64,000 bases of DNA from an uncultured Gammaproteobacteria bacterium (lineage in GTDB: Bacteria; Pseudomonadota; Gammaproteobacteria; Steroidobacterales; UBA11654): positions 1 through 64,000 of the forward strand of contig CACJRN010000006.1 in assembly GCA_902595845.1 (NCBI GenBank), read 5' to 3'. Shown piece after piece: positions 1-64,000 of this stretch. The notes beneath the pieces were generated by a model, which was not told the origin of the DNA, ran no database searches, and saw only the letters and a program-made list of their open reading frames with translations. Both the position numbers and the translations under genes were made by a program. The first letter of the stretch is position 1. Each line of letters begins with the position of its first letter.

Positions 1-70
1 GATCATTTCTTCTATTACCAACTCAATTTAACTGCCCTAATTGAAGGGGGGCAATAAAAGGAATTGAAAA

Positions 71-2353
71 ATGACAATTAAAAATTACTTATCAAAAACA
101 ATAACTCTTCTGGCCGCAACGATCTTTTCAGTCTCGTCTTTTGCACAAAACAACGAGCCTATGTTTGAAGAGATAATCGTTACCGCCGAAAAAAGAAGCG
201 AGAGTCTTCAAGACTTATCTCAAGCAGTGACAGTGCTTAGTGGCATTGATTTAGACAATAGGCAGATCTCCACATTTGTAGATCTCAGCGCAATAGCTCC
301 AGGCGTGAATGTTGCAAAAAATGAGGGCTTTAAGACCGTAATAACCATCAGAGGCGTTGGCTATGAAACAAACCAAAATGCAATTGCTACGCCGTCAGTT
401 TCTTATCACCTTGATGGTATTTATGTAGCGTCCCCATACTCTCTGCAAACAGATTTTCTTGACCTAGAGAGGATAGAGGTTCTTAGGGGGCCGCAGGGTA
501 CACTCTTTGGACAAAACTCAACAGGCGGGGCTATTAATGTTGTAACACAAGCCCCAACAACAGACGAAACCTATGGTTCTGCAGACCTAACGGTTGGCAA
601 TCATGGACTGTTAAAAACAAGAGCATTTATAAACAAACCAATCAGTGAAAACCTGGCAATGCGCGCTTCTTTTATTTCAAACAAAAGAGACGGCTTTACA
701 GAAAACCTTACAAATGGTCAGGACCTTGATGACGCTGATAGTGTTTCTGCAAGGGTTCGCCTTAGTTACGAACCTTCAGACACATTTCGAGCAAACTTCA
801 TGGCACAAATGTTTCATGAAGATAGAAACGGTGCTGCCCAAAAAGGAATTATTGATCCAACTCCTGACCCAAGACAACTTCGACAGAACTCATTAACAGA
901 GCACCAATTAGATGCAGAGCTATTCAGCGCGGTGTTGGAGTGGGACCGTGAAAACTTCAGTATCAAGTCTCTGACAAGCTATCAGGTTGACGACATCCTT
1001 GTAAGAAGAGATAACGACAGAAATGATCTTGATTACCTGCCCCCATTTGCTTTACTACCAAGCGAATACGATCCAGAAACAAATAAACAGACAACGATCA
1101 CGCAAGAAATTAACCTTGTCTCATCAGAACCAATGTTTGGTAAGCTTGATTGGGTTGCTGGCTTCTTCTATCTAAATACTGAAATAGAAATCAGCATCTT
1201 AGAGAGGCTTGATTTTGGATTTGACGGCGTTTTCGACCCTTTCACAATCGATGATGTATATAGCTATAGTGGCGACTTTGGGTTTATCACAAACTCCAAA
1301 CCAGAGAGAGACTCAACTTCATTTTATGGACAAGGAACATGGAATCACAGCGACTCACTTAGAACTGTATTTGGGTTGAGACACACAAAAGATGAAGTAT
1401 ATAGTGCTGTTACGAACTTTTATGGGCGTTCAGGCACAGACATTCTCGAAACCGATGGCAACAAGGTAACAGGCAGGTTTGTTGTTGAAAAAGATATTGA
1501 TGACAACACAATGGTCTATGGTTCATTCACAAGAGGTTACAAACCAGGAGGTTCGAACTTAACATACGGCAGAGAGGATGAGGTTGCACAAATTGTTGTA
1601 TTACCAACATTTCAAGAGGAAATTGTAGACGCTTTTGAGGTGGGACTTAAAACAGACCTCGCAGATGGCAGGGCGAGATTAAACGCGGCGGCATTCCTTT
1701 ACAACTACGAAGGGCTTCAATACCAAGCCACAGACCCCGAGGTTTTTGAGGGTGGAGTTGGAAATATTCCTGACTCAGAGATATATGGCGCAGAACTGGA
1801 GCTCTCAACATTCTTGTCAGACTCAGTCATTTTGGATTTGAGAATGTCTTGGTTGGATACGGAAATCACAGCAGACCACTTGGCATTGGATAATGTTGAG
1901 TCTGAGGCAGCAACCAATGCATTGCTTGGACAAGGCATAGGGCTTTTTAGCAATGAAGTGCAAATTGCGCGTGCTGGAAGAATACAAAACGTCCGTGGCA
2001 ATGAGTTAGCTAAGACTCCTAGCTTTACAGGTAATGTTGCACTCAATTGGACCAATGAGCAAAACTGGGGAGAGTTAAAGGGCACGCTTCAATACACTTA
2101 TCGTGGCGGCTTTAAACATAGAATTTTCAATAATTCACAAACAGATATTGTTCCAAACTATGATGTGCTTGATATCATGCTCGGCTTTTACCCATCAAGT
2201 GCAGAGAATCAGCATTTTGAAATCATCGGCAAAAACCTTTTTGATCAGGACGGCATTAACGCCAGGTTTACCGATGTTTTTGGTGTTGGAGCAACAGGGG
2301 ATGAACTGATAGCGCCAAGACAAATAATGCTAAGGTTTGTTACACAGTTCTAA
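71..2353 (+). CDS. TonB-dependent outer-membrane receptor
   Basis: Outer-membrane beta-barrel that takes up a large or scarce substrate using energy from TonB-ExbBD. Residues 1-25 form a signal peptide ending SSFA. A TonB box (EEIIVTAEKR, residues 33-42) follows, then a plug domain with RIEVLRGPQGTLFGQNSTGG around 134-153, then the barrel. The last residue is Phe, as outer-membrane assembly expects. Length (760 aa) is normal. An AAAGG ribosome-binding site sits about 8 nt before the ATG. The type resembles the large receptor family of marine gammaproteobacteria and sphingomonads; no SusD or substrate-specific signature is visible, so the ligand is unknown. It lies just upstream of the catabolic-looking operon at 2409-15895 and might import its substrate, but a hairpin separates them. 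Confidence 0.93.
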   Translation: MTIKNYLSKTITLLAATIFSVSSFAQNNEPMFEEIIVTAEKRSESLQDLSQAVTVLSGIDLDNRQISTFVDLSAIAPGVNVAKNEGFKTVITIRGVGYETNQNAIATPSVSYHLDGIYVASPYSLQTDFLDLERIEVLRGPQGTLFGQNSTGGAINVVTQAPTTDETYGSADLTVGNHGLLKTRAFINKPISENLAMRASFISNKRDGFTENLTNGQDLDDADSVSARVRLSYEPSDTFRANFMAQMFHEDRNGAAQKGIIDPTPDPRQLRQNSLTEHQLDAELFSAVLEWDRENFSIKSLTSYQVDDILVRRDNDRNDLDYLPPFALLPSEYDPETNKQTTITQEINLVSSEPMFGKLDWVAGFFYLNTEIEISILERLDFGFDGVFDPFTIDDVYSYSGDFGFITNSKPERDSTSFYGQGTWNHSDSLRTVFGLRHTKDEVYSAVTNFYGRSGTDILETDGNKVTGRFVVEKDIDDNTMVYGSFTRGYKPGGSNLTYGREDEVAQIVVLPTFQEEIVDAFEVGLKTDLADGRARLNAAAFLYNYEGLQYQATDPEVFEGGVGNIPDSEIYGAELELSTFLSDSVILDLRMSWLDTEITADHLALDNVESEAATNALLGQGIGLFSNEVQIARAGRIQNVRGNELAKTPSFTGNVALNWTNEQNWGELKGTLQYTYRGGFKHRIFNNSQTDIVPNYDVLDIMLGFYPSSAENQHFEIIGKNLFDQDGINARFTDVFGVGATGDELIAPRQIMLRFVTQF

Positions 2354-2363
2354 AACAAAAGAA

Positions 2364-2396
2364 ATACCTCTAGGCACAAAAAAAGCCTAGAGGTAT
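2364..2396. terminator. 12-bp perfect hairpin between receptor gene and operon
   Basis: ATACCTCTAGGC (2364-2375) pairs perfectly with GCCTAGAGGTAT (2385-2396) around a 9-nt A-rich loop. It starts 10 nt after the receptor stop codon. On the + strand no U-run follows the stem. On the - strand the transcript would run into a U-rich stretch, the classical intrinsic terminator shape, yet no - strand gene ends here. It may work as a terminator or mRNA-end stabiliser for the receptor transcript. The stem is certain, the function is inferred. Confidence 0.6.
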
Positions 2397-2408
2397 AACT
2401 AAGAATCA

Positions 2409-2978
2409 ATGGAAAAACACTTTATCCAATCTCAGCAACTCTTAAAAGACTCCTTTGAGCTCGCCTGGAGTGTTTATGACAGCGGCTATAGGCCCAACTA
2501 TATTGTGGGTGTTTGGCGGGGCGGTGCTCCAATTGGGATAGCGGTTCAAGAGTTTTTAGATGTCCTGGGCGTTCAATCAGATCACATAGCCATCAGAACA
2601 TCTTATTATTCAGGAATTGCTGAACGAAAAAAGAGCGTACAAGTTTACGGACTAAATTATGTAATCAAAAAACTCGAGTCAGAAGACTCTTTGTTAATAG
2701 TCGATGATGTTCATGATACCGGCGTGTCAGTAGACCAAATAATTAACGATATAAAAAAAGCATGCAAAAAAAACACGCCGGAAATAAAAGTAGCCACACC
2801 ATATTTTAAACCAAACAACAATGAGACAAGCAGAACACCAGATTATTTTCTACACGAAACAGATCAATGGCTCGTTTTTCCGCATGAGCTGGAAGGCCTT
2901 TCTGCGAAAGAAATTGCCGAAAATAAGCCAGAGCTTTCAAGGCTAATAGATAAAATAGAGCCGCTTCTAAAAAAATAA
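2409..2978 (+). CDS. Phosphoribosyltransferase family protein (type I PRTase fold)
   Basis: Small type I phosphoribosyltransferase-like protein of 189 aa. The PRPP-binding loop LLIVDDVHDTGVS is at residues 95-107, preceded by a YIVGVWRGG segment (31-39) that matches the PPi loop of hypoxanthine/xanthine phosphoribosyltransferases. A purine base substrate is therefore likely but not provable. It is the first gene of a tightly packed + strand run reaching 15895, which otherwise looks catabolic, so a salvage or nucleotide-handling role inside that pathway is possible. Start is the first ATG, 13 nt after the upstream hairpin. Confidence 0.8.
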   Translation: MEKHFIQSQQLLKDSFELAWSVYDSGYRPNYIVGVWRGGAPIGIAVQEFLDVLGVQSDHIAIRTSYYSGIAERKKSVQVYGLNYVIKKLESEDSLLIVDDVHDTGVSVDQIINDIKKACKKNTPEIKVATPYFKPNNNETSRTPDYFLHETDQWLVFPHELEGLSAKEIAENKPELSRLIDKIEPLLKK

Positions 2979-3025
2979 AGCAGCGTTACCAACCCGCTTG
3001 ACAATCCCAACACAAATTGCAAACA

Positions 3026-3283
3026 ATGAGGCAAACAAAAACACTACCCGAAAATGAACTTGGGCTAGAGAAAATAACCAGGACAAGAAATGTTTTTTTG
3101 GTCTGGATGTTTGGCTTCTTTGTGTTTTTATCCTTTGATCTTTTTGTTGAAGGGATTGTTTTTGAGTGGCTTGCTTGGAATGGAACTAAAAAAAATGATT
3201 GGTTTTTTGTGCTTTGGTGGGGCGCAGTAATGGCCTGGTTTTTTCATGGCGTTTTCACACTTTATGAAAGGTGTTCGCAATGA
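3026..3283 (+). CDS. Small two-helix membrane protein, unknown function
   Basis: About 85 aa with two hydrophobic segments rich in Phe and Trp (VFLVWMFGFFVFLSF and a C-terminal FFVLWWGAVMAWFFHGVF). I recognise no family. I chose ATG 3026; a TTG at 3017 is in frame but weaker. Its stop overlaps the start of the following flavoprotein gene (ATGA), so the two are translationally coupled. A membrane-anchor or partner role for that oxidoreductase is a guess from position. Confidence 0.6.
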   Translation: MRQTKTLPENELGLEKITRTRNVFLVWMFGFFVFLSFDLFVEGIVFEWLAWNGTKKNDWFFVLWWGAVMAWFFHGVFTLYERCSQ

Positions 3284-4485
3284 TGTTTGACGTTCTAATC
3301 ATAGGCGGAGGGCAGGCGGGGAGCATGACTGCTATAAACCTAAGAAAACAAAAGTATGAAGGCAGTATTGCGATCATCACAGAAGAAAGGCATCACCCTT
3401 ACCAAAGACCACCTCTTTCAAAAGGCTTTCTATCAGGACATATCAAACAAGAAAGTCTGTTTTTTAAGTCAGAACACTACTATGAAAAAAACAACATAAA
3501 GGTTTTTCTAAAAAGCCGTGCAGTTGGCATTGAAGCAAAAAAACAAAAAGTCATTTTAGAGCGAGGCGAGGAAATAAAATACAAAAAGCTTATTATCGCC
3601 ACAGGAAGCAAACTCAACAAAATAACCCCAGAAGAGGACGAAAAGATTGTTTATCTTAACTCCATTGCCAATGCAGTGAACCTGAAAAAAAGACTCGAAG
3701 AACACAAAAGTATAGGGATTGTTGGGGCTGGATATATAGGGCTAGAGGTTGCAGCAACAGCAAAAAAAATGGATCTGAAAACAACCGTGTTTGAGACAGA
3801 AAAAAGAATTATGCAAAGATCAGCAAGTGATGAAATTGCAAACTTCATAAAGAACTACCATGAGAAAATGGGTGTTGAGTTCAAACTGGGGTCACGGGTA
3901 CAAAAAATATCGACTGAAAACAAAACAAGAATCATTCTTGATGACGGACAAGTTTCAGACCCTGATTTTGTTGTTATTGGCGTAGGTGTGCATGCCGCTT
4001 GCGACATAGCTCAAGAGGCTGGAATTGATTGCAACAACGGCATTTTAGTTGACGAGACCTGCCTAACCAGCGAAGAAAACATTTATGCCGCAGGAGATTG
4101 TGTAAGCTATTATTTTTCTAGGTATGGCTCAAGGCAACGACTGGAATGTGTTCAAAACGCAATTGATCAAGCCACAATTGTTTCCGCAGCAATCATGGGT
4201 GAACCAACTGCTTATAAATCAATCCCATGGTTTTGGTCAGACCAATATGATTTAAAAATTCAAATTGCAGGCCTATCACAAGACAGCGATTTTTTGGTGA
4301 CCAGAGGCAATAAAAATGACTGCAAGTTTTCGGTATGTCATTTTAAAAACAACAAGCTGAGGGCTGTAGAATGTGTGAACGACCAAAAAACATTTATGTT
4401 GGGAAAAAAGCTAATCGAAACAGAAAGCAAGATCACTCCCGAGGCAATTGAAAATATTCAAACAAACCTCAGAGACTGGAAATGA
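3280..4485 (+). CDS. FAD/NAD(P)-dependent ferredoxin reductase-like oxidoreductase
   Basis: Two-Rossmann-fold flavoprotein of the rhodocoxin/putidaredoxin reductase type, which passes electrons from NAD(P)H to a ferredoxin or rubredoxin. The FAD dinucleotide motif IIGGGQAGS lies near the N-terminus, the YQRPPLSK motif typical of this family at about 41-48, the NAD(P)-binding IGIVGAGYIGLEVA at about 145-158, and the second FAD motif IYAAGDC in the C-terminal third. The ATG overlaps the previous stop by 4 nt, and its own stop overlaps the next small membrane protein gene. No ferredoxin, P450 or oxygenase partner is adjacent, so the acceptor is unknown. The FAD monooxygenase at 6079 would not need it. 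Confidence 0.9.
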   Translation: MMFDVLIIGGGQAGSMTAINLRKQKYEGSIAIITEERHHPYQRPPLSKGFLSGHIKQESLFFKSEHYYEKNNIKVFLKSRAVGIEAKKQKVILERGEEIKYKKLIIATGSKLNKITPEEDEKIVYLNSIANAVNLKKRLEEHKSIGIVGAGYIGLEVAATAKKMDLKTTVFETEKRIMQRSASDEIANFIKNYHEKMGVEFKLGSRVQKISTENKTRIILDDGQVSDPDFVVIGVGVHAACDIAQEAGIDCNNGILVDETCLTSEENIYAAGDCVSYYFSRYGSRQRLECVQNAIDQATIVSAAIMGEPTAYKSIPWFWSDQYDLKIQIAGLSQDSDFLVTRGNKNDCKFSVCHFKNNKLRAVECVNDQKTFMLGKKLIETESKITPEAIENIQTNLRDWK

Positions 4486-4712
4486 GCATGAGGAAGGTTC
4501 TTGGCAGCATTTTGTTTTTTGGCTCTTGGCTGGTATATGCATTACTGATCTTTATTGCAGCTGACGCAGAATGGACGACTGCAGAAAAGTTCGGCATAGG
4601 AGCCGCTTTATATGGTGTAAGCTGGATAACCTTTGTAGCGGGCAGCATATTGCTTGGGCCAGACTTTATAGAAAAGATTAAACTAATGATAAAACCTAAA
4701 AATAAAAAATAA
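4482..4712 (+). CDS. Small membrane protein, unknown function
   Basis: 76 aa with two probable membrane helices (ILFFGSWLVYALLIFIAA and ALYGVSWITFVAGSILLG) and a basic C-terminal tail (KLMIKPKNKK). No family recognised. The start overlaps the oxidoreductase stop (ATGA) and the pgi ATG follows one base after its stop, so it is embedded in the operon. Together with the small membrane protein at 3026 it brackets the ferredoxin-reductase-like gene, suggesting a membrane electron-transfer unit (inference). Confidence 0.6.
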   Translation: MSMRKVLGSILFFGSWLVYALLIFIAADAEWTTAEKFGIGAALYGVSWITFVAGSILLGPDFIEKIKLMIKPKNKK

Positions 4713-4713
4713 G

Positions 4714-6069
4714 ATGCCATCATTTAAAAACTTAGTTGATGATAAAAAAAACACCGAACCAGGCGATGTCGTGACGACAAAAAAAGCAGGCGGGCTAACA
4801 TTTGATTTTAGTTTTCAGCGCTTCTCCGAAACATATCTTGATTCATTTATAGAGCATGTAAAAGAAGCAAAAGTCATTGAAAGGTTTGACGCAATTTATT
4901 CAGGAGAACAAGCAAACACAACAGAAAACAGACCAGTTGACCACTTTGGTTATAGAAAAGAAAACAGCGCTAGAGAGCAAAGTGTTTTAGATGAACAAGA
5001 GAAAGCATTGGTTCTGAGCGAACATATCAATAAACAAGAATATGAAGCAATCATCTTTTTTGGTATCGGCGGCTCACAACTTGGGCCCGAGCTAATTCAA
5101 CAAACACTCTGCTATAACAAAAACAAAAAAATCGTTTTTATAACTGGAAGCGATCCACTGGAGGCTGAATTTAAAACAAAAGGCTTAAACCTTGATGCAT
5201 GCGCTTTTATCTTGGCGTCAAAATCTTTTTCCACCATAGAGACATTAAAATCATTTGAGCTGGTGACCCAAAAAGCACACATGCAAAACACATATGCAAT
5301 TACATCAAACATCGCTGGAGCAGAAGCCTTCGGCGTATCGCGCAAAAATATACTGACCTTTAGTGAGGCAACCGGAGGCAGGTTTTCGATTTGGTCTCCA
5401 ATCAACCTGCTTTTCTTGATACAGTTGGGCGAACAATCCATAGAAGAGTTCTATTTGGGAGGACGAGAGGCAGACGAAAGCCTTTTAAACGCCAGAACAC
5501 TAGACACTCCTGCAAGTGTTTATATGTCTGCCCAAGACATTCTACACAACAATATTTTGGACAATGAAACAACAGTAATCCTCGCATATGATTGGCCACT
5601 CAGAGGTTTTTATAAGTTCGCTCAACAGCTTGAGATGGAGTCAAATGGTAAACGAGTAGATCAAAACGGGAATAATATAGATTATCAAACAAACCCAATT
5701 GTTTGGGGTGGTTACGGCCCGGTATCCCAGCACTCTTTTTACCAGCAAATCTTTCAGGGTACAAAAGACATGAACCTATACTTTCTTGCCTCAAGAGAGA
5801 ATGAAAAGAAGCTCAACACGGCACAATACCAAGGGCAAACAGATAGTTTATCAGAAGGAACAAAAGCCAATATCCCACCACATAAACAGGTAAGCACAAG
5901 GCGCTTCACCACCATAGAAATGGAAAGCATATCACCTAGGACAGTAGGCAATCTAATTGCTACATGGGAGAATAAAACCATTCTTAATAGCCTTCTTTGG
6001 AACGTCAATGCATTTGACCAGTGGGGCGTCGAGCTAGGAAAAGTAAACACAAAAAAATACTTAAAATAA
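4714..6069 (+). CDS. pgi: Glucose-6-phosphate isomerase (short form)
   Basis: Interconverts glucose 6-phosphate and fructose 6-phosphate. Both family signatures are present: ATGGRFSIWSPINL around 217-230, and an active-site region ending SQHSFYQQIFQGT around 338-350. The C-terminal FDQWGVELGK holds the conserved Lys. At 451 aa it is about 100 residues shorter than the E. coli enzyme and closer to short bacterial forms. Oddity: where E. coli and rabbit enzymes read WGEPGTNGQH with the catalytic Glu, this protein reads WGGYGPVSQH (331-340), so the Glu is Gly. It may still be active through an altered site. Its place inside an otherwise non-glycolytic operon is unusual. Confidence 0.9.
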   Translation: MPSFKNLVDDKKNTEPGDVVTTKKAGGLTFDFSFQRFSETYLDSFIEHVKEAKVIERFDAIYSGEQANTTENRPVDHFGYRKENSAREQSVLDEQEKALVLSEHINKQEYEAIIFFGIGGSQLGPELIQQTLCYNKNKKIVFITGSDPLEAEFKTKGLNLDACAFILASKSFSTIETLKSFELVTQKAHMQNTYAITSNIAGAEAFGVSRKNILTFSEATGGRFSIWSPINLLFLIQLGEQSIEEFYLGGREADESLLNARTLDTPASVYMSAQDILHNNILDNETTVILAYDWPLRGFYKFAQQLEMESNGKRVDQNGNNIDYQTNPIVWGGYGPVSQHSFYQQIFQGTKDMNLYFLASRENEKKLNTAQYQGQTDSLSEGTKANIPPHKQVSTRRFTTIEMESISPRTVGNLIATWENKTILNSLLWNVNAFDQWGVELGKVNTKKYLK

Positions 6070-6078
6070 CAACCCCCG

Positions 6079-7278
6079 ATGCCCAAAGGAAAGGAACCCA
6101 TTTTAATTGTTGGCGGAGGCCCGGTTGGACTAACGACAGCATTAAGATTGAGCCAGTTTGGGGTCAGATCAATAGTTTTAGAGAAAAACAAAACAGTCCA
6201 AAACGAGCTCAGGGCAAGCACTTTTCATCCTCCCACCATTGAAATGTTAGACGAGCTTGGTGTCGCTGCAGAGTTAATATCAATAGGGCTGAAAACAAAA
6301 TGCTGGCAGTTCAGGGTGCATGAAACGGGCGAAAAGGCGGTATTTGATTTAGGACATATAGCACAGGACACAAAATACCCTTATAGGCTTCAAGTTGAAC
6401 AAAAAGAGCTTTGTAGACTTGCTACAAACAAAGCAGAGGCTGATGAGAACATTGAACTAAGAATGGGTCACAAGTTTGAGGGGTTGAGACAAAAAGAAGG
6501 GTTTGTTGAAATAAAGGTCAGGAATAAAAACCATAAAGAATATAAAATCGAAACCCCGATTTTGATTGCTGCAGACGGAAGCAGTAGCGAGATAAGAAAA
6601 ACCATGGATTTGGAGTTCCCTGGGTTAACCTACCCAGAAACATCCATATTGGTGGCCACTGAGTTTCCCTTTCATGAGCACATTAACGGTCTTTCAAACG
6701 TGAACTATGTTTGGAGCAAATGGGGAACTTACTCATTGCTTAAATTGCCTGGTATATGGCGTTGTTCATTATACCCAGATGTAAACGAGAGCATTGAACA
6801 TGCTGTGAGACCAGAAAGCATCAGCGAAAAATTAAACCGAATCGTGCCAAATCAGAATGACTTTAGGGTGTTAGAGGTTAGGCCATATAAGATTCATCAA
6901 AGAATATTAAAAAAATATCACCACGGAAGGGTTGTCTTTGTAGGAGATGCAGCGCATCTGAATAGCCCATCTGGCGGCATGGGAATGAATGGCGGTATAC
7001 ACGACGGGTGGAATCTCGCTGAAAAATTAAAAGAAATACTTTTTGATGGGCGGCCTCTAACAAGATTGGATGTTTATAGTGAACAAAGACAAAAAATAGC
7101 TGAAAATGAAATTTTAAAAAATGCACATAAAAACAGATCAAGAATGCAAGAAAGAGACGAAAGCATTAGGATAGCAGAGCTAAAAGAGCTGAAAAAAATA
7201 GCAAGCGACCCCGAAAGGGCCAGAGAGTTTTTGTTGAGGTCAAGCATGATTGCAGGACTGAGAGAAATTGAAAGCTAA
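6079..7278 (+). CDS. FAD-dependent aromatic-ring-type monooxygenase
   Basis: Class A flavoprotein hydroxylase, which uses NAD(P)H, O2 and FAD to hydroxylate aromatic or related substrates. Visible motifs: GGGPVG dinucleotide-binding site at 12-17, the DG motif LIAADGSSSEIRK in the middle, and the GD motif GDAAHLNSPSGGMGMNGG around 287-305. At 399 aa it matches PHBH-like single-component hydroxylases. The next gene encodes an Asp/Glu-racemase/maleate-isomerase-fold enzyme 8 nt downstream, and an aldehyde dehydrogenase follows. That trio recalls ring hydroxylation and diacid breakdown, but no ring-cleavage dioxygenase is present in the window. Substrate unknown. Confidence 0.88.
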   Translation: MPKGKEPILIVGGGPVGLTTALRLSQFGVRSIVLEKNKTVQNELRASTFHPPTIEMLDELGVAAELISIGLKTKCWQFRVHETGEKAVFDLGHIAQDTKYPYRLQVEQKELCRLATNKAEADENIELRMGHKFEGLRQKEGFVEIKVRNKNHKEYKIETPILIAADGSSSEIRKTMDLEFPGLTYPETSILVATEFPFHEHINGLSNVNYVWSKWGTYSLLKLPGIWRCSLYPDVNESIEHAVRPESISEKLNRIVPNQNDFRVLEVRPYKIHQRILKKYHHGRVVFVGDAAHLNSPSGGMGMNGGIHDGWNLAEKLKEILFDGRPLTRLDVYSEQRQKIAENEILKNAHKNRSRMQERDESIRIAELKELKKIASDPERAREFLLRSSMIAGLREIES

Positions 7279-7286
7279 ATAGATTA

Positions 7287-8009
7287 ATGATGAAAGACTA
7301 CGCAAGGAAAGGAAGGCTGGCAGTTGCAACGCCGCAGGCCAACCCAACAGTTGAGGCTGAGCTGAGGAGAATGCTGCCATATGATGTTGATTACTGTACT
7401 TTGAGACTTGTGAGCGAAAGCAGCGACCCAAAAACACGATTAATTGAATATTTAACAACGCTTCCCGAAACAATAAAAAGTCAGCTTTCAGGAATGGCTG
7501 CTGACACACTGCTTTTTGGGTGTACAGCTAGTTCATACCTAACAGATGAAAAAACAGAAAAAGACGTCATGGCAGAGGCAAGTGAGATCCTCAACGGGGC
7601 TGAAATAATTAATGCTGCAAAAGCAATCAAAAAATACTTTACCCAGAACAAGATAAAAAAAATTGCCATTTTGACCCCATATCCTCAGTGGCTTCAAGAG
7701 CATGCAATGAGATACTGGACAGAACAAGGTATTGAAGTGGTTGCCACAGAGCAGGTTGATATTGGCGGAGAGGACACCTATAAAATTTATGAACTATCAT
7801 CCAATGACGCAAAGCCTGGCCTAATAAACCTTATGGAAGCTGATTGCGAGGCAATTTTAATCTCTGGTACAGGTATGCCATCTCTGAGGTTGATTGCTGA
7901 GTTTAATCAACCAAGTAAAAAAATCATTTCATCCAACTACGCAATGACCATAATTGGGTTATCCTATCTTGGTTTGAAACCAAAAAAACAAACCGAGTGG
8001 TTTTCGTAA
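7287..8009 (+). CDS. Asp/Glu racemase superfamily enzyme (maleate isomerase / arylmalonate decarboxylase-like)
   Basis: 240 aa protein with the two-domain Asp/Glu racemase fold. The N-terminal VATPQANPTVE corresponds to the conserved strand-loop of maleate isomerases and arylmalonate decarboxylases. The first catalytic position has Cys79 in LLFGCTASS. The second position, Cys in isomerases and racemases, is Gly194 in LISGTGMPSL. A single-Cys site argues against an ordinary two-base racemase. Arylmalonate decarboxylase also has a single Cys, but on the opposite side. The gene is packed between the FAD monooxygenase and the aldehyde dehydrogenase. Exact reaction cannot be assigned. Confidence 0.82.
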   Translation: MMKDYARKGRLAVATPQANPTVEAELRRMLPYDVDYCTLRLVSESSDPKTRLIEYLTTLPETIKSQLSGMAADTLLFGCTASSYLTDEKTEKDVMAEASEILNGAEIINAAKAIKKYFTQNKIKKIAILTPYPQWLQEHAMRYWTEQGIEVVATEQVDIGGEDTYKIYELSSNDAKPGLINLMEADCEAILISGTGMPSLRLIAEFNQPSKKIISSNYAMTIIGLSYLGLKPKKQTEWFS

Positions 8010-8034
8010 AAACAAACAAAAAAACAAAAAGAAT

Positions 8035-9522
8035 ATGACACCAAAGATCGTAACCAGCTTCATAGGGGGGGAATGGGTAGAGCCCAATGAGAGCTCACAC
8101 AAAATAAAAATAATTCATCCGGCAGATGAACAACATATCTCAACCCTTTATGAGGCAGACACCAATGAAGTGAGCAATGCTGCAGAGACAGCAAAAAAAA
8201 CATTTGATAGTGGCGTGTGGTCAAATGCGAGTGTCGACGATAGAAAAAGCGTTTTGTTGGCAATCAAAGATCTCATTATTGAGAACAAAGAGGAGATCGC
8301 AGAACAAGAGGTAATGAATACAGGTGCGCCAATAGCACAAGCCTATGGCAGACAAATACCTAGAAGTGCGATGAACTTCGAATTTTTTGCCGAATTTATT
8401 TCTCAAGCCTCAAGCCCCGTCTTTGATCAAAACCCAGATTATATTACCTATGTCAGAAGAGAGCCGATTGGTGTTGCTGGCTTAATCGCTCCATGGAATG
8501 CACCGATGGCATTAGCAACAATGAAAATTGCAGGAGCAATTGCTTTTGGGAATAGCTGCATATTAAAACCATCTGAATTAACACCACTTGGATTTGTTCC
8601 ATTTATGAATTTACTCAAAAAAGCAGGCCTGCCAGACGGCGTGATAAACATGGTCAATGGAAGAGGGTCAGTAACAGGTACTGCGATCACACAAAATGAA
8701 AACATCGATGTAATCGCCTTTACTGGGGGGACTGAGACAGGAAGGGTCATAGGCGCAGAGTCGGGCAAAACACTTAAAAAAATTGTTACTGAACTGGGCG
8801 GTAAATCAGCAAACATTATATTTTCAGACGCAGATTTTGAACGAGCACTGGACGCAGCAATGGTTGCAATATTTTCAAATAACGGGCAACAATGCTTAGC
8901 TGGTTCCAGAATCCTTGTTGAAAAACCCATTGCAAAGGAGTTTAAAAAAAGGATGGTAGAAAGAGCGAGAAACTTGATTATCGGCGATCCTTTTGACTCA
9001 AAAACAGAGATTGGCCCCCTTATTTCAAAAGAGCAAATTGAGAAAGTCATGTCTTTTGCTCAAACAGCCGAAGAATCCGATGACACCAACATACTTTGTG
9101 GAGGAAAGCGATGTGAGTCCTTTCAAAAAGGTTATTATTTTGAACCCACCATTGTAGAAACGAAGAGCAATCAAAACACTGTATGCCAAGAAGAAATTTT
9201 TGGCCCTTTCGCGACCATTCTCGAGTTTGATGGCATTGATGAGGCAATAGAATTAGCCAATGACAGCGAGTTTGGTTTGGTGTCATATATATGGTCTACT
9301 GACATTAGGAAAATCATGCGAGCTCAAGCCGAAATAAGAGCGGGAGTGGTTTGGGTCAATACGCCCCTGATGAGAGAGCTCAGAGCACCATTTGGGGGGT
9401 ATAAAAACTCTGGAATTGGCAGAGATGGAGGCGAATGGAGCAGAAATTTATTCACGGAGGAAAAAACCGTATCCATTCCATTAAAAGACTTTCCAATTAC
9501 AAAGCTCGGGGAAAACGATTGA
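8035..9522 (+). CDS. NAD(P)-dependent aldehyde dehydrogenase
   Basis: Oxidises an aldehyde to the acid. The catalytic Cys287 is in NNGQQCLAGSR and the general-base Glu253 in ELGGKSANI. The cofactor site includes PWNAP and KPSELTP, and the C-terminal FGGYKNSGIGRDGG is typical. 495 aa is full length. Overall flavour is of the betaine-aldehyde / 5-carboxymethyl-2-hydroxymuconate-semialdehyde group, but specificity cannot be read from sequence. In this operon the obvious source of aldehyde is the phospho-lyase at 14672, which releases an aldehyde from a phosphorylated amino alcohol. The following gene probably starts at the TTG overlapping its TGA. Confidence 0.93.
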   Translation: MTPKIVTSFIGGEWVEPNESSHKIKIIHPADEQHISTLYEADTNEVSNAAETAKKTFDSGVWSNASVDDRKSVLLAIKDLIIENKEEIAEQEVMNTGAPIAQAYGRQIPRSAMNFEFFAEFISQASSPVFDQNPDYITYVRREPIGVAGLIAPWNAPMALATMKIAGAIAFGNSCILKPSELTPLGFVPFMNLLKKAGLPDGVINMVNGRGSVTGTAITQNENIDVIAFTGGTETGRVIGAESGKTLKKIVTELGGKSANIIFSDADFERALDAAMVAIFSNNGQQCLAGSRILVEKPIAKEFKKRMVERARNLIIGDPFDSKTEIGPLISKEQIEKVMSFAQTAEESDDTNILCGGKRCESFQKGYYFEPTIVETKSNQNTVCQEEIFGPFATILEFDGIDEAIELANDSEFGLVSYIWSTDIRKIMRAQAEIRAGVVWVNTPLMRELRAPFGGYKNSGIGRDGGEWSRNLFTEEKTVSIPLKDFPITKLGEND

Positions 9523-10472
9523 AGAACTACAAAATAAGTCCTTTTCATACAGCGTTTATAATCAGTATCGCTTTTTTATTCGGATATATTTCTCTCGCAT
9601 CAATGGGCTATATGCTATCTATTGAGCCAGGCCTCTCCATCGGGGGCATTTCAAGATGGTGTGAAAGAATAGTGGATGGAATATTCAGAGAGCCTGCGAA
9701 CGCGCTCAGCAACCTTGGATTCATGGTTTCTGGCTTGCTCATGTTTAAAGTCTTGTCTGATGAGAAAACAAGGGATAACCAAAGGTTTTACGGGGTGAAC
9801 AAAACATCAGGAATTTTTGCCGCGGCGGTTATTTATTTGGGGCCAGGATCAATGCTGATGCATGGTACACACACCGAGTGGGGCCAGTGGGCAGACAACC
9901 TTAGTATGGTGATGTTTATTGTTTTTCCTTGGATCTATAATCTCAAATGCATGGGCGGCTGGAGCGATAAAGGCTTCGTACAGGTTTATGTCTTGGTGGT
10001 GATTGCCTATGCGGTCACCCGATGGATTTTTGGTGACGGCCTTGGTATCGGACTAGACCTTTTTGGCCTTTCAATTGGGCTTTGGGTTATCTCTGAGTCT
10101 TTGCACAGGTTTTGGTCGCCAACATTTAGATGGGCATCAGGGTTCGTGGGCTTTATCGTTGCAGCCGCTTTTGGAATAATGCCAACGGAGATCCTTCAGG
10201 ATCCAGAGACATATTGGTGGACCATTCTTTTTTGGGTCCCAGCAATTTTTTCAAAACAAGCCCCAGACACCGAAAGAACATATAACCCATGGTTTTATCT
10301 AGGTGTTGTGACCTATATTACAGCTTTTACAATATGGCTCAATCAGTGGTCAGACCTATTATGCTACCCTGATTCATGGTTCCAGCCACATGCAGCTTGG
10401 CACTTGCTTTCAGCGCTCTCAACATGGTTCTTTTTTGTGTTTTTTAGAACAGAAAAAATTATCAAAGCATGA
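9519..10472 (+). CDS. Ceramidase-like (CREST superfamily) membrane hydrolase
   Basis: Polytopic membrane protein, about 317 aa and seven predicted helices, matching alkaline ceramidases of the CREST superfamily (zinc-dependent intramembrane amide hydrolases). Three diagnostic stretches are present: REPANALSNLGFM near the N-terminus, GPGSMLMHGTHTEWGQWADN (Ser, His, Asp) in the middle, and PHAAWHLLSAL (two His) near the C-terminus. The likely start is TTG 9519, overlapping the upstream TGA just as other genes of the operon overlap; the first in-frame ATG, around 9603, would cut into the first helix. It could cleave an N-acyl amino alcohol and release the head group for the kinase and phospho-lyase downstream (inference). 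Confidence 0.78.
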   Translation: MKNYKISPFHTAFIISIAFLFGYISLASMGYMLSIEPGLSIGGISRWCERIVDGIFREPANALSNLGFMVSGLLMFKVLSDEKTRDNQRFYGVNKTSGIFAAAVIYLGPGSMLMHGTHTEWGQWADNLSMVMFIVFPWIYNLKCMGGWSDKGFVQVYVLVVIAYAVTRWIFGDGLGIGLDLFGLSIGLWVISESLHRFWSPTFRWASGFVGFIVAAAFGIMPTEILQDPETYWWTILFWVPAIFSKQAPDTERTYNPWFYLGVVTYITAFTIWLNQWSDLLCYPDSWFQPHAAWHLLSALSTWFFFVFFRTEKIIKA

Positions 10473-10481
10473 ATTGCTGAT

Positions 10482-11750
10482 ATGCCAAGACTCTTTCTAG
10501 CCCCTGTATTCGCAGTCGCCGCACTTCTTACAATGTCTTCAGAGGCTAAACAGGAGCCGTCGCCAGCTGATTATGCAAGAGCACAAATCGAAAACCTTCC
10601 AGAAGACGACATTTGGTGGACTAAAAATGGTGAAACCATGCTATGGAGCTTTAAAAATCTACATACAATTTTTCCAACAGTAACGTTGCACCGCAAAGGA
10701 GCGGTTAAAGAGCTTGAGACATCGATAGATGAAGATATAGGCTCAATATATATCCCTACGAATGCCGGCAATATGCAGCTAAATAGTTTTTTGGACAGCG
10801 ATGAGTCAACCGCGATTTCTGTTCTCATACTTCATAAGGGTAAGATCGTTTTTGAGCGCTATCCAAGAATGAAGCCCCATGAGAAGCCAGTGCATTGGTC
10901 TGTTACTAAAGTCTTGGTTTCTTCCTTGGTGTCAATTCTTGAATCCGAAGAAAAAGTGAATGTGGAGCACACAATAGAGCGTTATATTCCAGAGCTTTCT
11001 GGATCAGACTTTAAGGGCGTTAAAATTAAAAACATACTGGATATGGCAACCGGACTGAAATGTCCTGAAGAGTATGTTGATAAGTCAGCCTGTTACTACG
11101 TTTATTCATCGGCCATAGGTGACGGATATTGGAATGAGCGCTCACCAAATAATCCATATGAATATGTCTCTAAACTTAAGGTTGGAAAATATGTTGAGCA
11201 GGGAAAAGAATACGATTATTCAGGAATAAATACTTTTGTATTGGGGTGGCTTGTCGAGAGAGTAACAGGCCTTCAGTTACATGAGGCAGCGAGCGAAATG
11301 ATATGGTCTAAGATTGGTGCTGAAGCAGATGCATCCTTCTTTGCCCCCAGATATGGCGTGCCGGTTATTCATGGCGGTCTTTTGGCAAGACCAAGAGACT
11401 TGGCAAGGTTTGGGCTTTTATTCACCCCAAGCCACAATGTTGTCAGCGAACTTCCTATAATAACCGAGAAGCATATTAGGAGGCTTCTATATCAAGGCAG
11501 GCCAGAGCTATTAGCGAACCAAAAAAACCTACCTGAAGGCGCCAAGCATAACGCGTATCAATGGGATTTTGTTTTTGAGGATGGAACGCTATATAAAGGA
11601 GGTTGGGCGGGACAAGGAATAATGGTTAATCCTGTTCACGACTATGTGTTTGTTTGGAATAGTTATTTTAAGGATAAAGACGAGAGCGAGACAAAATTAA
11701 CACCTATAATGTTTCAAGTAGCAAAGAGCTTAATCAGAGAAAATAAGTGA
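10482..11750 (+). CDS. Serine hydrolase, class C beta-lactamase / 6-aminohexanoate-dimer hydrolase fold
   Basis: Secreted or lipid-associated serine hydrolase of 422 aa. An N-terminal hydrophobic segment ending near SSEAK looks like a signal peptide. The SxxK catalytic motif is S140-V-T-K143 (HWSVTKVLVSS), the second-motif Tyr is in YDYSGINT, and GGWAGQGI near the C-terminus matches the third motif. The closest type is the beta-lactamase-related esterase and amidase group, such as 6-aminohexanoate-dimer hydrolase, rather than a true antibiotic-resistance enzyme. It may hydrolyse an ester or amide in the periplasm before uptake. Its TGA overlaps the GTG of the next gene. Confidence 0.85.
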   Translation: MPRLFLAPVFAVAALLTMSSEAKQEPSPADYARAQIENLPEDDIWWTKNGETMLWSFKNLHTIFPTVTLHRKGAVKELETSIDEDIGSIYIPTNAGNMQLNSFLDSDESTAISVLILHKGKIVFERYPRMKPHEKPVHWSVTKVLVSSLVSILESEEKVNVEHTIERYIPELSGSDFKGVKIKNILDMATGLKCPEEYVDKSACYYVYSSAIGDGYWNERSPNNPYEYVSKLKVGKYVEQGKEYDYSGINTFVLGWLVERVTGLQLHEAASEMIWSKIGAEADASFFAPRYGVPVIHGGLLARPRDLARFGLLFTPSHNVVSELPIITEKHIRRLLYQGRPELLANQKNLPEGAKHNAYQWDFVFEDGTLYKGGWAGQGIMVNPVHDYVFVWNSYFKDKDESETKLTPIMFQVAKSLIRENK

Positions 11751-12775
11751 CAGAAAAATACTCAATCTATGGCAATGATCTCTCACCTTATTCTGTAAAG
11801 ATAAGGTCATATTTTAGGTACAAAGACATTGAGCACGAGTGGATAGAAAGAAACCTAAAAACTCAAAAAACATTCAATAAGCTCGCAAAAATTCAAATCA
11901 TTCCTTTGATTCTGTGCCCAGATGGTGAGGTCCTCCAAGACTCAACACCAATTATTCTAAAAATGGAAAAAAAGTTCATAAAAAACCCAGTTGTTCCAGA
12001 AGAGCCTGTCCTGTCTCTTTTATCAAGATTGCTAGAAGAGTATGCAGATGAGTGGGCCGTCAAACACATGTGCCATTATCGGTGGCATTATGAAGAGAAT
12101 CTGGATGCCGCCGGCAAAAGGTTTGCAAAACTTTATGTCCCACAAACAATCCAACAAATCGCTTGGCTTAGAACATTTTTCTTAAATAAAGCAACCAATG
12201 CTTTTAAGGCCAGGATGTCAAAAAGGCTCTGGGTTGTTGGGTCAAATGAAATAACCAAAATACCAATAGAGGAGTCATTCAAAAACCTAATAGAGCTTCT
12301 CGATAAGCACTTAGAGGCAAGACCATACATATTTGGAAGCAAACCCTCTATTGCAGATTTTGCTTTGTGGGGCCATATTTATAATGCCAACAATGATGTC
12401 ACTGCACGCAAGCTTATTCAGAAGCATGTGCCCAAATTGAATAACTGGATTGAGAGGATGGAGGACCCAAAAGAAATGGGCGATTTTGAAACATGGCATG
12501 ACTTAAAGCCAACGCTTTTACCTTTGATAAAGGAAGAAGTTGCAGAAACTTTTTTGCCCTGGGTTATAGCAAACAATAAGGCAGTTAAAAACAATAAAGA
12601 CAAGGTTTCAATAACCTTAAAAGGAAGACCTTTTGAGCATAAAGTAACTTCTGTGCAGAAGTTTCATGCAAAATCGTTCAGTTTGCTCATGGAGCACTAT
12701 AAATCAATTTCTCGTGATCAGGAGTTGGAGGAAATGCTTGTTGAAACAGGCGTTAAGGAGCATCTGGATGCATAG
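11747..12775 (+). CDS. Glutathione S-transferase-fold protein
   Basis: 342 aa. An N-terminal thioredoxin-like domain (SIYGNDLSPYSVKIRSYF, then PLILCPDGEVLQDSTPI with the cis-Pro and glutathione-contacting Asp-Ser) is followed by an all-helical GST C-terminal domain ending around PYIFGSKPSIADFALWG. An extra tail of roughly 100 residues follows. It could conjugate glutathione or act as a lyase or isomerase on an intermediate. The start is GTG 11747, overlapping the TGA of the hydrolase gene (GTGA). The tail is longer than in ordinary GSTs and I cannot place it. Confidence 0.82.
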   Translation: MTEKYSIYGNDLSPYSVKIRSYFRYKDIEHEWIERNLKTQKTFNKLAKIQIIPLILCPDGEVLQDSTPIILKMEKKFIKNPVVPEEPVLSLLSRLLEEYADEWAVKHMCHYRWHYEENLDAAGKRFAKLYVPQTIQQIAWLRTFFLNKATNAFKARMSKRLWVVGSNEITKIPIEESFKNLIELLDKHLEARPYIFGSKPSIADFALWGHIYNANNDVTARKLIQKHVPKLNNWIERMEDPKEMGDFETWHDLKPTLLPLIKEEVAETFLPWVIANNKAVKNNKDKVSITLKGRPFEHKVTSVQKFHAKSFSLLMEHYKSISRDQELEEMLVETGVKEHLDA

Positions 12776-13613
12776 TCTGGAGGTCTATCAGTCTCTCTGG
12801 GGGATGGAGCAAAGACACCCGACAAAACAAGAGCCCTCAGATGAACAGAACTTTCAAAAAATAAAAGGCGGGGGCTTTGCTGGAGCAACGATCGACTTAG
12901 CGGCCCATGAGATTAAAGAGTTCCAGAAAAAAAAGCATTATTTTGTTGAGAATAATTTGGGATGCATGGTCAATGCTTTTCCTTATTCTAAAGAAGATCT
13001 TTTGCCGCTCTTGAGACTTGCCAAAGAGTTTGACGCATGCTTTGTAAACATTATTGGCGGTGTTATGCCAATTGATTATAAAGACGCAATACCATTGGTT
13101 TATGACTGGATGGAGGAAGCTGACAAAGAGGGGGTTCAGATATTATTTGAGACCCATAGAGACAGTTTATTGAATGATCTTTATTACACGCTTCAACTAA
13201 TCGAAGAAGTTCCTGAAATGAGGTTAACAGCAGATTTGTCACACTTCGTGGTGGACAGAGAGATGTGGACGCCGATAAACAATAGAGATCAGAAGCATAT
13301 AGAAAGAATACTCAATCGATCAGACTGTTTTCAGGGCAGGGTTGCATCAAGAGGGCAAATACAGGTTCAGATAGACTTTCCACAACATAAAGAATGGGTA
13401 TCTATTTTCAAAGGTTGGTGGAAGTACGGCCTAGAGCAATGGCAAAAAAGACAAACAGAAGATTCAACAGTGAGATTTCTATGTGAGTTGGGACCACCAA
13501 CAAGTTATGCAATAACAGATGCAGCTCAGTTAGAATTATCAGATCGATGGGAAGAAGCATTGACAATAAAAAAATGGATAGAAGACATGTGGCAAGAAAT
13601 AGAGAAAGCATGA
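12768..13613 (+). CDS. Sugar-phosphate isomerase/epimerase-like TIM-barrel protein
   Basis: 281 aa xylose-isomerase-like TIM barrel (AP-endonuclease-2 family). Metal-ligand-type residues stand in strand-end motifs such as ILFETHRDS (Glu, His) and LTADLSHFVV (Asp, His), and CELGPP near the C-terminus supplies another Glu. These enzymes isomerise, epimerise or dehydrate sugars and polyols with a divalent metal. I chose ATG 12768, which overlaps the upstream stop by 8 nt; longer in-frame upstream codons read only non-homologous sequence inside the previous gene. Substrate unknown. Confidence 0.78.
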   Translation: MHSLEVYQSLWGMEQRHPTKQEPSDEQNFQKIKGGGFAGATIDLAAHEIKEFQKKKHYFVENNLGCMVNAFPYSKEDLLPLLRLAKEFDACFVNIIGGVMPIDYKDAIPLVYDWMEEADKEGVQILFETHRDSLLNDLYYTLQLIEEVPEMRLTADLSHFVVDREMWTPINNRDQKHIERILNRSDCFQGRVASRGQIQVQIDFPQHKEWVSIFKGWWKYGLEQWQKRQTEDSTVRFLCELGPPTSYAITDAAQLELSDRWEEALTIKKWIEDMWQEIEKA

Positions 13614-14662
13614 ACAGTAATTTTTCTTTTCCAGTGCTCGAGCACCCAGCACCAAATTGTGACAACAAGAATGCCCTTGATTTAGCGAAGGACTGGATGC
13701 AGCTGGATCAAAATTCAATTGTTACACCCTTGGTGAGTGAAAGAGATCGCAACTTCCTTATCTCATCAAACCAAGAAAAAGCAATTCTGAAAATTTCAAA
13801 CCATAAAGAGGAAAGGGGCGTCCTGGAGTTTCAGACTGAGGCACTCCTTCACCTCCAAAAAACAACAAGCCTAAATTTACCAAGGGCAAAAAAGAACATT
13901 GACGGCGAATACCTTGTTACAAAGAATGTGGGCGGCGAAGACTGTTTTGTGAGAATGGTCACTTATTTAGAGGGCATCCCTTTGGATGATATCAGAGCAG
14001 TGATTATAGACCCAAAAATGCTGCACCTATCCATGGGTAATTTTTTGGCAAAGCTGGGCAACGGGCTAGATGGATTTTCACACCCTAACCAAAATCATCC
14101 GCTCCTTTGGGATGTTGGTAAAACTGAAAGCCTTTTTGATGTTTTGGGCGGTATACAAGATGAGCAGAAAAGAAAAATGGCTGAACTTGCATTGTTCTTC
14201 TATCAAAACAATACAAAAGAGCTTTTATCAGAACAAAGAAAACAAATCATTCACAATGACATGAACCCGGACAATGTTTTGGTTTCCAAGGAAGACCCAA
14301 GCTCTGTGGTCGGAATGATAGATTTTGGTGATATGCTCCACGCACCCCTGATCAATGACTTAGCTGTAGCTTGTGCATATGAAACAATAAGGGTTGAATC
14401 GCTTTATAGCGGCTCAAAAGACCTCTTGCTTGGCTACCACAGTGAAAATAACCTTTTAGAAAGTGAGGCTATGCTATTGCCGATGTTGGCATACAACAGA
14501 ATTGCAATGTCTCTAATCATATCCGAGTGGAGAGCAAGCAAACACCCAGAAAACAGAGAATACATTCTTGGAAACATTAACCACACGTGGTCCATTTTTA
14601 AAGAAATAAATGAAGAAGAAATTAAAAAAACCGGGACCCAGCTTGTCGACCTTCTGGTCTGA
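13610..14662 (+). CDS. Hydroxylysine/ethanolamine kinase-like phosphotransferase (APH fold)
   Basis: Aminoglycoside-phosphotransferase/choline-kinase-fold protein of 350 aa. The catalytic loop is IIHNDMNPDNVLV (His215, Asp217, Asn222) and the metal-binding GMIDFGDML follows. The segment VRMVTYLEGIPLDDI, then LGNGLDGFSHP and WDV, resembles animal 5-hydroxylysine kinase (HYKK/AGPHD1) more than antibiotic kinases. It likely phosphorylates an amino alcohol, either 5-hydroxylysine or an ethanolamine-type compound. The next gene encodes the phospho-lyase that in animals consumes exactly such products. ATG 13610 overlaps the upstream stop (ATGA). Confidence 0.82.
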   Translation: MNSNFSFPVLEHPAPNCDNKNALDLAKDWMQLDQNSIVTPLVSERDRNFLISSNQEKAILKISNHKEERGVLEFQTEALLHLQKTTSLNLPRAKKNIDGEYLVTKNVGGEDCFVRMVTYLEGIPLDDIRAVIIDPKMLHLSMGNFLAKLGNGLDGFSHPNQNHPLLWDVGKTESLFDVLGGIQDEQKRKMAELALFFYQNNTKELLSEQRKQIIHNDMNPDNVLVSKEDPSSVVGMIDFGDMLHAPLINDLAVACAYETIRVESLYSGSKDLLLGYHSENNLLESEAMLLPMLAYNRIAMSLIISEWRASKHPENREYILGNINHTWSIFKEINEEEIKKTGTQLVDLLV

Positions 14663-14671
14663 TTTGAAAAA

Positions 14672-15895
14672 ATGAGCATATTAAGCAGGAGAAAGAAGCA
14701 CCTTGGAAACGGCTCCAAATATTTTTATGAAAAACCGCTTCATATAATCAAAGGTGAAGATGTTTGGTTGATCGACGAGAAGGGCAAAAGGTTTTTAGAC
14801 GTTTATAACAATGTGGCTCATGTCGGTCACTCCAACCCCAGGGTGGTGAGTGCAATAACCGAACAAAGCAAAACGCTCAATACAAACACCAGATACCTTC
14901 ACGAAAAGATTATTTTATTGGCCGAGAGACTGGCAGCAACTATGGAGGAGGGTTTAGATGTGGCCTATTTCTGTTGTTCAGGCAGCGAAGCAAATGATTT
15001 GGCGGTTCAGCTCGCAAAGGCGCATACAAAACACCAAGGATGTATCGTTCTTTCAAACGCATACCATGGAAACACCACAGAGATTTTTCAACTAAGCCCA
15101 GAAGATTGCCCAAAAGAGCAGAGAAAAGATTGGATAAAAACAATCCCAGGACCCAGAGGTTTTATAGGAAACGAAAGCGCTTACATAAAAAAACTAAGGG
15201 AAGAGGCAGAAACCCTTGCCAGCAGCAGACATGGCGTTGCTTGCTTCATTGCTGACAGCGTTTTTAGTAGTGACGGGATTTATGAGATACCAAAGGGTTT
15301 TTTAAAAAAAATTTACCAAGAAATAAGAAGCTTTGGTGGGGTTGTTATTGCAGATGAGGTTCAGTCAGGTTTTGGTAGGCTTGGTGACCAAATGTGGGCT
15401 TATCAGGACGATGCAGTGGTTCCAGACATCGTAACCATGGGCAAACCAATGGGAAACGGCCACCCAGTATCGGCTTTACTTACACACAGAGAGCTCATTG
15501 AGTCCTTAGATCAGGCATACAATGGCAACTCTTACTTTAATACATTTGGAGGAAACCCTGTGTCAGCAGCAGCAGCGCTTTCAGTTTTAGATATTATCGA
15601 AGAAGACAGCCTCATAGATCAGGCCGGACAGGTTGGAGACTACTTGAAAAAACAACTTAGGAACACCTTGCAAAACAAGGAAAGCGTTGTCGAGATTAGG
15701 GGGAAAGGCTTGTTTTTAGGTATCGAGCTTGATGACCCATCAAAGACAGCAAAAACAATGGAAGAGATGATGCGTCAAGGTGTTTTAGTCGGCAAAACAG
15801 GACCAACAAATAGCGTGATAAAACTAAGGCCTTCAATGACATTTAAAAAAGAACACGCAGATTTGCTGGTAGAAAAACTAAACCAATGTTTGTGA
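14672..15895 (+). CDS. PLP-dependent phospho-lyase of the ETNPPL/PHYKPL group (class III aminotransferase fold)
   Basis: 407 aa fold-type I PLP enzyme. The PLP Lys is Lys258 in TMGKPMGNGHP, and IADEVQSGFGR holds the cofactor-contacting Asp. The N-terminal stretch RKKHLG, YNNVAHVGH, LNTNTRYLHEKI, CSGSEANDLA is very close to animal ethanolamine-phosphate phospho-lyase and 5-phosphohydroxylysine phospho-lyase. These eliminate phosphate and ammonia to leave an aldehyde, rather than transaminate. It sits 9 nt after the kinase-like gene, giving a complete kinase plus phospho-lyase module. Which substrate is used cannot be decided from sequence. Last gene of the operon. Confidence 0.85.
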   Translation: MSILSRRKKHLGNGSKYFYEKPLHIIKGEDVWLIDEKGKRFLDVYNNVAHVGHSNPRVVSAITEQSKTLNTNTRYLHEKIILLAERLAATMEEGLDVAYFCCSGSEANDLAVQLAKAHTKHQGCIVLSNAYHGNTTEIFQLSPEDCPKEQRKDWIKTIPGPRGFIGNESAYIKKLREEAETLASSRHGVACFIADSVFSSDGIYEIPKGFLKKIYQEIRSFGGVVIADEVQSGFGRLGDQMWAYQDDAVVPDIVTMGKPMGNGHPVSALLTHRELIESLDQAYNGNSYFNTFGGNPVSAAAALSVLDIIEEDSLIDQAGQVGDYLKKQLRNTLQNKESVVEIRGKGLFLGIELDDPSKTAKTMEEMMRQGVLVGKTGPTNSVIKLRPSMTFKKEHADLLVEKLNQCL

Positions 15896-15899
15896 ACAA

Positions 15900-16664
15900 T
15901 CAGCCAAGCTCTACAACCACCGGAGTGTGGTCTGAGGGTTTTTCAAGCCACCTTGGTTTTTCATCAATATAGCTTTTTTTACAAAGAGGTTTGAGCTCAT
16001 CCGAGACGAGTAACAAGTCGATTCTCAGACCAAGCTCCTTGGTGTATGCTGCAGTTCTATAATCCCACCAGCTATGAAACCCAGCGCCTTTCTCAAACAA
16101 TCGAAAACTATCATGAAAACCCATAGAAAGGATTTGTTTAAACATTGTTCGTTCTTGATCGCTACATAAAATTTTATCTCTCCATTTTTCAGGATCATGT
16201 ACATCTTCATCACAAGGAGCTATGTTGAAATCACCAAGCACAACCATCTTAGGATATTTTTTTAAATCGTCATTGAGCATTTTTTTTAAATGATCTAACC
16301 AATCAAGCTTGTAAGCAAACTTCTCAGAGCCAACGGCTTGTCCGTTTGGAACATATACGTTAACTACCCTAATGTCTTCATGTGTGGTCGATACCACCCT
16401 CGTTTGTGGGTCATCAAAACCTCTGATTCCTTTACTTGTCTTTGCCGACCCATTTTTTATTATGTTGGCGACACCGTTGTATGATTTTTGACCAAAGGCT
16501 TCAACAGAATAGGACAAAGCCTCAAAAGCATCATAAGGAAAAAGCTCATCCACAACTTTTGTCTCTTGCAGGGCGAGTACATCGGGTTGATTGTCTTCGA
16601 TCCACGCAACCACATGATCAATTCTTGCTCTGATGCCATTGACATTCCAGCTTGCAATCTTCAT
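15900..16664 (-). CDS. xthA: Exodeoxyribonuclease III
   Basis: AP endonuclease and 3'-5' exonuclease of base-excision repair. Starts MKIASWNVNGIRAR and carries the metal-binding Glu in LALQETK, the catalytic VLGDFNIAPCDEDVHDPE in the middle, and the C-terminal SDHTPVVVELG with the catalytic His. 254 aa is typical. It is convergent with the phospho-lyase gene 4 nt away, so no room exists for a separate terminator. A second, more Crc-like member of the family is at 55879. Confidence 0.95.
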   Translation of the reverse strand: MKIASWNVNGIRARIDHVVAWIEDNQPDVLALQETKVVDELFPYDAFEALSYSVEAFGQKSYNGVANIIKNGSAKTSKGIRGFDDPQTRVVSTTHEDIRVVNVYVPNGQAVGSEKFAYKLDWLDHLKKMLNDDLKKYPKMVVLGDFNIAPCDEDVHDPEKWRDKILCSDQERTMFKQILSMGFHDSFRLFEKGAGFHSWWDYRTAAYTKELGLRIDLLLVSDELKPLCKKSYIDEKPRWLEKPSDHTPVVVELG

Positions 16665-16757
16665 AAAAATGAATGTAAACCATTTGTATGTGAATGTAAT
16701 GAAATTTTATTAAAAAACATCTATATTTGTTTGATAAAAACCCAAACAAATAAAAGC

Positions 16758-16988
16758 ATGAAAGCAGAAATTTTTGGAAAAACCGATTGCATACATTGTG
16801 AAAAAGCAAAGATGTTATGCTCCCAGAAAGACATCGAGTTTATTTACCAAGAGCTCGGCAAAGATTTCGAAATGCAATTTATCTTAGAAAAGTTCCCTGG
16901 AGCGAGAACATTTCCACAAATTACAGTTGATGGAAAGCATGTGGGCGGATTTGATGACCTTGAAGTTTTCTTAGCAAACCAAGATTAA
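16758..16988 (+). CDS. Glutaredoxin-like protein
   Basis: 76 aa thioredoxin-fold protein with an N-terminal dithiol CIHC (FGKTDCIHCEKAK), the cis-Pro loop ARTFPQI and the glutathione-binding GGFDDL near the end. It reduces disulfides or mixed glutathione disulfides. CIHC differs from the common CPYC but keeps both Cys. The true start is ATG 16758, just before MKAEIFGK; an open frame extends upstream but is not glutaredoxin-like. Divergent from xthA over a 93-nt AT-rich intergenic stretch, and followed 10 nt on by a small secreted protein gene. Confidence 0.88.
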   Translation: MKAEIFGKTDCIHCEKAKMLCSQKDIEFIYQELGKDFEMQFILEKFPGARTFPQITVDGKHVGGFDDLEVFLANQD

Positions 16989-16998
16989 GGAGGAAACT

Positions 16999-17262
16999 AT
17001 GAAGAAACTGATTATCTTTGCGATGATTTTTTTTGTTGCGCCAATGGCGAGTGCTGATGAACATAAAAGCGAAACAACATTTATGAACAACCAGGAATGC
17101 AATGAGCTTAAGAATGGTATCGCTGAGCTTTTGATGGTTACAGATTATTATTGGAAAGAGATAGAGAAGGATAATGAGAACAAAGATCTCTATGAGGCAG
17201 TTGCATTTTATTCACAACAAGCAGCAAATTATTCCACTATTTACGATGTATGGTGTGATTAG
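16999..17262 (+). CDS. Small secreted protein, unknown function
   Basis: 87 aa with a clear signal peptide (MKKLIIFAMIFFVAPMASAD, cleavage after about residue 19). The mature part is about 68 residues, mostly charged and helical, with two Cys (in NNQECNEL and the C-terminal DVWCD) that could pair in the periplasm. No family recognised. An unusually strong AGGAGG ribosome-binding site precedes the ATG. Its 3' end overlaps the convergent aroE by 4 nt. Pairing with a glutaredoxin-like gene hints at a redox role, but this is only position. Confidence 0.72.
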   Translation: MKKLIIFAMIFFVAPMASADEHKSETTFMNNQECNELKNGIAELLMVTDYYWKEIEKDNENKDLYEAVAFYSQQAANYSTIYDVWCD

Positions 17263-18074
17263 TTTTCCACTTCTGACTGAAGACGATTAACCACAATAAC
17301 TGTTTCTGGACGAACTCCTCTCCAGATAGAAAAAGACTCAGCAGCTTGTTCTACGAGCATTCCCCACCCTTGCAAGGCAGATCTTGAGCCGTTTTCGCTT
17401 GACCAATTTTGAAAGAGTGTTGGCTCGTAAGAATAATTGACATCATATGAATGGGCCCCTTTTATCGCAATTTTGCTGACAGAGGGCACAGTGTTTGATA
17501 ATTGTGAAGAAGTCGTATTTATGACCAAATCATAATTTCTATCGATGTTTTCGCCTGAAACGCAATCAATTTGGAAAAGGTGTGAAAAAGTGTCTCTCAA
17601 TGACTCGGCTTTTTCCTCTGTTCTATTGGTTAGGGTTATGTTTTTGGGGTTCATATCAATAATAGAAGGCAATATGCTTTTGGTGGTCCCTCCTGCGCCA
17701 ATCAGAAGAATTGAGCGACCTTCGATATTTATGTTGTTATTGCTTAAGTCTCTGATTAGCCCTATGCCATCGGTGCTCTCCCCATAAACGCGTCCATCCT
17801 CAGAAAAAGAAAGCGTATTAACAGCACCACAGTTTTTTGCTTGTGAGCCAAGCACATCTGAAATCTCATAAGCCAAACCCTTGAAAGGAAGGGTTACATT
17901 GATGCCCTTGCCACCAGATCGAAAAAACTCCTCAACAACAGCAAAAAATGTGTTTTCTGTTGCCTCAAGTTTTCCGTAAGAGATCTTATGACCAAGCTGC
18001 TCGCCGAATAAGCGATGAATTTTGGGCGACTTACTGTGCCCAATCGGGTTTCCTATTACCGCATATTTATCCAC
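17259..18074 (-). CDS. aroE: Shikimate dehydrogenase
   Basis: NADPH-dependent reduction of 3-dehydroshikimate to shikimate in aromatic amino-acid synthesis. Substrate-binding GHSKSPKIH at the N-terminus, catalytic Lys in NVTLPFK, Asn in GAVNTL and Asp in STDGIG, then the NADP Rossmann motif LIGAGGTTKS. 271 aa is standard. It follows tsaC by 14 nt in the same order as in E. coli (tsaC-aroE). Its 3' end overlaps the convergent small secreted protein gene. Confidence 0.95.
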   Translation of the reverse strand: MDKYAVIGNPIGHSKSPKIHRLFGEQLGHKISYGKLEATENTFFAVVEEFFRSGGKGINVTLPFKGLAYEISDVLGSQAKNCGAVNTLSFSEDGRVYGESTDGIGLIRDLSNNNINIEGRSILLIGAGGTTKSILPSIIDMNPKNITLTNRTEEKAESLRDTFSHLFQIDCVSGENIDRNYDLVINTTSSQLSNTVPSVSKIAIKGAHSYDVNYSYEPTLFQNWSSENGSRSALQGWGMLVEQAAESFSIWRGVRPETVIVVNRLQSEVEN

Positions 18075-18088
18075 TTATTGGTGTATCG

Positions 18089-18634
18089 CTAACCACGAAT
18101 TATTTCGTTTGTAAGTATATCAACAATTCTTGAAGGTTTTGCGTTTGCATCTGAGGGACCTTCGAGTATAAAGTCAACAATGCCAGAAAGCTCATTTTCA
18201 ACCTCCGCAAAGGATTTCAACTCAGGGCCACCATGAAAATTGGCACTCGTAGAAACAATTGGTGATTCTAAAATAGAGTGTAATAGTGGAACAGGATCTT
18301 TTTTTGTGATCCTTATGGCGATTGAAGGATGTTTTCCTGAAATCCAAGGCGGAGCATGTTTTGTTTTTGGAACCAAATAGGTCGTTGGAAGATCGTTTTC
18401 GTTTTCAAGGGTCTCTTTTTGTTGCTTGTTAATATCAAGCCATTCCTCAACCCCATCTATAGAGCTACCTAACAAGATTAAACCCATGTCCACAGGCCTT
18501 TCTTTGATTTCTAGAAGTCTTTCTACCGCCGCTTTGTTTTTTGGGTCACAACCGAGGCCATAAACTGTATCAGTTGGGTAAGCGATCACGCCTCCCGACT
18601 CAAGAGCGTTGACTACTTGGTTTTTTTCTTTGAT
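18089..18634 (-). CDS. tsaC: Threonylcarbamoyl-AMP synthase (Sua5/YciO/YrdC), apparent ATC start
   Basis: Makes threonylcarbamoyl-AMP from Thr, bicarbonate and ATP for tRNA t6A37. The family motifs GGVIAYPTDTVYGLGCD, KERPVDMGLIL and VSTSANFHGG are all present. The first canonical start, GTG 18589, falls inside the conserved GGVIAYPT segment, and family members have about 20 more residues. The frame stays open upstream to a TAA at 18643-18641 with no ATG, GTG or TTG. ATC 18634, followed by KEKNQVVNALESGG, would give a normal-length 181 aa protein, with purine-rich AGAGG about 9 nt upstream. It overlaps the end of topA by 22 nt. If ATC is wrong, the gene starts at GTG 18589 and is N-terminally short. 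Confidence 0.85.
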   Translation of the reverse strand: MKEKNQVVNALESGGVIAYPTDTVYGLGCDPKNKAAVERLLEIKERPVDMGLILLGSSIDGVEEWLDINKQQKETLENENDLPTTYLVPKTKHAPPWISGKHPSIAIRITKKDPVPLLHSILESPIVSTSANFHGGPELKSFAEVENELSGIVDFILEGPSDANAKPSRIVDILTNEIIRG

Positions 18635-21078
18635 TTTCTCTTACCTCTTTTTTTGGCAGGAGCCTTTTCTAACAGCTCGAGACAGTCCTTTAGTTCCAGG
18701 CTCTCAGGGTCCTTGTCTTTTGGTATAGAGGCATTTTTTTTGCCATCTGTGACATAGGCGCCCCATCTCCCATCTACAATTTTAACAGGGCTGTCATCAA
18801 ATGTTTTTAGCGCTCCAGATCCTTTTGAGCTCGATATGCTCGAGAGAGCTTCTTCAAGATCAACAGAAAAAGGATCTAGGCCTTTTCTTCCTCTAAAGTT
18901 CTTGGACCCACGTTTGAAATAGGGACCATAGGGACCAATGGTGACAAGAATTTTTTCTCCAGATTCAGGGTCAACACCTAGCTCTTTTGGAAGGCTCAAG
19001 TAATCCAAAGCCCTTTCAAAGGTCATCTCTTCTATAGTGTCTGTTTTAAGTAGCCCCACATATCTTGGTTTGTTGCCATCCTCTTTTGAGCCAAGCTGCA
19101 CGGTCGGACCGTATCTTGCTTCTCTAACGATTACAGGCTCGTTGGTCTCTGGGTGGTAACCAAGAATATTCTCGCTTGGCTTGTTTAAAAGCTCACAAGC
19201 TGTTTGGAGGTTGATTGAAAAAAGTGACTGCCCCTCTTTTATAGCTGCCCACTCAAGCTTCTCATCTTTTTCCATGTCACCCACCTGAACCGCAGGACCG
19301 TTTTTTGTCATTCTTGCGAATACTGGACGACCTGTTTCTGGGTGGCTACCCAGCGGTCTTTGTGGGTTTACATCTTTTCTTGTAACCACGCCACTGACCT
19401 CGTCAACAGTATCTATTAATGGAGACCAAAAGGCATTTAGAACATCTTGCTTGCTTCTTTGTCCGCTTGAGATTTCATCCAAATTGTTTTCCATATTCGA
19501 AGTAAACTCATCACTGATATATCCACCGAAGCGTTCATTTAAAAAATTGCTCACAAGACGACCCATGTCTGATGGCTCGTATCTTTTTTGTTTAAGCCAG
19601 ATATACTTTCTGTCTGTCAGCTTAGAGAGTATGTCAGCATATGTTGAAGGCCTTCCAATGCCTTTTTCTTCAAGCGCCTTAATCATGCTCGCGTCATTGT
19701 AACGAGGAGGCGGATCAGTAAAATGCTGGGTTTTTACGAGCTCCTTAAATCCAATTGCATCATTCTCATTGATCAAAGGCGGCTTATTGTTTGTAACTTC
19801 TTCTTGGGTTGCTTCTAAATAACCACTGAAAATAAGTTCCTGGTCAGAAAAAGAAAATGTTGCCAAGCTCTCATCGCCGGTAGGCACAAACTCGATAGAT
19901 GTTCTTTCAAAGATTGCATCCTTCATTTGGGATGCGACAGTTCTTTGCCAGATTAGCTGATAGAGTTTGAACTCGTCATCTTTCAAAATCTTTTTGGCAT
20001 CAGCCGGGACAAGGCTTATGTCAACAGGGGTTATTGCACCATGGGCCTCTTGGATATTCTTGGCCTCTTTTTTATTTTTATAGTTTCTAGGTTGGACAAA
20101 GTCTTCACCGAACATGCTCGCTACCTGAGACCTTACGGCCGGCACCTTTCCTTCATCGATTTCAATTGAATCTGTTCTAATATAGGTGATTAGTCCGCCA
20201 CCCTCACGCGCATAGAGTGATTGCGCGACCTGCATGGTTCTTTTTGGCGTAAAACCAAACCTGTTGGATGCTTGTTGTTGGAGCACAGATGTTCTAAATG
20301 GCTCTCTTGGTGAGCGCTTAATGGTTTTTTTAGAGATCGACTTCGCGACAAGACCTTTCTTGCATTGCTCTTCCAGATCTTTGCTTGCCTTCTCAACAAG
20401 TGTGGTTGAGTCAAAAGTGAACTTTTTTACAGGCTCTTGTTTAAAAGCCGATAGTTTGGCGTCATATTCTCCATCTTTTTCTAGTTTTGCTGAAATGGTC
20501 CAATACTCTTGTGGAACAAAGGCCTCAATTTCTCTTTCACGCTCTACAATCATCCTTAATGCGGGGCTTTGCACCCTTCCCGCAGAATGATTATTGCTAG
20601 GAAATAGTCGCCACAACAATGGCGACAATGTAAAACCAAAGTGCCGATCAAGCGCCCTTCTGGTTTCTTGGGATTGAACCAGATCCATGGCTATTTCACC
20701 CGGATTGCTGACAGCATCCTTGACTGCTTTTTCGCTTATTTCATAAAAAACAGCCCGCTTAATATCTGGTTGTTCGAATTTAGCATTTGAAATAATGTCT
20801 GCCACATGCCAAGCAATAGCTTCCCCTTCTCTGTCTGGGTCTGTGGCAAGAATCACTTGCTCAACATTCTTTGCTTCGTCCTTAATTTTTTTCACCGCAT
20901 CTTCCTTGCCTGGACTCACAATATATTTCATCGAATAACCATTACCCGGATCAATGGCGTCTTTTTTTGGAAGCTCTCTGATGTGACCAATGGTTGGCAA
21001 AACAGCATAGCCACCACCCAGATATTTCTGAATTGTTTTTGCCTTGGCTGGCGATTCTACGATGACTAGTTTGCTCAT
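18613..21078 (-). CDS. topA: DNA topoisomerase I
   Basis: Type IA topoisomerase that relaxes negative supercoils. Toprim domain at the N-terminus (LVIVESPAKAKTI, ATDPDREGEAIAWH), then the catalytic Tyr299 in GGGLITYIRTDS. The C-terminal third has repeated units such as LGSHPETGRPV and LGYHPETNEPVIV of the topoisomerase C-repeat type instead of E. coli-like four-Cys zinc fingers, and ends in a Lys-rich tail. 821 aa. It lies between smg and tsaC, where E. coli has the zinc-finger fragment yrdD. Confidence 0.95.
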   Translation of the reverse strand: MSKLVIVESPAKAKTIQKYLGGGYAVLPTIGHIRELPKKDAIDPGNGYSMKYIVSPGKEDAVKKIKDEAKNVEQVILATDPDREGEAIAWHVADIISNAKFEQPDIKRAVFYEISEKAVKDAVSNPGEIAMDLVQSQETRRALDRHFGFTLSPLLWRLFPSNNHSAGRVQSPALRMIVEREREIEAFVPQEYWTISAKLEKDGEYDAKLSAFKQEPVKKFTFDSTTLVEKASKDLEEQCKKGLVAKSISKKTIKRSPREPFRTSVLQQQASNRFGFTPKRTMQVAQSLYAREGGGLITYIRTDSIEIDEGKVPAVRSQVASMFGEDFVQPRNYKNKKEAKNIQEAHGAITPVDISLVPADAKKILKDDEFKLYQLIWQRTVASQMKDAIFERTSIEFVPTGDESLATFSFSDQELIFSGYLEATQEEVTNNKPPLINENDAIGFKELVKTQHFTDPPPRYNDASMIKALEEKGIGRPSTYADILSKLTDRKYIWLKQKRYEPSDMGRLVSNFLNERFGGYISDEFTSNMENNLDEISSGQRSKQDVLNAFWSPLIDTVDEVSGVVTRKDVNPQRPLGSHPETGRPVFARMTKNGPAVQVGDMEKDEKLEWAAIKEGQSLFSINLQTACELLNKPSENILGYHPETNEPVIVREARYGPTVQLGSKEDGNKPRYVGLLKTDTIEEMTFERALDYLSLPKELGVDPESGEKILVTIGPYGPYFKRGSKNFRGRKGLDPFSVDLEEALSSISSSKGSGALKTFDDSPVKIVDGRWGAYVTDGKKNASIPKDKDPESLELKDCLELLEKAPAKKRGKRKSKKKTK

Positions 21079-21141
21079 AACGAATTAAAAATAATCACAA
21101 CAAGGGTTCGTGAGGCAGTGATTATAAATACAAAAGAATTA

Positions 21142-21630
21142 TTAATTCAATGTTTTTGGCGAATCAATTACTTCGTCGTTTTCATAAGCATGCAGTTTGA
21201 CTTCAACCGATGGCTCCTGAAAAAGCATTAAAATACTTAATGCCTTTACTACCTCTAGGTCCATGGGTTCAAAGCCTATCGATGTGAGCTTATCAATCAA
21301 TAATTCTCGCTTTTCAGGAGTCAGAAGGCCGAACTTCTCTAAACGAGTAATGTAGTTCTGGCATTCAATATCGAGCAAGTTTTTCTCATCATCACTGAGT
21401 ATTCTTATCGAGGAACTACTTGGACTATGAAGCATCGGTGTTTCTGTTGAGTTTTTGAAAATCTCAACCCAGTCCATCGCATGATCAATGGCATCATCCT
21501 GAAAGCCCGCGCCTATGAGGTGATCACGAATCTCAAAGGATGTTTCTGACTCTCTGACAGGGTCTTCAGAGTAGTATTCAAAAAGATACAGGAGGATGTC
21601 GAGAAAATCTTCTTTTATGTTTTGGTTCAT
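21142..21630 (-). CDS. smg: Smg family protein (DUF494)
   Basis: 162 aa protein matching the conserved gammaproteobacterial Smg family: N-terminal EDFLDILLYLFEYY, central LLDIECQNYITRLEKFGLLTP. Function is not established, but it is always found with def, fmt, dprA, topA fragments and tsaC. Here it is divergent from def, and the dprA gene usually between them is absent. A 63-nt gap separates it from topA. Confidence 0.9.
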   Translation of the reverse strand: MNQNIKEDFLDILLYLFEYYSEDPVRESETSFEIRDHLIGAGFQDDAIDHAMDWVEIFKNSTETPMLHSPSSSSIRILSDDEKNLLDIECQNYITRLEKFGLLTPEKRELLIDKLTSIGFEPMDLEVVKALSILMLFQEPSVEVKLHAYENDEVIDSPKTLN

Positions 21631-21729
21631 TGAAAGAAAACAATTAAGTTACCCCGAGCATGAATCAAAAAAGACAGGAGGTCAACGTATTTTTCGTGAA
21701 ATTTTTTTGAGCACTAAAAAAAGCTATTT

Positions 21730-21760
21730 TTGGAAAAAAACAACAACATCATGATAAGAT
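21730..21760 (+). promoter_or_regulatory. Probable sigma-70 promoter for def-fmt operon
   Basis: An extended -10 (TGA then TAAGAT, 21752-21760) lies 16 nt before the def ATG, with a weak TTGGAA -35 at 21730-21735 and a long 19-nt spacer. It is in the only divergent intergenic region of this cluster. The short leader means the ATG at 21777 or the in-frame ATG at 21789 could be used. Confidence 0.35.
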
Positions 21761-21776
21761 AACTTTCCCTTATTTA

Positions 21777-22325
21777 ATGGTGTTTAGCATGTTTGAGAAC
21801 TTAGAAATTTTGCAATTTCCAGATGAAAGACTGCGCCGCTTATCCAGGCCTGTTGAAAGCTTCAATAGGGACCTGAAAACATTGGCAGACAAGATGTTAG
21901 AAATCATGTATGACTCAAACGGGATTGGACTGGCTGCTCCTCAAGTTAACCAAACAATTCGGCTTATAGTTATCGATGTTTCTGAGGACAGAGATAATCC
22001 ATGTATTTTTGTAAACCCGAAAATAAAAGAGCCCGCAGGCTCTGTCGACAGCAGCGAGGGATGTCTTTCTGTTCCCGAAATCAGAACAACAATCAAACGA
22101 TATGAAAACATCATCCTCGAATATCAAGATCTCAATGGAGAAAGGCACGAAGAGACCCTTGGTGATCTGATGTCAATATGCGTTCAGCATGAGATAGACC
22201 ATTTAGACGGCAAGCTTTTTATTGATTATGTTCCAGACGTTAAGCTACAAAGGCTTAGAAAAAAAATTGCCAAAAACAAAAAAAATCAGCTGCCAACAGA
22301 AGGAACAACTGTGAGGGTTGTTTGA
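21777..22325 (+). CDS. def: Peptide deformylase
   Basis: Removes the N-formyl group from nascent proteins. All three family motifs are present: GIGLAAPQV, EGCLS with metal-ligand Cys96, and QHEIDHLDG with His138 and His142. 182 aa including a Lys-rich tail. A second in-frame Met (residue 5) could be the true start. The fmt ATG overlaps the last base of its TGA, so deformylation and formylation genes are coupled. Beginning of a five-gene run through ntrX. Confidence 0.95.
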   Translation: MVFSMFENLEILQFPDERLRRLSRPVESFNRDLKTLADKMLEIMYDSNGIGLAAPQVNQTIRLIVIDVSEDRDNPCIFVNPKIKEPAGSVDSSEGCLSVPEIRTTIKRYENIILEYQDLNGERHEETLGDLMSICVQHEIDHLDGKLFIDYVPDVKLQRLRKKIAKNKKNQLPTEGTTVRVV

Positions 22326-23275
22326 TGTTGGACAATCAGCACCCGAACATAACAATTGTTTATGCAGGCTCTGATGCTTTCTCGATTCAGCCGCTTAAAA
22401 AAGTATTAAGTTTGAAATACAAAAAAGTCACTGTCCTAACAAGGCCGCCCAAAAGGCAGGGCCGAGGGATGAAAGAAAAAAACAACCCGCTTGCAGAGTT
22501 TGCATTACACAATAATCTTGAGACACTCATGCCAGAGAGCCCAAACGACAATAATTTTTTAGCAAAACTTGAAGAAAAAAAATATGACCTACTTATTTCA
22601 TGCGCCTATGGAAGGATCATGTCTGAAAGACTTTTTGGCTGCTTTCATATGGGCAATATCAACATTCACCCTTCGCTTCTTCCAAGATGGAGGGGCCCTT
22701 CACCAATAGAGTCATCTATACTCGAGGGCGATAAGATAACCGGCGTTAGTTTGATGCAGATGACAGAAGAACTTGATGCCGGACCAGTATACGAGCAGAG
22801 ATCCATTAACATGAATAGCGAAAATACAAAAACCTTATCAGAGAAACTCGCACTTCTTGCTGGAGACATGATTGAGAGCTTTCTACCGTCTTTTTTTGAA
22901 GGCGATATAAAAGCAAAGCAGCAGGATGAACGCCTTGTAACAGAAAGCAAAATTATAAAAAAAGAGGACGCAAGATTAGATTGGAACGAGACCTCAGAGG
23001 TTATAGATAGCAAAATAAAGGCCTATTATCCATGGCCGGTAGCTCACACCTATCTTGATGACAAATACCTCAGAATATTGGATTCAGAAGCAATAGCAGA
23101 AGATGAAGACGGCACCGACCCAGGCCAAATAGTGGACATCAATAACAAGGGCGTCACTGTTAAGTGCAAGAGAGGCAAGATCATACTCAAGGGCATTCAA
23201 CCTGAGGGCAAAAAAGAAATGCTCGCAGCTGATTTTGCAAGAGGAAACAATTTAGAGGGCAAGCGATTTTCATGA
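22325..23275 (+). CDS. fmt: Methionyl-tRNA formyltransferase
   Basis: Transfers a formyl group from 10-formyltetrahydrofolate to Met-tRNA. The catalytic region INIHPSLLPRWRGPSP carries the conserved Asn-His, and MTEELDAGP holds the Asp. The N-terminal YAGSDAFSIQPL and the polar loop KRQGRGMK are also typical. The C-terminal tRNA-binding domain is present; 316 aa is normal. The downstream DUF4390 gene overlaps its stop by 4 nt. In many gammaproteobacteria rsmB follows fmt; it is not here. Confidence 0.94.
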   Translation: MLDNQHPNITIVYAGSDAFSIQPLKKVLSLKYKKVTVLTRPPKRQGRGMKEKNNPLAEFALHNNLETLMPESPNDNNFLAKLEEKKYDLLISCAYGRIMSERLFGCFHMGNINIHPSLLPRWRGPSPIESSILEGDKITGVSLMQMTEELDAGPVYEQRSINMNSENTKTLSEKLALLAGDMIESFLPSFFEGDIKAKQQDERLVTESKIIKKEDARLDWNETSEVIDSKIKAYYPWPVAHTYLDDKYLRILDSEAIAEDEDGTDPGQIVDINNKGVTVKCKRGKIILKGIQPEGKKEMLAADFARGNNLEGKRFS

Positions 23276-23823
23276 GTATGAGGCCAAAAATAAAAGTCCT
23301 GTCCCTTTTCTTTATATTTTTTTTAAGTTCGCAAGGCATCGCAAATGTAGGCTCAGGAAGCTCTTATGTGAAAGACGGAGTCTATTTCAGCGATGTCCTG
23401 CTACCATTCAAGCTTGAAAAGCAACAAGTCGAAGCGCTAAGCTCTGGCCTTACATTAAAGTTTCAGCTGGATTTCTCTATAGTAGACATAAGAAATTGGA
23501 GAATAGACCGTGACATTGGGACATTAAACCAGTCCTATTCAATCAGATTGAACGCCTTCACAGGCAGATATTTAGTAACGAATCTAAATATTGGCACAAA
23601 GGTCACGCTTTCATCCATACAGGAAGTTGAAAGCTTTCTTTCTGAGATTAAAAACATTCCATTGGTCGACGATTCAATTTTAGACATTGAAAAAAACTAT
23701 AGCGTAATAATGCAAGCAGGAATTACTGCTGAAGGCATATCACAATGGATTAAAACTCTCTCCTTCTGGAGAGAGAACTTAGACACAGAATTTGAGGTAA
23801 TAGAATGGAAGCTTTTAGACTGA
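23272..23823 (+). CDS. DUF4390 family exported protein
   Basis: 183 aa protein with an N-terminal signal or anchor (VLSLFFIFFLSSQGIA). The remainder is beta-rich, with KDGVYFSDVLLPFKL and FQLDFSIVDIRNWRID resembling the DUF4390 family. That family is typically encoded just upstream of ntrY in gammaproteobacteria, as here, and has no known function. It overlaps fmt by 4 nt and ntrY by 19 nt. Probably a periplasmic or membrane-associated partner of the NtrY sensor (inference). Confidence 0.8.
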   Translation: MSMRPKIKVLSLFFIFFLSSQGIANVGSGSSYVKDGVYFSDVLLPFKLEKQQVEALSSGLTLKFQLDFSIVDIRNWRIDRDIGTLNQSYSIRLNAFTGRYLVTNLNIGTKVTLSSIQEVESFLSEIKNIPLVDDSILDIEKNYSVIMQAGITAEGISQWIKTLSFWRENLDTEFEVIEWKLLD

Positions 23824-25556
23824 GCTCCTTAAACATAAGAAAAATTGTTTCTGTGCTCATATTTTTGAGCATTGCCTCATTGATCGCGCTTCTTTTTTCA
23901 GATGATGACCCAAGTGAGCTAAACAGAATTCAGGTTTCGTTGCTTGCTGTTAATTTGATTTCTTTTTTAGCGCTTTTTCCAATTGTTGCATTGAGTGTAA
24001 AAAAACTTGTTCTAGATTATAGACAAAGAAAATTGGGGGCAAAACTGAGGCTTCGGATGGCCTTGGCTTTTTCTGGATTAGCGCTTGTTCCTGCAATTGT
24101 TATTTTCTTTTTTGCGATCAATTTCATGAATAAAGGCATCAGTGTTTGGTCAGATGCAGATGTTGAGAAGGGCTTAAGCGATGCTTTGATGTTGGGAAGG
24201 TCTGCCTTGGACGAAAGAATTCAAGACGGCTTATTTGCCACATCTAACATCTCTATACAACTAAAAGGAATGGAAAATATATCAGAGGCATTAGAGGCCC
24301 AGAGGAAAGAAAATAACGCAATCCAACTTTCTTTGATTGACTCAGATCTTAGGTTATTAGCTAGTAGCTCCTCTCAGGCTGACCAAGCCTCCGTTAGAGT
24401 GCCAACCAGTTTTGAAATAAACCAAGTAGCGCTCAAACAATCATGGACCAGCCTTGACTCCACTACAGATGATCGATATCTAATAAGGGTATTGGTTCCG
24501 GTAATCAGTTTCTCTTTAAACGAAAAACCAATTTATTTACAGGCCCTTTATAGCGTTGACCCCAAGCTAAGTATGATGGCCTATTCTGTCGAAGAGACCT
24601 ATGCAAGATATGGGTTGTTGAGCTTTATGAAAACACCAATACAGTATAGCTATGCATTGACTTTGGGAATCGTTGTAATGTTGGCCCTTCTGCTAGCAAT
24701 TTATGGCTCATTTGAGTTTGCAGATAGACTGGTAAAACCAATTGAGTCACTCGAGAAGGAGACGGATAAAAAAACTGATTCAGAAAAAAGACTTACCAAT
24801 AAAACAGATTACAGAGAAGAAGACGAAATAACGGTACTTGTAAACTCATTTATGGCCGCACAGAAAGAAGCTGCCTGGAGCGATGTTGCCAAAAGAATGG
24901 CCCATGAAATCAACAATCCACTGACACCCATACAATTGTCGGCAGAAAGAATTCAAAAAAAATTCAGAGGGTCATCAGAAGAAAAGGAGTTCATCGATGC
25001 TTCAACCAAAACAATCATTGCTCAAGTTGATGTTCTCAGAGACCTGGTTAACGCATTTAGCAATTTTGCAGAACGTGAGAAACTTGCTTTCACGAGTACA
25101 GACATAAACAGCTTGATCAGTGAAAGCATTCAACTCTTTTCTAGGCAACACGAAAACATTTCTATCCAACTTGAAAAAGAAAATCTGGAACTCGTCGAAG
25201 TAGATCGAAATAAGATCCAACAAGTATTAAACAATCTTTTGCTGAATGCGATTGATGCTTGCGAAAAGGTTGAAAGTCCAAAAATTAGATTTGAGACAAA
25301 AACTAAAAAAATCAATTCAAGAAATTATTGTGAAGTCACAATAAGGGATAATGGCCAAGGGTTTGATGAAAGTATTATTAAAAATGCTTTTGAGCCATAC
25401 CAAACATCCAAAAAAAATGGCAAAGGGCTTGGGTTAGCTATCGTAAAGAGCATCATAGATCAACATAAAGGGGAAATAACTTTAAGTAACAATGATATTG
25501 GTGCAAACATAAAAATCTATTTGCCAATTAAACAAATCCAAGGAGATATTGAGTGA
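23805..25556 (+). CDS. ntrY: NtrY-like sensor histidine kinase
   Basis: Membrane sensor kinase, 583 aa. Two N-terminal helices (about 15-33 and 45-63), a third near 88-108, an extracytoplasmic region, a fourth near 282-302, then a HAMP linker. The phosphoacceptor His367 is in AKRMAHEINNPLTPIQLSAE, the highly characteristic NtrY H-box, followed by an ATPase domain with NNLLLNAIDAC, DNGQGF and GKGLGLAI. Shorter than classical NtrY (about 700 aa or more), with no obvious PAS domain between HAMP and H-box. Linked to envelope or nitrogen/redox sensing in other bacteria; the signal here is unknown. Overlaps ntrX by GTGA. Confidence 0.9.
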   Translation: MEAFRLSSLNIRKIVSVLIFLSIASLIALLFSDDDPSELNRIQVSLLAVNLISFLALFPIVALSVKKLVLDYRQRKLGAKLRLRMALAFSGLALVPAIVIFFFAINFMNKGISVWSDADVEKGLSDALMLGRSALDERIQDGLFATSNISIQLKGMENISEALEAQRKENNAIQLSLIDSDLRLLASSSSQADQASVRVPTSFEINQVALKQSWTSLDSTTDDRYLIRVLVPVISFSLNEKPIYLQALYSVDPKLSMMAYSVEETYARYGLLSFMKTPIQYSYALTLGIVVMLALLLAIYGSFEFADRLVKPIESLEKETDKKTDSEKRLTNKTDYREEDEITVLVNSFMAAQKEAAWSDVAKRMAHEINNPLTPIQLSAERIQKKFRGSSEEKEFIDASTKTIIAQVDVLRDLVNAFSNFAEREKLAFTSTDINSLISESIQLFSRQHENISIQLEKENLELVEVDRNKIQQVLNNLLLNAIDACEKVESPKIRFETKTKKINSRNYCEVTIRDNGQGFDESIIKNAFEPYQTSKKNGKGLGLAIVKSIIDQHKGEITLSNNDIGANIKIYLPIKQIQGDIE

Positions 25557-26827
25557 GCATAGAAAAGCACATACTGATTGTTGATGACGAGCTTGAAATC
25601 AGAAAAATTATACAAGAGATATTGAAGGATGAGGGGTATTCAACCTCTACAGCCTCTTCTGCAAAGGAGGCAAGAGCTGAGGTGAAAAATAAAAAACCAG
25701 ACTTGGTATTTCTTGATATTTGGATGCCAGAGGAGGATGGCATTAGTTTGTTGAAAGATTGGACAAACCAACCAGAAACAGATTTTCCGGTGATTATGAT
25801 TTCAGGACATGCGACTATTGAAACAGCCATTGAGGCAACCAAGCTTGGCGCAAAAGACTTTGTAGAAAAACCAGTATCAATTGAAAAGCTGCTCGCATCA
25901 GCGCAAGAGTTTCTTGCTCAAAGTATAATCGGGGAAGATATTTTTTCCCATTTGGTGCAAAACACACCAGCATTTAAAAAAACATTGGATGAAATTAATC
26001 TTCTCGTTAAACAAAACAATATTTTTGTGCTCCAAGCAGAAGAAGGAACAGAGAAAGCCGCATGGGTTAGAGCATTATATTTAAGTCAATATAGTGATAT
26101 GGGCGAGCTCCAGAAAATTCAGTTTAGCGGAGAGGAACGTGTTGAAAATGAAGAGATCGCTGCTCTTTATAAAGCATTAGAGAATGGAAATAATTCATTA
26201 GTTTATATAGAGAACATACATAAGCTTTCTGAGACTGAAAAATCAAACATTAGAGAAGGTCTAATGACTTCTTCCAAGAAGAGCAAAGCAAAGATTTTCA
26301 TTGGCATTTCTGCGAAAGAAGAGACCGCTTTTATTAATCAAGAGGGCTTTACAGAATTAAATATTCCACCACTTAGGGCTTCACTTAAAGAGATCGCCCA
26401 AATACTTGATGATGCAGTTAAGTTTTTTGTTGAAAAGGATGGGCAGGGTTATAGGAGGTTTAGTTTGGCCGCTCAAAATATGCTTTCAAAATATCAATGG
26501 CCAGGAAACCTCCGTCAACTAGTGGACCTTGTTCAGTCTCTTCTCTCAAGAAGAGACAAAGAAATAGTTAATGTGGATGAAATCCAAGAAATCATTACAT
26601 TGCAGGGCCCAGGCGGAAATATCCTAATAGAGAATAATATTCTTTCCTTGAGCATGAAGGAGGCCAAAAAACTTTTTGAAAGGGCCTACTTAACAAGGCA
26701 GCTGGAACTTGTTGGCGGAAAAATAAGCGAGCTATCAAGAAGAGTGGATATGGAGCGTACAAACTTATACAGAAAGCTTCAGTCGTTAGATATTGAATAC
26801 AAAAAGAAGAAAAAAACTACATCTTAG
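25553..26827 (+). CDS. ntrX: NtrX-like response regulator with degenerate AAA+ domain
   Basis: 424 aa. Receiver domain with phospho-Asp55 (LVFLDIWMPEEDG) and conserved Lys (DFVEKPVS), then an AAA+-derived region, then a Fis-type helix-turn-helix (about 375-420, ISELSRRVDMERTNLYRKLQ). The AAA+ part has lost its key motifs. The P-loop reads AEEGTEKAAW instead of GxxGxGKE. No GAFTGA loop is present. The Walker B site is weak (SLVYIENI), and the usual PPLRERREDIP reads PPLRASLKEIA. It is therefore unlikely to activate sigma-54 and may act as a simple DNA-binding regulator. GTG start, with an AAGGAGA ribosome-binding site inside ntrY. Its 3' end overlaps argS by 11 nt. Confidence 0.88.
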   Translation: MSIEKHILIVDDELEIRKIIQEILKDEGYSTSTASSAKEARAEVKNKKPDLVFLDIWMPEEDGISLLKDWTNQPETDFPVIMISGHATIETAIEATKLGAKDFVEKPVSIEKLLASAQEFLAQSIIGEDIFSHLVQNTPAFKKTLDEINLLVKQNNIFVLQAEEGTEKAAWVRALYLSQYSDMGELQKIQFSGEERVENEEIAALYKALENGNNSLVYIENIHKLSETEKSNIREGLMTSSKKSKAKIFIGISAKEETAFINQEGFTELNIPPLRASLKEIAQILDDAVKFFVEKDGQGYRRFSLAAQNMLSKYQWPGNLRQLVDLVQSLLSRRDKEIVNVDEIQEIITLQGPGGNILIENNILSLSMKEAKKLFERAYLTRQLELVGGKISELSRRVDMERTNLYRKLQSLDIEYKKKKKTTS

Positions 26828-28553
26828 TGGGAGCGGAAACGCCTAAGATATCTAGGCCGTCCTCGATTACTGTGGACACACATTTCAATAAAAGTAATCT
26901 AGCATTTCTAAGCCCATCTTCATCTGATACAAACTTTGTTGAACCATAATATGAATGAAAAAGCTGTGATAAAGACTTTAGATAGTTTGCTATTTTGTTC
27001 ACCTCTCTGCTATTAGAGCTTTTTAAGATGGTTTCTGGGTATTTGCCTAAAAGAGAAATGATATCTTCCTCAATGGGCAGTTTAAGCTTCCCAAGATTTG
27101 ATTTCCCTAAGGCTTCATCAAATAAATAGCCCCTTTTTTCATTTTCTTTGATCACGCTTTTTATCCGAGCATTGGCATATTGGATGTAGTAAACAGGATT
27201 TTTGTTGTTTTGTTTTGTTGCAAGCTCTAGATCAAAGTCTAAGTGTTGATCATGAGATCTACTGACATAAAAAAACCTTGCGGCATCAACCCCAACTTCC
27301 GAATAAAGGTCTCTCATCGGAACAAAGTTCCCTGACCGAGTAGACATCTGAATTTTTTTCTTGCCCCTGTAAAGGGTGACAAACTGCATCAGAATTACCT
27401 CTAAGTCAGAGACCTTATTTCCTGTTGAAGCAAGACCCGCCTCAAGTCTTGAAACATAACCATGGTGATCAGAGCCTAGAACATTGATTAAAAGGTCAAA
27501 ACCTCTAACCTTCTTGTGATGATGGTAAGCAATATCAGATGCAAAGTAAGTAGACCTTCCATCCTCTCTGATGACCACGCGATCCTTGTCGTCCCCATAT
27601 TTTGTAGATTCGAGCCACAGCGCACCATCTCTTTCATAAGCGTTTCCATTTTTCTTAATGATCCCGCAAGCCTCTTCAATCCTGCCTTCAGAAAAGAGCG
27701 ATTTTTCTGAATAAAAACCATCTTGCCTAACCCTAAAGTCTGAAAGATCATCTTTAAGCAGTTTTGTCATCTGCAGGACAGTCTTCTCTAAAACCATCTG
27801 AAAAAGCTCATCTCCAGCAACATCCTTAAATTCCAATATGAGAGCATCAACAATTTCATCATCCGATCCGCTTGCTTTGGCGAGCGATATTTTTTTGTTG
27901 ATCGCTACACCTTCCTCTCGGAGACCTCCAGCGATCTCTTTAATGTATGAGCCTTTATAAAGACCATCAACCTGACCAAGCTTCTGCCCTTCTAGTAAAA
28001 GAAGTTCAAACATAACGCTCACACAGAGGATGTCTATTTGCCTTCCTGCATCATTAAGATAGTATTCTGTAAAAACCTCATGCCCAGACTTTCTGAGCAA
28101 ACGCGCCAATGAGTCACCAAAAGCAGCATGACGACCATGCCCTACATGGAGCGGACCAGTTGGATTTGCTGAGACAAACTCTAAAAGAATCTTCTTTTTT
28201 TCTGAAACACAAGATGACCCAAATGCTTTTCCTTTGCTTGTGATTTCTTCAAGAACGCTATGTTTTTTTTCAGCTGAAAGATAGAAATTAATAAAACCTG
28301 GTTTTACAAACTCTGTTCGTTCAAGCTCATCGGAAACATGAATTGAGTTGATGATTTCTTCGGCAACGACCATTGGAGAGCGCTTTAGCTTTCCCGATAA
28401 CTTCAGTGCAATATTGCTCGAGAAATCTCCATGCTCGTTATTTTTGTTTCTAGAAAGCTCGAGACCAACCTCGTTTATCTCATCATTGTTCATGCCCTGA
28501 CTCTTGGTCAACGCAGTAACAATTAGCTCTTTTATTTTGTCCTCTATCCTCAT
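26817..28553 (-). CDS. argS: Arginyl-tRNA synthetase
   Basis: Class I synthetase charging tRNA-Arg. HIGH-type motif PTGPLHVGHGR at about 131-141 and the KMSKS-equivalent QMSTRSGNFV at about 397-406, as usual for ArgRS. N-terminal additional domain and C-terminal DALR anticodon domain are present; 578 aa is full length. Third gene of a - strand run (aminotransferase, priA, argS) with 4-nt overlaps; its 3' end overlaps convergent ntrX. Confidence 0.96.
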   Translation of the reverse strand: MRIEDKIKELIVTALTKSQGMNNDEINEVGLELSRNKNNEHGDFSSNIALKLSGKLKRSPMVVAEEIINSIHVSDELERTEFVKPGFINFYLSAEKKHSVLEEITSKGKAFGSSCVSEKKKILLEFVSANPTGPLHVGHGRHAAFGDSLARLLRKSGHEVFTEYYLNDAGRQIDILCVSVMFELLLLEGQKLGQVDGLYKGSYIKEIAGGLREEGVAINKKISLAKASGSDDEIVDALILEFKDVAGDELFQMVLEKTVLQMTKLLKDDLSDFRVRQDGFYSEKSLFSEGRIEEACGIIKKNGNAYERDGALWLESTKYGDDKDRVVIREDGRSTYFASDIAYHHHKKVRGFDLLINVLGSDHHGYVSRLEAGLASTGNKVSDLEVILMQFVTLYRGKKKIQMSTRSGNFVPMRDLYSEVGVDAARFFYVSRSHDQHLDFDLELATKQNNKNPVYYIQYANARIKSVIKENEKRGYLFDEALGKSNLGKLKLPIEEDIISLLGKYPETILKSSNSREVNKIANYLKSLSQLFHSYYGSTKFVSDEDGLRNARLLLLKCVSTVIEDGLDILGVSAPTKM

Positions 28554-30535
28554 GAGTGATCAGTGGGGTCTACATCAATTGACCATTTTACTTTTGTTCC
28601 AACTTTTTTTGTATCTACAAAGCTTAACAATCGTCCACCCATCTCGTGTAATTTTTTTCTATTCTTGCTTTTAAGCATCAACTGCCCCCTTTTTTTTCCA
28701 CGGATTCTTCCAATTGGAGATTGAATGGGGCCAAGAACTTTGATGAGCTTTTGATCTTGAGATTTTTCTATGAATTCAGCAATAGCATCTAAAAAAATAA
28801 ATACATTCCTCTCGTTCGGTGATTCAGCCCTGATTAAAATTGAATAAGTGTATGGCGGCCACCCAAGACGTTTTCTATCCACCTTATTCTTTTGATAGAA
28901 CGCTATATAACTATCATCAAGAAGTGCCTTCAAGGATTCGTTTTCTGGATTATGCGTTTGGAGCAACACCAACCCCTTTTTATCTCTTCTTCCACATCTT
29001 CCGGATGCTTGGTAATACTGCTGAGCAAAACGCTCGCTACTTCTATAACCACTCCCAAAAAGGCCTTGATCAACATTCACAAAGGCAACAAGAGATAGAT
29101 TTGGAAAGTCATGCCCTTTTGTGAGCATCTGAGTCCCAACTAAAATTTTTGCTTTACCAGACTTTACATGGCCAAACACCTCTTCTCTTTTCTTATTGCT
29201 TCTAGTCGTATCTCGATCAACCCTGATGATCATCTCTTTTGGAAATTTGGCCTCTAGTTCTTCTTCAATTTTTTCGGTTCCATGCCCAATAGTTATTTTT
29301 TTACCTTCACAAACTGAACAGGCTTCCTTGACTTCTTCTTGATGGGAACAATGATGGCATTTTAGTTTTAATGAGCCCCTATAGAATACCAAGTTGCTTT
29401 CACACTTCGGGCACTCATCTATCTTGCCACATTCCTCACACATGCTTATAGGTGAGTAGCCTCTTCGATTGATAAAGAGGAGTGATTGTTCGCCATTTTC
29501 TAAAGTTTGAGAGATAGCGTTTAACAAAGGAGCGCTGAGACCTTTGCTAGAAGGGTTAATATTCAGATTGACAAGCCTTTTCTCTGGCGGTTTGTTGGAA
29601 AAAACCCTCTTATCCAGTCGGACTTCATTATATTTCCCATTTTCAGCATTCAATAGGCTCTCATAGGAAGGAGTTGCAGACCCTAGAATTAGACCACAAC
29701 CCAATTTTTTTGCTCTCAATACAGCAAGATCTCTAGCAGAGTACATTAGGCCAGATTGTTGTTTGTATGACTCATCATGCTCTTCATCAATGACTATTAG
29801 TCCTAGTTTACGAAAAGGAACAAATATCGAGGAACGCGTCCCTAATATGATAGAAAGCTTGTTCTCTCTAGCAGAAAGCCATGCCTCTGCCTTTAATTTC
29901 TCTGATGTTGAAGAGTGGATTAAGCCAACACAATTGCCAAACCTTGAGCTTATTGCTTCAAATAATTGTGGTGTCAACCCAATCTCAGGGACCAAAAAAA
30001 GAACTTGTTGCTTTTTTTCAAGCGCTTTTTTCATCAGCTGCAAATATATCTCGGTTTTGCCACTGCCAGTAACACCATTAAGAAGAACAGGACTAGGTTT
30101 TTTGAGCAGTTCAACACAATTGTCAAAAGCTTTTTTTTGGTAAGTGGTTAATTTTCTTTCCACACCAGACTTTTGAAAAACCATACTTTCTATGGCCGGA
30201 GTTTTCCCTGATCTTAGGTATTTTGGAACAGCTGTTGCATAGGTTTTACCTAGAGGATAATGGTAGTAATTTTTACACCATGAAATTAGGCCATGAGCCT
30301 CTTTGTTGATCAAAGGAGCCTCGTCGATTATCGACTTACAGTATTTAATCTTGCTTTTTGGCAAAGAACTTTCATCTGATACTTCATGAATAAAACCGAT
30401 AACCTCTCTTCTCCCAAAAGGGACCAAAACTCTTTGGCCTATTTTGGGTATTTGGTCTGAATCTTTGGGAAGATAATAGTCAAAAATCTGTGACACAGGC
30501 GTGTCGACAGCTATATTTAAAATTGTGTTCTTCAA
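28550..30535 (-). CDS. priA: Primosomal replication protein N' (PriA helicase)
   Basis: Restarts stalled replication forks. Superfamily 2 helicase with Walker A GVTGSGKTEIY near residue 155, DEEHDESYKQQ near 247 and helicase motifs through LVGTQMLTKGHDFPNL. The zinc-binding insert has eight Cys in the usual CEECGKIDECPKCE and CHHC plus CSVCEGK arrangement. 661 aa, slightly short for the family. Four-base overlaps link it to argS downstream and to the aminotransferase gene upstream. Confidence 0.95.
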   Translation of the reverse strand: MKNTILNIAVDTPVSQIFDYYLPKDSDQIPKIGQRVLVPFGRREVIGFIHEVSDESSLPKSKIKYCKSIIDEAPLINKEAHGLISWCKNYYHYPLGKTYATAVPKYLRSGKTPAIESMVFQKSGVERKLTTYQKKAFDNCVELLKKPSPVLLNGVTGSGKTEIYLQLMKKALEKKQQVLFLVPEIGLTPQLFEAISSRFGNCVGLIHSSTSEKLKAEAWLSARENKLSIILGTRSSIFVPFRKLGLIVIDEEHDESYKQQSGLMYSARDLAVLRAKKLGCGLILGSATPSYESLLNAENGKYNEVRLDKRVFSNKPPEKRLVNLNINPSSKGLSAPLLNAISQTLENGEQSLLFINRRGYSPISMCEECGKIDECPKCESNLVFYRGSLKLKCHHCSHQEEVKEACSVCEGKKITIGHGTEKIEEELEAKFPKEMIIRVDRDTTRSNKKREEVFGHVKSGKAKILVGTQMLTKGHDFPNLSLVAFVNVDQGLFGSGYRSSERFAQQYYQASGRCGRRDKKGLVLLQTHNPENESLKALLDDSYIAFYQKNKVDRKRLGWPPYTYSILIRAESPNERNVFIFLDAIAEFIEKSQDQKLIKVLGPIQSPIGRIRGKKRGQLMLKSKNRKKLHEMGGRLLSFVDTKKVGTKVKWSIDVDPTDHS

Positions 30536-31647
30536 TAGCCCAATGATTTGATGCAGGCACTGACTAATTGTAAGCCTTCACTGAGATAATCTGGGTTTGC
30601 ACCAATCCCAAACCTGAGATATCCATCCATGCCGTAGCAATCCCCAGGAACGATCAATACACTTTGGTCAACCCTGAGTTTATGAACAAATTCAGTGCTA
30701 TTGATATCCATGTTATAACCAACAAAGGCCATGCCTCCAGCTTTAGGGGGAACAAATGTGAAAAGCCCATTGTGACTATCAAGCCAATTTTGAAATAAAG
30801 CCAGATTCTCAGTAAGCATCTTGCTTGATCGCCCTAAAATGTTCTCTCTAGTAGGCGAAGTCATAATTTTTGTTCCAATTTCTTGGGAGATCACAGAAGC
30901 ACAGAGAGTCGTATAATCTTTTCTCGTCCAAATGTTTTGGATAACATCAGGTGATGCAACAAGCCATCCAATTCTTAATCCAGGGTGCGCGAATGATTTT
31001 GATAAACCACATGAGACAATCGATTTATCATAAAAGTGAACAAAACTTTTTGTTTCATTTCCATCAAGCTCTGATCCTCTATACACCTCATCCGAGTGAA
31101 TATATGCCCCATGTTTTTCTGCTATTGCAGCGATTGACTCCATCTCCTCATCAGTCATAACCGCACCAGTTGGATTGCTTGGATTACAAATTGAAATTAA
31201 TTTTGTTTTGTCATTCACCATTGACTCAAGCTCATCAAGATCTAAATGCCAGTTGAGAGATTCTTTCAGATGAATTGTTTTAACTTTTGCCCCCAGATTT
31301 TTTGCTAAGCCTGGAAGCTGCATGTAATTCGGAAGCACCATTATGACTTCGTCATCGGGCTCAACTAAAGTCCAGCCAATTAAAAAATTCGCTTCAGCAG
31401 AGCCATTGGTAACAAGGATATTGCTCGAAGTAATCTTATCAGGATACCAAGATGCAATGGCAGACAAGAGGCTTGGATCACCGGTGGTATAACCATAGTA
31501 TATTTCCATTTCGAGGATTCTTTTTATCTCCTCTTCGCTCATTAGTTCATTCATTGATAATGGGTGATTCCCGCTATCACTGAGGTTGTATTTCACTTCA
31601 TTTTCATAAAGTGATTGGAGCCGCTCCATTTCAAATTCAACAAACAT
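30532..31647 (-). CDS. Class I/II PLP-dependent aminotransferase
   Basis: 371 aa fold-type I PLP enzyme. The Schiff-base Lys is in SCGLSKSFAHPGLRIGW. SICNPSNPTGAVMT provides the cofactor-binding Asn, and HSDEVYRG the Asp and Tyr. The C-terminal RFGIG supplies the carboxylate-binding Arg. Similar to aspartate-aminotransferase-like and capreomycidine-synthase-like proteins; the amino-acid substrate cannot be assigned. It is the first gene of the aminotransferase-priA-argS run. Confidence 0.88.
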   Translation of the reverse strand: MFVEFEMERLQSLYENEVKYNLSDSGNHPLSMNELMSEEEIKRILEMEIYYGYTTGDPSLLSAIASWYPDKITSSNILVTNGSAEANFLIGWTLVEPDDEVIMVLPNYMQLPGLAKNLGAKVKTIHLKESLNWHLDLDELESMVNDKTKLISICNPSNPTGAVMTDEEMESIAAIAEKHGAYIHSDEVYRGSELDGNETKSFVHFYDKSIVSCGLSKSFAHPGLRIGWLVASPDVIQNIWTRKDYTTLCASVISQEIGTKIMTSPTRENILGRSSKMLTENLALFQNWLDSHNGLFTFVPPKAGGMAFVGYNMDINSTEFVHKLRVDQSVLIVPGDCYGMDGYLRFGIGANPDYLSEGLQLVSACIKSLGY

Positions 31648-31704
31648 GATGGTGAGAATAACACAACTGGTGTGATAGGAGTACGAGGCTTAAAATTATT
31701 TTTA

Positions 31705-33078
31705 CTAGAGCTCTTTTATAGAGTTCACAAGATCTGTGGCAACAGCTTGACCATCACCGTAAAGCATCCTTGTGTTATCAAGGAAAAACAGAACATTTTC
31801 AATTCCAGAGAAGCCTGTTCCTTGGCCCCTTTTTACCACAATTACATTGGAGGCATAATCAGCATCAAGTATCGGCATTCCGTAAATTTCACTTGAAGGA
31901 TCTGTTCTGGCAATAGGGTTAACAACATCATTTGCGCCTATAACAAGCGCAACATCACAACTCTTAAATTCCTGGTTTATTTCATCTTCATCAAAAATTA
32001 ACTCATAAGGCACGCCAGCTTCAGCCAATAAGACATTCATGTGGCCGGGCATTCTTCCTGCTACTGGATGAATAGCAAACTTAACATCAACACCTCTATC
32101 AATAAGGAGCTGGCTAAGCTCCCAAACTTTTTGTTGAGCTTGAGCGACTGCCATTCCATATCCGGGGATGATAATAACCTTTTGGGCAAAGGCCATCATG
32201 ATTCCAGCATCACCAGCCTCTATTGGCTTCATTTCTCCTTCGACAGCATCACCGCTTGCTTGGGCTGTTTCGCCGAAGGGAAAAAGCACACTGACAAGCG
32301 TTTTGTTCATTGCTTTTGCCATCAGCTGTGTCAGCAATGTTCCTGCAGCACCAACAACAGTCCCGGCGATAATCATAGAATAATTTTGCAAAACATAGCC
32401 TTCAAACCCAACAGCCAAACCAGTGAGCGCATTGTATAAAGAAATGACAACAGCCATATCTCCACCACCAATTGGCATTGTCATAGCAACACCCAATAAC
32501 AACGCAATTACAAAGACCACGATTACTAAAGTTGCATTTGAGTCAAATCCAGCAACAACAAGACCAGATAATACGATTGACCCAAGAAGCAAAAGAAGAT
32601 TGATTTGGTGCTGCCCTTTGAACCTAAAAGTTCCTTTAATCATCCCCTGAAGTTTTCCAAAAGCTATCAAGCTTCCAGTAAACGAAATAGAGCCAATTAT
32701 TCCTCCAATCAAAGCCAGAGTGGTGACACTAAGCGGCAAGTGATGATCTTTGAAGAGTTCAACGGCTGCAATAGCAGCTGCAGCACCACCGCCCATTCCA
32801 TTATATAGGGCAATCATTTCAGGCATTTCAGTCATTTCAACTTTTTTGGCCGTATACCCAGCTAATACAGTACCAATCAGAATGGCACTTACAATCAAAA
32901 CAAAGTTTTCAACACCAGGATAGAAAAAAGTTGCTGCAGTGGCCATGAGCATGCCAACGCCTGCCCAAACAATTCCAGTTCTTGCAGTTGTGGGTGAGCT
33001 CATTCTTTTTAACCCGACAATAAACAGAACTGCGGCAACCACATATATGCTTTGAATTATGGTCTCAACATTACTCAT
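31705..33078 (-). CDS. pntB: NAD(P) transhydrogenase subunit beta
   Basis: Membrane plus NADP(H)-binding subunit of the proton-translocating transhydrogenase, which uses the proton gradient to make NADPH from NADH. N-terminal half is about nine hydrophobic helices with GGGDMAVVISLYNALTG. The C-terminal NADP domain contains IIPGYGMAVAQAQ, FAIHPVAGRMPGHMNVLL and VIGANDVVNPIA. 457 aa. Overlaps the preceding subunit gene by 8 nt. Confidence 0.96.
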   Translation of the reverse strand: MSNVETIIQSIYVVAAVLFIVGLKRMSSPTTARTGIVWAGVGMLMATAATFFYPGVENFVLIVSAILIGTVLAGYTAKKVEMTEMPEMIALYNGMGGGAAAAIAAVELFKDHHLPLSVTTLALIGGIIGSISFTGSLIAFGKLQGMIKGTFRFKGQHQINLLLLLGSIVLSGLVVAGFDSNATLVIVVFVIALLLGVAMTMPIGGGDMAVVISLYNALTGLAVGFEGYVLQNYSMIIAGTVVGAAGTLLTQLMAKAMNKTLVSVLFPFGETAQASGDAVEGEMKPIEAGDAGIMMAFAQKVIIIPGYGMAVAQAQQKVWELSQLLIDRGVDVKFAIHPVAGRMPGHMNVLLAEAGVPYELIFDEDEINQEFKSCDVALVIGANDVVNPIARTDPSSEIYGMPILDADYASNVIVVKRGQGTGFSGIENVLFFLDNTRMLYGDGQAVATDLVNSIKEL

Positions 33079-33358
33079 TTTCTTTCTTAGATTTGAACAT
33101 TTCTAACATTCTTTCTGTTACAACATAGCCACCAACTGCATTACCAGAGGCCAAAAGTACCCCAAGAAACCCTATCGACTTTTCTAAATTTGTTTCAGCC
33201 ATTCCGAGAGCAATTATTGCTCCTACAAGCACAACACCATGTATGAAGTTCGACCCAGACATTAGAGGTGTATGCAAGATTGCAGGAACCTTAGATATGA
33301 CCTCAAAGCCAGTGAATGCAGCTAGCATAAAGATGTAAATCGCAATAAATGTTTCCAT
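33071..33358 (-). CDS. pntAB: NAD(P) transhydrogenase subunit alpha, membrane part
   Basis: 95 aa, three membrane helices, matching the C-terminal membrane part of E. coli PntA as a separate polypeptide (IYIFMLAAFTGFEVISKVP, HTPLMSGSNFIHGVVLVGA). A split alpha subunit is the Rhodospirillum rubrum-type arrangement, not the fused enterobacterial one. One nucleotide separates it from the soluble alpha subunit gene. Confidence 0.94.
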   Translation of the reverse strand: METFIAIYIFMLAAFTGFEVISKVPAILHTPLMSGSNFIHGVVLVGAIIALGMAETNLEKSIGFLGVLLASGNAVGGYVVTERMLEMFKSKKENE

Positions 33359-33359
33359 A

Positions 33360-34478
33360 TCAATTTGCTCCTTGGTTAAAGGTTACTTCACCATTTCTGG
33401 TGATGTTTGCACCTTTAAATACCTCATCATCCCAATCAATATTAAGACCTTCTTCAGCGATAGCTGGGGAGAGGAAGTTCAAAAGATTTCTTGAATAGAG
33501 TTCACTTGCATGTTTTGGCATTGTAGAAGGCAGATTGGTTGGGCCCAATATTATTACACCACCATGATCTACAACATCATCCGGATTTGTGAGCTCGCAG
33601 TTTCCTCCAGAAATGGCGCCAAGGTCAACTATTACGGAACCTGGAGCCATAGATTCCACTGTTTGTCTATCAATGAGCTTCGGTGCTGGCTTGCCTGGAA
33701 CCGCAGCAGTTGTGATCACAACATCTGACTGCCCCATTGTTTTTGAAAGGACTTGTTTTTGAGTTTCAAGCTCTTCCGCTGTTAATTCTCTTGCATAGCC
33801 GCCTTCGCCTTCTGCAGTTATTCCTGTATCTAGAAACTGCGCTCCCAATGACTCAATTTGTTCTTTAGTACTTCTTCTGACATCAAATGCAATAACCCTT
33901 GACCCCAATCTTTTTGCGGTTGCGATTGCCTGAAGACCAGCTACGCCTGCTCCAACGATTAATGTTTGTGCTGGCCTAACTGTACCTGCGGCCGTTGTCA
34001 ACATAGGAAAGAATTTGTTTGCATGATTAGCAGCCAAAATCACTGCTTTGTATCCTGCTATTGAGGCTTGCGATGACAATGCATCCATTGACTGAGCGCG
34101 GGAAATTCTCGGAATCAACTCAACAGAAAAAGCATCAACACCTGATGATGCCATTTGTTTAATAAGGGCATCATTTTGAAAAGGGTTCATATAAGAGATA
34201 GCCATAGATCCTCTTTTCATTTTTTCAATTTCATCAGAGGTTGGAGGATTTACTTTGAAAAGAACGTCAGCGACCTTCAGAGCATCCTCAGAAGAGCTGA
34301 CAAATTTACATGCATTTTCAGGGTAGGCTGAATCTAAAAACCCTGAAGATTCGCCAGCATTCTTTTCGATTATGAAAGTTACATTATTAGAGGCAAGTTT
34401 TTGAGCTATTTCAGGGACGAGGGCAACACGTGTTTCATTGTTTAAAGACTCGTTAACTACTGCAATTTTTATTGTCAC
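33360..34478 (-). CDS. pntAA: NAD(P) transhydrogenase subunit alpha, soluble NAD-binding part
   Basis: NAD(H)-binding domain I of the transhydrogenase, 372 aa. The alanine-dehydrogenase-like fold shows NETRVALVPE at the N-terminus, the mobile-loop and Rossmann region LIVGAGVAGLQAIATAKRLG, and VITTAAVPGKPAPKLI. First gene of the pntAA-pntAB-pntB operon, divergent from the HNH gene across 122 nt of AT-rich sequence. Confidence 0.95.
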   Translation of the reverse strand: MTIKIAVVNESLNNETRVALVPEIAQKLASNNVTFIIEKNAGESSGFLDSAYPENACKFVSSSEDALKVADVLFKVNPPTSDEIEKMKRGSMAISYMNPFQNDALIKQMASSGVDAFSVELIPRISRAQSMDALSSQASIAGYKAVILAANHANKFFPMLTTAAGTVRPAQTLIVGAGVAGLQAIATAKRLGSRVIAFDVRRSTKEQIESLGAQFLDTGITAEGEGGYARELTAEELETQKQVLSKTMGQSDVVITTAAVPGKPAPKLIDRQTVESMAPGSVIVDLGAISGGNCELTNPDDVVDHGGVIILGPTNLPSTMPKHASELYSRNLLNFLSPAIAEEGLNIDWDDEVFKGANITRNGEVTFNQGAN

Positions 34479-34600
34479 GTGCTTATTTTTCGTAATTCAA
34501 CTCAGATGGACGGAAAGACTATCATTCCTGTCAAAAAATCCAAGCAAAAAAGTTTAAATATTTATTATTTTTAAACAAAAAAGCCTTTATAGTGTTTTTA

Positions 34601-35233
34601 ATGAATAAATTGATGAACTTTCCTTACAGAAGTCTGCGTATTGATTCTACGGGGCTTCCTCTTGAGTGGATAGACTTTAAGGAAGCAGCAAAAATTTATT
34701 CTGTTGGCGATGTGGTCTATACCTTGGGAGATCATCTCTATACAGTCAGAGGGGGGGTCAATGCTAAGTCAGGTGAGAGGAGTCAAATAAACATTAACTC
34801 CATTATTGCAACCAGAGGTCGTTCCAAGCATTTTCAACAAAAGCTTTCTGGTTTTACACCGCCATTGAACAATCAAACCCTTTTCAAGAGAGACGACCAT
34901 TTATGCTTATATTGTGGGTCTCAATATAGCAAAAGAGAGCTAACCAGAGACCATGTGACACCCATAAGCAGAGGAGGCAAAGACATATGGCAGAACGTTG
35001 TAAGTGCTTGCAAACGTTGCAATAATCTTAAGGGCGGAAAAACCCCAGAGGAGGCAAGGATGGGACTTCTTGCAATTCCATTTGCCCCATCTTATGCAGA
35101 ATATATCCTTCTGCAAGGTAGAAATATTTTAGCTGATCAAATGAGTTTTCTTTTGAGCCATATTCCAAACACCAGCCCCATTATTGAGCGACTGCAGTCA
35201 AAAGAGACTGCCTTAGAGCGCTCAAAAAACTAA
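34601..35233 (+). CDS. HNH endonuclease family protein
   Basis: About 210 aa. The central HNH/zinc-ribbon core has CLYCGSQ, then RDHVTPISRGGKDIWQNVV, then CKRCNNLKGGKTP, giving paired CxxC zinc sites around an HNH catalytic motif. The flanking sequence is the conserved stand-alone type common in marine gammaproteobacteria and cyanobacteria, not a homing-intron or restriction context. Role unknown. The ATG at 34601 is chosen; a GTG at 34592 and an ATG at 34613 are alternatives. acs follows 17 nt downstream. Confidence 0.85.
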   Translation: MNKLMNFPYRSLRIDSTGLPLEWIDFKEAAKIYSVGDVVYTLGDHLYTVRGGVNAKSGERSQININSIIATRGRSKHFQQKLSGFTPPLNNQTLFKRDDHLCLYCGSQYSKRELTRDHVTPISRGGKDIWQNVVSACKRCNNLKGGKTPEEARMGLLAIPFAPSYAEYILLQGRNILADQMSFLLSHIPNTSPIIERLQSKETALERSKN

Positions 35234-35250
35234 ATTTTTAAAGAATTGCC

Positions 35251-37215
35251 ATGGCAGATGAACTCATAGAGTCCATATTAAATGAGTCAAGAAGTTTTGC
35301 ACCCCCGAAAGATTTTATTGATCAAGCCAATATTGATGAAGAAAAAGTCAATAATTTAAAAAAGCAAGCAAAGGAAAACCATATTCAGTATTGGGCCACC
35401 CTTGCGAAAGATCAGTTGGAGTGGTTTCAGCCCTTTAAGAATATTCTCGATGAGTCTAAGGCTCCTAATTACGAATGGTTCAATGATGGAGTGATTAATG
35501 CTTCGTATAATTCATTGGATGTAAATGCCAGTAAGAGCCCAAACAAAACTGCAATCATCTTTGAAACAGAGGATGGAAAATCTGAGCACATTACATACAA
35601 AGAGCTTCTTTCAAAAACTTCTCAATTTGCTAACGGATTGAAGAAGCTGGGAGTAGAGCCGATGGATAGAGTGGTCATCTATATGCCTATGTGCCCTGAG
35701 GCAGTGATAGCTATGCAAGCATGCGCAAGAATTGGAGCAATACACTCTGTTGTGTTTGGAGGGTTTTCCTCAAATGCCCTCAAAGACAGGATTGAAGATG
35801 CTAAATCCAAGATCGTGATAACCGCCGATGGGGCTTATAGGGGTGGTAATATCATTCCATTGAAGCAAGCAACAGATGAAGCGGTCTCTCAATCATCATA
35901 CAAAGTAGAAAATGTCGTGGTCTTTCAAAGGACCGGAGAAAAAATAGAATTCAATGAGAAGAGAGATGTTTGGTGGAGAGACCTGGTTTCAAATTGTGAT
36001 TCAAATTGTGATCCAGAGCCACTGAATGCTGAACACCCATTGTTTATTCTCTATACATCTGGCTCTACTGGTAAGCCGAAAGGAATTCAGCACTCAACAG
36101 CAGGATACATACTGCACGCAAAAACAACATTTTCTTGGGTATTTGATATCAAAAATGATGACGTTTTTTGGTGCACAGCAGATGTTGGGTGGATCACTGG
36201 GCATACCTATGTGGCATATGGACCATTGCTGGCTGGTGCCACGATTCTTATCTATGAAGGTGCTCCCACTTTTCCAGATGTCGGAAGGTTTTGGGATATT
36301 TGCGAGAAGCATGCTGTCACCATTTTTTATACTGCGCCGACAGCAATTAGAGCATTGATGAAACACGGAGATGAAATTCCGCAAAGCTATGATTTGTCCA
36401 GTCTGCGTCTACTTGGAACAGTAGGTGAACCAATAAACCCTGAAGCTTGGATGTGGTATCACAGAATTATCGGTCAAGAGCGTTGTCCAATTGTTGATAC
36501 TTGGTGGCAAACGGAGACAGGCGGAGCCATGATCAGCCCCCTTCCTGGAATCACAGAGACAAAACCTGGGTCATGTACAACTCCAATGCCAGGTATTGAT
36601 GTTGATATCGTCGATGAGCTAGGAGAGCCAGTAGGAGAGGCAAATCAGGGAGGGTATCTGGTTATCAAAAAACCATGGCCCTCAATGTTAAGAACCATAT
36701 GGGGAGATAACCAAAGATATATTGATACTTATTGGGAAAAATTTGACGGAAGGTATTATGTTGCTGGCGATAGTGCATACAGAGATGAGGATGGTTGCCA
36801 TTGGATCATGGGTAGAATTGACGATGTGCTCAATGTCTCAGGCCACCGCTTGGGAACGATGGAGGTAGAGTCGGCGCTTGTCGCAAATGAAATGGTTGCA
36901 GAAGCAGCTGTTGTTGGAAGGCCGCACGAAGTCAAAGGCGAAAGCATCTTTGCATTTGTTGTGACCAAAGGAGAGAGACCGATTGGAGAAGACGCAAAAA
37001 AAATGCAGGAAGCTCTTAGGGAATGGGTGGCTGAACAAGTGGGTGCAATTGCAAAGCCAGATGAAATTCGATTTTCAGATAATTTGCCAAAAACACGTTC
37101 TGGCAAGATTATGAGGAGATTGCTTCGAGTAATTGCAAGAGATGAAGCCATCACACAAGATATATCCACTCTTGAGGATGAGTCTATCATTAAGCAACTC
37201 CAAGGCGAAGATTAG
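35251..37215 (+). CDS. acs: Acetyl-CoA synthetase
   Basis: AMP-forming acetate-CoA ligase. P-loop-like ILYTSGSTGKPKG, WCTADVGWITGHTY, and the DTWWQTETGG adenylate motif are intact. The C-terminal KTRSGKIMRRLLR holds the catalytic and regulatory Lys that is acetylated in other bacteria. 654 aa is full length. Its stop lies 1 nt from the convergent MATE gene. It would activate acetate made from acetaldehyde if the operon at 2409-15895 consumes ethanolamine-type compounds (inference). Confidence 0.96.
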   Translation: MADELIESILNESRSFAPPKDFIDQANIDEEKVNNLKKQAKENHIQYWATLAKDQLEWFQPFKNILDESKAPNYEWFNDGVINASYNSLDVNASKSPNKTAIIFETEDGKSEHITYKELLSKTSQFANGLKKLGVEPMDRVVIYMPMCPEAVIAMQACARIGAIHSVVFGGFSSNALKDRIEDAKSKIVITADGAYRGGNIIPLKQATDEAVSQSSYKVENVVVFQRTGEKIEFNEKRDVWWRDLVSNCDSNCDPEPLNAEHPLFILYTSGSTGKPKGIQHSTAGYILHAKTTFSWVFDIKNDDVFWCTADVGWITGHTYVAYGPLLAGATILIYEGAPTFPDVGRFWDICEKHAVTIFYTAPTAIRALMKHGDEIPQSYDLSSLRLLGTVGEPINPEAWMWYHRIIGQERCPIVDTWWQTETGGAMISPLPGITETKPGSCTTPMPGIDVDIVDELGEPVGEANQGGYLVIKKPWPSMLRTIWGDNQRYIDTYWEKFDGRYYVAGDSAYRDEDGCHWIMGRIDDVLNVSGHRLGTMEVESALVANEMVAEAAVVGRPHEVKGESIFAFVVTKGERPIGEDAKKMQEALREWVAEQVGAIAKPDEIRFSDNLPKTRSGKIMRRLLRVIARDEAITQDISTLEDESIIKQLQGED

Positions 37216-37216
37216 T

Positions 37217-38560
37217 CTAGTTAGCAACCTCTCTAAAAACTCTTCTATACCAAACAATAGCTACACAGCCTGCAAAAATATTAGCCAGAACTTGTGCGAT
37301 GAATATACCTTGAAAACCCAAATAATGTGCCAATGCATAGGCAAGTGGAACATAAATCACCAATGTTCTTGAGATTGATATTGTCATGGCAGGCAAAGGT
37401 CTTCCAAAAGCGTTAAATGAACCATTACAAATTGAAGCGATCCCCAAAAAACCATAACCCCAAGGGCAAATCAGCAGCTGAATCATGGCCAACCTAATTA
37501 CATCTTCATTATCAGTAAACACCCCGAGAATAGTGGCTGATCCAAAATATAAAAAAACAATACAAAATATGGCATAAAACAATGCAAATCTTGCAGAAAA
37601 TTTAAAACCATTGACCAAGCGATCAAATTTTTTAGCTCCATAATTTTGTCCTACATACGGAGCCGTGGCACCACCGAGTGCCATCAGTAAAACAATTACA
37701 AGCGCTTCAATTCTTCCAGCCAAACCATAAGCAGCAACAGCCTCTTGACCGTATGTGCTGACCAACGCTGTAACCAGGGCGCTTGAAACCGGGGCAATCA
37801 AATTGCTTGCAATAGCAGGTAATCCAACATGCAATACTTGCTTCCATGATGAAATCATTGAAGTGAGACTATGCCCAATTGAGGTGAGTAAATTGTCACG
37901 AACAATGAGTACCCAGAGTGAAGCAAAGAGAAATGCGACAGTTGATATAACGCTCGCAAGAGCTGCTCCAGCCACACCCATTTCTGGAAAACCAAACCAA
38001 CCAAAGATTAAAAAAGGATCCAATACAGCATTCACTATTGCAGAGAATGCAACCAGCATAGAAGGCGTTTTGGCATCGCCATTGGCCCTTAAAATAGAAT
38101 TGCCAATAAAAGGGATTCCAAGAAATAAGGAGCCCCAGTAGTAAATTGTCATATACGACTTCACATAAGGCATCGACTCTTCATTGGCACCTAGAAGACC
38201 AAAGAGCGACTCTATAGAAAGAAGTCCAATTAGAGTGACCACAGCACCTGCGACGACGGCAAGCACCATAGAATGGGTTGCTATTTGTTTTACACTTTTT
38301 GTATCACCGGCACCGATGAATCTCGACAAAACAGAAGAGGTTCCTGTGCCAAGGCCCATCACTATACCTGCCGCAACAAACCACACGGGAAACGCATAAC
38401 TGACAGCAGCGAGCTGTGCATATCCTAGTTGTCCAATAAAATAAGCATCGACGAGACCATTGCCTATCATTACAAGGATGCCCAAAGCCATAGGCAACAT
38501 CATGGATAAAATAGAGTTAGAGACGGGGCCGACTGTTAATTTGGGAGCGTTATTTTCCAT
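37217..38560 (-). CDS. MATE family efflux transporter
   Basis: 447 aa, about 12 membrane helices in two repeated halves, of the MATE (NorM/DinF-like) family that exports cationic or other organic compounds using Na+ or H+. Recognisable segments are LSMMLPMALGILVMIGNGLV and GTGTSSVLSRFIGAG in the N-half, with a repeat-like GLPAIASNLIAPVSSALV in the C-half. Substrate not predictable. Encoded after the dehydrogenase gene on the same strand with a 51-nt gap. Confidence 0.92.
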   Translation of the reverse strand: MENNAPKLTVGPVSNSILSMMLPMALGILVMIGNGLVDAYFIGQLGYAQLAAVSYAFPVWFVAAGIVMGLGTGTSSVLSRFIGAGDTKSVKQIATHSMVLAVVAGAVVTLIGLLSIESLFGLLGANEESMPYVKSYMTIYYWGSLFLGIPFIGNSILRANGDAKTPSMLVAFSAIVNAVLDPFLIFGWFGFPEMGVAGAALASVISTVAFLFASLWVLIVRDNLLTSIGHSLTSMISSWKQVLHVGLPAIASNLIAPVSSALVTALVSTYGQEAVAAYGLAGRIEALVIVLLMALGGATAPYVGQNYGAKKFDRLVNGFKFSARFALFYAIFCIVFLYFGSATILGVFTDNEDVIRLAMIQLLICPWGYGFLGIASICNGSFNAFGRPLPAMTISISRTLVIYVPLAYALAHYLGFQGIFIAQVLANIFAGCVAIVWYRRVFREVAN

Positions 38561-38611
38561 TGGGATATGACCGATAGAAGAGAATCATACAGGTGTTTTT
38601 ATTAAAAACAA

Positions 38612-40084
38612 TTAGTCTTCAATACCAGCCAGAGATACATATTTAATCTCTAGATAATCATCCACGCCATATTTAGATCCCTCCCGGCCGATTCCTGATT
38701 CTTTTACTCCGCCAAATGGAGCCATTTCTGTAGAGATTATTCCTGTATTTAGCCCAACCATTCCATAATCAAGCTGTTCCGAGACCCTCCATGATTTAGC
38801 TAGATCAGTTGTGTAAAAGTATGCGGCCAAACCATAGGGAGTATTATTTGCTCGTTCTATTACTTCTTGCTCAGTCTCAAAACTAAAGATTGGAGCAACC
38901 GGACCAAATGTTTCCTCTTTCGAGATCAACATTTCATCAGATACTCCAGTTAAAACAGTCGGCTCGAAAAATAGACCTCCGAGAGAATGAGGATTGCCAC
39001 CAGTTGTTATAATTGCACCACTATTCTTGGCATCCTCTATATGATTAGAAACTTTTTCAATTGCATTCTCGCTAATTAATGGCCCTTGTTGGGTGGACTC
39101 ATCAAGCCCGTTCCCAACCACCAATTCAGAGGCTTTTTCAGTAAAACGCTGAGAAAAATCATCATAGATGCTCGATTGAACATAAATTCTGTTTGCGCAA
39201 ACACATGTTTGACCACTATTTCTATACTTTGCAATCACCGCACCTTCTACTGCAGCCTCAAGATTTGCATCATCAAAGACTATAAACGGAGCATGCCCAC
39301 CCAACTCTAAAGAAACCTTCTTAACAGAATCAGCCGATGCCTTGAGCAAATGCTTACCGACAGCAGTGGAACCAGTGAAAGTGATTTTTTTAACATCTTT
39401 ATGAGATGTCATAGCCGAACCAATTTTTTCTGCATCACCAGTGACCACATTAAATATTCCTTTAGGAACTCCTGCGAGCTCAGATAAATATGCCATTGCT
39501 GTTGCAGAAAAAGGAGTTTCAGGCGCTGGCTTTGCTACTACACTACAACCAACTGCAATAGCGGGCGCTATTTTTCTTGCCAACATTGCTGAAGGGAAGT
39601 TCCATGGTGTAATGCACCCAACAACACCTATTGGTTGCTTGATCACCAATGTTCTTCGATCATATTGATGGCCTGGTATTAAATCGCCATAAACTCTTTT
39701 AGCCTCTTCTGAAAACCATTCAAAAAAAGAGGCTGCATAGGCGATTTCACCAAGTGATTCAGATATGGGTTTGCCACCCTCAAGCGTGATAATCGTTGCC
39801 AAGTCCATTTGGTTCTCAAGCATTAAATGATGTAGGTTTTTAAGAACAGAAGAGCGCTCTTTTGCATCTGTTTTTGCCCAAATCTTTTGTGCTTTATTTG
39901 CTGCCGTGATGGCTAAAATGGCCTCATCTGCTCCACAATTAGGAAGTGATCCAAGTCTCTCAGAATTGGCAGGATTGGTAACCTCTGATGAAGAACCATC
40001 ATTTGCTCCCATCCATTCTCCGTTGATATAACACTGATCCTTTAGTAAGGCCTTGTTTTTGATGTTGATGGTTTCAGCCACCAC
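38612..40084 (-). CDS. Succinate-semialdehyde dehydrogenase-like aldehyde dehydrogenase
   Basis: 490 aa aldehyde dehydrogenase of the GabD group. CITPWNFPSAM, FTGSTAVGKHLL, the general-base Glu in SLELGGHAPFIV and the nucleophile in RNSGQTCVCANR, with the extra vicinal Cys seen in GabD enzymes. C-terminal FGGVKESGIGREGSKYG is also GabD-like. Start is GTG 40084 or 40081, overlapping the end of the flavin-reductase-like gene by up to 11 nt. In an operon with an amino-acid symporter, it likely ends a degradation route for an amino acid or polyamine that yields succinate semialdehyde or a similar aldehyde. Confidence 0.88.
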   Translation of the reverse strand: MVAETINIKNKALLKDQCYINGEWMGANDGSSSEVTNPANSERLGSLPNCGADEAILAITAANKAQKIWAKTDAKERSSVLKNLHHLMLENQMDLATIITLEGGKPISESLGEIAYAASFFEWFSEEAKRVYGDLIPGHQYDRRTLVIKQPIGVVGCITPWNFPSAMLARKIAPAIAVGCSVVAKPAPETPFSATAMAYLSELAGVPKGIFNVVTGDAEKIGSAMTSHKDVKKITFTGSTAVGKHLLKASADSVKKVSLELGGHAPFIVFDDANLEAAVEGAVIAKYRNSGQTCVCANRIYVQSSIYDDFSQRFTEKASELVVGNGLDESTQQGPLISENAIEKVSNHIEDAKNSGAIITTGGNPHSLGGLFFEPTVLTGVSDEMLISKEETFGPVAPIFSFETEQEVIERANNTPYGLAAYFYTTDLAKSWRVSEQLDYGMVGLNTGIISTEMAPFGGVKESGIGREGSKYGVDDYLEIKYVSLAGIED

Positions 40085-40904
40085 TTCTAAATCTCTCCAT
40101 TACATCCGGATCCATTCCAACAGATTTAGCTAGCTCCCTGAATACCTCACCTGTGACAGTCTTTTCTTTTTTTTCTACCGCAAACTCTTCGGTATTTTCA
40201 ATGACCATCTTTCTCAAAGGGGGCGGGACGCCCATGAGCATTTCAGTGGCTTCATTATCCCACTCCATAGACGTTTTTGCGTCTGCACCTTGCATTGCGC
40301 TTTTTGGCTGTCCAAGATCATGTTTAATCAATGTTTCAGCAGTGGTGTGATAATAAGTTTGTCTGGCCTCATCACCCATTCCAATTGGCAGATCCATTGT
40401 TTTTATTCTCTCCTCTCTCCCCATGTCGACCAATTCTTTATCAACGACTATCGCCTCTATTTTTCCAATTACAATACCAGAGCTTTTTTCTAGCTTGATG
40501 ATCTCATCAACCGTGCATTCTGCGATCTGGGGACATTCCTCAAGGCTTGGAGGGGAAACTTTCTTTGATGGAATCTGAGTAAACTTTGTGAACTCCAGCT
40601 CATTGATTCCTTCAGGATAAAATTTTGCAGTTTCCATCATGTCATCGAGGTGACTCGCACTAGGGCAATTCACAACAAATTCTCCGGTTTGTTCAATATT
40701 TACAAATGTATGTGAATCCTGTCTAAATCCTATCAACATCCTGGGGTTTTTTGTCATCACGTCATACTGCATGATATGAGAATATGGACCAGCATTTACG
40801 GTGCCATTTTTATCAAGTGTAGTAATGATTGTGATAAGTTTAGGCCATAGCCAAATATCAGAGTACCAAAATGGTTTTATCTTAATTTCTTCTTTTCTAG
40901 TCAT
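40074..40904 (-). CDS. Flavin-reductase-fold protein with C-terminal PCP_red-like domain
   Basis: 276 aa. The first about 190 residues look like an FMN-binding split barrel of the flavin reductase/FMN-flavoprotein type (TIITTLDKNGTVNAGPYS, LIGFRQDSHTFVNIEQTGEF, then GKIEAIVVDKEL). The last about 60 residues (MEWDNEATEMLMGVPPPLRK, NTEEFAVEK, TVTGEVFREL) resemble the small PCP_red domain otherwise known at the C-terminus of light-independent protochlorophyllide reductase subunit B. The protein may reduce flavin or act as an FMN oxidoreductase on a substrate of the operon. Middle gene between the AGCS symporter (8 nt gap) and the aldehyde dehydrogenase. Confidence 0.72.
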   Translation of the reverse strand: MTRKEEIKIKPFWYSDIWLWPKLITIITTLDKNGTVNAGPYSHIMQYDVMTKNPRMLIGFRQDSHTFVNIEQTGEFVVNCPSASHLDDMMETAKFYPEGINELEFTKFTQIPSKKVSPPSLEECPQIAECTVDEIIKLEKSSGIVIGKIEAIVVDKELVDMGREERIKTMDLPIGMGDEARQTYYHTTAETLIKHDLGQPKSAMQGADAKTSMEWDNEATEMLMGVPPPLRKMVIENTEEFAVEKKEKTVTGEVFRELAKSVGMDPDVMERFRSGG

Positions 40905-40912
40905 ATTAATTA

Positions 40913-42562
40913 CTACCCAAATTCACCAGCTTTTAGTTTAGAAATATAATCTTTATAGTCTTTTATTGCTTGATATCCAAAAAGCCAGAGTATGGGAAGG
41001 TTTGCCATGATACAAAGGCCTGTGCCAAGGTTGGCAAACAGATTTAATTCTCTGTCAGTCTGAATAAAGCCAGTGGTGGACAAGACAGCCAATATACAAA
41101 ATGCGAGCTTGTATGTGAGTATTGCTTTTTCACCAAGCAGAAAGGAAACACCCTTCTCACCATAGTAACTCCAAGAAATCATAGTAGATATGGCAAAAAG
41201 CCAAGAGGCAAGTGTCACCAACCATTTACCTAGACCATCTGAGACCTTATCAAATGCTGCTGCGGTCAAATTGGCGCCTACATAATCAAGATAAACTTCG
41301 CCATTTGTTTCAGGCTGTTTATTAGAGGTAATTTCATTCCATTTGATAGATGTTTGTGTGCCATCAGTAACCACTGTCCCATAAACTTTGTTTAAAGCAT
41401 TACCAGACTCAGCATTTTTTGAGCCAGAGTAAATCATGAAAACTTTGTCGCCAGAACTGAGCGTGGGAGCATCACCAATTGTTCCATCAATGGACCAATT
41501 TTGACCAGATTGATTTACTGAAAGATTAGAAAGCTGAACTTCTGCAGGTCGATTCCAAATGCCTGTAACCAAAATTACCAGCGCACTCATCGTGCAGACA
41601 ACAATGGTATCAATAAAAGGCTCTAGGCCTGCTACAACACCCTCTCTAACTGGCTCATCTGTTTTGGCAGCCGAATGAGCAATGGCAGATGAACCTTGTC
41701 CTGCTTCATTTGAAAAAAGTGCTCTCTGCATACCAAATATAAAGGCTGCTCCAGCGGTTCCACCAAGGAAGGCATTGCTTGACTCCATTGGAGAAAATGC
41801 TGCGCTCACAATGAGCCTTAGCATTTCTGGAATCGCTGTAAAATTAATTGCAAGAACATAAATGCAAGCAATGACATAAATTATGAGCATTATTGGAACA
41901 AGTTTTGATGTCACTGCTCCGATTCTTTTTATACCGCCTATGATTACAGACCCAACAATCAAGGCCAATATGGCACCTGTAACTAGAGTTGGGACGCCAA
42001 AATAAGCTTGAGTCAGATTAGCAACATTCCAAGCCTGAAACATATTTCCTGCAGTTATTGTGTTGATTATTAGAGCAAAACAAAATGTCCCAGCAAGAAG
42101 CTTTCCGATGATTTTTATAAACCCCTTTTTCCCAGAAAAATTTCTTTCAACAACCCACATTGGCCCACCACTGGGATTGTCTGTTTCATCTATATTTCTG
42201 TGTATCATCGAGAGCGAGACTTCACTTAACTTAATAGCCATACCTAAAAATCCTACAACCCACATCCAAAACACCGCCCCTGGGCCACCGAGCGATATAG
42301 CCAAGGCCACACCGCCAATGTTACCAAGGCCTACCGTAGCTGAGAGTGCAGTTGACAAGGCTTGAAAATGTGAGATTGCACCCGGATCATCGTCTTTATC
42401 ATAATCACCTTTGATTACCTTAAAACCATGTGTCAAAGCGTAATATTGTGAAAATCCACTCCATATTGTAAAAACAATACCAGTGGCAACAACGACATAG
42501 AGGGTATAGTTGTTCCAAAGAAAACCACCAATTGTCTCTATGATTAATTTAAACTCTTCCAT
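40913..42562 (-). CDS. Sodium:alanine/glycine symporter family (AGCS) transporter
   Basis: 549 aa Na+-coupled amino-acid importer. Family regions AISHFQALSTALSATVGLGN, GPGAVFWMWVVGFLGM and RALFSNEAGQGSSAIAHSAA are all present. Longer than usual (about 450-480): an extra hydrophilic, beta-rich stretch of about 90 residues lies between the helix ending GIWNRP (about 334) and NLTAAAFDK (about 430). First gene of the symporter / flavin-reductase-like / dehydrogenase operon; divergent from gltB. Confidence 0.92.
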   Translation of the reverse strand: MEEFKLIIETIGGFLWNNYTLYVVVATGIVFTIWSGFSQYYALTHGFKVIKGDYDKDDDPGAISHFQALSTALSATVGLGNIGGVALAISLGGPGAVFWMWVVGFLGMAIKLSEVSLSMIHRNIDETDNPSGGPMWVVERNFSGKKGFIKIIGKLLAGTFCFALIINTITAGNMFQAWNVANLTQAYFGVPTLVTGAILALIVGSVIIGGIKRIGAVTSKLVPIMLIIYVIACIYVLAINFTAIPEMLRLIVSAAFSPMESSNAFLGGTAGAAFIFGMQRALFSNEAGQGSSAIAHSAAKTDEPVREGVVAGLEPFIDTIVVCTMSALVILVTGIWNRPAEVQLSNLSVNQSGQNWSIDGTIGDAPTLSSGDKVFMIYSGSKNAESGNALNKVYGTVVTDGTQTSIKWNEITSNKQPETNGEVYLDYVGANLTAAAFDKVSDGLGKWLVTLASWLFAISTMISWSYYGEKGVSFLLGEKAILTYKLAFCILAVLSTTGFIQTDRELNLFANLGTGLCIMANLPILWLFGYQAIKDYKDYISKLKAGEFG

Positions 42563-42611
42563 TTTTTTCCTTTTTATTATTGCAGTTAGCCTGCCGAAGA
42601 TAACGACGGAG

Positions 42612-42632
42612 ATATGGCTGGAATATCCATAT
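42612..42632. promoter_or_regulatory. Operator-like palindrome ATATGG-N9-CCATAT
   Basis: ATATGG at 42612-42617 mirrors CCATAT at 42627-42632 across 9 nt. The right arm overlaps a perfect TATAAT at 42630-42635. Spacing of about two helical turns suits a dimeric helix-turn-helix regulator. Short arms in AT-rich DNA make chance possible. Confidence 0.35.
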
Positions 42633-42660
42633 AATAACGTTGAACAGGAAATTTCAATTC

Positions 42661-42709
42661 AAATTTGCTAAAATTCATTTTCAATTTCCCAGTGATTTTG
42701 AGCAAATTT
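42661..42709. promoter_or_regulatory. Long inverted repeat upstream of gltB
   Basis: AAATTTGCT (42661-42669) is perfectly complementary to AGCAAATTT (42701-42709). The pairing continues inward as AAAAT with ATTTT across a single bulged G, giving about 14 paired bases around a 20-nt loop. It ends 83 nt before the gltB ATG. It could be an operator pair or, if transcribed, a leader stem-loop. Confidence 0.4.
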
Positions 42710-42792
42710 TGACCCATCGGGCCAAAAGGTAATGATGACGGACAGACAAACCAAGTTCGTTAACGGTTAAGAAAAAATAAAAAGAATTAGTT

Positions 42793-45700
42793 ATGAGGCT
42801 GAAAAAAGACTCAAATATTGGCTTGTACGACTCCCGATTTGAAAAGGAGAGTTGTGGCCTTGGCTTTGTGGCTCAGATTAACAAAGAGCCCAGCCATCAA
42901 AACATAAAAGATGCCTTGACGATTCTATGCAATATGGATCATAGGGGCGCTAGAGGTTCGGAGCCCAACAGCGGCGATGGAGCTGGAATACTTACTGGAA
43001 TGCCACACACTTTTTTTGCAGGTCTTTCTAAGGAATGCTTCGGGGTTTATTTGGAAGAAGGCAGGTATGCAGTAGGCAATATTTTTCTACCTAATGAAGG
43101 TAAAGAAAGAGAGCACTGCAAAAAATCTTTTGAAGAAATTTGTTGTGAAAATGAGCTAGAAATAATTGGGTGGAGAGATCTGCCGATTGATATAAAAAAA
43201 GCTGATATAGGCCCATCAGCTCTAAAAGCAATGCCTAAAATAGAGCAAGTCTTTGTGAAAGATAATCGCTCATTTTTCAACCAGGAAGATTTTGAAAGAA
43301 GACTGTATCTCGCAAGGAAAAAAGTCAGCAACCATTTACGTGTCAATTCTGAGCTTGATGAGGCAGACCTGTTTTATATTTGTAGCCTGTCTTCTAAGAC
43401 AATCGTCTACAAGGGAATGCTTACTTGTGATCAAGTAGGAAACTTTTTTAGTGACCTAACTGAACCCGATTATGCTTCTCATGTGGCCATGGTCCATTCT
43501 AGGTTTTCTACAAATACGTTTCCAAGCTGGGACAGGGCGATGCCAAATCGCTTTATGTCTCATAATGGCGAGATAAATACTATTCAAGGCAATATCAATT
43601 GGATGAAGGCCAGAGAAGGCAATATGGAGTCAGACATTTTTGGAGATAGGCTTGAGGATCTTTTTCCTATTATTGAACCTAATTGCTCCGACTCAGGAAA
43701 TTTTGATAACGTACTTGAGTTTTTAACCCTTTCAGGACGCTCAATGGAAGAGTCAGTTTTGATGATGGTGCCAGAGGCTTGGCAGAAAAAGAAGACGATC
43801 TCTAAAGACAGAAAAGCTTACTATGAATTTCAGTCGAATCTCATGGAACCATGGGATGGGCCTGCATCAATTTCATTTACCAATGGCAACGCAATAGGAG
43901 CTATTTTAGATAGAAATGGACTCAGGCCCAGTCGCTATTATGTTACGTCAGATAACAGGGTAATCATGGCAAGCGAAGTCGGGGTTTTAGATATCCCTAA
44001 CGAAAAAGTAATCAAAAAGGGAAGATTGCAGCCAGGAAAAATATTTCTAATCGACTTTAATAAGGGCAAGCTACTTAGCGACTCTGATGTCAAAGATCCT
44101 CTAGTACGAGAAAACCCTTATAGAGAATGGCTTCATGGCAATAGGTTTGGATTCAGAAAAATAAAACAACTTTCTAATGATCCGCTATACGAAAAAGAAG
44201 AGCTCCTCAAGCGTATGCGAGCATTCGGATATACCTCTGAAACATTGGAATTCATGCTTTTTCCAATGGTGCATGACTTGAGAGATCCGCTTGGTTCAAT
44301 GGGCAATGACACTGTTTTAGCTTCTCTCAGTGACAACCACAGACTTATATATGACTATTTCAAGCAACGATTTGCACAGGTTTCCAATCCATCGATAGAC
44401 TCAATTAGAGAAAAAATTGTAATGTCCCTTGAGTGCTATATCGGACCAGAAGGAAACCTCTTAGAGCCTGGTGAAAAACATGCAAACAGGATCCTTGTTG
44501 AGAACCCGATACTCACAAATACTGCCATGTATGCATTAAAGCATCTAAATTATTTGAATCACAGAAGCAAGGTTATTGATATCACTTACACCAAAGAAGT
44601 TGGGTTAAATGAAAAAATCGATGAGATATGTAGAGCAGCAGAAGAGTCTGTAGATAATGGCATCGGGTTTATAGTGTTAAGTGATAGAGGGATGGATGAG
44701 AGCCGGACACCTATCAGCGCCTTGATGGCTTGTGGCGCAGTTCACCACCATCTTGTGAAATCTGCAAAGAGATCAAAGGCAGCTATAGTGGTTGAGACAG
44801 GAGAGGCTCGCGAGGTTCATCACTTCTGTCTTTTATTTGGGTATGGAGCTGACGCAATCAATCCATACTTGGCATATGAAATCCTAATGCAAGCAAAGGC
44901 TGAGAATGTCATCAAACATACTCATTATAAGAGAGGACCAGAAAATAGGGTGCCATTGGATGAATATGAAGAGGTAATCGACGCTTACCGGCAAGCTGTG
45001 GTAAAGGGTATTTTAAAAGTCATGGGCAAAATGGGTATCTCAACACTTCAGTCTTACAAGGGAGCCCAGATTTTTGAGGCAATCGGCCTTTCTAAAGAAG
45101 TGATTGATAAATGTTTTGATGGCACTGTAAGCAAAGTCGGAGGAGTCGATCTCGATACAATTCAGCTTGAAGACTTAAGGAGGCATAGCCTCGGATGGCC
45201 AGATGACAAAAGCAAACCTTCAACAGATCTTCCAAACCCGGGAGATTTCCATTGGAGAAGCGAGGGAGAAAAAAAGGGATGGAATCCAGAAACAGTCTGG
45301 TCACTTCAATTGGCTGCGAGAACAAATGATGAAAGCGCATATGAGAAATTCTCAAAACTCGCAAACAAGAAAGCAGAAGATGCTTTAAATCTTAGAGGGC
45401 TATTAAAGCTCAATTATCCTAATAATAAGAGCATACCACTTGAAGATGTTGAGCCAGCAAGTGAGATAGTAAAACGCTTTTGCACTGGGGCTATGAGTTT
45501 CGGCTCAATTTCCCCAGAGGCACATGAAACTTTGGCTATTGCCATGAATAGAATTGGGGGAAAGAGTAACAGCGGTGAAGGAGGAGAAGATCCCGCAAGA
45601 TATGAGCCAATGAAGAATGGTGACTCCAAATCTTCAGCAATTAAGCAAATTGCATCAGGTAGATTTGGTGTTACAGCAAACTATATTGCGAACGCACAGC

Positions 45701-47409
45701 AGCTTCAGATTAAAATTGCACAAGGAGCCAAACCTGGTGAAGGAGGAGAGCTGCCAGGAAGGAAAGTGGATGAAAAAATTGCTTCAATTAGATACTCCAC
45801 GCCTGGGGTGGGCTTAATCAGCCCCCCTCCTCATCATGACATCTATTCAATTGAAGATTTGGCCCAATTAATTTTTGACCTAAAAAATGGAAATCCGTCT
45901 GCTGACATCAGTGTTAAGTTGGTCTCGGAGAGCGGAGTAGGAACAATTGCTGCTGGCGTTACTAAGGCCCATGCTGACCATATTGTAATCTCTGGCGATG
46001 TGGGCGGGACAGGCGCATCACCTTTGACCAGTATTAAGAATGCAGGTATGCCATGGGAGCTGGGACTGGCTGAAGTTCATCAAACTTTGATTATGAACGA
46101 CCTAAGAAGCAGAGTCACCTTGCAAACAGATGGCGGCCTGAAGACAGGCAGGGATGTAATCATTGCAGCGCTACTTGGTGCTGAGGAGTTTGGTTTTTCT
46201 ACAGCACCATTGATTTCCCTTGGCTGTATTATGATGAGAAAGTGTCATTTGAATACATGTCCAGTTGGAATTGCTACCCAAAACAAAATACTTAGACAGA
46301 AATTTAATGGACAACCAGAGCATGTTATTAATTACCTATTCCTAGTTGCTGAAGAGGCAAGAGCAATCATGGCAAGACTTGGGATAAAGTCCATTGGCGA
46401 TCTTGTGGGAAGGACAGACATTCTATCAACTGAGAAAGTAAAGCAGCATTGGAAATCAAGCCAGCTAGACTTAAGCCCGCTTTTAGTGAGTGCTGAAGAA
46501 ATCAGAAGCGATGTTGAGATAAGGAAAACAATTGATCAGGTTCATGATATAGACTCGGTCATAGACCACAGTCTGATCAAAAATTGTAAAGATGCACTTA
46601 ACAAAAAAGACAGAGTTGAGTTTGACCATGAGATAACAAACCTCAATAGAGCTACAGGTGCAATGCTGAGCCATGAAATTGCAAAACTATGGGGAGAAGA
46701 AGGACTGCCTGAAGACACTATTCGAGTGAACTTTTCTGGTTCTGCAGGTCAAAGCTTTGGAGCTTTTTTGTCAAAAGGAGTGACCTTTAACTTATTTGGC
46801 GATGCCAATGATTATGTTGGCAAAAGTCTTTCAGGAGGTAAAATTATCGTTCAGCCTCCAGAGAACACCAACTTTAAATCTGAAGATAATATCCTTATTG
46901 GTAATGTCGCACTTTATGGCGCCACCTCAGGTTTTGGTTTCTTCAGGGGAATAGCGGCTGAACGATTTGGCGTTAGAAATAGCGGAGCATGGTCTGTTGT
47001 TGAGGGTGTTGGTGATCATGGTTGTGAATATATGACAGGCGGAAGGGTTTTGGTTTTGGGAGAAACTGGTGTCAACTTCGCAGCTGGCATGTCTGGAGGA
47101 ATTGCTTATGTCTTTGATCCAAGAGATGAGTTTGAGCCCAAGTGCAATACTGGCATGGTTCAACTTGAAACTCTGGAAGATGAGACCAGCATTTCGGAAA
47201 TACTCAGGCTACTCGAGCTACATCATGAATATACTGATTCACCATTGGCTGAGGCAATCATGAATGACTGGGATAATAGCTTGAATAAGTTTATTAAGGT
47301 CATGCCAATTGATTATAAGCGTGTCATGAACGAAAGAGCAGAACACAATGAAGAAATCGAATCTATCTTTGATGTGGATGATAGAAAGTCACAAAGGAAG
47401 GGGGTATAG
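42793..47409 (+). CDS. gltB: Glutamate synthase large subunit
   Basis: NADPH-dependent GOGAT alpha subunit, 1538 aa, making two glutamates from glutamine and 2-oxoglutarate. A short propeptide precedes the N-terminal nucleophile Cys21 (KESCGLGFVAQ), followed by the glutamine-amidotransferase domain with MVHSRFSTNTFPSW. The FMN/2-oxoglutarate barrel has SGEGGEDPARY and GGTGASPL. The 3Fe-4S cluster region is CIMMRKCHLNTCPVGIATQ, and the C-terminal beta-helix has repeated Gly motifs. gltD begins 2 nt after its stop. Confidence 0.97.
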   Translation: MRLKKDSNIGLYDSRFEKESCGLGFVAQINKEPSHQNIKDALTILCNMDHRGARGSEPNSGDGAGILTGMPHTFFAGLSKECFGVYLEEGRYAVGNIFLPNEGKEREHCKKSFEEICCENELEIIGWRDLPIDIKKADIGPSALKAMPKIEQVFVKDNRSFFNQEDFERRLYLARKKVSNHLRVNSELDEADLFYICSLSSKTIVYKGMLTCDQVGNFFSDLTEPDYASHVAMVHSRFSTNTFPSWDRAMPNRFMSHNGEINTIQGNINWMKAREGNMESDIFGDRLEDLFPIIEPNCSDSGNFDNVLEFLTLSGRSMEESVLMMVPEAWQKKKTISKDRKAYYEFQSNLMEPWDGPASISFTNGNAIGAILDRNGLRPSRYYVTSDNRVIMASEVGVLDIPNEKVIKKGRLQPGKIFLIDFNKGKLLSDSDVKDPLVRENPYREWLHGNRFGFRKIKQLSNDPLYEKEELLKRMRAFGYTSETLEFMLFPMVHDLRDPLGSMGNDTVLASLSDNHRLIYDYFKQRFAQVSNPSIDSIREKIVMSLECYIGPEGNLLEPGEKHANRILVENPILTNTAMYALKHLNYLNHRSKVIDITYTKEVGLNEKIDEICRAAEESVDNGIGFIVLSDRGMDESRTPISALMACGAVHHHLVKSAKRSKAAIVVETGEAREVHHFCLLFGYGADAINPYLAYEILMQAKAENVIKHTHYKRGPENRVPLDEYEEVIDAYRQAVVKGILKVMGKMGISTLQSYKGAQIFEAIGLSKEVIDKCFDGTVSKVGGVDLDTIQLEDLRRHSLGWPDDKSKPSTDLPNPGDFHWRSEGEKKGWNPETVWSLQLAARTNDESAYEKFSKLANKKAEDALNLRGLLKLNYPNNKSIPLEDVEPASEIVKRFCTGAMSFGSISPEAHETLAIAMNRIGGKSNSGEGGEDPARYEPMKNGDSKSSAIKQIASGRFGVTANYIANAQQLQIKIAQGAKPGEGGELPGRKVDEKIASIRYSTPGVGLISPPPHHDIYSIEDLAQLIFDLKNGNPSADISVKLVSESGVGTIAAGVTKAHADHIVISGDVGGTGASPLTSIKNAGMPWELGLAEVHQTLIMNDLRSRVTLQTDGGLKTGRDVIIAALLGAEEFGFSTAPLISLGCIMMRKCHLNTCPVGIATQNKILRQKFNGQPEHVINYLFLVAEEARAIMARLGIKSIGDLVGRTDILSTEKVKQHWKSSQLDLSPLLVSAEEIRSDVEIRKTIDQVHDIDSVIDHSLIKNCKDALNKKDRVEFDHEITNLNRATGAMLSHEIAKLWGEEGLPEDTIRVNFSGSAGQSFGAFLSKGVTFNLFGDANDYVGKSLSGGKIIVQPPENTNFKSEDNILIGNVALYGATSGFGFFRGIAAERFGVRNSGAWSVVEGVGDHGCEYMTGGRVLVLGETGVNFAAGMSGGIAYVFDPRDEFEPKCNTGMVQLETLEDETSISEILRLLELHHEYTDSPLAEAIMNDWDNSLNKFIKVMPIDYKRVMNERAEHNEEIESIFDVDDRKSQRKGV

Positions 47410-47411
47410 AG

Positions 47412-48905
47412 ATGGGCAAACCAACAGGCTTTATGGAATACCCAAGGAGAAAGACACCCTGGCGTGATCCAGTCGATCGGGCATTGGATTATTACGAAAT
47501 TTATACTCCTGCAGAAGAAGAACAGCTGAAAAAACAAGGCGCGAGATGCATGAACTGTGGCGTACCATTTTGTGAATCAGATCATGGATGCCCGATCGAT
47601 AATCTAATTCCAGAATGGAATGATTTAGTCTATAAGGGAAAATGGAAAGAGGCATATGAGAGGCTTACAAAGACAAATAATTTTCCAGAGTTTACAGGAA
47701 GGGTTTGCCCAGCACCTTGTGAGGGAGCATGTGTTTTGGGTATTAATGAGCCAGCAGTCACGATTAAAGACATCGAAAACTCAATCATTGACAGGGCTTT
47801 TGAAGAGGGCTGGGTCAAAGAGCAGCAGCCAGCTGAATCAACTGGCAAAAAGATTGCAGTTATAGGGTCAGGGCCAGCAGGACTCACCGCAGCAGATCAG
47901 CTTAATAAAGCGGGACACTCGGTCACAGTTTTTGAAAGAGAGGACAGAATAGGAGGCCTTCTTGTTTATGGAATTCCTAATATGAAGCTTTCAAAGAGTT
48001 TGTTGAATCGAAGAGTGAAACTATTGGCTTCTCAGGGAATTGAATTCAAGACTAATTGCAATATTGGAGTTAATATCTCTACTGATGAGATCAAAAAAGC
48101 ATTTGATGCTGTTTTGATAGCAACAGGCTCAACCATAGCAAGAGACCTGAGTATTCCTGGAAGAGAGTCCAGCAATATACATTTTGCAATGGATTTTCTG
48201 ACTCAGAACACCAAGAGCTTATTAGATAGCTCACTGTCAGATGGTAATTACATCGATGCCAAAGATAAAGATGTGATTGTAATTGGGGGCGGCGATACTG
48301 GAACAGATTGTATTGCTACTGCAATTCGCCATGGATGCAAAAACATGGTCAATATGGAGATCATGAGTAAGCCTCCAAAAAGGAGGGGTTTAGACAACCC
48401 ATGGCCACTCTGGCCAAACATTTTGAGGACTGACTATGGGCATGAAGAGTCAGAAAAAAGATTTGGATCTGATCCAAGACGCTTCTCATTAATGAGCAAA
48501 GAGTTTACGAGCAAAGATGGACTTGTGACTGGCCTCAAGACAGTTGAGATTGAATGGGTCCAGGAAAAGAATGGAAAAATGACAATGAAAGAAATTGCCA
48601 GTACTGAAAAAACTTGGAACGCAGACTTAGTGTTGCTTGCACTTGGATTTATAGGCCCAGAACAAAAGATACTCAATGACTTTGGTGTTTCAATAGATGA
48701 TATCGGAAATATTGATTCAGCCTATGGAAAATTTACAACCAATGTTGACGGAGTCTTCTCTGCTGGGGATGCAAGAAGAGGACAGTCTTTAGTGGTTTGG
48801 GCTATGAATGAGGGGCGAGGCGCAGCTCTTGCAATTGATCGATATTTACAAGGGGCAAGCAGACTTTCGGCACCAATGATTAAGCTTGGTTCATTGAGAG
48901 ATTAA
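47412..48905 (+). CDS. gltD: Glutamate synthase small subunit
   Basis: Electron-input beta subunit of GOGAT, 497 aa, passing electrons from NADPH to GltB. N-terminal Cys clusters (Cys46, 49, 54, 60 in [15 protein letters not shown]; Cys99, 103, 107 in CPAPCEGAC) bind 4Fe-4S centres. The FAD motif is [12 protein letters not shown], the NADPH motif [11 protein letters not shown], and the C-terminal FAD motif [12 protein letters not shown]. Its last 15 nt overlap the convergent trmB gene. Confidence 0.96.
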
Positions 48906-49568
48906 TTTGAAACAAAAGTCATAAATCTCATGCCCCAAAACAACTCCTCTTTCTTCAAATTTTGTGCTCAACACTCTTTCTGAAAAACCTTTTTTCTCAA
49001 AGTCTTTCCTTTTTGAAAAAAGAGCATCAATTTGTTCCGCATAATTTTCCCAGTCTGTAGATATATTAACCAAGCCATTGGGCATTAGCTTTTTCGAGAT
49101 AAGCTGAATAAAGTCACCATTAATGATCCTTCTTTTATGATGTCTTTTTTTTGGCCATGGGTCAGGAAATAGCAAATTAATCTCACTGATAGAGGCATCC
49201 ACTATTCCAAATTTCAGTACTTCGACCGCATCACCGCTTATAATCTTTAAATTCTTTAAATTGTTTTCATCGATTAATTTTAAGCAATGCCCTATTCCAG
49301 CATCATAGACCTCTATACCAACGAAGTGTGTTTGTGTATTTTCATTTGCCACAGACACCAGCAACTCGCCATTTCCAAAACCAATATCGATGATCAAAGG
49401 ACTTTCAGGATCGCCAAGAAAGCTATCAGGTATTATCCCAAGGTCTGCTGAATATTGAATGCCATATTTGGGTAAAAGATTCTCTAATGCATATTTTTGA
49501 GAAGATGTGATCCTCCCCTTTCGTCGAACAAAACTTCTAACAGGCCTATGGGTTGAGGAGTTGTTCAC
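48891..49568 (-). CDS. trmB: tRNA (guanine-N7)-methyltransferase
   Basis: Methylates G46 of tRNA with S-adenosylmethionine. The SAM site is [12 protein letters not shown], the tRNA-contacting catalytic segment is [17 protein letters not shown], and [11 protein letters not shown] is typical of the family. 225 aa. Its start overlaps the 3' end of rpoH by 23 nt, so it depends on the rpoH transcript. Confidence 0.95.
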
Positions 49569-50403
49569 GTAGATCGAGGATAGCTTGTTCTTCGATTTGT
49601 CTCACTCTCTCTAGGGAAACATTAAATTTCTTTGCAAGCTCTTTGAGGGTTACTTTTTCCTCAGTTAACCATCTGAGTTTCAACACTTCTTTGCTTCTGT
49701 TATCGAGATTATCCATTGCTTCGCTTAGTAGCTCTATATTGCTCTCAAGCCAATTTTCCTTTTCTACAAGTCTAGATGGGTCACTATTTGGCGCTGGCAA
49801 GAAACCAGCAGGACTGACGTAAGAATCACTGTCATCTTCTGGGCGATCAAATAATACATCCTTGGAAGCCAATCTTTGTTCCATGGTCTCTACATCTCTT
49901 GTTTTTACACCTAAGTCATTAGCAATTAGGCTTTTCTCGTCATTGGTTAACCAACCTATTTTCTTTTTTGAATTTCTGAGCTTAAAAAAGAGTTTTCTCT
50001 GTGCTTTTGTTGTTGCAACCTTAACAATCTTCCAGTTATCAAATACAAACTCATGTATCTCAGCTCTAATCCAATGGACAGCATAGGTAACTAGCCTTAC
50101 TCCTTTATCAGGATCAAATTTTTTGACTGCCTTCATTAGACCAACATTTCCTTCTTGAATAATGTCAGCGAGAGGCAGGCCATATCCGCTGTATGTTCTT
50201 GCTATGTGCACAACAAAACGCAATTGAGAGAGAACCAATTGTCTAGCAGCATCAAGGTCATTATTCTCTTTGAATTTGACAGCAAGTGCATGCTCTTCTT
50301 CTTTTGTTAAGACGGGCGCTTGATTGACGATGCTAATATACGCCTCTATGCTCCCAATCGGGCCAAGAAGTTGTATTTCATTTTTTATTGCTAAATCACT
50401 CAT
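49546..50403 (-). CDS. rpoH: RNA polymerase sigma factor RpoH (sigma-32)
   Basis: Heat-shock sigma factor, 285 aa. Region 2 contains LADIIQEGNVGLMKAVKKFD and TYAVHWIRAEIHEFV, the region just after has the RpoH-box-like VATTKAQRKLFFKLR, and region 4 has a helix-turn-helix (VTLKELAKKFNVSLERVRQI). It directs transcription of chaperone and protease genes. A perfect CIRCE element and a small leader hairpin stand upstream, suggesting control by the HrcA repressor and perhaps by temperature-dependent RNA folding. trmB is co-transcribed downstream. Confidence 0.96.
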   Translation of the reverse strand: MSDLAIKNEIQLLGPIGSIEAYISIVNQAPVLTKEEEHALAVKFKENNDLDAARQLVLSQLRFVVHIARTYSGYGLPLADIIQEGNVGLMKAVKKFDPDKGVRLVTYAVHWIRAEIHEFVFDNWKIVKVATTKAQRKLFFKLRNSKKKIGWLTNDEKSLIANDLGVKTRDVETMEQRLASKDVLFDRPEDDSDSYVSPAGFLPAPNSDPSRLVEKENWLESNIELLSEAMDNLDNRSKEVLKLRWLTEEKVTLKELAKKFNVSLERVRQIEEQAILDLREQLLNP

Positions 50404-50409
50404 AAATAA

Positions 50410-50427
50410 CTCGAAAATAATTTCGAG
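50410..50427 (-). promoter_or_regulatory. rpoH leader hairpin covering the weak ribosome-binding site
   Basis: In the rpoH mRNA, CUCGAAA and UUUCGAG form a 7-bp stem with a UUAU loop. The 3' arm contains the only SD-like bases (CGAG), ending 6 nt before the ATG. A stem of four A-U and three G-C pairs is weak enough to melt with temperature. A thermometer role is inferred from this geometry and from known RNA control of E. coli rpoH. Confidence 0.45.
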
Positions 50428-50434
50428 GCAGTAA

Positions 50435-50464
50435 ATATTAGCACTCTCTGACCATGAGTGCTAA
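50435..50464 (-). promoter_or_regulatory. Probable rpoH promoter embedded in CIRCE
   Basis: Reading the - strand: -35 TTAGCA (50464-50459), 18-nt spacer, extended -10 TGC then TAATAT (50440-50435). The upstream half of CIRCE supplies the -35 and the downstream half supplies the TG extension and start of the -10. Repressor binding would block RNA polymerase. The transcript would start about 25-28 nt upstream of the ATG and include the leader hairpin. Confidence 0.5.
50438..50464. promoter_or_regulatory. CIRCE element (HrcA operator) upstream of rpoH
   Basis: TTAGCACTC (50438-50446), 9 nt, GAGTGCTAA (50456-50464): an exact match to the CIRCE consensus TTAGCACTC-N9-GAGTGCTAA bound by the heat-shock repressor HrcA. 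It lies 34 nt before the rpoH ATG. CIRCE normally controls groESL and dnaK. Finding it here indicates that HrcA represses the heat-shock sigma factor itself. The neighbouring divergent gene rsmD starts over 100 nt away and is a less likely target. Confidence 0.9.
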
Positions 50465-50566
50465 AAATATAGTTAAATATTTTAAAAATACTATATATAT
50501 CAATAAATTATAAGGTTCAATAAATCATTAGTTATGGTAATATTTAAGCAAAATCTGCGCAAAAAA

Positions 50567-51151
50567 ATGACGACATTAAAAAAAGTAAGAAAGGTTAGAA
50601 TAATTAGCGGTAAGCACAAAGGCGTTTCCCTTTCTGTAAATGATGATCTTGTTAAACCCACGCCTGACCGTATTCGAGAAACATTATTTAATTGGCTTTC
50701 TGCTAGCATTGAGGGGTCACGTGTTTTGGAATTATTTGGTGGTAGTGGATGTTTAAGCGTTGAAAGTGTCTCCAGAGGCAGTAACTCAGCATTTTATATT
50801 GATTCCTCAAAAAAGGCCTGTAGTGCCTTTAAGGATTCACTTGTTCGATACAGAATCAACGATGTAGCGGTTAAATGCAAAGACTCAATAGAAATGATTC
50901 AAAAGAGTAATACGCAAAAGCCATTTGATATCATTTTCCTAGATCCGCCTTATGGTCAATATGATTTAATAAAAATTATAGACACGCTTTATGATCATTA
51001 TTGGGCTTCAGACGCAAGCAAAATTTATCTCGAGTCAAATGAATGTCTGGATAAAATAGTATCTTCAAAATATCAATTAATTAGGGATTCAAAGGCTGGA
51101 AATGTATATTATGGGATCCTAAAATTAATAAGCCAAAATAGTCTAAAATGA
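50567..51151 (+). CDS. rsmD: 16S rRNA (guanine-966-N2)-methyltransferase
   Basis: About 194 aa SAM-dependent methyltransferase. SAM motif VLELFGGSGCLSVES, catalytic motif FLDPPYGQYDL, and family N-terminus RIISGKHKG with KPTPDRIRETLFNWL. I chose ATG 50567, just before MTTLKKVRK; an ATG at 50534 in the same frame is possible. coaD overlaps its stop by 4 nt, the common rsmD-coaD pairing. Divergent from rpoH. Confidence 0.92.
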   Translation: MTTLKKVRKVRIISGKHKGVSLSVNDDLVKPTPDRIRETLFNWLSASIEGSRVLELFGGSGCLSVESVSRGSNSAFYIDSSKKACSAFKDSLVRYRINDVAVKCKDSIEMIQKSNTQKPFDIIFLDPPYGQYDLIKIIDTLYDHYWASDASKIYLESNECLDKIVSSKYQLIRDSKAGNVYYGILKLISQNSLK

Positions 51152-51624
51152 TCGCACTTTACCCAGGAACATTTGATCCAATTACAAACGGACACTTCGA
51201 AATCATTAGAAGAGCTTCAACAATTTTCCAGGTTTTGGTAGTCGGCGTTGCTATCAGCGACGAAAAAAAACCTTTGTTTAAACATGAAAAAAGGCTTGCC
51301 ATGGTTAATGAAGTCTTGAATGCTTTTAGCAATATTGAAGTACAGCCTTATGATGGATTAACCATTGATTTTGCAAAAAAGATTGATGCAAGAGTCATAG
51401 TAAGAGGGCTTAGATCTCCTGCTGATGGCCAATATGAATTTGAGCTAGCCAGCATGAACAAAAAGCTTGCTGATGACATCGAGACTGTTTTTCTTAGCAG
51501 CGGGGACCAAAATGCTTTTATATCATCTTCCTTAATTAGACAAATCGCACAAGAGGGAGGCGATATTTCAGATTTTGTTCATCCAGTGGTTCACCAAAAT
51601 CTTTCCGAAGCATACAAAAAATAA
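51148..51624 (+). CDS. coaD: Phosphopantetheine adenylyltransferase
   Basis: Penultimate step of coenzyme A synthesis: joins ATP and 4'-phosphopantetheine. Nucleotidyltransferase motif YPGTFDPITNGHFEII with the TxGH signature, VIVRGLRSPADGQYE, and C-terminal ISSSLIRQIAQEGGDI. 158 aa is standard. ATG overlaps the rsmD stop. Confidence 0.96.
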   Translation: MIALYPGTFDPITNGHFEIIRRASTIFQVLVVGVAISDEKKPLFKHEKRLAMVNEVLNAFSNIEVQPYDGLTIDFAKKIDARVIVRGLRSPADGQYEFELASMNKKLADDIETVFLSSGDQNAFISSSLIRQIAQEGGDISDFVHPVVHQNLSEAYKK

Positions 51625-51627
51625 AGA

Positions 51628-53316
51628 ATGGCAAAGACTCTCAGACTTTTAATAGTTATCAATCTGGCATTCTTTTTTGGTGAATCCATTCATGCAGAGG
51701 GTTTTAATAAAGCGGGGATTGCAACCGCACATCCATTGGCAACAAAGGCAGGCTATGAAATTCTTGAAATGGGAGGAAATGCTTTTGATGCTGCTGTCAC
51801 TGTTAGTGCAGTGCTTTCAGTTGTCGAGCCATATAGCTCTGGCTTAGGAGGGGGAGGATTCTTTCTTTTGCATAATGCAGAAGATGGTCAATCTGTGTTC
51901 GTTGACGCCAGAGAGAAAGCGCCCTCAATGGCAGACCGAGACATGTACCTTGACGAAAATGGCGATGTGCTCAGAACCGCTTCTCTGAATGGACCACTGG
52001 CTTCTGGTATACCAGGATTACCGGCAGCCCTTCATCATGTTGCAAATAATCATGGCAGTATGCCCTTATATAAACTACTAGAGCCAGCTATTCGGCTTGC
52101 TCGTGATGGTTTTCCTGCTTATGAAAGATTAATCACCGCATTGAATGTTGCAAAAAAATCAAGAACGCTTTCCCCAAAGTTTAAAGCAGTATTTATGCCA
52201 AATGACCAGCTTCCAGAAGTTGGACAACTCATAAAACAGCCTGAACTTGCAAAGACTCTAGAAATCATTGCTTCAAATGGACACGATGGTTTTTATAAAA
52301 GCTTCTTTACCCAAAAAATGATTGATGAAGCAAGACAGGATGGTTCAATCTGGTTAGCAGATGATTTTAAAAACTACTCAGTGGTTGAGAGAGAACCAAT
52401 AAAGGTAAATTTCTTGGGCGCACAACTCACAACTGCTCCACCACCATCATCTGGCGGCACAACAATCGCAACTATTTTGAACATAATCAGTGAATTTGAT
52501 TTCATTGAAATGGATATTTCCACAAGAACTCACTTGGTGGTTGAATCAATGAGGAGGGCCTACAGGGATAGAGCATTCTTCTTAGGCGATCCTGATTTTG
52601 TTGATGTTCCTATAAAAAAACTCACTAGCAAAGAACATGCTTCAATTTTGGCTCAGTCTATAGATATGAACGCAGCAACCCCAATACATGAAGATGATCA
52701 GCTGGATGAAAAGTATGCATGGAATGAGGGTTCGCACACCACCCACTTCTCAATTTTAGATATGGACGGCAATCGAGCTGCAGTCACACAAACAATAAAC
52801 ACATGGTTTGGCTCAGGATATATGCTTCCTAGTTCTGGCTTAATACTTAATAACGAGATGGATGATTTTTCGGCAAAACCATTTGCTCCAAATCGATATG
52901 GGCTTGTCCATGGAGAGCAAAATTCTATACAGCCAAACAAGCGTATGCTTTCAAGTATGACACCAACATTTATAGAGTCTGAAAAAGGCTTGGCTATTCT
53001 TGGAACTCCAGGAGGCGCAAGAATAATAACAATGGTACTGCTCTCAATACTTGATTATTTTGAAGGCGGCACTGCTGAGACTATGACAGCAAAAAAAAGA
53101 TTTCATCACCAATTTCTACCAGATGTAATCAGATATGAAAAAGATGCGTTCACAGAAGAGACCATTACAATTCTTGAATCAAAAGGGCATACCCTCCAAG
53201 AAATATCTAGTTATGGAAATATGCAAGTTGTCACTTGGGAGAAGGACTCCGGAGATGTAAGCTCATCCTCTGATCCGAGAGGAATCATTGAGGGCTACGA
53301 TATTGACTTTTACTAA
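51628..53316 (+). CDS. ggt: Gamma-glutamyltransferase
   Basis: Periplasmic N-terminal-nucleophile hydrolase cleaving glutathione and other gamma-glutamyl compounds. Signal peptide at residues 1-22 (ending SIHAEG). It matures by self-cleavage before the Thr in GSHTTHFSILDMDG. The large subunit has SGLGGGGFFLLH, and the small subunit has LNNEMDDFS and LGTPGGARI. 562 aa. Starts 3 nt after coaD and ends 1 nt before convergent mutM. It could supply glutamate and Cys-Gly from environmental glutathione. Confidence 0.94.
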   Translation: MAKTLRLLIVINLAFFFGESIHAEGFNKAGIATAHPLATKAGYEILEMGGNAFDAAVTVSAVLSVVEPYSSGLGGGGFFLLHNAEDGQSVFVDAREKAPSMADRDMYLDENGDVLRTASLNGPLASGIPGLPAALHHVANNHGSMPLYKLLEPAIRLARDGFPAYERLITALNVAKKSRTLSPKFKAVFMPNDQLPEVGQLIKQPELAKTLEIIASNGHDGFYKSFFTQKMIDEARQDGSIWLADDFKNYSVVEREPIKVNFLGAQLTTAPPPSSGGTTIATILNIISEFDFIEMDISTRTHLVVESMRRAYRDRAFFLGDPDFVDVPIKKLTSKEHASILAQSIDMNAATPIHEDDQLDEKYAWNEGSHTTHFSILDMDGNRAAVTQTINTWFGSGYMLPSSGLILNNEMDDFSAKPFAPNRYGLVHGEQNSIQPNKRMLSSMTPTFIESEKGLAILGTPGGARIITMVLLSILDYFEGGTAETMTAKKRFHHQFLPDVIRYEKDAFTEETITILESKGHTLQEISSYGNMQVVTWEKDSGDVSSSSDPRGIIEGYDIDFY

Positions 53317-54138
53317 TTAGGTTTGGCACTTCGGACAAAAGAAGCTGTTTCGTCCGGCAATGATTCTGTCTTTTATAAGCTCTGAGCATTTTTTACATTC
53401 TTCACCAGATCTACCGTATACAAAGAGCTTTTGCTTAAAATAACCAATCTGCCTGACTTCATTGTAATAAGTGAAGTCTCGGAGTGTTGTGCCACCCATT
53501 TCAATCGCTTCATTTAAGACCCTCTTTATTTCTTCACCTAATTTTCTGTATCGCTGTTTGCTAATTCTGCTAGAAGATCGAATGGGGTTGATGCCACTCC
53601 TGAAAAGCGACTCACTTGCATAAATATTTCCAACGCCAACAACAATATTCGAGTTCATAATAAAGTTTTTCACCGCAGCTTTTCTGCTTCTGCTCATGGT
53701 GAATAAATATTCTCCAAGAGCTTTTTCATCAAGGGGTTCAATGCCAAGACTCTTTATCAGTTTATGTTCTTCAGGGCGCTCATTTGTCCATACAGCACAG
53801 CCGAATCGCCTGGGGTCGTTTAAGCGAACCACTTTTTTGTTCTTAAGAATGAATTCAACATGATCATGTTTGTGGTATTTTGAATTTTTATCGAAGATCC
53901 CAATGCTTCCAGACATCCCAAGATGAAGAATTAAGGCACCGTTTTCGCAAGAAATTAGGATATATTTTCCTCTTCTGTATATTTTCTTGATATCAGAATG
54001 AATGATGTTGCGAATCTTTTTTTCTTCGACTGGCCACCGAAGCTTTTTATTTCTGATATTCACCCCAGTGATCGAGGTTTTTTTTAAAGCAGATTCCAAT
54101 GCCTTCTTAGTGACCTCAACTTCGGGTAACTCAGGCAT
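53317..54138 (-). CDS. mutM: Formamidopyrimidine-DNA glycosylase
   Basis: Removes oxidised purines such as 8-oxoguanine. N-terminal catalytic PELPEVE (Pro nucleophile after Met removal), Lys in LHLGMSGS, NDPRRFG, and a C-terminal zinc finger of four Cys (CKKCSEL and FFCPKCQ) with AGRNSFFC. 273 aa. Encoded after rpmG on the same strand with a 26-nt gap. Confidence 0.95.
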   Translation of the reverse strand: MPELPEVEVTKKALESALKKTSITGVNIRNKKLRWPVEEKKIRNIIHSDIKKIYRRGKYILISCENGALILHLGMSGSIGIFDKNSKYHKHDHVEFILKNKKVVRLNDPRRFGCAVWTNERPEEHKLIKSLGIEPLDEKALGEYLFTMSRSRKAAVKNFIMNSNIVVGVGNIYASESLFRSGINPIRSSSRISKQRYRKLGEEIKRVLNEAIEMGGTTLRDFTYYNEVRQIGYFKQKLFVYGRSGEECKKCSELIKDRIIAGRNSFFCPKCQT

Positions 54139-54164
54139 TTTTTAGATTATGTTGAAGAAGAATG

Positions 54165-54320
54165 TTATTTGATTTTTGCTTCTTTGTAGAGGACATGCTT
54201 CCTGATTTTAGGATCAAACTTCTTTGTTTCCATTTTATCTGGGTGTTCTTTTTTATTTTTCGTGGTCGTGTAGTAATGACCCGTTTTTGCAGATGAGACC
54301 AGCTTAATTTTTTCTCTCAT
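54165..54320 (-). CDS. rpmG: 50S ribosomal protein L33
   Basis: 51 aa protein translated from the - strand, beginning [20 protein letters not shown] and ending [10 protein letters not shown]. This is the Cys-free L33 form typical of proteobacteria. Its ATG overlaps the rpmB stop by one base (TAATG), the usual rpmB-rpmG coupling. Too short for many gene finders but unambiguous. Confidence 0.95.
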
Positions 54321-54556
54321 TACGCCCTCTCTCCAAAATCCTTGAGGTTTTCAAGTACATGATCGATGCCATGCTTATCGATGGTTCTTAGGCCTTTTTT
54401 AGACAAACGTAGCTTTATGAATCTGTTTTGGCTCTCTACCCAGATTCTGTGCGTATGAAGGTTCGGCAGAAACTTTCTTCTCGTCTTATTATGGGCATGG
54501 GAGACATTATTCCCACTTTTTGTTTTTTTGCCCGTTACTTGACACACTCTTGCCAT
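54320..54556 (-). CDS. rpmB: 50S ribosomal protein L28
   Basis: 78 aa, beginning [20 protein letters not shown] with the conserved [11 protein letters not shown] and [16 protein letters not shown]. First gene of rpmBG. A good extended -10 promoter lies about 49-54 nt upstream. Confidence 0.96.
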
Positions 54557-54604
54557 TTTTGTTTTACCTCTTAGGTACTGATTTATTTTTAATTCAGGAC
54601 GGCT

Positions 54605-54633
54605 TTTATACCAATAGCACAGACAGTTAGCAA
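54605..54633 (-). promoter_or_regulatory. Sigma-70 promoter of rpmBG
   Basis: Reading the - strand: TTGCTA (54633-54628), 17-nt spacer, TATAAA (54610-54605) preceded by TGG, an extended -10. The spacing is optimal and the location directly upstream of a ribosomal-protein operon fits. Confidence 0.6.
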
Positions 54634-54699
54634 GTATTTATAGACAATTTTAATATCACTTTGGTAACACATATTCTTAAAAAGAATTAAACTAATGTT

Positions 54700-55173
54700 A
54701 TGCAAGATAGTCCTAATAGAAAAATTATTGAACTAAAGGTTCTGGACAAAAGAATCGGCGATACTTTTGATATGCCAGATTACCAAACATCAGGCTCCGC
54801 TGGGATAGATTTACTTGCATGCTTAGATGAACCCTTGACGATCCAGCCTGGCGATACCGAGCTCATTCCAAGCGGTATTGCAGTCTATATAAGAGATTCG
54901 TCTCTGGCAGCTGTTTTGCTGCCCCGTTCTGGGCTTGGCCACAAGAAGGGCCTTGTTTTAGGAAATTTAGTCGGCTTGATTGACTCTGACTACCAGGGAC
55001 AAGTTTTTATTTCATGCTGGAACAGAGGAAAAGAAAGTTGTGTGATTGAGCCTGGTATGCGATTGGCTCAAATGGTTTTTCTGCCAATTCAACAGGTCAA
55101 CTTTAATTTGGTGGAGTCCTTTGAAGAATCAGATCGCGGAGAAGGCGGATTTGGACATACCGGCGAGGGTTGA
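54700..55173 (+). CDS. dut: dUTP diphosphatase
   Basis: Hydrolyses dUTP to dUMP, keeping uracil out of DNA. All trimeric dUTPase motifs are seen: [37 protein letters not shown] and the C-terminal [10 protein letters not shown]. 157 aa. Divergent from rpmB and ends 6 nt before convergent pyrE. Confidence 0.96.
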
Positions 55174-55179
55174 TATAAA

Positions 55180-55824
55180 TCAAGCGCCGTATTTTTCTCT
55201 ATAGGCCTCTATTTTTTCAACAAAAGCCTCAAGTTCACTGGAGCTATTTTTTACAAATGTGAGAACCTGATCCAAGTTGACAATTGAAATCACCGGCACA
55301 CCAAGCTCTTTAGAAACCTCTTCAACCGCTGATAAATCTCCCCCACCTTTTTCTTGTCTATCAAGCGCTATGAGTATTCCTGAGATTTCAGCACTCGCCT
55401 GAGTGATCATCTTTGAAGCCTCTTTGATGGCGGTCCCAGCAGTGATTACATCATCAACGATGACCACTTTGCCAGACAATGACGGGCCAACTATCTGTCC
55501 GCCCTCCCCGTGATCTTTTTTCTCTTTTCGGTTGTAGACAAAGGGAACATTCTTTTCATGGTTGACAAAGAGACTCGAACTTAAGACTGATACAAGAGGA
55601 ATCCCTTTATAAGCAGGACCAAAAAGCATGTCGTATTCGATATTGCTCCCCTCTAGGGCAGCAGCATAAAAGTCACCGATATTTTTTAAGGCTTTGCCTG
55701 TTGAGAAAAGACCCATATTAAAAAAATATGGACTGACTCTTCCAGATTTAAGCTCAAACTCTCCAAATTTGAGAGCGCCAATTTGAATCGCCAGTTGTAT
55801 AAAGTTCTGTTTGTAGTTTTCCAT
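55180..55824 (-). CDS. pyrE: Orotate phosphoribosyltransferase
   Basis: Pyrimidine synthesis: orotate plus PRPP gives OMP. PRPP loop VVIVDDVITAGTAI, catalytic-loop region YNRKEKKDHGEGGQIVG, FGPAYKGIPL. 214 aa. Divergent from the exonuclease III homologue at 55879, the same neighbour pair as crc-pyrE in Pseudomonas. Confidence 0.95.
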   Translation of the reverse strand: MENYKQNFIQLAIQIGALKFGEFELKSGRVSPYFFNMGLFSTGKALKNIGDFYAAALEGSNIEYDMLFGPAYKGIPLVSVLSSSLFVNHEKNVPFVYNRKEKKDHGEGGQIVGPSLSGKVVIVDDVITAGTAIKEASKMITQASAEISGILIALDRQEKGGGDLSAVEEVSKELGVPVISIVNLDQVLTFVKNSSSELEAFVEKIEAYREKYGA

Positions 55825-55878
55825 TAACGTTAAACTAAGACTTGTATTCTGCTAAGCATCTCACAGAATGACCCGATA

Positions 55879-56676
55879 ATGAAGATAAGCATTCAAGTTG
55901 GAGAAAAAGAGATAAAGATTATTACCTTAAATGTCAACGGCATCAGAGCAGCAAATAAAAAAGGCCTGTTTAATTGGCTCAGCGAAGAAAATGCCGATAT
56001 TGTTTGTCTTCAAGAGGTCAGGGCCCAATTAGATGATATCCAAGGGGATGAGTATTGGCCAAATGGCTACCACTGTTTTCACAATCAAGCGGTTAAGAAG
56101 GGCTATAGCGGTGTTGCTATCTTTACAAAGGAAAAGCCAGAAAGTCTTATTGATACAATGGAATCAGAAGAGTTTGACCAGGAAGGCCGCTATATTGAGT
56201 GCTCGCTCAAGGAATTTAAAATTGCCTCAGCATATTTTCCATCAGGGTCTTCAGGCGACATAAGACAAGAGGCTAAATATCGCTTTTTAGATTTCTTTGA
56301 AAAGAAAATAGCTCGATATAATCAATCAAAAACTGCATTTATATTTTGCGGCGATATTAATATCGTTCACAAAGAGATTGACATTAAGAACTGGAAATCA
56401 AACCAAAAGAACTCTGGATGCTTGCCTGAAGAAAGGGCTTGGCTGGATAAAATTATTGACGAGCATGGATGCACAGATGCATTCAGGTCAATAAACACCA
56501 AGCCAGAAGAATATACTTGGTGGTCCAACAGGGGGAATGCCTATAATAACAATGTAGGCTGGAGGATTGACTATCAGTTTTACAATAAGTTTTTTCCTAA
56601 AGCACCGCTTAGATCTTCAATTTATAAAAAGGAAAGGTTTTCAGATCATGCTCCACTGATTATTGATTATGAATAG
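55879..56676 (+). CDS. Exonuclease III family protein (Crc-like neighbourhood, catalytic residues kept)
   Basis: 265 aa endonuclease/exonuclease/phosphatase fold. LNVNGIRAANKKG, Glu in CLQEVRAQ, CGDINIVHKEIDIKN and C-terminal SDHAPLIIDYE keep the metal-binding and catalytic residues, so an active AP endonuclease is likely. Pseudomonas Crc, its neighbour-defined homologue, is a catabolite-repression protein that has lost activity. The family usually starts at the residue corresponding to Ile12 (IKIITLNVNG); here ATG 55879 adds 11 residues with a poor ribosome-binding site. An ATA at 55912 has GGAG 8 nt upstream, so the start is uncertain. Confidence 0.9.
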   Translation: MKISIQVGEKEIKIITLNVNGIRAANKKGLFNWLSEENADIVCLQEVRAQLDDIQGDEYWPNGYHCFHNQAVKKGYSGVAIFTKEKPESLIDTMESEEFDQEGRYIECSLKEFKIASAYFPSGSSGDIRQEAKYRFLDFFEKKIARYNQSKTAFIFCGDINIVHKEIDIKNWKSNQKNSGCLPEERAWLDKIIDEHGCTDAFRSINTKPEEYTWWSNRGNAYNNNVGWRIDYQFYNKFFPKAPLRSSIYKKERFSDHAPLIIDYE

Positions 56677-57943
56677 AGCGCTCTCAGAATACAGTGAAAA
56701 AGGGTTGGGTATCTATGCCAGTTCTGAGTCCATCAGAATGGTTTTTTTAGGATTTTCAGCAGGTCTGCCCCACCCACTTTTGTTTGCAACACTGACGCTT
56801 TGGCTTGCTTCTGCAGAGGTAAGCATTTCTGAGATTACAATGTTTGGATGGGTTGGGATTATTTATGCCATTAAGTTTTTATGGGCCCCCATGCTTGATC
56901 GATTAAGATTGCCTGGGCTTACAAGCTTAATCGGGCAAAGAAGATCGTGGATGCTTCTTACACAAGCAATCATCCTGGTTGGACTGATTTATATGTCCTT
57001 TCTGCAGCCAGAAAGTGATCTTATTTTTTTGGCATATATGTCTATAATCGTCGCATTTGCATCGGCATCCCAGGATGTTGCAATTGATGCATATAGAATT
57101 GAGATAGCTGAAAGTAAATTTCAAGCAGTTCTGGGTGCTAGTTATCAACTTGGATATAGAATCTCAGCATTGACCTCTGGCGCTGGAGCTTTATATCTCG
57201 CCAGTTTTTATGATTGGAAATTAACGTATCAGATCATGTCTATGTTCATGTTGGTTGGCATCATGACAGTAATCATGATTCCAGAATCAACAAAACCCTT
57301 CGAGAAAAAGAATAATTCTGGATGGTTGAAAAAGACTCTAATAGAACCCTTCGCTGAATTTTTTAAAAGGAACGGTTATTGGTCTCTCTTTCTTCTTATG
57401 TTTATAGCAATATATCGAGTCAGTGACTTAATCATCGGGATTGCTGCAAATCCATTCTATGCAGATCTTGGATTTAATCTTTCTGAGATTGCAACAGTGA
57501 CAAAAGTTTTTGGGTTTACCATAACCATCATTGGCGCATTCATCGGCGGACTGAGTGTGGCTCGTTTTGGAATTAGTAAGTTACTGATTATTAGCAGCAT
57601 CTTATTGACGGTCACCAACCTGTTTTTCTTATTTTTAAATAATGCAGGCCCCAGCCTACCTGCTTTGGTTTTAACAATAAGTGCAGATAACTTTGCATTG
57701 GGATTCTCGGGTACAGTTTTCATAGCATTCTTATCAAGCCTAACAAGTAGATATTTTACCGCCAGTCAATATGCTCTCTTTACATCCGTTATGTTTTTGC
57801 CCGGAATTACACTCAGCGGATTCTCTGGACAAATCATCGAGAGCAGTGGTTGGTCCACCCTCTTTATTTATTCAGCATTGCTTGGCATACCTTCGATTGC
57901 ATGCTCACTTCTAATTGTCAAAAAAGGCTGGAAGGAACAATAG
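56669..57943 (+). CDS. AmpG-like major facilitator permease
   Basis: About 424 aa, 12 membrane helices, of the AmpG group that imports muropeptides (GlcNAc-anhydroMurNAc peptides) for cell-wall recycling. FLGFSAGLPHPLLFATLTLW at the N-terminus and FASASQDVAIDAYRIE in the fifth-helix region are family hallmarks. The ATG overlaps the exonuclease stop by 8 nt. Ends directly against the convergent SDR gene. Confidence 0.85.
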   Translation: MNRALSEYSEKGLGIYASSESIRMVFLGFSAGLPHPLLFATLTLWLASAEVSISEITMFGWVGIIYAIKFLWAPMLDRLRLPGLTSLIGQRRSWMLLTQAIILVGLIYMSFLQPESDLIFLAYMSIIVAFASASQDVAIDAYRIEIAESKFQAVLGASYQLGYRISALTSGAGALYLASFYDWKLTYQIMSMFMLVGIMTVIMIPESTKPFEKKNNSGWLKKTLIEPFAEFFKRNGYWSLFLLMFIAIYRVSDLIIGIAANPFYADLGFNLSEIATVTKVFGFTITIIGAFIGGLSVARFGISKLLIISSILLTVTNLFFLFLNNAGPSLPALVLTISADNFALGFSGTVFIAFLSSLTSRYFTASQYALFTSVMFLPGITLSGFSGQIIESSGWSTLFIYSALLGIPSIACSLLIVKKGWKEQ

Positions 57944-58801
57944 TCAGGCTTTAAAGATGAATGAGTTTTCTGTTACAAATTGAGCAAGTGACTTCGGCGA
58001 ATCTCCCATAAGAGAATTGAATGTGTCTGTTTTTTCCTCAATACCACCTTCAGCAATACCTTTAAATAGATCAATGACTGCATCCAGATGCCATTGATTT
58101 GTTAAAAACTGACTCAGCGTTTCTTTATATGCGGCCAAGGGAACGTCTACATAATCTACTTCTGTGCCAAGAACTTGGCTAAAGATTTCAGCAACCTCAT
58201 AAAAAGATAAGATCTCAGGTCCAGTTATTTCGTGGTTCATCGATTCATGCCCATCTTCAGAAAGAACTTTAGCTAGAACTTTTCCTACATCAGTCGTGTC
58301 TATCATTCCGGTCTTACCTTCACCCATCGGCAGAAAGATTTTCCCCTGATCTTTTATTGTTCCAGCTGATGCAAGTAAGTTTTGCATGTAGAAATTGGGC
58401 TTAACCATGGTCCAGCTCAAACCGGACTGCTTAATATATTCCTCTGACTCAAGATGTAATTTTGGAATAGGACTCGTTGCATCGGGTGTTGCTTCAATCG
58501 AAGACATTTTTACAATTTTCTTTGCGCCCGATTGTTTAGCAGAGTCGACGAGTTGTTTTTCTAATTTGAGTTGACCCTCTGAATTTGGAAGCAATATCAG
58601 TACCGTATCAATTCCATCCATTGATTGTTCAACTGCCTCAACATTTTCAATTGATCCAATGACTACTTCAGCGCCTAGAGATTCTAGTTCTTGTTTCTTT
58701 GCCTCGTTTCTTATCAACACTCTAAATTTTTCTCCCATATCACTGAGAGATTTTGCTGTAGCAGAGCCAGTTTTCCCTGTAGCGCCTGTGACTAGTATCA
58801 T
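57944..58801 (-). CDS. NmrA-like NAD(P)-binding protein
   Basis: 285 aa atypical short-chain dehydrogenase fold of the NmrA/azoreductase-like type. N-terminal NAD(P) motif ILVTGATGKTGSATAK, IVKMSSIEAT and a proline-containing WTMVKPNFYMQNLL; a classical YxxxK active site is not evident. It may be a quinone reductase or redox-sensing protein. Overlaps the end of the Rieske oxygenase gene by 4 nt, so the two form an operon. Confidence 0.82.
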   Translation of the reverse strand: MILVTGATGKTGSATAKSLSDMGEKFRVLIRNEAKKQELESLGAEVVIGSIENVEAVEQSMDGIDTVLILLPNSEGQLKLEKQLVDSAKQSGAKKIVKMSSIEATPDATSPIPKLHLESEEYIKQSGLSWTMVKPNFYMQNLLASAGTIKDQGKIFLPMGEGKTGMIDTTDVGKVLAKVLSEDGHESMNHEITGPEILSFYEVAEIFSQVLGTEVDYVDVPLAAYKETLSQFLTNQWHLDAVIDLFKGIAEGGIEEKTDTFNSLMGDSPKSLAQFVTENSFIFKA

Positions 58802-59823
58802 TTCTTATTCTCCAAATTAAGTTTTGTTAAATAGAGGTCATGAAAATATGCGACCCCTGTTTCATATTTTTTACTTAGCGGTCCTTCATTATATATACCT
58901 GCTTGAAGATTTTGCTGTATTTCTGGAATCAGCTTTTGATCTTCCAGGCTGACCTCTAATTGATATTTTCCCTCTTTATTTTCAAAATCCTCCACGTCGA
59001 CGTCAGATGGGCGAAATAGATTATAGACGACCCTACACCATTTGGGTTTGAGAGGCTCAATTCTTTGGAAAACAATGCCTCTTCCATAGATATTGAAAAT
59101 AAAATTTGGAAAGTGCCAGCCAAAGCTTCCAGGTTGATTGCTATTAGCTCGATCTGGCACAGAGTGAACACTATATTCATTCATATTCTCTAACTTATAT
59201 TCTTGCCAAACTACATCACGATTGAGCTGAGGATGGACCAGGGGGATGTGATAACCTTCTTGATAATTATCAACATATGTTTTCCAGTTTGCATGAACAT
59301 CAAACCTGAGCTCATTATGGAGAATCAAGTTGTCAGTAAAATAATTACTAACAATTTTTTCAAAGCCACCAAACCATTTATCTAGAGGTTTGGATTCCTT
59401 ATTAAGGTTTATAAAAATAAGACCAAAACGTTCGGCTACCGATATTTCAAAGAGAGAATGTCTGTCTTTTTCAAAATCATCATTCGCATAAAATTTTGGC
59501 GTGTCCATTAGCTTTCCATTGAGATCGTACTTCCAACCATGATAGGGACATATCATGTGCTTGCAGACACCCTCTTTATTTGAGATCACTTTGGCCGCTC
59601 TATGCCTGCAGACATTATGAAAAGCCTTTAGATTACCCGAGTTATCTCTGACGACGATAATTGGATAGTTGATTAAATCAGTGGTTATATATGATCCAGA
59701 GGTTGTTAATTGATCTGATCTTCCGACCCAGAGCCACTCGTTTTTAAATATGCTTTCAGTCTCCTGATTGAAAACAGATGACGAGTGATAGAAGTCTGAC
59801 GATAAAGTTTTTGTCCTGGACAT
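58798..59823 (-). CDS. Rieske aromatic-ring-hydroxylating dioxygenase, alpha subunit type
   Basis: 341 aa oxygenase. The Rieske [2Fe-2S] ligands are Cys72 and His74 (NVCRHR) and Cys92 and His95 (CPYHGWKYD). The mononuclear iron site is in DNYQEGYHIPLVHP (His192, His197, bridging Asp185). The size and architecture fit single-subunit Rieske oxygenases that hydroxylate or demethylate aromatics, betaines or similar compounds. No beta subunit or dedicated ferredoxin is adjacent; the ferredoxin-reductase-like protein at 3280 could serve it (speculative). Divergent from the SDR gene across a palindrome. Confidence 0.92.
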   Translation of the reverse strand: MSRTKTLSSDFYHSSSVFNQETESIFKNEWLWVGRSDQLTTSGSYITTDLINYPIIVVRDNSGNLKAFHNVCRHRAAKVISNKEGVCKHMICPYHGWKYDLNGKLMDTPKFYANDDFEKDRHSLFEISVAERFGLIFINLNKESKPLDKWFGGFEKIVSNYFTDNLILHNELRFDVHANWKTYVDNYQEGYHIPLVHPQLNRDVVWQEYKLENMNEYSVHSVPDRANSNQPGSFGWHFPNFIFNIYGRGIVFQRIEPLKPKWCRVVYNLFRPSDVDVEDFENKEGKYQLEVSLEDQKLIPEIQQNLQAGIYNEGPLSKKYETGVAYFHDLYLTKLNLENKK

Positions 59824-59844
59824 AAAAATGATTTAAAACGATAT

Positions 59845-59861
59845 TATGATCTGTAATCATA
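59845..59861. promoter_or_regulatory. Operator-like palindrome between Rieske and SDR genes
   Basis: TATGAT-N5-ATCATA, a perfect 6-bp inverted repeat, 22 nt before the Rieske gene start and 28 nt before the SDR start. A single dimer site here could control both divergent genes. No regulator gene is nearby. Confidence 0.4.
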
Positions 59862-59889
59862 TTAAATGAAATTAGATTAAGGACCACCC

Positions 59890-60642
59890 ATTAAATTAGA
59901 AAGTAAAGTTGCATTAATTACAGGAGCCTCGACAGGAATTGGGGCAGGAATAGCAGCTGCATTTGCAAAAGAAGGCGCCAAGGTAGTTATAAACTATCCA
60001 AATGAAGAGGAAGAAGAAAACGCACAAAGTGTTTTAAGCGAGATTTCTAAATATTCAGATTCATCGACTATTTTAAAAGCAGATGTTTCTAATTCAGCAG
60101 AAGTTTCAAAAATGGTTCAATCTGTAACTGATCAATATAAGAGAATTGATATCCTTGTTAATAATGCTGGTATCGCTACCAGTGCCCCAATACATGAAAT
60201 GACAGATGCAATGTGGGATGAATTAATTTCAATCCATCTTAATGGGACCTTCTATGCGACAAGAGAATGTTTGAAGGTAATGTATGAACAAGAATATGGC
60301 AGAATAATTAATACAGCATCGCAATTAGCATACAAAGGCAGTCCAGGTTTTTCACATTACACAGCAGCCAAAGGTGCAATCATATCATTTACCAGATCAC
60401 TCTCTCTTGAAATTGGAAAAATGAATATAAGAGCAAACTGTGTAGCACCTGGCGCTACGATGACAAGGATGCTATCAGAAGTACCGACTGAGATTCTAGA
60501 TGGCATCAAAGCGTCCATACCTAAAGGAACAATTGCAAACATAGAGGAAATAGTGCCTGCATATGTGTTTTTAGCTTCAGACGACGGCAATCATTTTGTA
60601 GGACAAACGATTAGCCCAAATGGCGGAGATCATTTCTTATAG
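59890..60642 (+). CDS. Short-chain dehydrogenase/reductase, apparent ATT start
   Basis: Classical SDR of 250 aa using NAD(P). Cofactor motif KVALITGASTGIGAG near the N-terminus, LVNNAGIA, active-site Tyr and Lys in SHYTAAKGAI, and C-terminal GNHFVGQTISPNGG. The frame has no ATG, GTG or TTG before 60112, which lies after the cofactor motif, so 60112 cannot be the start. ATT 59890 begins IKLESKVALITG, exactly where SDRs start, with AAGGA at 59879-59883 and a 6-nt spacer; an in-frame TAA precedes it. A mutated start or rare AUU initiation are the options. Likely acts on an alcohol or ketone in the same pathway as the Rieske oxygenase. Confidence 0.88.
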   Translation: MKLESKVALITGASTGIGAGIAAAFAKEGAKVVINYPNEEEEENAQSVLSEISKYSDSSTILKADVSNSAEVSKMVQSVTDQYKRIDILVNNAGIATSAPIHEMTDAMWDELISIHLNGTFYATRECLKVMYEQEYGRIINTASQLAYKGSPGFSHYTAAKGAIISFTRSLSLEIGKMNIRANCVAPGATMTRMLSEVPTEILDGIKASIPKGTIANIEEIVPAYVFLASDDGNHFVGQTISPNGGDHFL

Positions 60643-60717
60643 AACATAATATTTTGTAAATCAGTTCTTATATTATAAGATCGTATATATTGTGATAATG
60701 AAGTATTTGAATGTCAA

Positions 60718-60735
60718 TATGTATGCTATATGATA
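60718..60735 (+). repeat. Left copy of 18-nt direct repeat flanking integrase gene
   Basis: TATGTATGCTATATGATA. It contains the integrase ATG (60730). The right copy at 62007-62024 differs at one position (TATGTATGCTATTTGATA). Possible attachment-site remnants. Confidence 0.55.
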
Positions 60736-62004
60736 ATAAATAGTAATAAGGTTACTCCAGAGTTCCTCGATACACTAAAGATTAAGGATAAGGCCTATTT
60801 TATATCAATTGAGGATTACAAAGGTTTTAGAATTAAGGTAAACCCTTCAGGTAGGATAAGTTTTGTAACCTACGCACGAATTAAAGGCGGCGGTAAACCT
60901 AGAACTATAACTCATGGTTCAAAAAATAAACTCCCATTCCCAGTGGCAATTGATTTACATATTCAATCAATTGATCTCTTAAATAAAGGCATTGATCCTA
61001 ACCTTCTAAAAAAAACAAAAAGAGACCAATTTTATGGTTCTATAAAGTTTATTGATCTTGCAAATGAATATATCTCAAGTAAAAAATTATCAGGCGAACA
61101 TTCTGATCAACACTCTGACCACAATTCTAAATACTTGATTGCAACAAAACTTAAGGCATTTCATGAAGACAATATTGAAAATATTACTATAGAGAAATTA
61201 GAATCATGGTTTAGGAACAATAAGCACACACCAGCAGCATCTAAGAATGCATTGATGCTATTATCTAAAATATTCAAATATGCAACAGCAACTGGTTTTT
61301 ATCATTTACAAAATAATCCTGTAAGTGAATTGAAAGATTCGCTTTTCATAGGCAATCAAAAAACATCTAAAAAACAGTTAGATCTAGAGAGTGAGTATTC
61401 AGAATATCTATACAATCTATGCGACCCTATGAGCGAATACAGTTTAAACCCAATTACGAGGAATATTATTTATTTGATGACCATCACAGGGTTAAAAAAG
61501 ACTGACATATTAAATTTAAAAAAGGATCAAATTATTGAAAATAGTCATATAAATATTAATAGAAGAAAAAGCTTCATTCAGATAGTGCCAATTACAGATG
61601 ACATACAGTCCATTTTAGAGCATACAAATCAGTATCTAAATTCAGAAGCTAAATCATTTAATAACGACTATATTTTTTACAACCCAGTAACTAAGAAACC
61701 GATAACAAACCTAAGAAAATCCTTTATAAAGATTTCCTCATCTTTTGATTGGAATCTATACCCAGAAGCTATCAGAAAAAGCTTTGCAAATATTTGTGAT
61801 GAAGTTGCAATACCAAGAAAGCACTATTACCAGTTACTAGGTATTAGGGAAAGTTATATTCCTCATAGTGATGGAAAACTTGAGCATGAACAAATCAATA
61901 AACTAAGGGATTCACTTCGCTGTGTACAGGATGAAATTAATAACAAATGTCCCTTGATAGTCCCTGGAAGATATAACAGAATATCTGATCTCTTATTTTC
62001 GTAA
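60730..62004 (+). CDS. P4-type integrase-like protein with degenerate catalytic site
   Basis: 424 aa protein with the domain order of P4-family tyrosine recombinases. An N-terminal arm-binding DUF4102-like domain (about 20-100, GFRIKVNPSG and LLNKGIDPNL), a SAM-like core-binding domain (about 105-205) and a catalytic-type domain. Catalytic residues are eroded. The TGxRxxE motif reads TGLKKTDIL (Arg to Lys), HxLR reads YPEAIRKS (His to Glu, Arg kept), and LGHS reads LGIRE (His lost). A possible nucleophile Tyr remains in SYIPHSD. Base composition is more AT-rich than its neighbours. It is probably a recombination-dead remnant or a repurposed DNA-binding protein. A near-direct repeat flanks it. 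Confidence 0.82.
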   Translation: MIINSNKVTPEFLDTLKIKDKAYFISIEDYKGFRIKVNPSGRISFVTYARIKGGGKPRTITHGSKNKLPFPVAIDLHIQSIDLLNKGIDPNLLKKTKRDQFYGSIKFIDLANEYISSKKLSGEHSDQHSDHNSKYLIATKLKAFHEDNIENITIEKLESWFRNNKHTPAASKNALMLLSKIFKYATATGFYHLQNNPVSELKDSLFIGNQKTSKKQLDLESEYSEYLYNLCDPMSEYSLNPITRNIIYLMTITGLKKTDILNLKKDQIIENSHININRRKSFIQIVPITDDIQSILEHTNQYLNSEAKSFNNDYIFYNPVTKKPITNLRKSFIKISSSFDWNLYPEAIRKSFANICDEVAIPRKHYYQLLGIRESYIPHSDGKLEHEQINKLRDSLRCVQDEINNKCPLIVPGRYNRISDLLFS

Positions 62005-62006
62005 TC

Positions 62007-62024
62007 TATGTATGCTATTTGATA
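62007..62024 (+). repeat. Right copy of 18-nt direct repeat flanking integrase gene
   Basis: TATGTATGCTATTTGATA begins 3 nt after the integrase stop codon and matches the copy at 60718-60735 at 17 of 18 positions in the same orientation. Confidence 0.55.
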
Positions 62025-62051
62025 TATTAGAAGAGAAATATCTATAAGTTA

Positions 62052-62076
62052 CTGATATATATATCAATAATATCAG
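62052..62076. repeat. Inverted repeat downstream of integrase gene
   Basis: CTGATAT (62052-62058) and ATATCAG (62070-62076) form a 7-bp stem around an 11-nt AT loop. It sits between the convergent integrase and formaldehyde dehydrogenase genes, so it may help end transcription, but no U-run follows. Confidence 0.3.
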
Positions 62077-62085
62077 GACATAATA

Positions 62086-63192
62086 TTAATATAATACGAC
62101 TGACCTTATTGACTCACCTTTGTGCATTAAATGAAATGCTTCATTGATTTCTTCAAGGGGCATTGTATGTGTGATCATATCGTCTATATTAATCTTTCCA
62201 TCCATATACCAATCAACAATTTTTGGTACATCTGTTCGACCTCTTGCTCCACCAAAAGCAGACCCTCTCCATACTCGTCCAGTCACTAATTGAAATGGTC
62301 TTGTCGATATTTCCTGACCTGCACCCGCAACACCAATGATTACAGATTCACCCCATCCTTTATGACAACACTCAAGAGCTTGTCTCATTGTCTCCACATT
62401 ACCAATGCACTCAAATGAATAATCGGCACCACCATCTGTGAGATCAATTATAGCTTCCACTACATCATCTATTTTTGTTGGGTTTATAAAGTCAGTCATT
62501 CCAAATTTTGTCGCTAAAGGTACTTTCGATTCGTTAATATCGATTCCAACTATTTTATTTGCACCAACCATTTTTGCTCCTTGGATAACATTCAGGCCAA
62601 TACCACCTAATCCAAATACTACGACATTAGAGCCCGGCTCAACTTTTGCATCATAAACCACAGCACCGATGCCTGTTGTTACACCGCAACCTATGTAGCA
62701 AATTTTGTCAAACGGTGCGTCTTGTCTCACCTTCGCAACTGCAATCTCAGGCATGACTGAATAATTTGAGAATGTAGAGCAACCCATATAGTGGTATATA
62801 GGATCACCATTCAGAGAAAATCTTGACGTTCCATCCGGCATCAGACCCTGACCTTGTGTTTCTCTAATTGATTGGCAAAGGTTTGTTTTTGGATTCAAAC
62901 AAAAATTACAGTCTCTGCATTCAGGTGTATATAGAGGTATAACATGATCTCCAGGCTTTACAGAAGTCACATTTTTGCCTACTTCCATTACTATACCAGC
63001 GCCTTCATGTCCAAGCACTGAAGGAAAGATACCTTCTGGATCATCGCCAGATAATGTAAACGCATCTGTGTGACACACACCAGTTGCTTTGATCTCTACC
63101 AATACTTCATTATCACCTGGGCCATCTAAATCCAATTCTTCAATGACAAGATCTTCACCGGCTTTAACTGCAATTGCTGCTTTTGTTTTCAT
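62086..63192 (-). CDS. adhC: S-(hydroxymethyl)glutathione dehydrogenase / class III alcohol dehydrogenase
   Basis: Zinc- and NAD-dependent enzyme oxidising the glutathione adduct of formaldehyde. Catalytic zinc ligands in [13 protein letters not shown] and GHEGAGIV, structural zinc Cys in [18 protein letters not shown], and Rossmann motif [17 protein letters not shown]. 368 aa is standard for class III enzymes. A very strong AGGAGGGG ribosome-binding site lies directly upstream. Useful if demethylation by the nearby Rieske oxygenase releases formaldehyde (inference). Confidence 0.95.
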
Positions 63193-63314
63193 TTCCCCTC
63201 CTGAATATGACTATCAATAAGAATATCAATTATTGGACTTATATTAAACAGTCGAAGTGATTAGATTATTTTCAAATCGAATGCTAATGTAGTTAAAATT
63301 TTTTAATTTCAGAT

Positions 63315-64000
63315 ATGCATAGATCCTTCAGAGAGGTTATTGAATTACTCGAGTCACAAGACAAGCTTGTTAGGCTTAAAAACTCGGTTAACCCAAAGTA
63401 TGAAATGGCAGCACTAATGAAGACTCTTGAAGACGAGTCCAAGGCTTTCATTTTCGAAAACGTACAGAATTCCAACTATAAAGCAGTGGGCGGTTTATTC
63501 ACTTCGATGGGTCGTTATGGACTCATCTTTAATGAAGATGGCAGTGAAGATTTCACCTATGAGCAAGCTGGGCAAAAGGTCATGTCTGGTATTGCAAATC
63601 CAATACCATACAAAACCATTGAAGAAGGCCATGTAACTGAAAGGATACTCAAAGGAAATGACATTGATTTAACTAAGCTTCCTGCCCCAACTTTTTTTGA
63701 GCTCGACACAGGGCCCTTTTTAACAGCTGCAGTTGGAATATTTAAAAAACCGAATGGTGAGATAAATGTTGGATTTTACCGATGTTTAATCATTGATAAG
63801 GAAAATTTATTAATCAACGCAAGTGGTTTGAGTGATCTGAGAAAAGCTTATGCTTGGCATAAAGAAAACAATAAAGAGATGAGAGTCGCTATGGTACTGG
63901 GGGCGCCACCAGCCTTACTGATGGCTGCAGCATCAAAATCTCCAGATGAGATTTCAGAGTTAGATGTTGCAGGTGGTATTAATGGCGAGGCCATTGAAGT
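63315..64000 (+). CDS. UbiD-family decarboxylase, truncated by window end
   Basis: N-terminal 228 residues of an open frame running off the window. It begins MHRSFREVIELLESQDKLVR, as UbiD proteins do. Later segments GPFLTAAVGIFKKPNG, then VGFYRCLII, then MVLGAPPALLMAAA match the prenylated-FMN-binding decarboxylase family. Members decarboxylate 4-hydroxybenzoates, phenolic or other unsaturated acids. Position near a Rieske oxygenase and SDRs suggests aromatic-acid metabolism rather than ubiquinone synthesis, but this is uncertain. Divergent from adhC. Confidence 0.88.
   Translation, partial: MHRSFREVIELLESQDKLVRLKNSVNPKYEMAALMKTLEDESKAFIFENVQNSNYKAVGGLFTSMGRYGLIFNEDGSEDFTYEQAGQKVMSGIANPIPYKTIEEGHVTERILKGNDIDLTKLPAPTFFELDTGPFLTAAVGIFKKPNGEINVGFYRCLIIDKENLLINASGLSDLRKAYAWHKENNKEMRVAMVLGAPPALLMAAASKSPDEISELDVAGGINGEAIE

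Follow-up and report, generated by a model that had tools for sequence, protein, structure and literature searches.

A CIRCE operator interleaved with the predicted rpoH promoter points to HrcA control of sigma-32 in gammaproteobacteria

The HrcA and sigma-32 heat-shock systems are usually taught as parallel. In Escherichia coli, the promoter region of rpoH, the sigma-32 gene, contains sigma-70 promoters and one sigma-E promoter. A CIRCE element before rpoH was predicted in 2004 for Geobacter sulfurreducens (PMC545781, Table 8), and the arrangement as such is already known, as a prediction, from that organism. For a class-wide rule, a composite promoter, or a CIRCE at a gammaproteobacterial rpoH, we found no description in the open-access literature. 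Here we analyzed a stretch of 64,000 nucleotides (the window, G000:C6:1-64000) from an uncultured gammaproteobacterium, whose assembly (1.44 Mb, 25 contigs) is 92% complete.

The window contains an exact CIRCE, TTAGCACTC-N9-GAGTGCTAA in the 9-9-9 layout, separated by 34 nt from the ATG of rpoH, which is read from the minus strand (Table 1). It is the sole match to CIRCE in the window with three or fewer mismatches, and a chance match was ruled out by shuffled sequence, in which 0.04 such sites are expected per window. The gene downstream of the operator is, judged by its protein family model, a true rpoH. The exact match and the identity of the gene confirm the initial annotation, which had placed a perfect CIRCE over the rpoH promoter 34 nt ahead of the gene. 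The span given there, 50435-50464, needs a small refinement: CIRCE itself occupies 50438-50464, and the extra three bases from 50435 complete the -10 element. The neighboring trmB gene is possibly on one transcript with rpoH, and the true start of the divergent rsmD may lie further in than annotated. We rejected a SAR86 origin of the window: the SAR86 rpoH genes that we compared are only 52-57% identical to the rpoH of the window, and no CIRCE was found at them.

Table 1. Predicted features around the CIRCE operator (window coordinates)
Feature	Position	Strand	Basis
trmB	48891..49568	-	ORF list, TIGR00091; overlaps end of rpoH
rpoH (sigma-32), 285 aa	49546..50403	-	TIGR02392 equivalog, 373 bits vs cut-off 323
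7-bp stem-loop CTCGAAA-TTAT-TTTCGAG, predicted rpoH leader	50410..50427	-	folds in five closest genomes
TGCTAATAT, extended -10 = CIRCE right half + TAT	50435..50443	-	class-wide rpoH vs groES comparison
CIRCE operator, exact consensus	50438..50464	.	sequence match; no mismatch at rpoH in 10 family genomes
TTAGCA, -35-like hexamer from CIRCE left half	50459..50464	-	sequence; 4/6 match, weak
rsmD, divergent neighbor	50534..51151	+	ORF list, TIGR00095

Read on the minus strand, the site consists of TTAGCA, 18 further nucleotides, and then TGC directly before TAATAT, which is identical to TATAAT at 4/6 positions. TTAGCA lies within CIRCE and is constant for that reason. The two operator halves had initially been described as supplying the -35 and the extended -10 of a good promoter. 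The extended -10 stands, since it is kept class-wide at rpoH and is missing at groES, but the word good somewhat overstates the case for this individual sequence. Upstream of CIRCE, within a block conserved in most of the family, TATCAATAAATTA (50498-50510) agrees with the IHF consensus WATCAANNNNTTR on visual inspection; alternatively, it could be the promoter of the divergent rsmD. On the other side of the operator, the 3' arm of the stem-loop in the predicted rpoH leader contains GAG, 6 nt before the ATG. The stem-loop folds in the source genome and four relatives (G000, G001, G002, G003 and G007), with a nearly constant stem and a variable loop, and is absent in five more distant family members. 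It is possible that it sequesters the rpoH Shine-Dalgarno sequence, and it is possibly a small RNA thermometer; it gave no match to an Rfam thermometer.

The source genome has two good CIRCE sites, one before rpoH and one before groES (G000:C16:4474-4500, 1 mismatch), which provides a second target at groESL; the initial annotation had proposed a search for such further copies. A third match has 3 mismatches and lies close to where a 350-aa GTPase-like gene starts; it is probably due to chance. An alignment of the rpoH upstream regions of relatives, also proposed there, revealed strong conservation: 10 family genomes carry the element without a mismatch ahead of rpoH, while its N9 center varies freely. 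The only other conserved site in the family with two or fewer mismatches is that of groES, TTAGCACTC-N9-GACTGCTAA. In this count, the second site of G010 was left out of the assignment; G003 has the rpoH site only and G008 the groES site only, and both assemblies are incomplete. For three relatives, we also looked for a CIRCE in the hrcA-dnaK region; the best candidate has 5 mismatches. At the level of the order, CIRCE was found in 188/196 genomes, mostly in two copies, and 29 of the 30 loci read are at groES or rpoH.

We then scored the rpoH upstream regions of a class sample of 149 genomes, nearly one per family, in 139 of which rpoH was located. With a site defined as a CIRCE with three or fewer mismatches within about 400 nt upstream of rpoH, 99 of 138 genomes (G000 excluded) had one; reversed upstream sequences, used as a control, gave zero sites at the same threshold. 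The site was present in 94/102 hrcA-positive genomes versus 5/36 genomes without detected hrcA (Fisher p 2e-18, relatedness not corrected), and the control genome of E. coli had no HrcA match. Eight genomes are hrcA-positive and have no CIRCE within about 400 nt of rpoH. The five with a site and without detected hrcA (G291, G321, G275, G225 and G328) are either incomplete assemblies or relics; G358, of the same genus as G225, does have hrcA. Upstream of rpoH at three loci (L174, L155 and L158), another CIRCE-like site, complete or partial, lies beside the first, and these pairs are possible tandem operators. The predicted linkage of CIRCE to rpoH is the rule among the sampled gammaproteobacteria with hrcA. 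The initial annotation had regarded a link between HrcA and sigma-32 as unusual, which is contradicted both by the 94 of 102 hrcA-positive genomes and by the earlier prediction in G. sulfurreducens.

We aligned the 99 rpoH sites on CIRCE, with 28 groES sites as a comparison, and found conserved bases outside the operator at rpoH. Right after CIRCE there is mostly [A/T][A/C]T, which gives an extended sigma-70 -10 such as TGCTAAAAT; N[A/C]T follows CIRCE at 84/99 rpoH sites versus 2/28 groES sites. On the other flank, GAAC, with which a sigma-E-like -35 begins, starts at a fixed spacing of -16 to -14 before CIRCE at 64/99 rpoH sites versus 0/28 groES sites, and GAACTT with at most one mismatch occupies that position at 53/99 rpoH sites versus 1.5% in shuffles. 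Promoters of the sigma-E type consist of GAACTT, a 16-nt spacer and TCTNA. At the rpoH sites, TCTNA is built from the last bases of the left CIRCE half and the first bases of N9, where T and A are favored; sites with GAACTT (31/53) do not show this preference clearly more than sites that lack it (18/46). At groES, a sigma-32-like -35, CTTG[A/C]A, is found at -28 in 27/28 loci.

The exact composite pattern occurs in 93/276 genomes, in a single copy each. Among the composite loci read, 33/35 are before rpoH, one is before groES (L323) and one is before a ClpB-like gene (L322). The last of these belongs to G272 (L322 1555-3101), whose rpoH has no CIRCE. Of the rpoH genes without CIRCE, 8/35 have a sigma-E-like promoter, versus 1.3 expected, and in G277 such a promoter is accompanied by the remaining half of a CIRCE. 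We put at roughly even odds that most HrcA-bearing gammaproteobacteria have an old three-input rpoH promoter, in which the 27-bp operator is fused with a sigma-E -10 (left half) and a sigma-70 extended -10 (right half) and HrcA vetoes both; lineages that have lost hrcA, of the E. coli type, would keep the sigma factors only. For the focal family itself, a sigma-E-dependent rpoH promoter, sought as GAACTT-N16-TCTNA before rpoH together with RpoE in the genome, was rejected. GAACTT is absent there from its conserved place before rpoH, and no RpoE scored over the cut-off of the curated model, with weak ECF-like matches only. In this family, the sigma-E input at rpoH seems to have been lost together with the sigma factor.

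We propose, with a probability of about 0.8, that HrcA represses rpoH through a CIRCE in the core of a sigma-70-type promoter, polymerase and HrcA being mutually exclusive on the site. The basis of this model in the sequence is the operator, its overlap with the promoter, its conservation, its co-distribution with hrcA, and groESL as a second target. Against it stand the weak -35, the lack of an hrcA match in the source assembly, the five genomes with a site and no detected hrcA, and the eight with hrcA and no site within about 400 nt. That HrcA directly controls sigma-32, as the initial annotation had claimed, is most likely, given the operator over the promoter, the conservation, and hrcA in the lineage. 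If GroEL keeps HrcA active, as in the B. subtilis HrcA model, free GroEL would hold HrcA on the site and polymerase would be blocked. When misfolded protein occupies GroEL, HrcA would fall off and release groESL and rpoH together. The groESL CIRCE is located just downstream of a sigma-32-like promoter, and sigma-32 would then drive groESL again, so that GroEL closes a coherent feed-forward loop. Many other gammaproteobacterial families would have a sigma-E-like -10 under this operator as well, where envelope stress would feed in.

A search of the source assembly (92% complete) found no hrcA gene, a result named at the outset as one that would count against HrcA control. All 10 of the 10 family relatives have hrcA, and in the one that was scanned, HrcA passed its equivalog model and had both Pfam domains. 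The gene order in that relative (L281) is dnaJ-dnaK-grpE-hrcA, with nadK divergent from it. In the source assembly, dnaK is broken off at about codon 114, where contig C2 ends, and nadK at codon 190, where contig C22 ends, and neither grpE nor smpB, which are neighbors in L281, was found. Given these two genes truncated by contig ends, the two further genes that are missing, and the presence of hrcA in all relatives, the absence of hrcA, real as it is in this assembly, most likely reflects an assembly gap. If the species had instead lost hrcA, the rpoH site would be a relic that is no longer bound. An assembly without hrcA is what a relic would predict, but the broken and missing neighbors, together with a CIRCE that is still letter-perfect, make a relic improbable, and we judge loss of hrcA from the source genome to be less likely than an assembly gap. 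As a separate observation, ssrA and nadK are arranged 5' to 5' in the source genome (L280 5886-6897), whereas in the relative (L281 7323-12337) it is hrcA that nadK faces, with ssrA several genes and 3.8 kb away; this difference is a probable local inversion.

The operator might also serve the divergent rsmD on the plus strand instead of rpoH, as CIRCE is palindromic and rsmD begins on its opposite side. We consider this very unlikely: the promoter elements flanking CIRCE point to rpoH and are conserved across many families, the operator lies 34 nt from rpoH versus at least 69 nt from rsmD, and rsmD is no known heat-shock gene. There is a similarly small chance that the inverted repeat works chiefly at the RNA level, as a stem-loop in the rpoH leader that affects mRNA stability or translation, in the way that CIRCE in leaders of B. 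subtilis can influence mRNA stability. The conserved -10 formed by the right half, however, places the predicted rpoH start downstream of the inverted repeat, and the bases flanking the repeat are conserved in the register of promoter elements. Repression of rpoH by HrcA stays our preferred reading.

Should HrcA control of sigma-32 synthesis be common, most hrcA-bearing gammaproteobacteria would have a heat-shock circuitry unlike the E. coli model, with GroEL load and envelope stress integrated at a single promoter. If the three-input reading is true, the textbook sigma-32 circuit would be a reduced form. In E. coli itself, both sigma-70 and sigma-E act on rpoH, an arrangement that the composite also suggests in many families; E. 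coli has no CIRCE layer, and its control genome gave no HrcA match. G. sulfurreducens, as described in PMC545781, resembles the present case in having hrcA, an exact CIRCE ahead of rpoH (-51 relative to the start codon), and groESL as another target; it differs in belonging to another class and in that its hrcA-grpE-dnaKJ also carries a CIRCE, and we noted no overlap with a promoter in its description. With the B. subtilis type of HrcA/CIRCE control over groESL and dnaK, the operator consensus and the repressor family are identical, whereas here the predicted target is a sigma factor gene and the operator is interleaved with its promoter.
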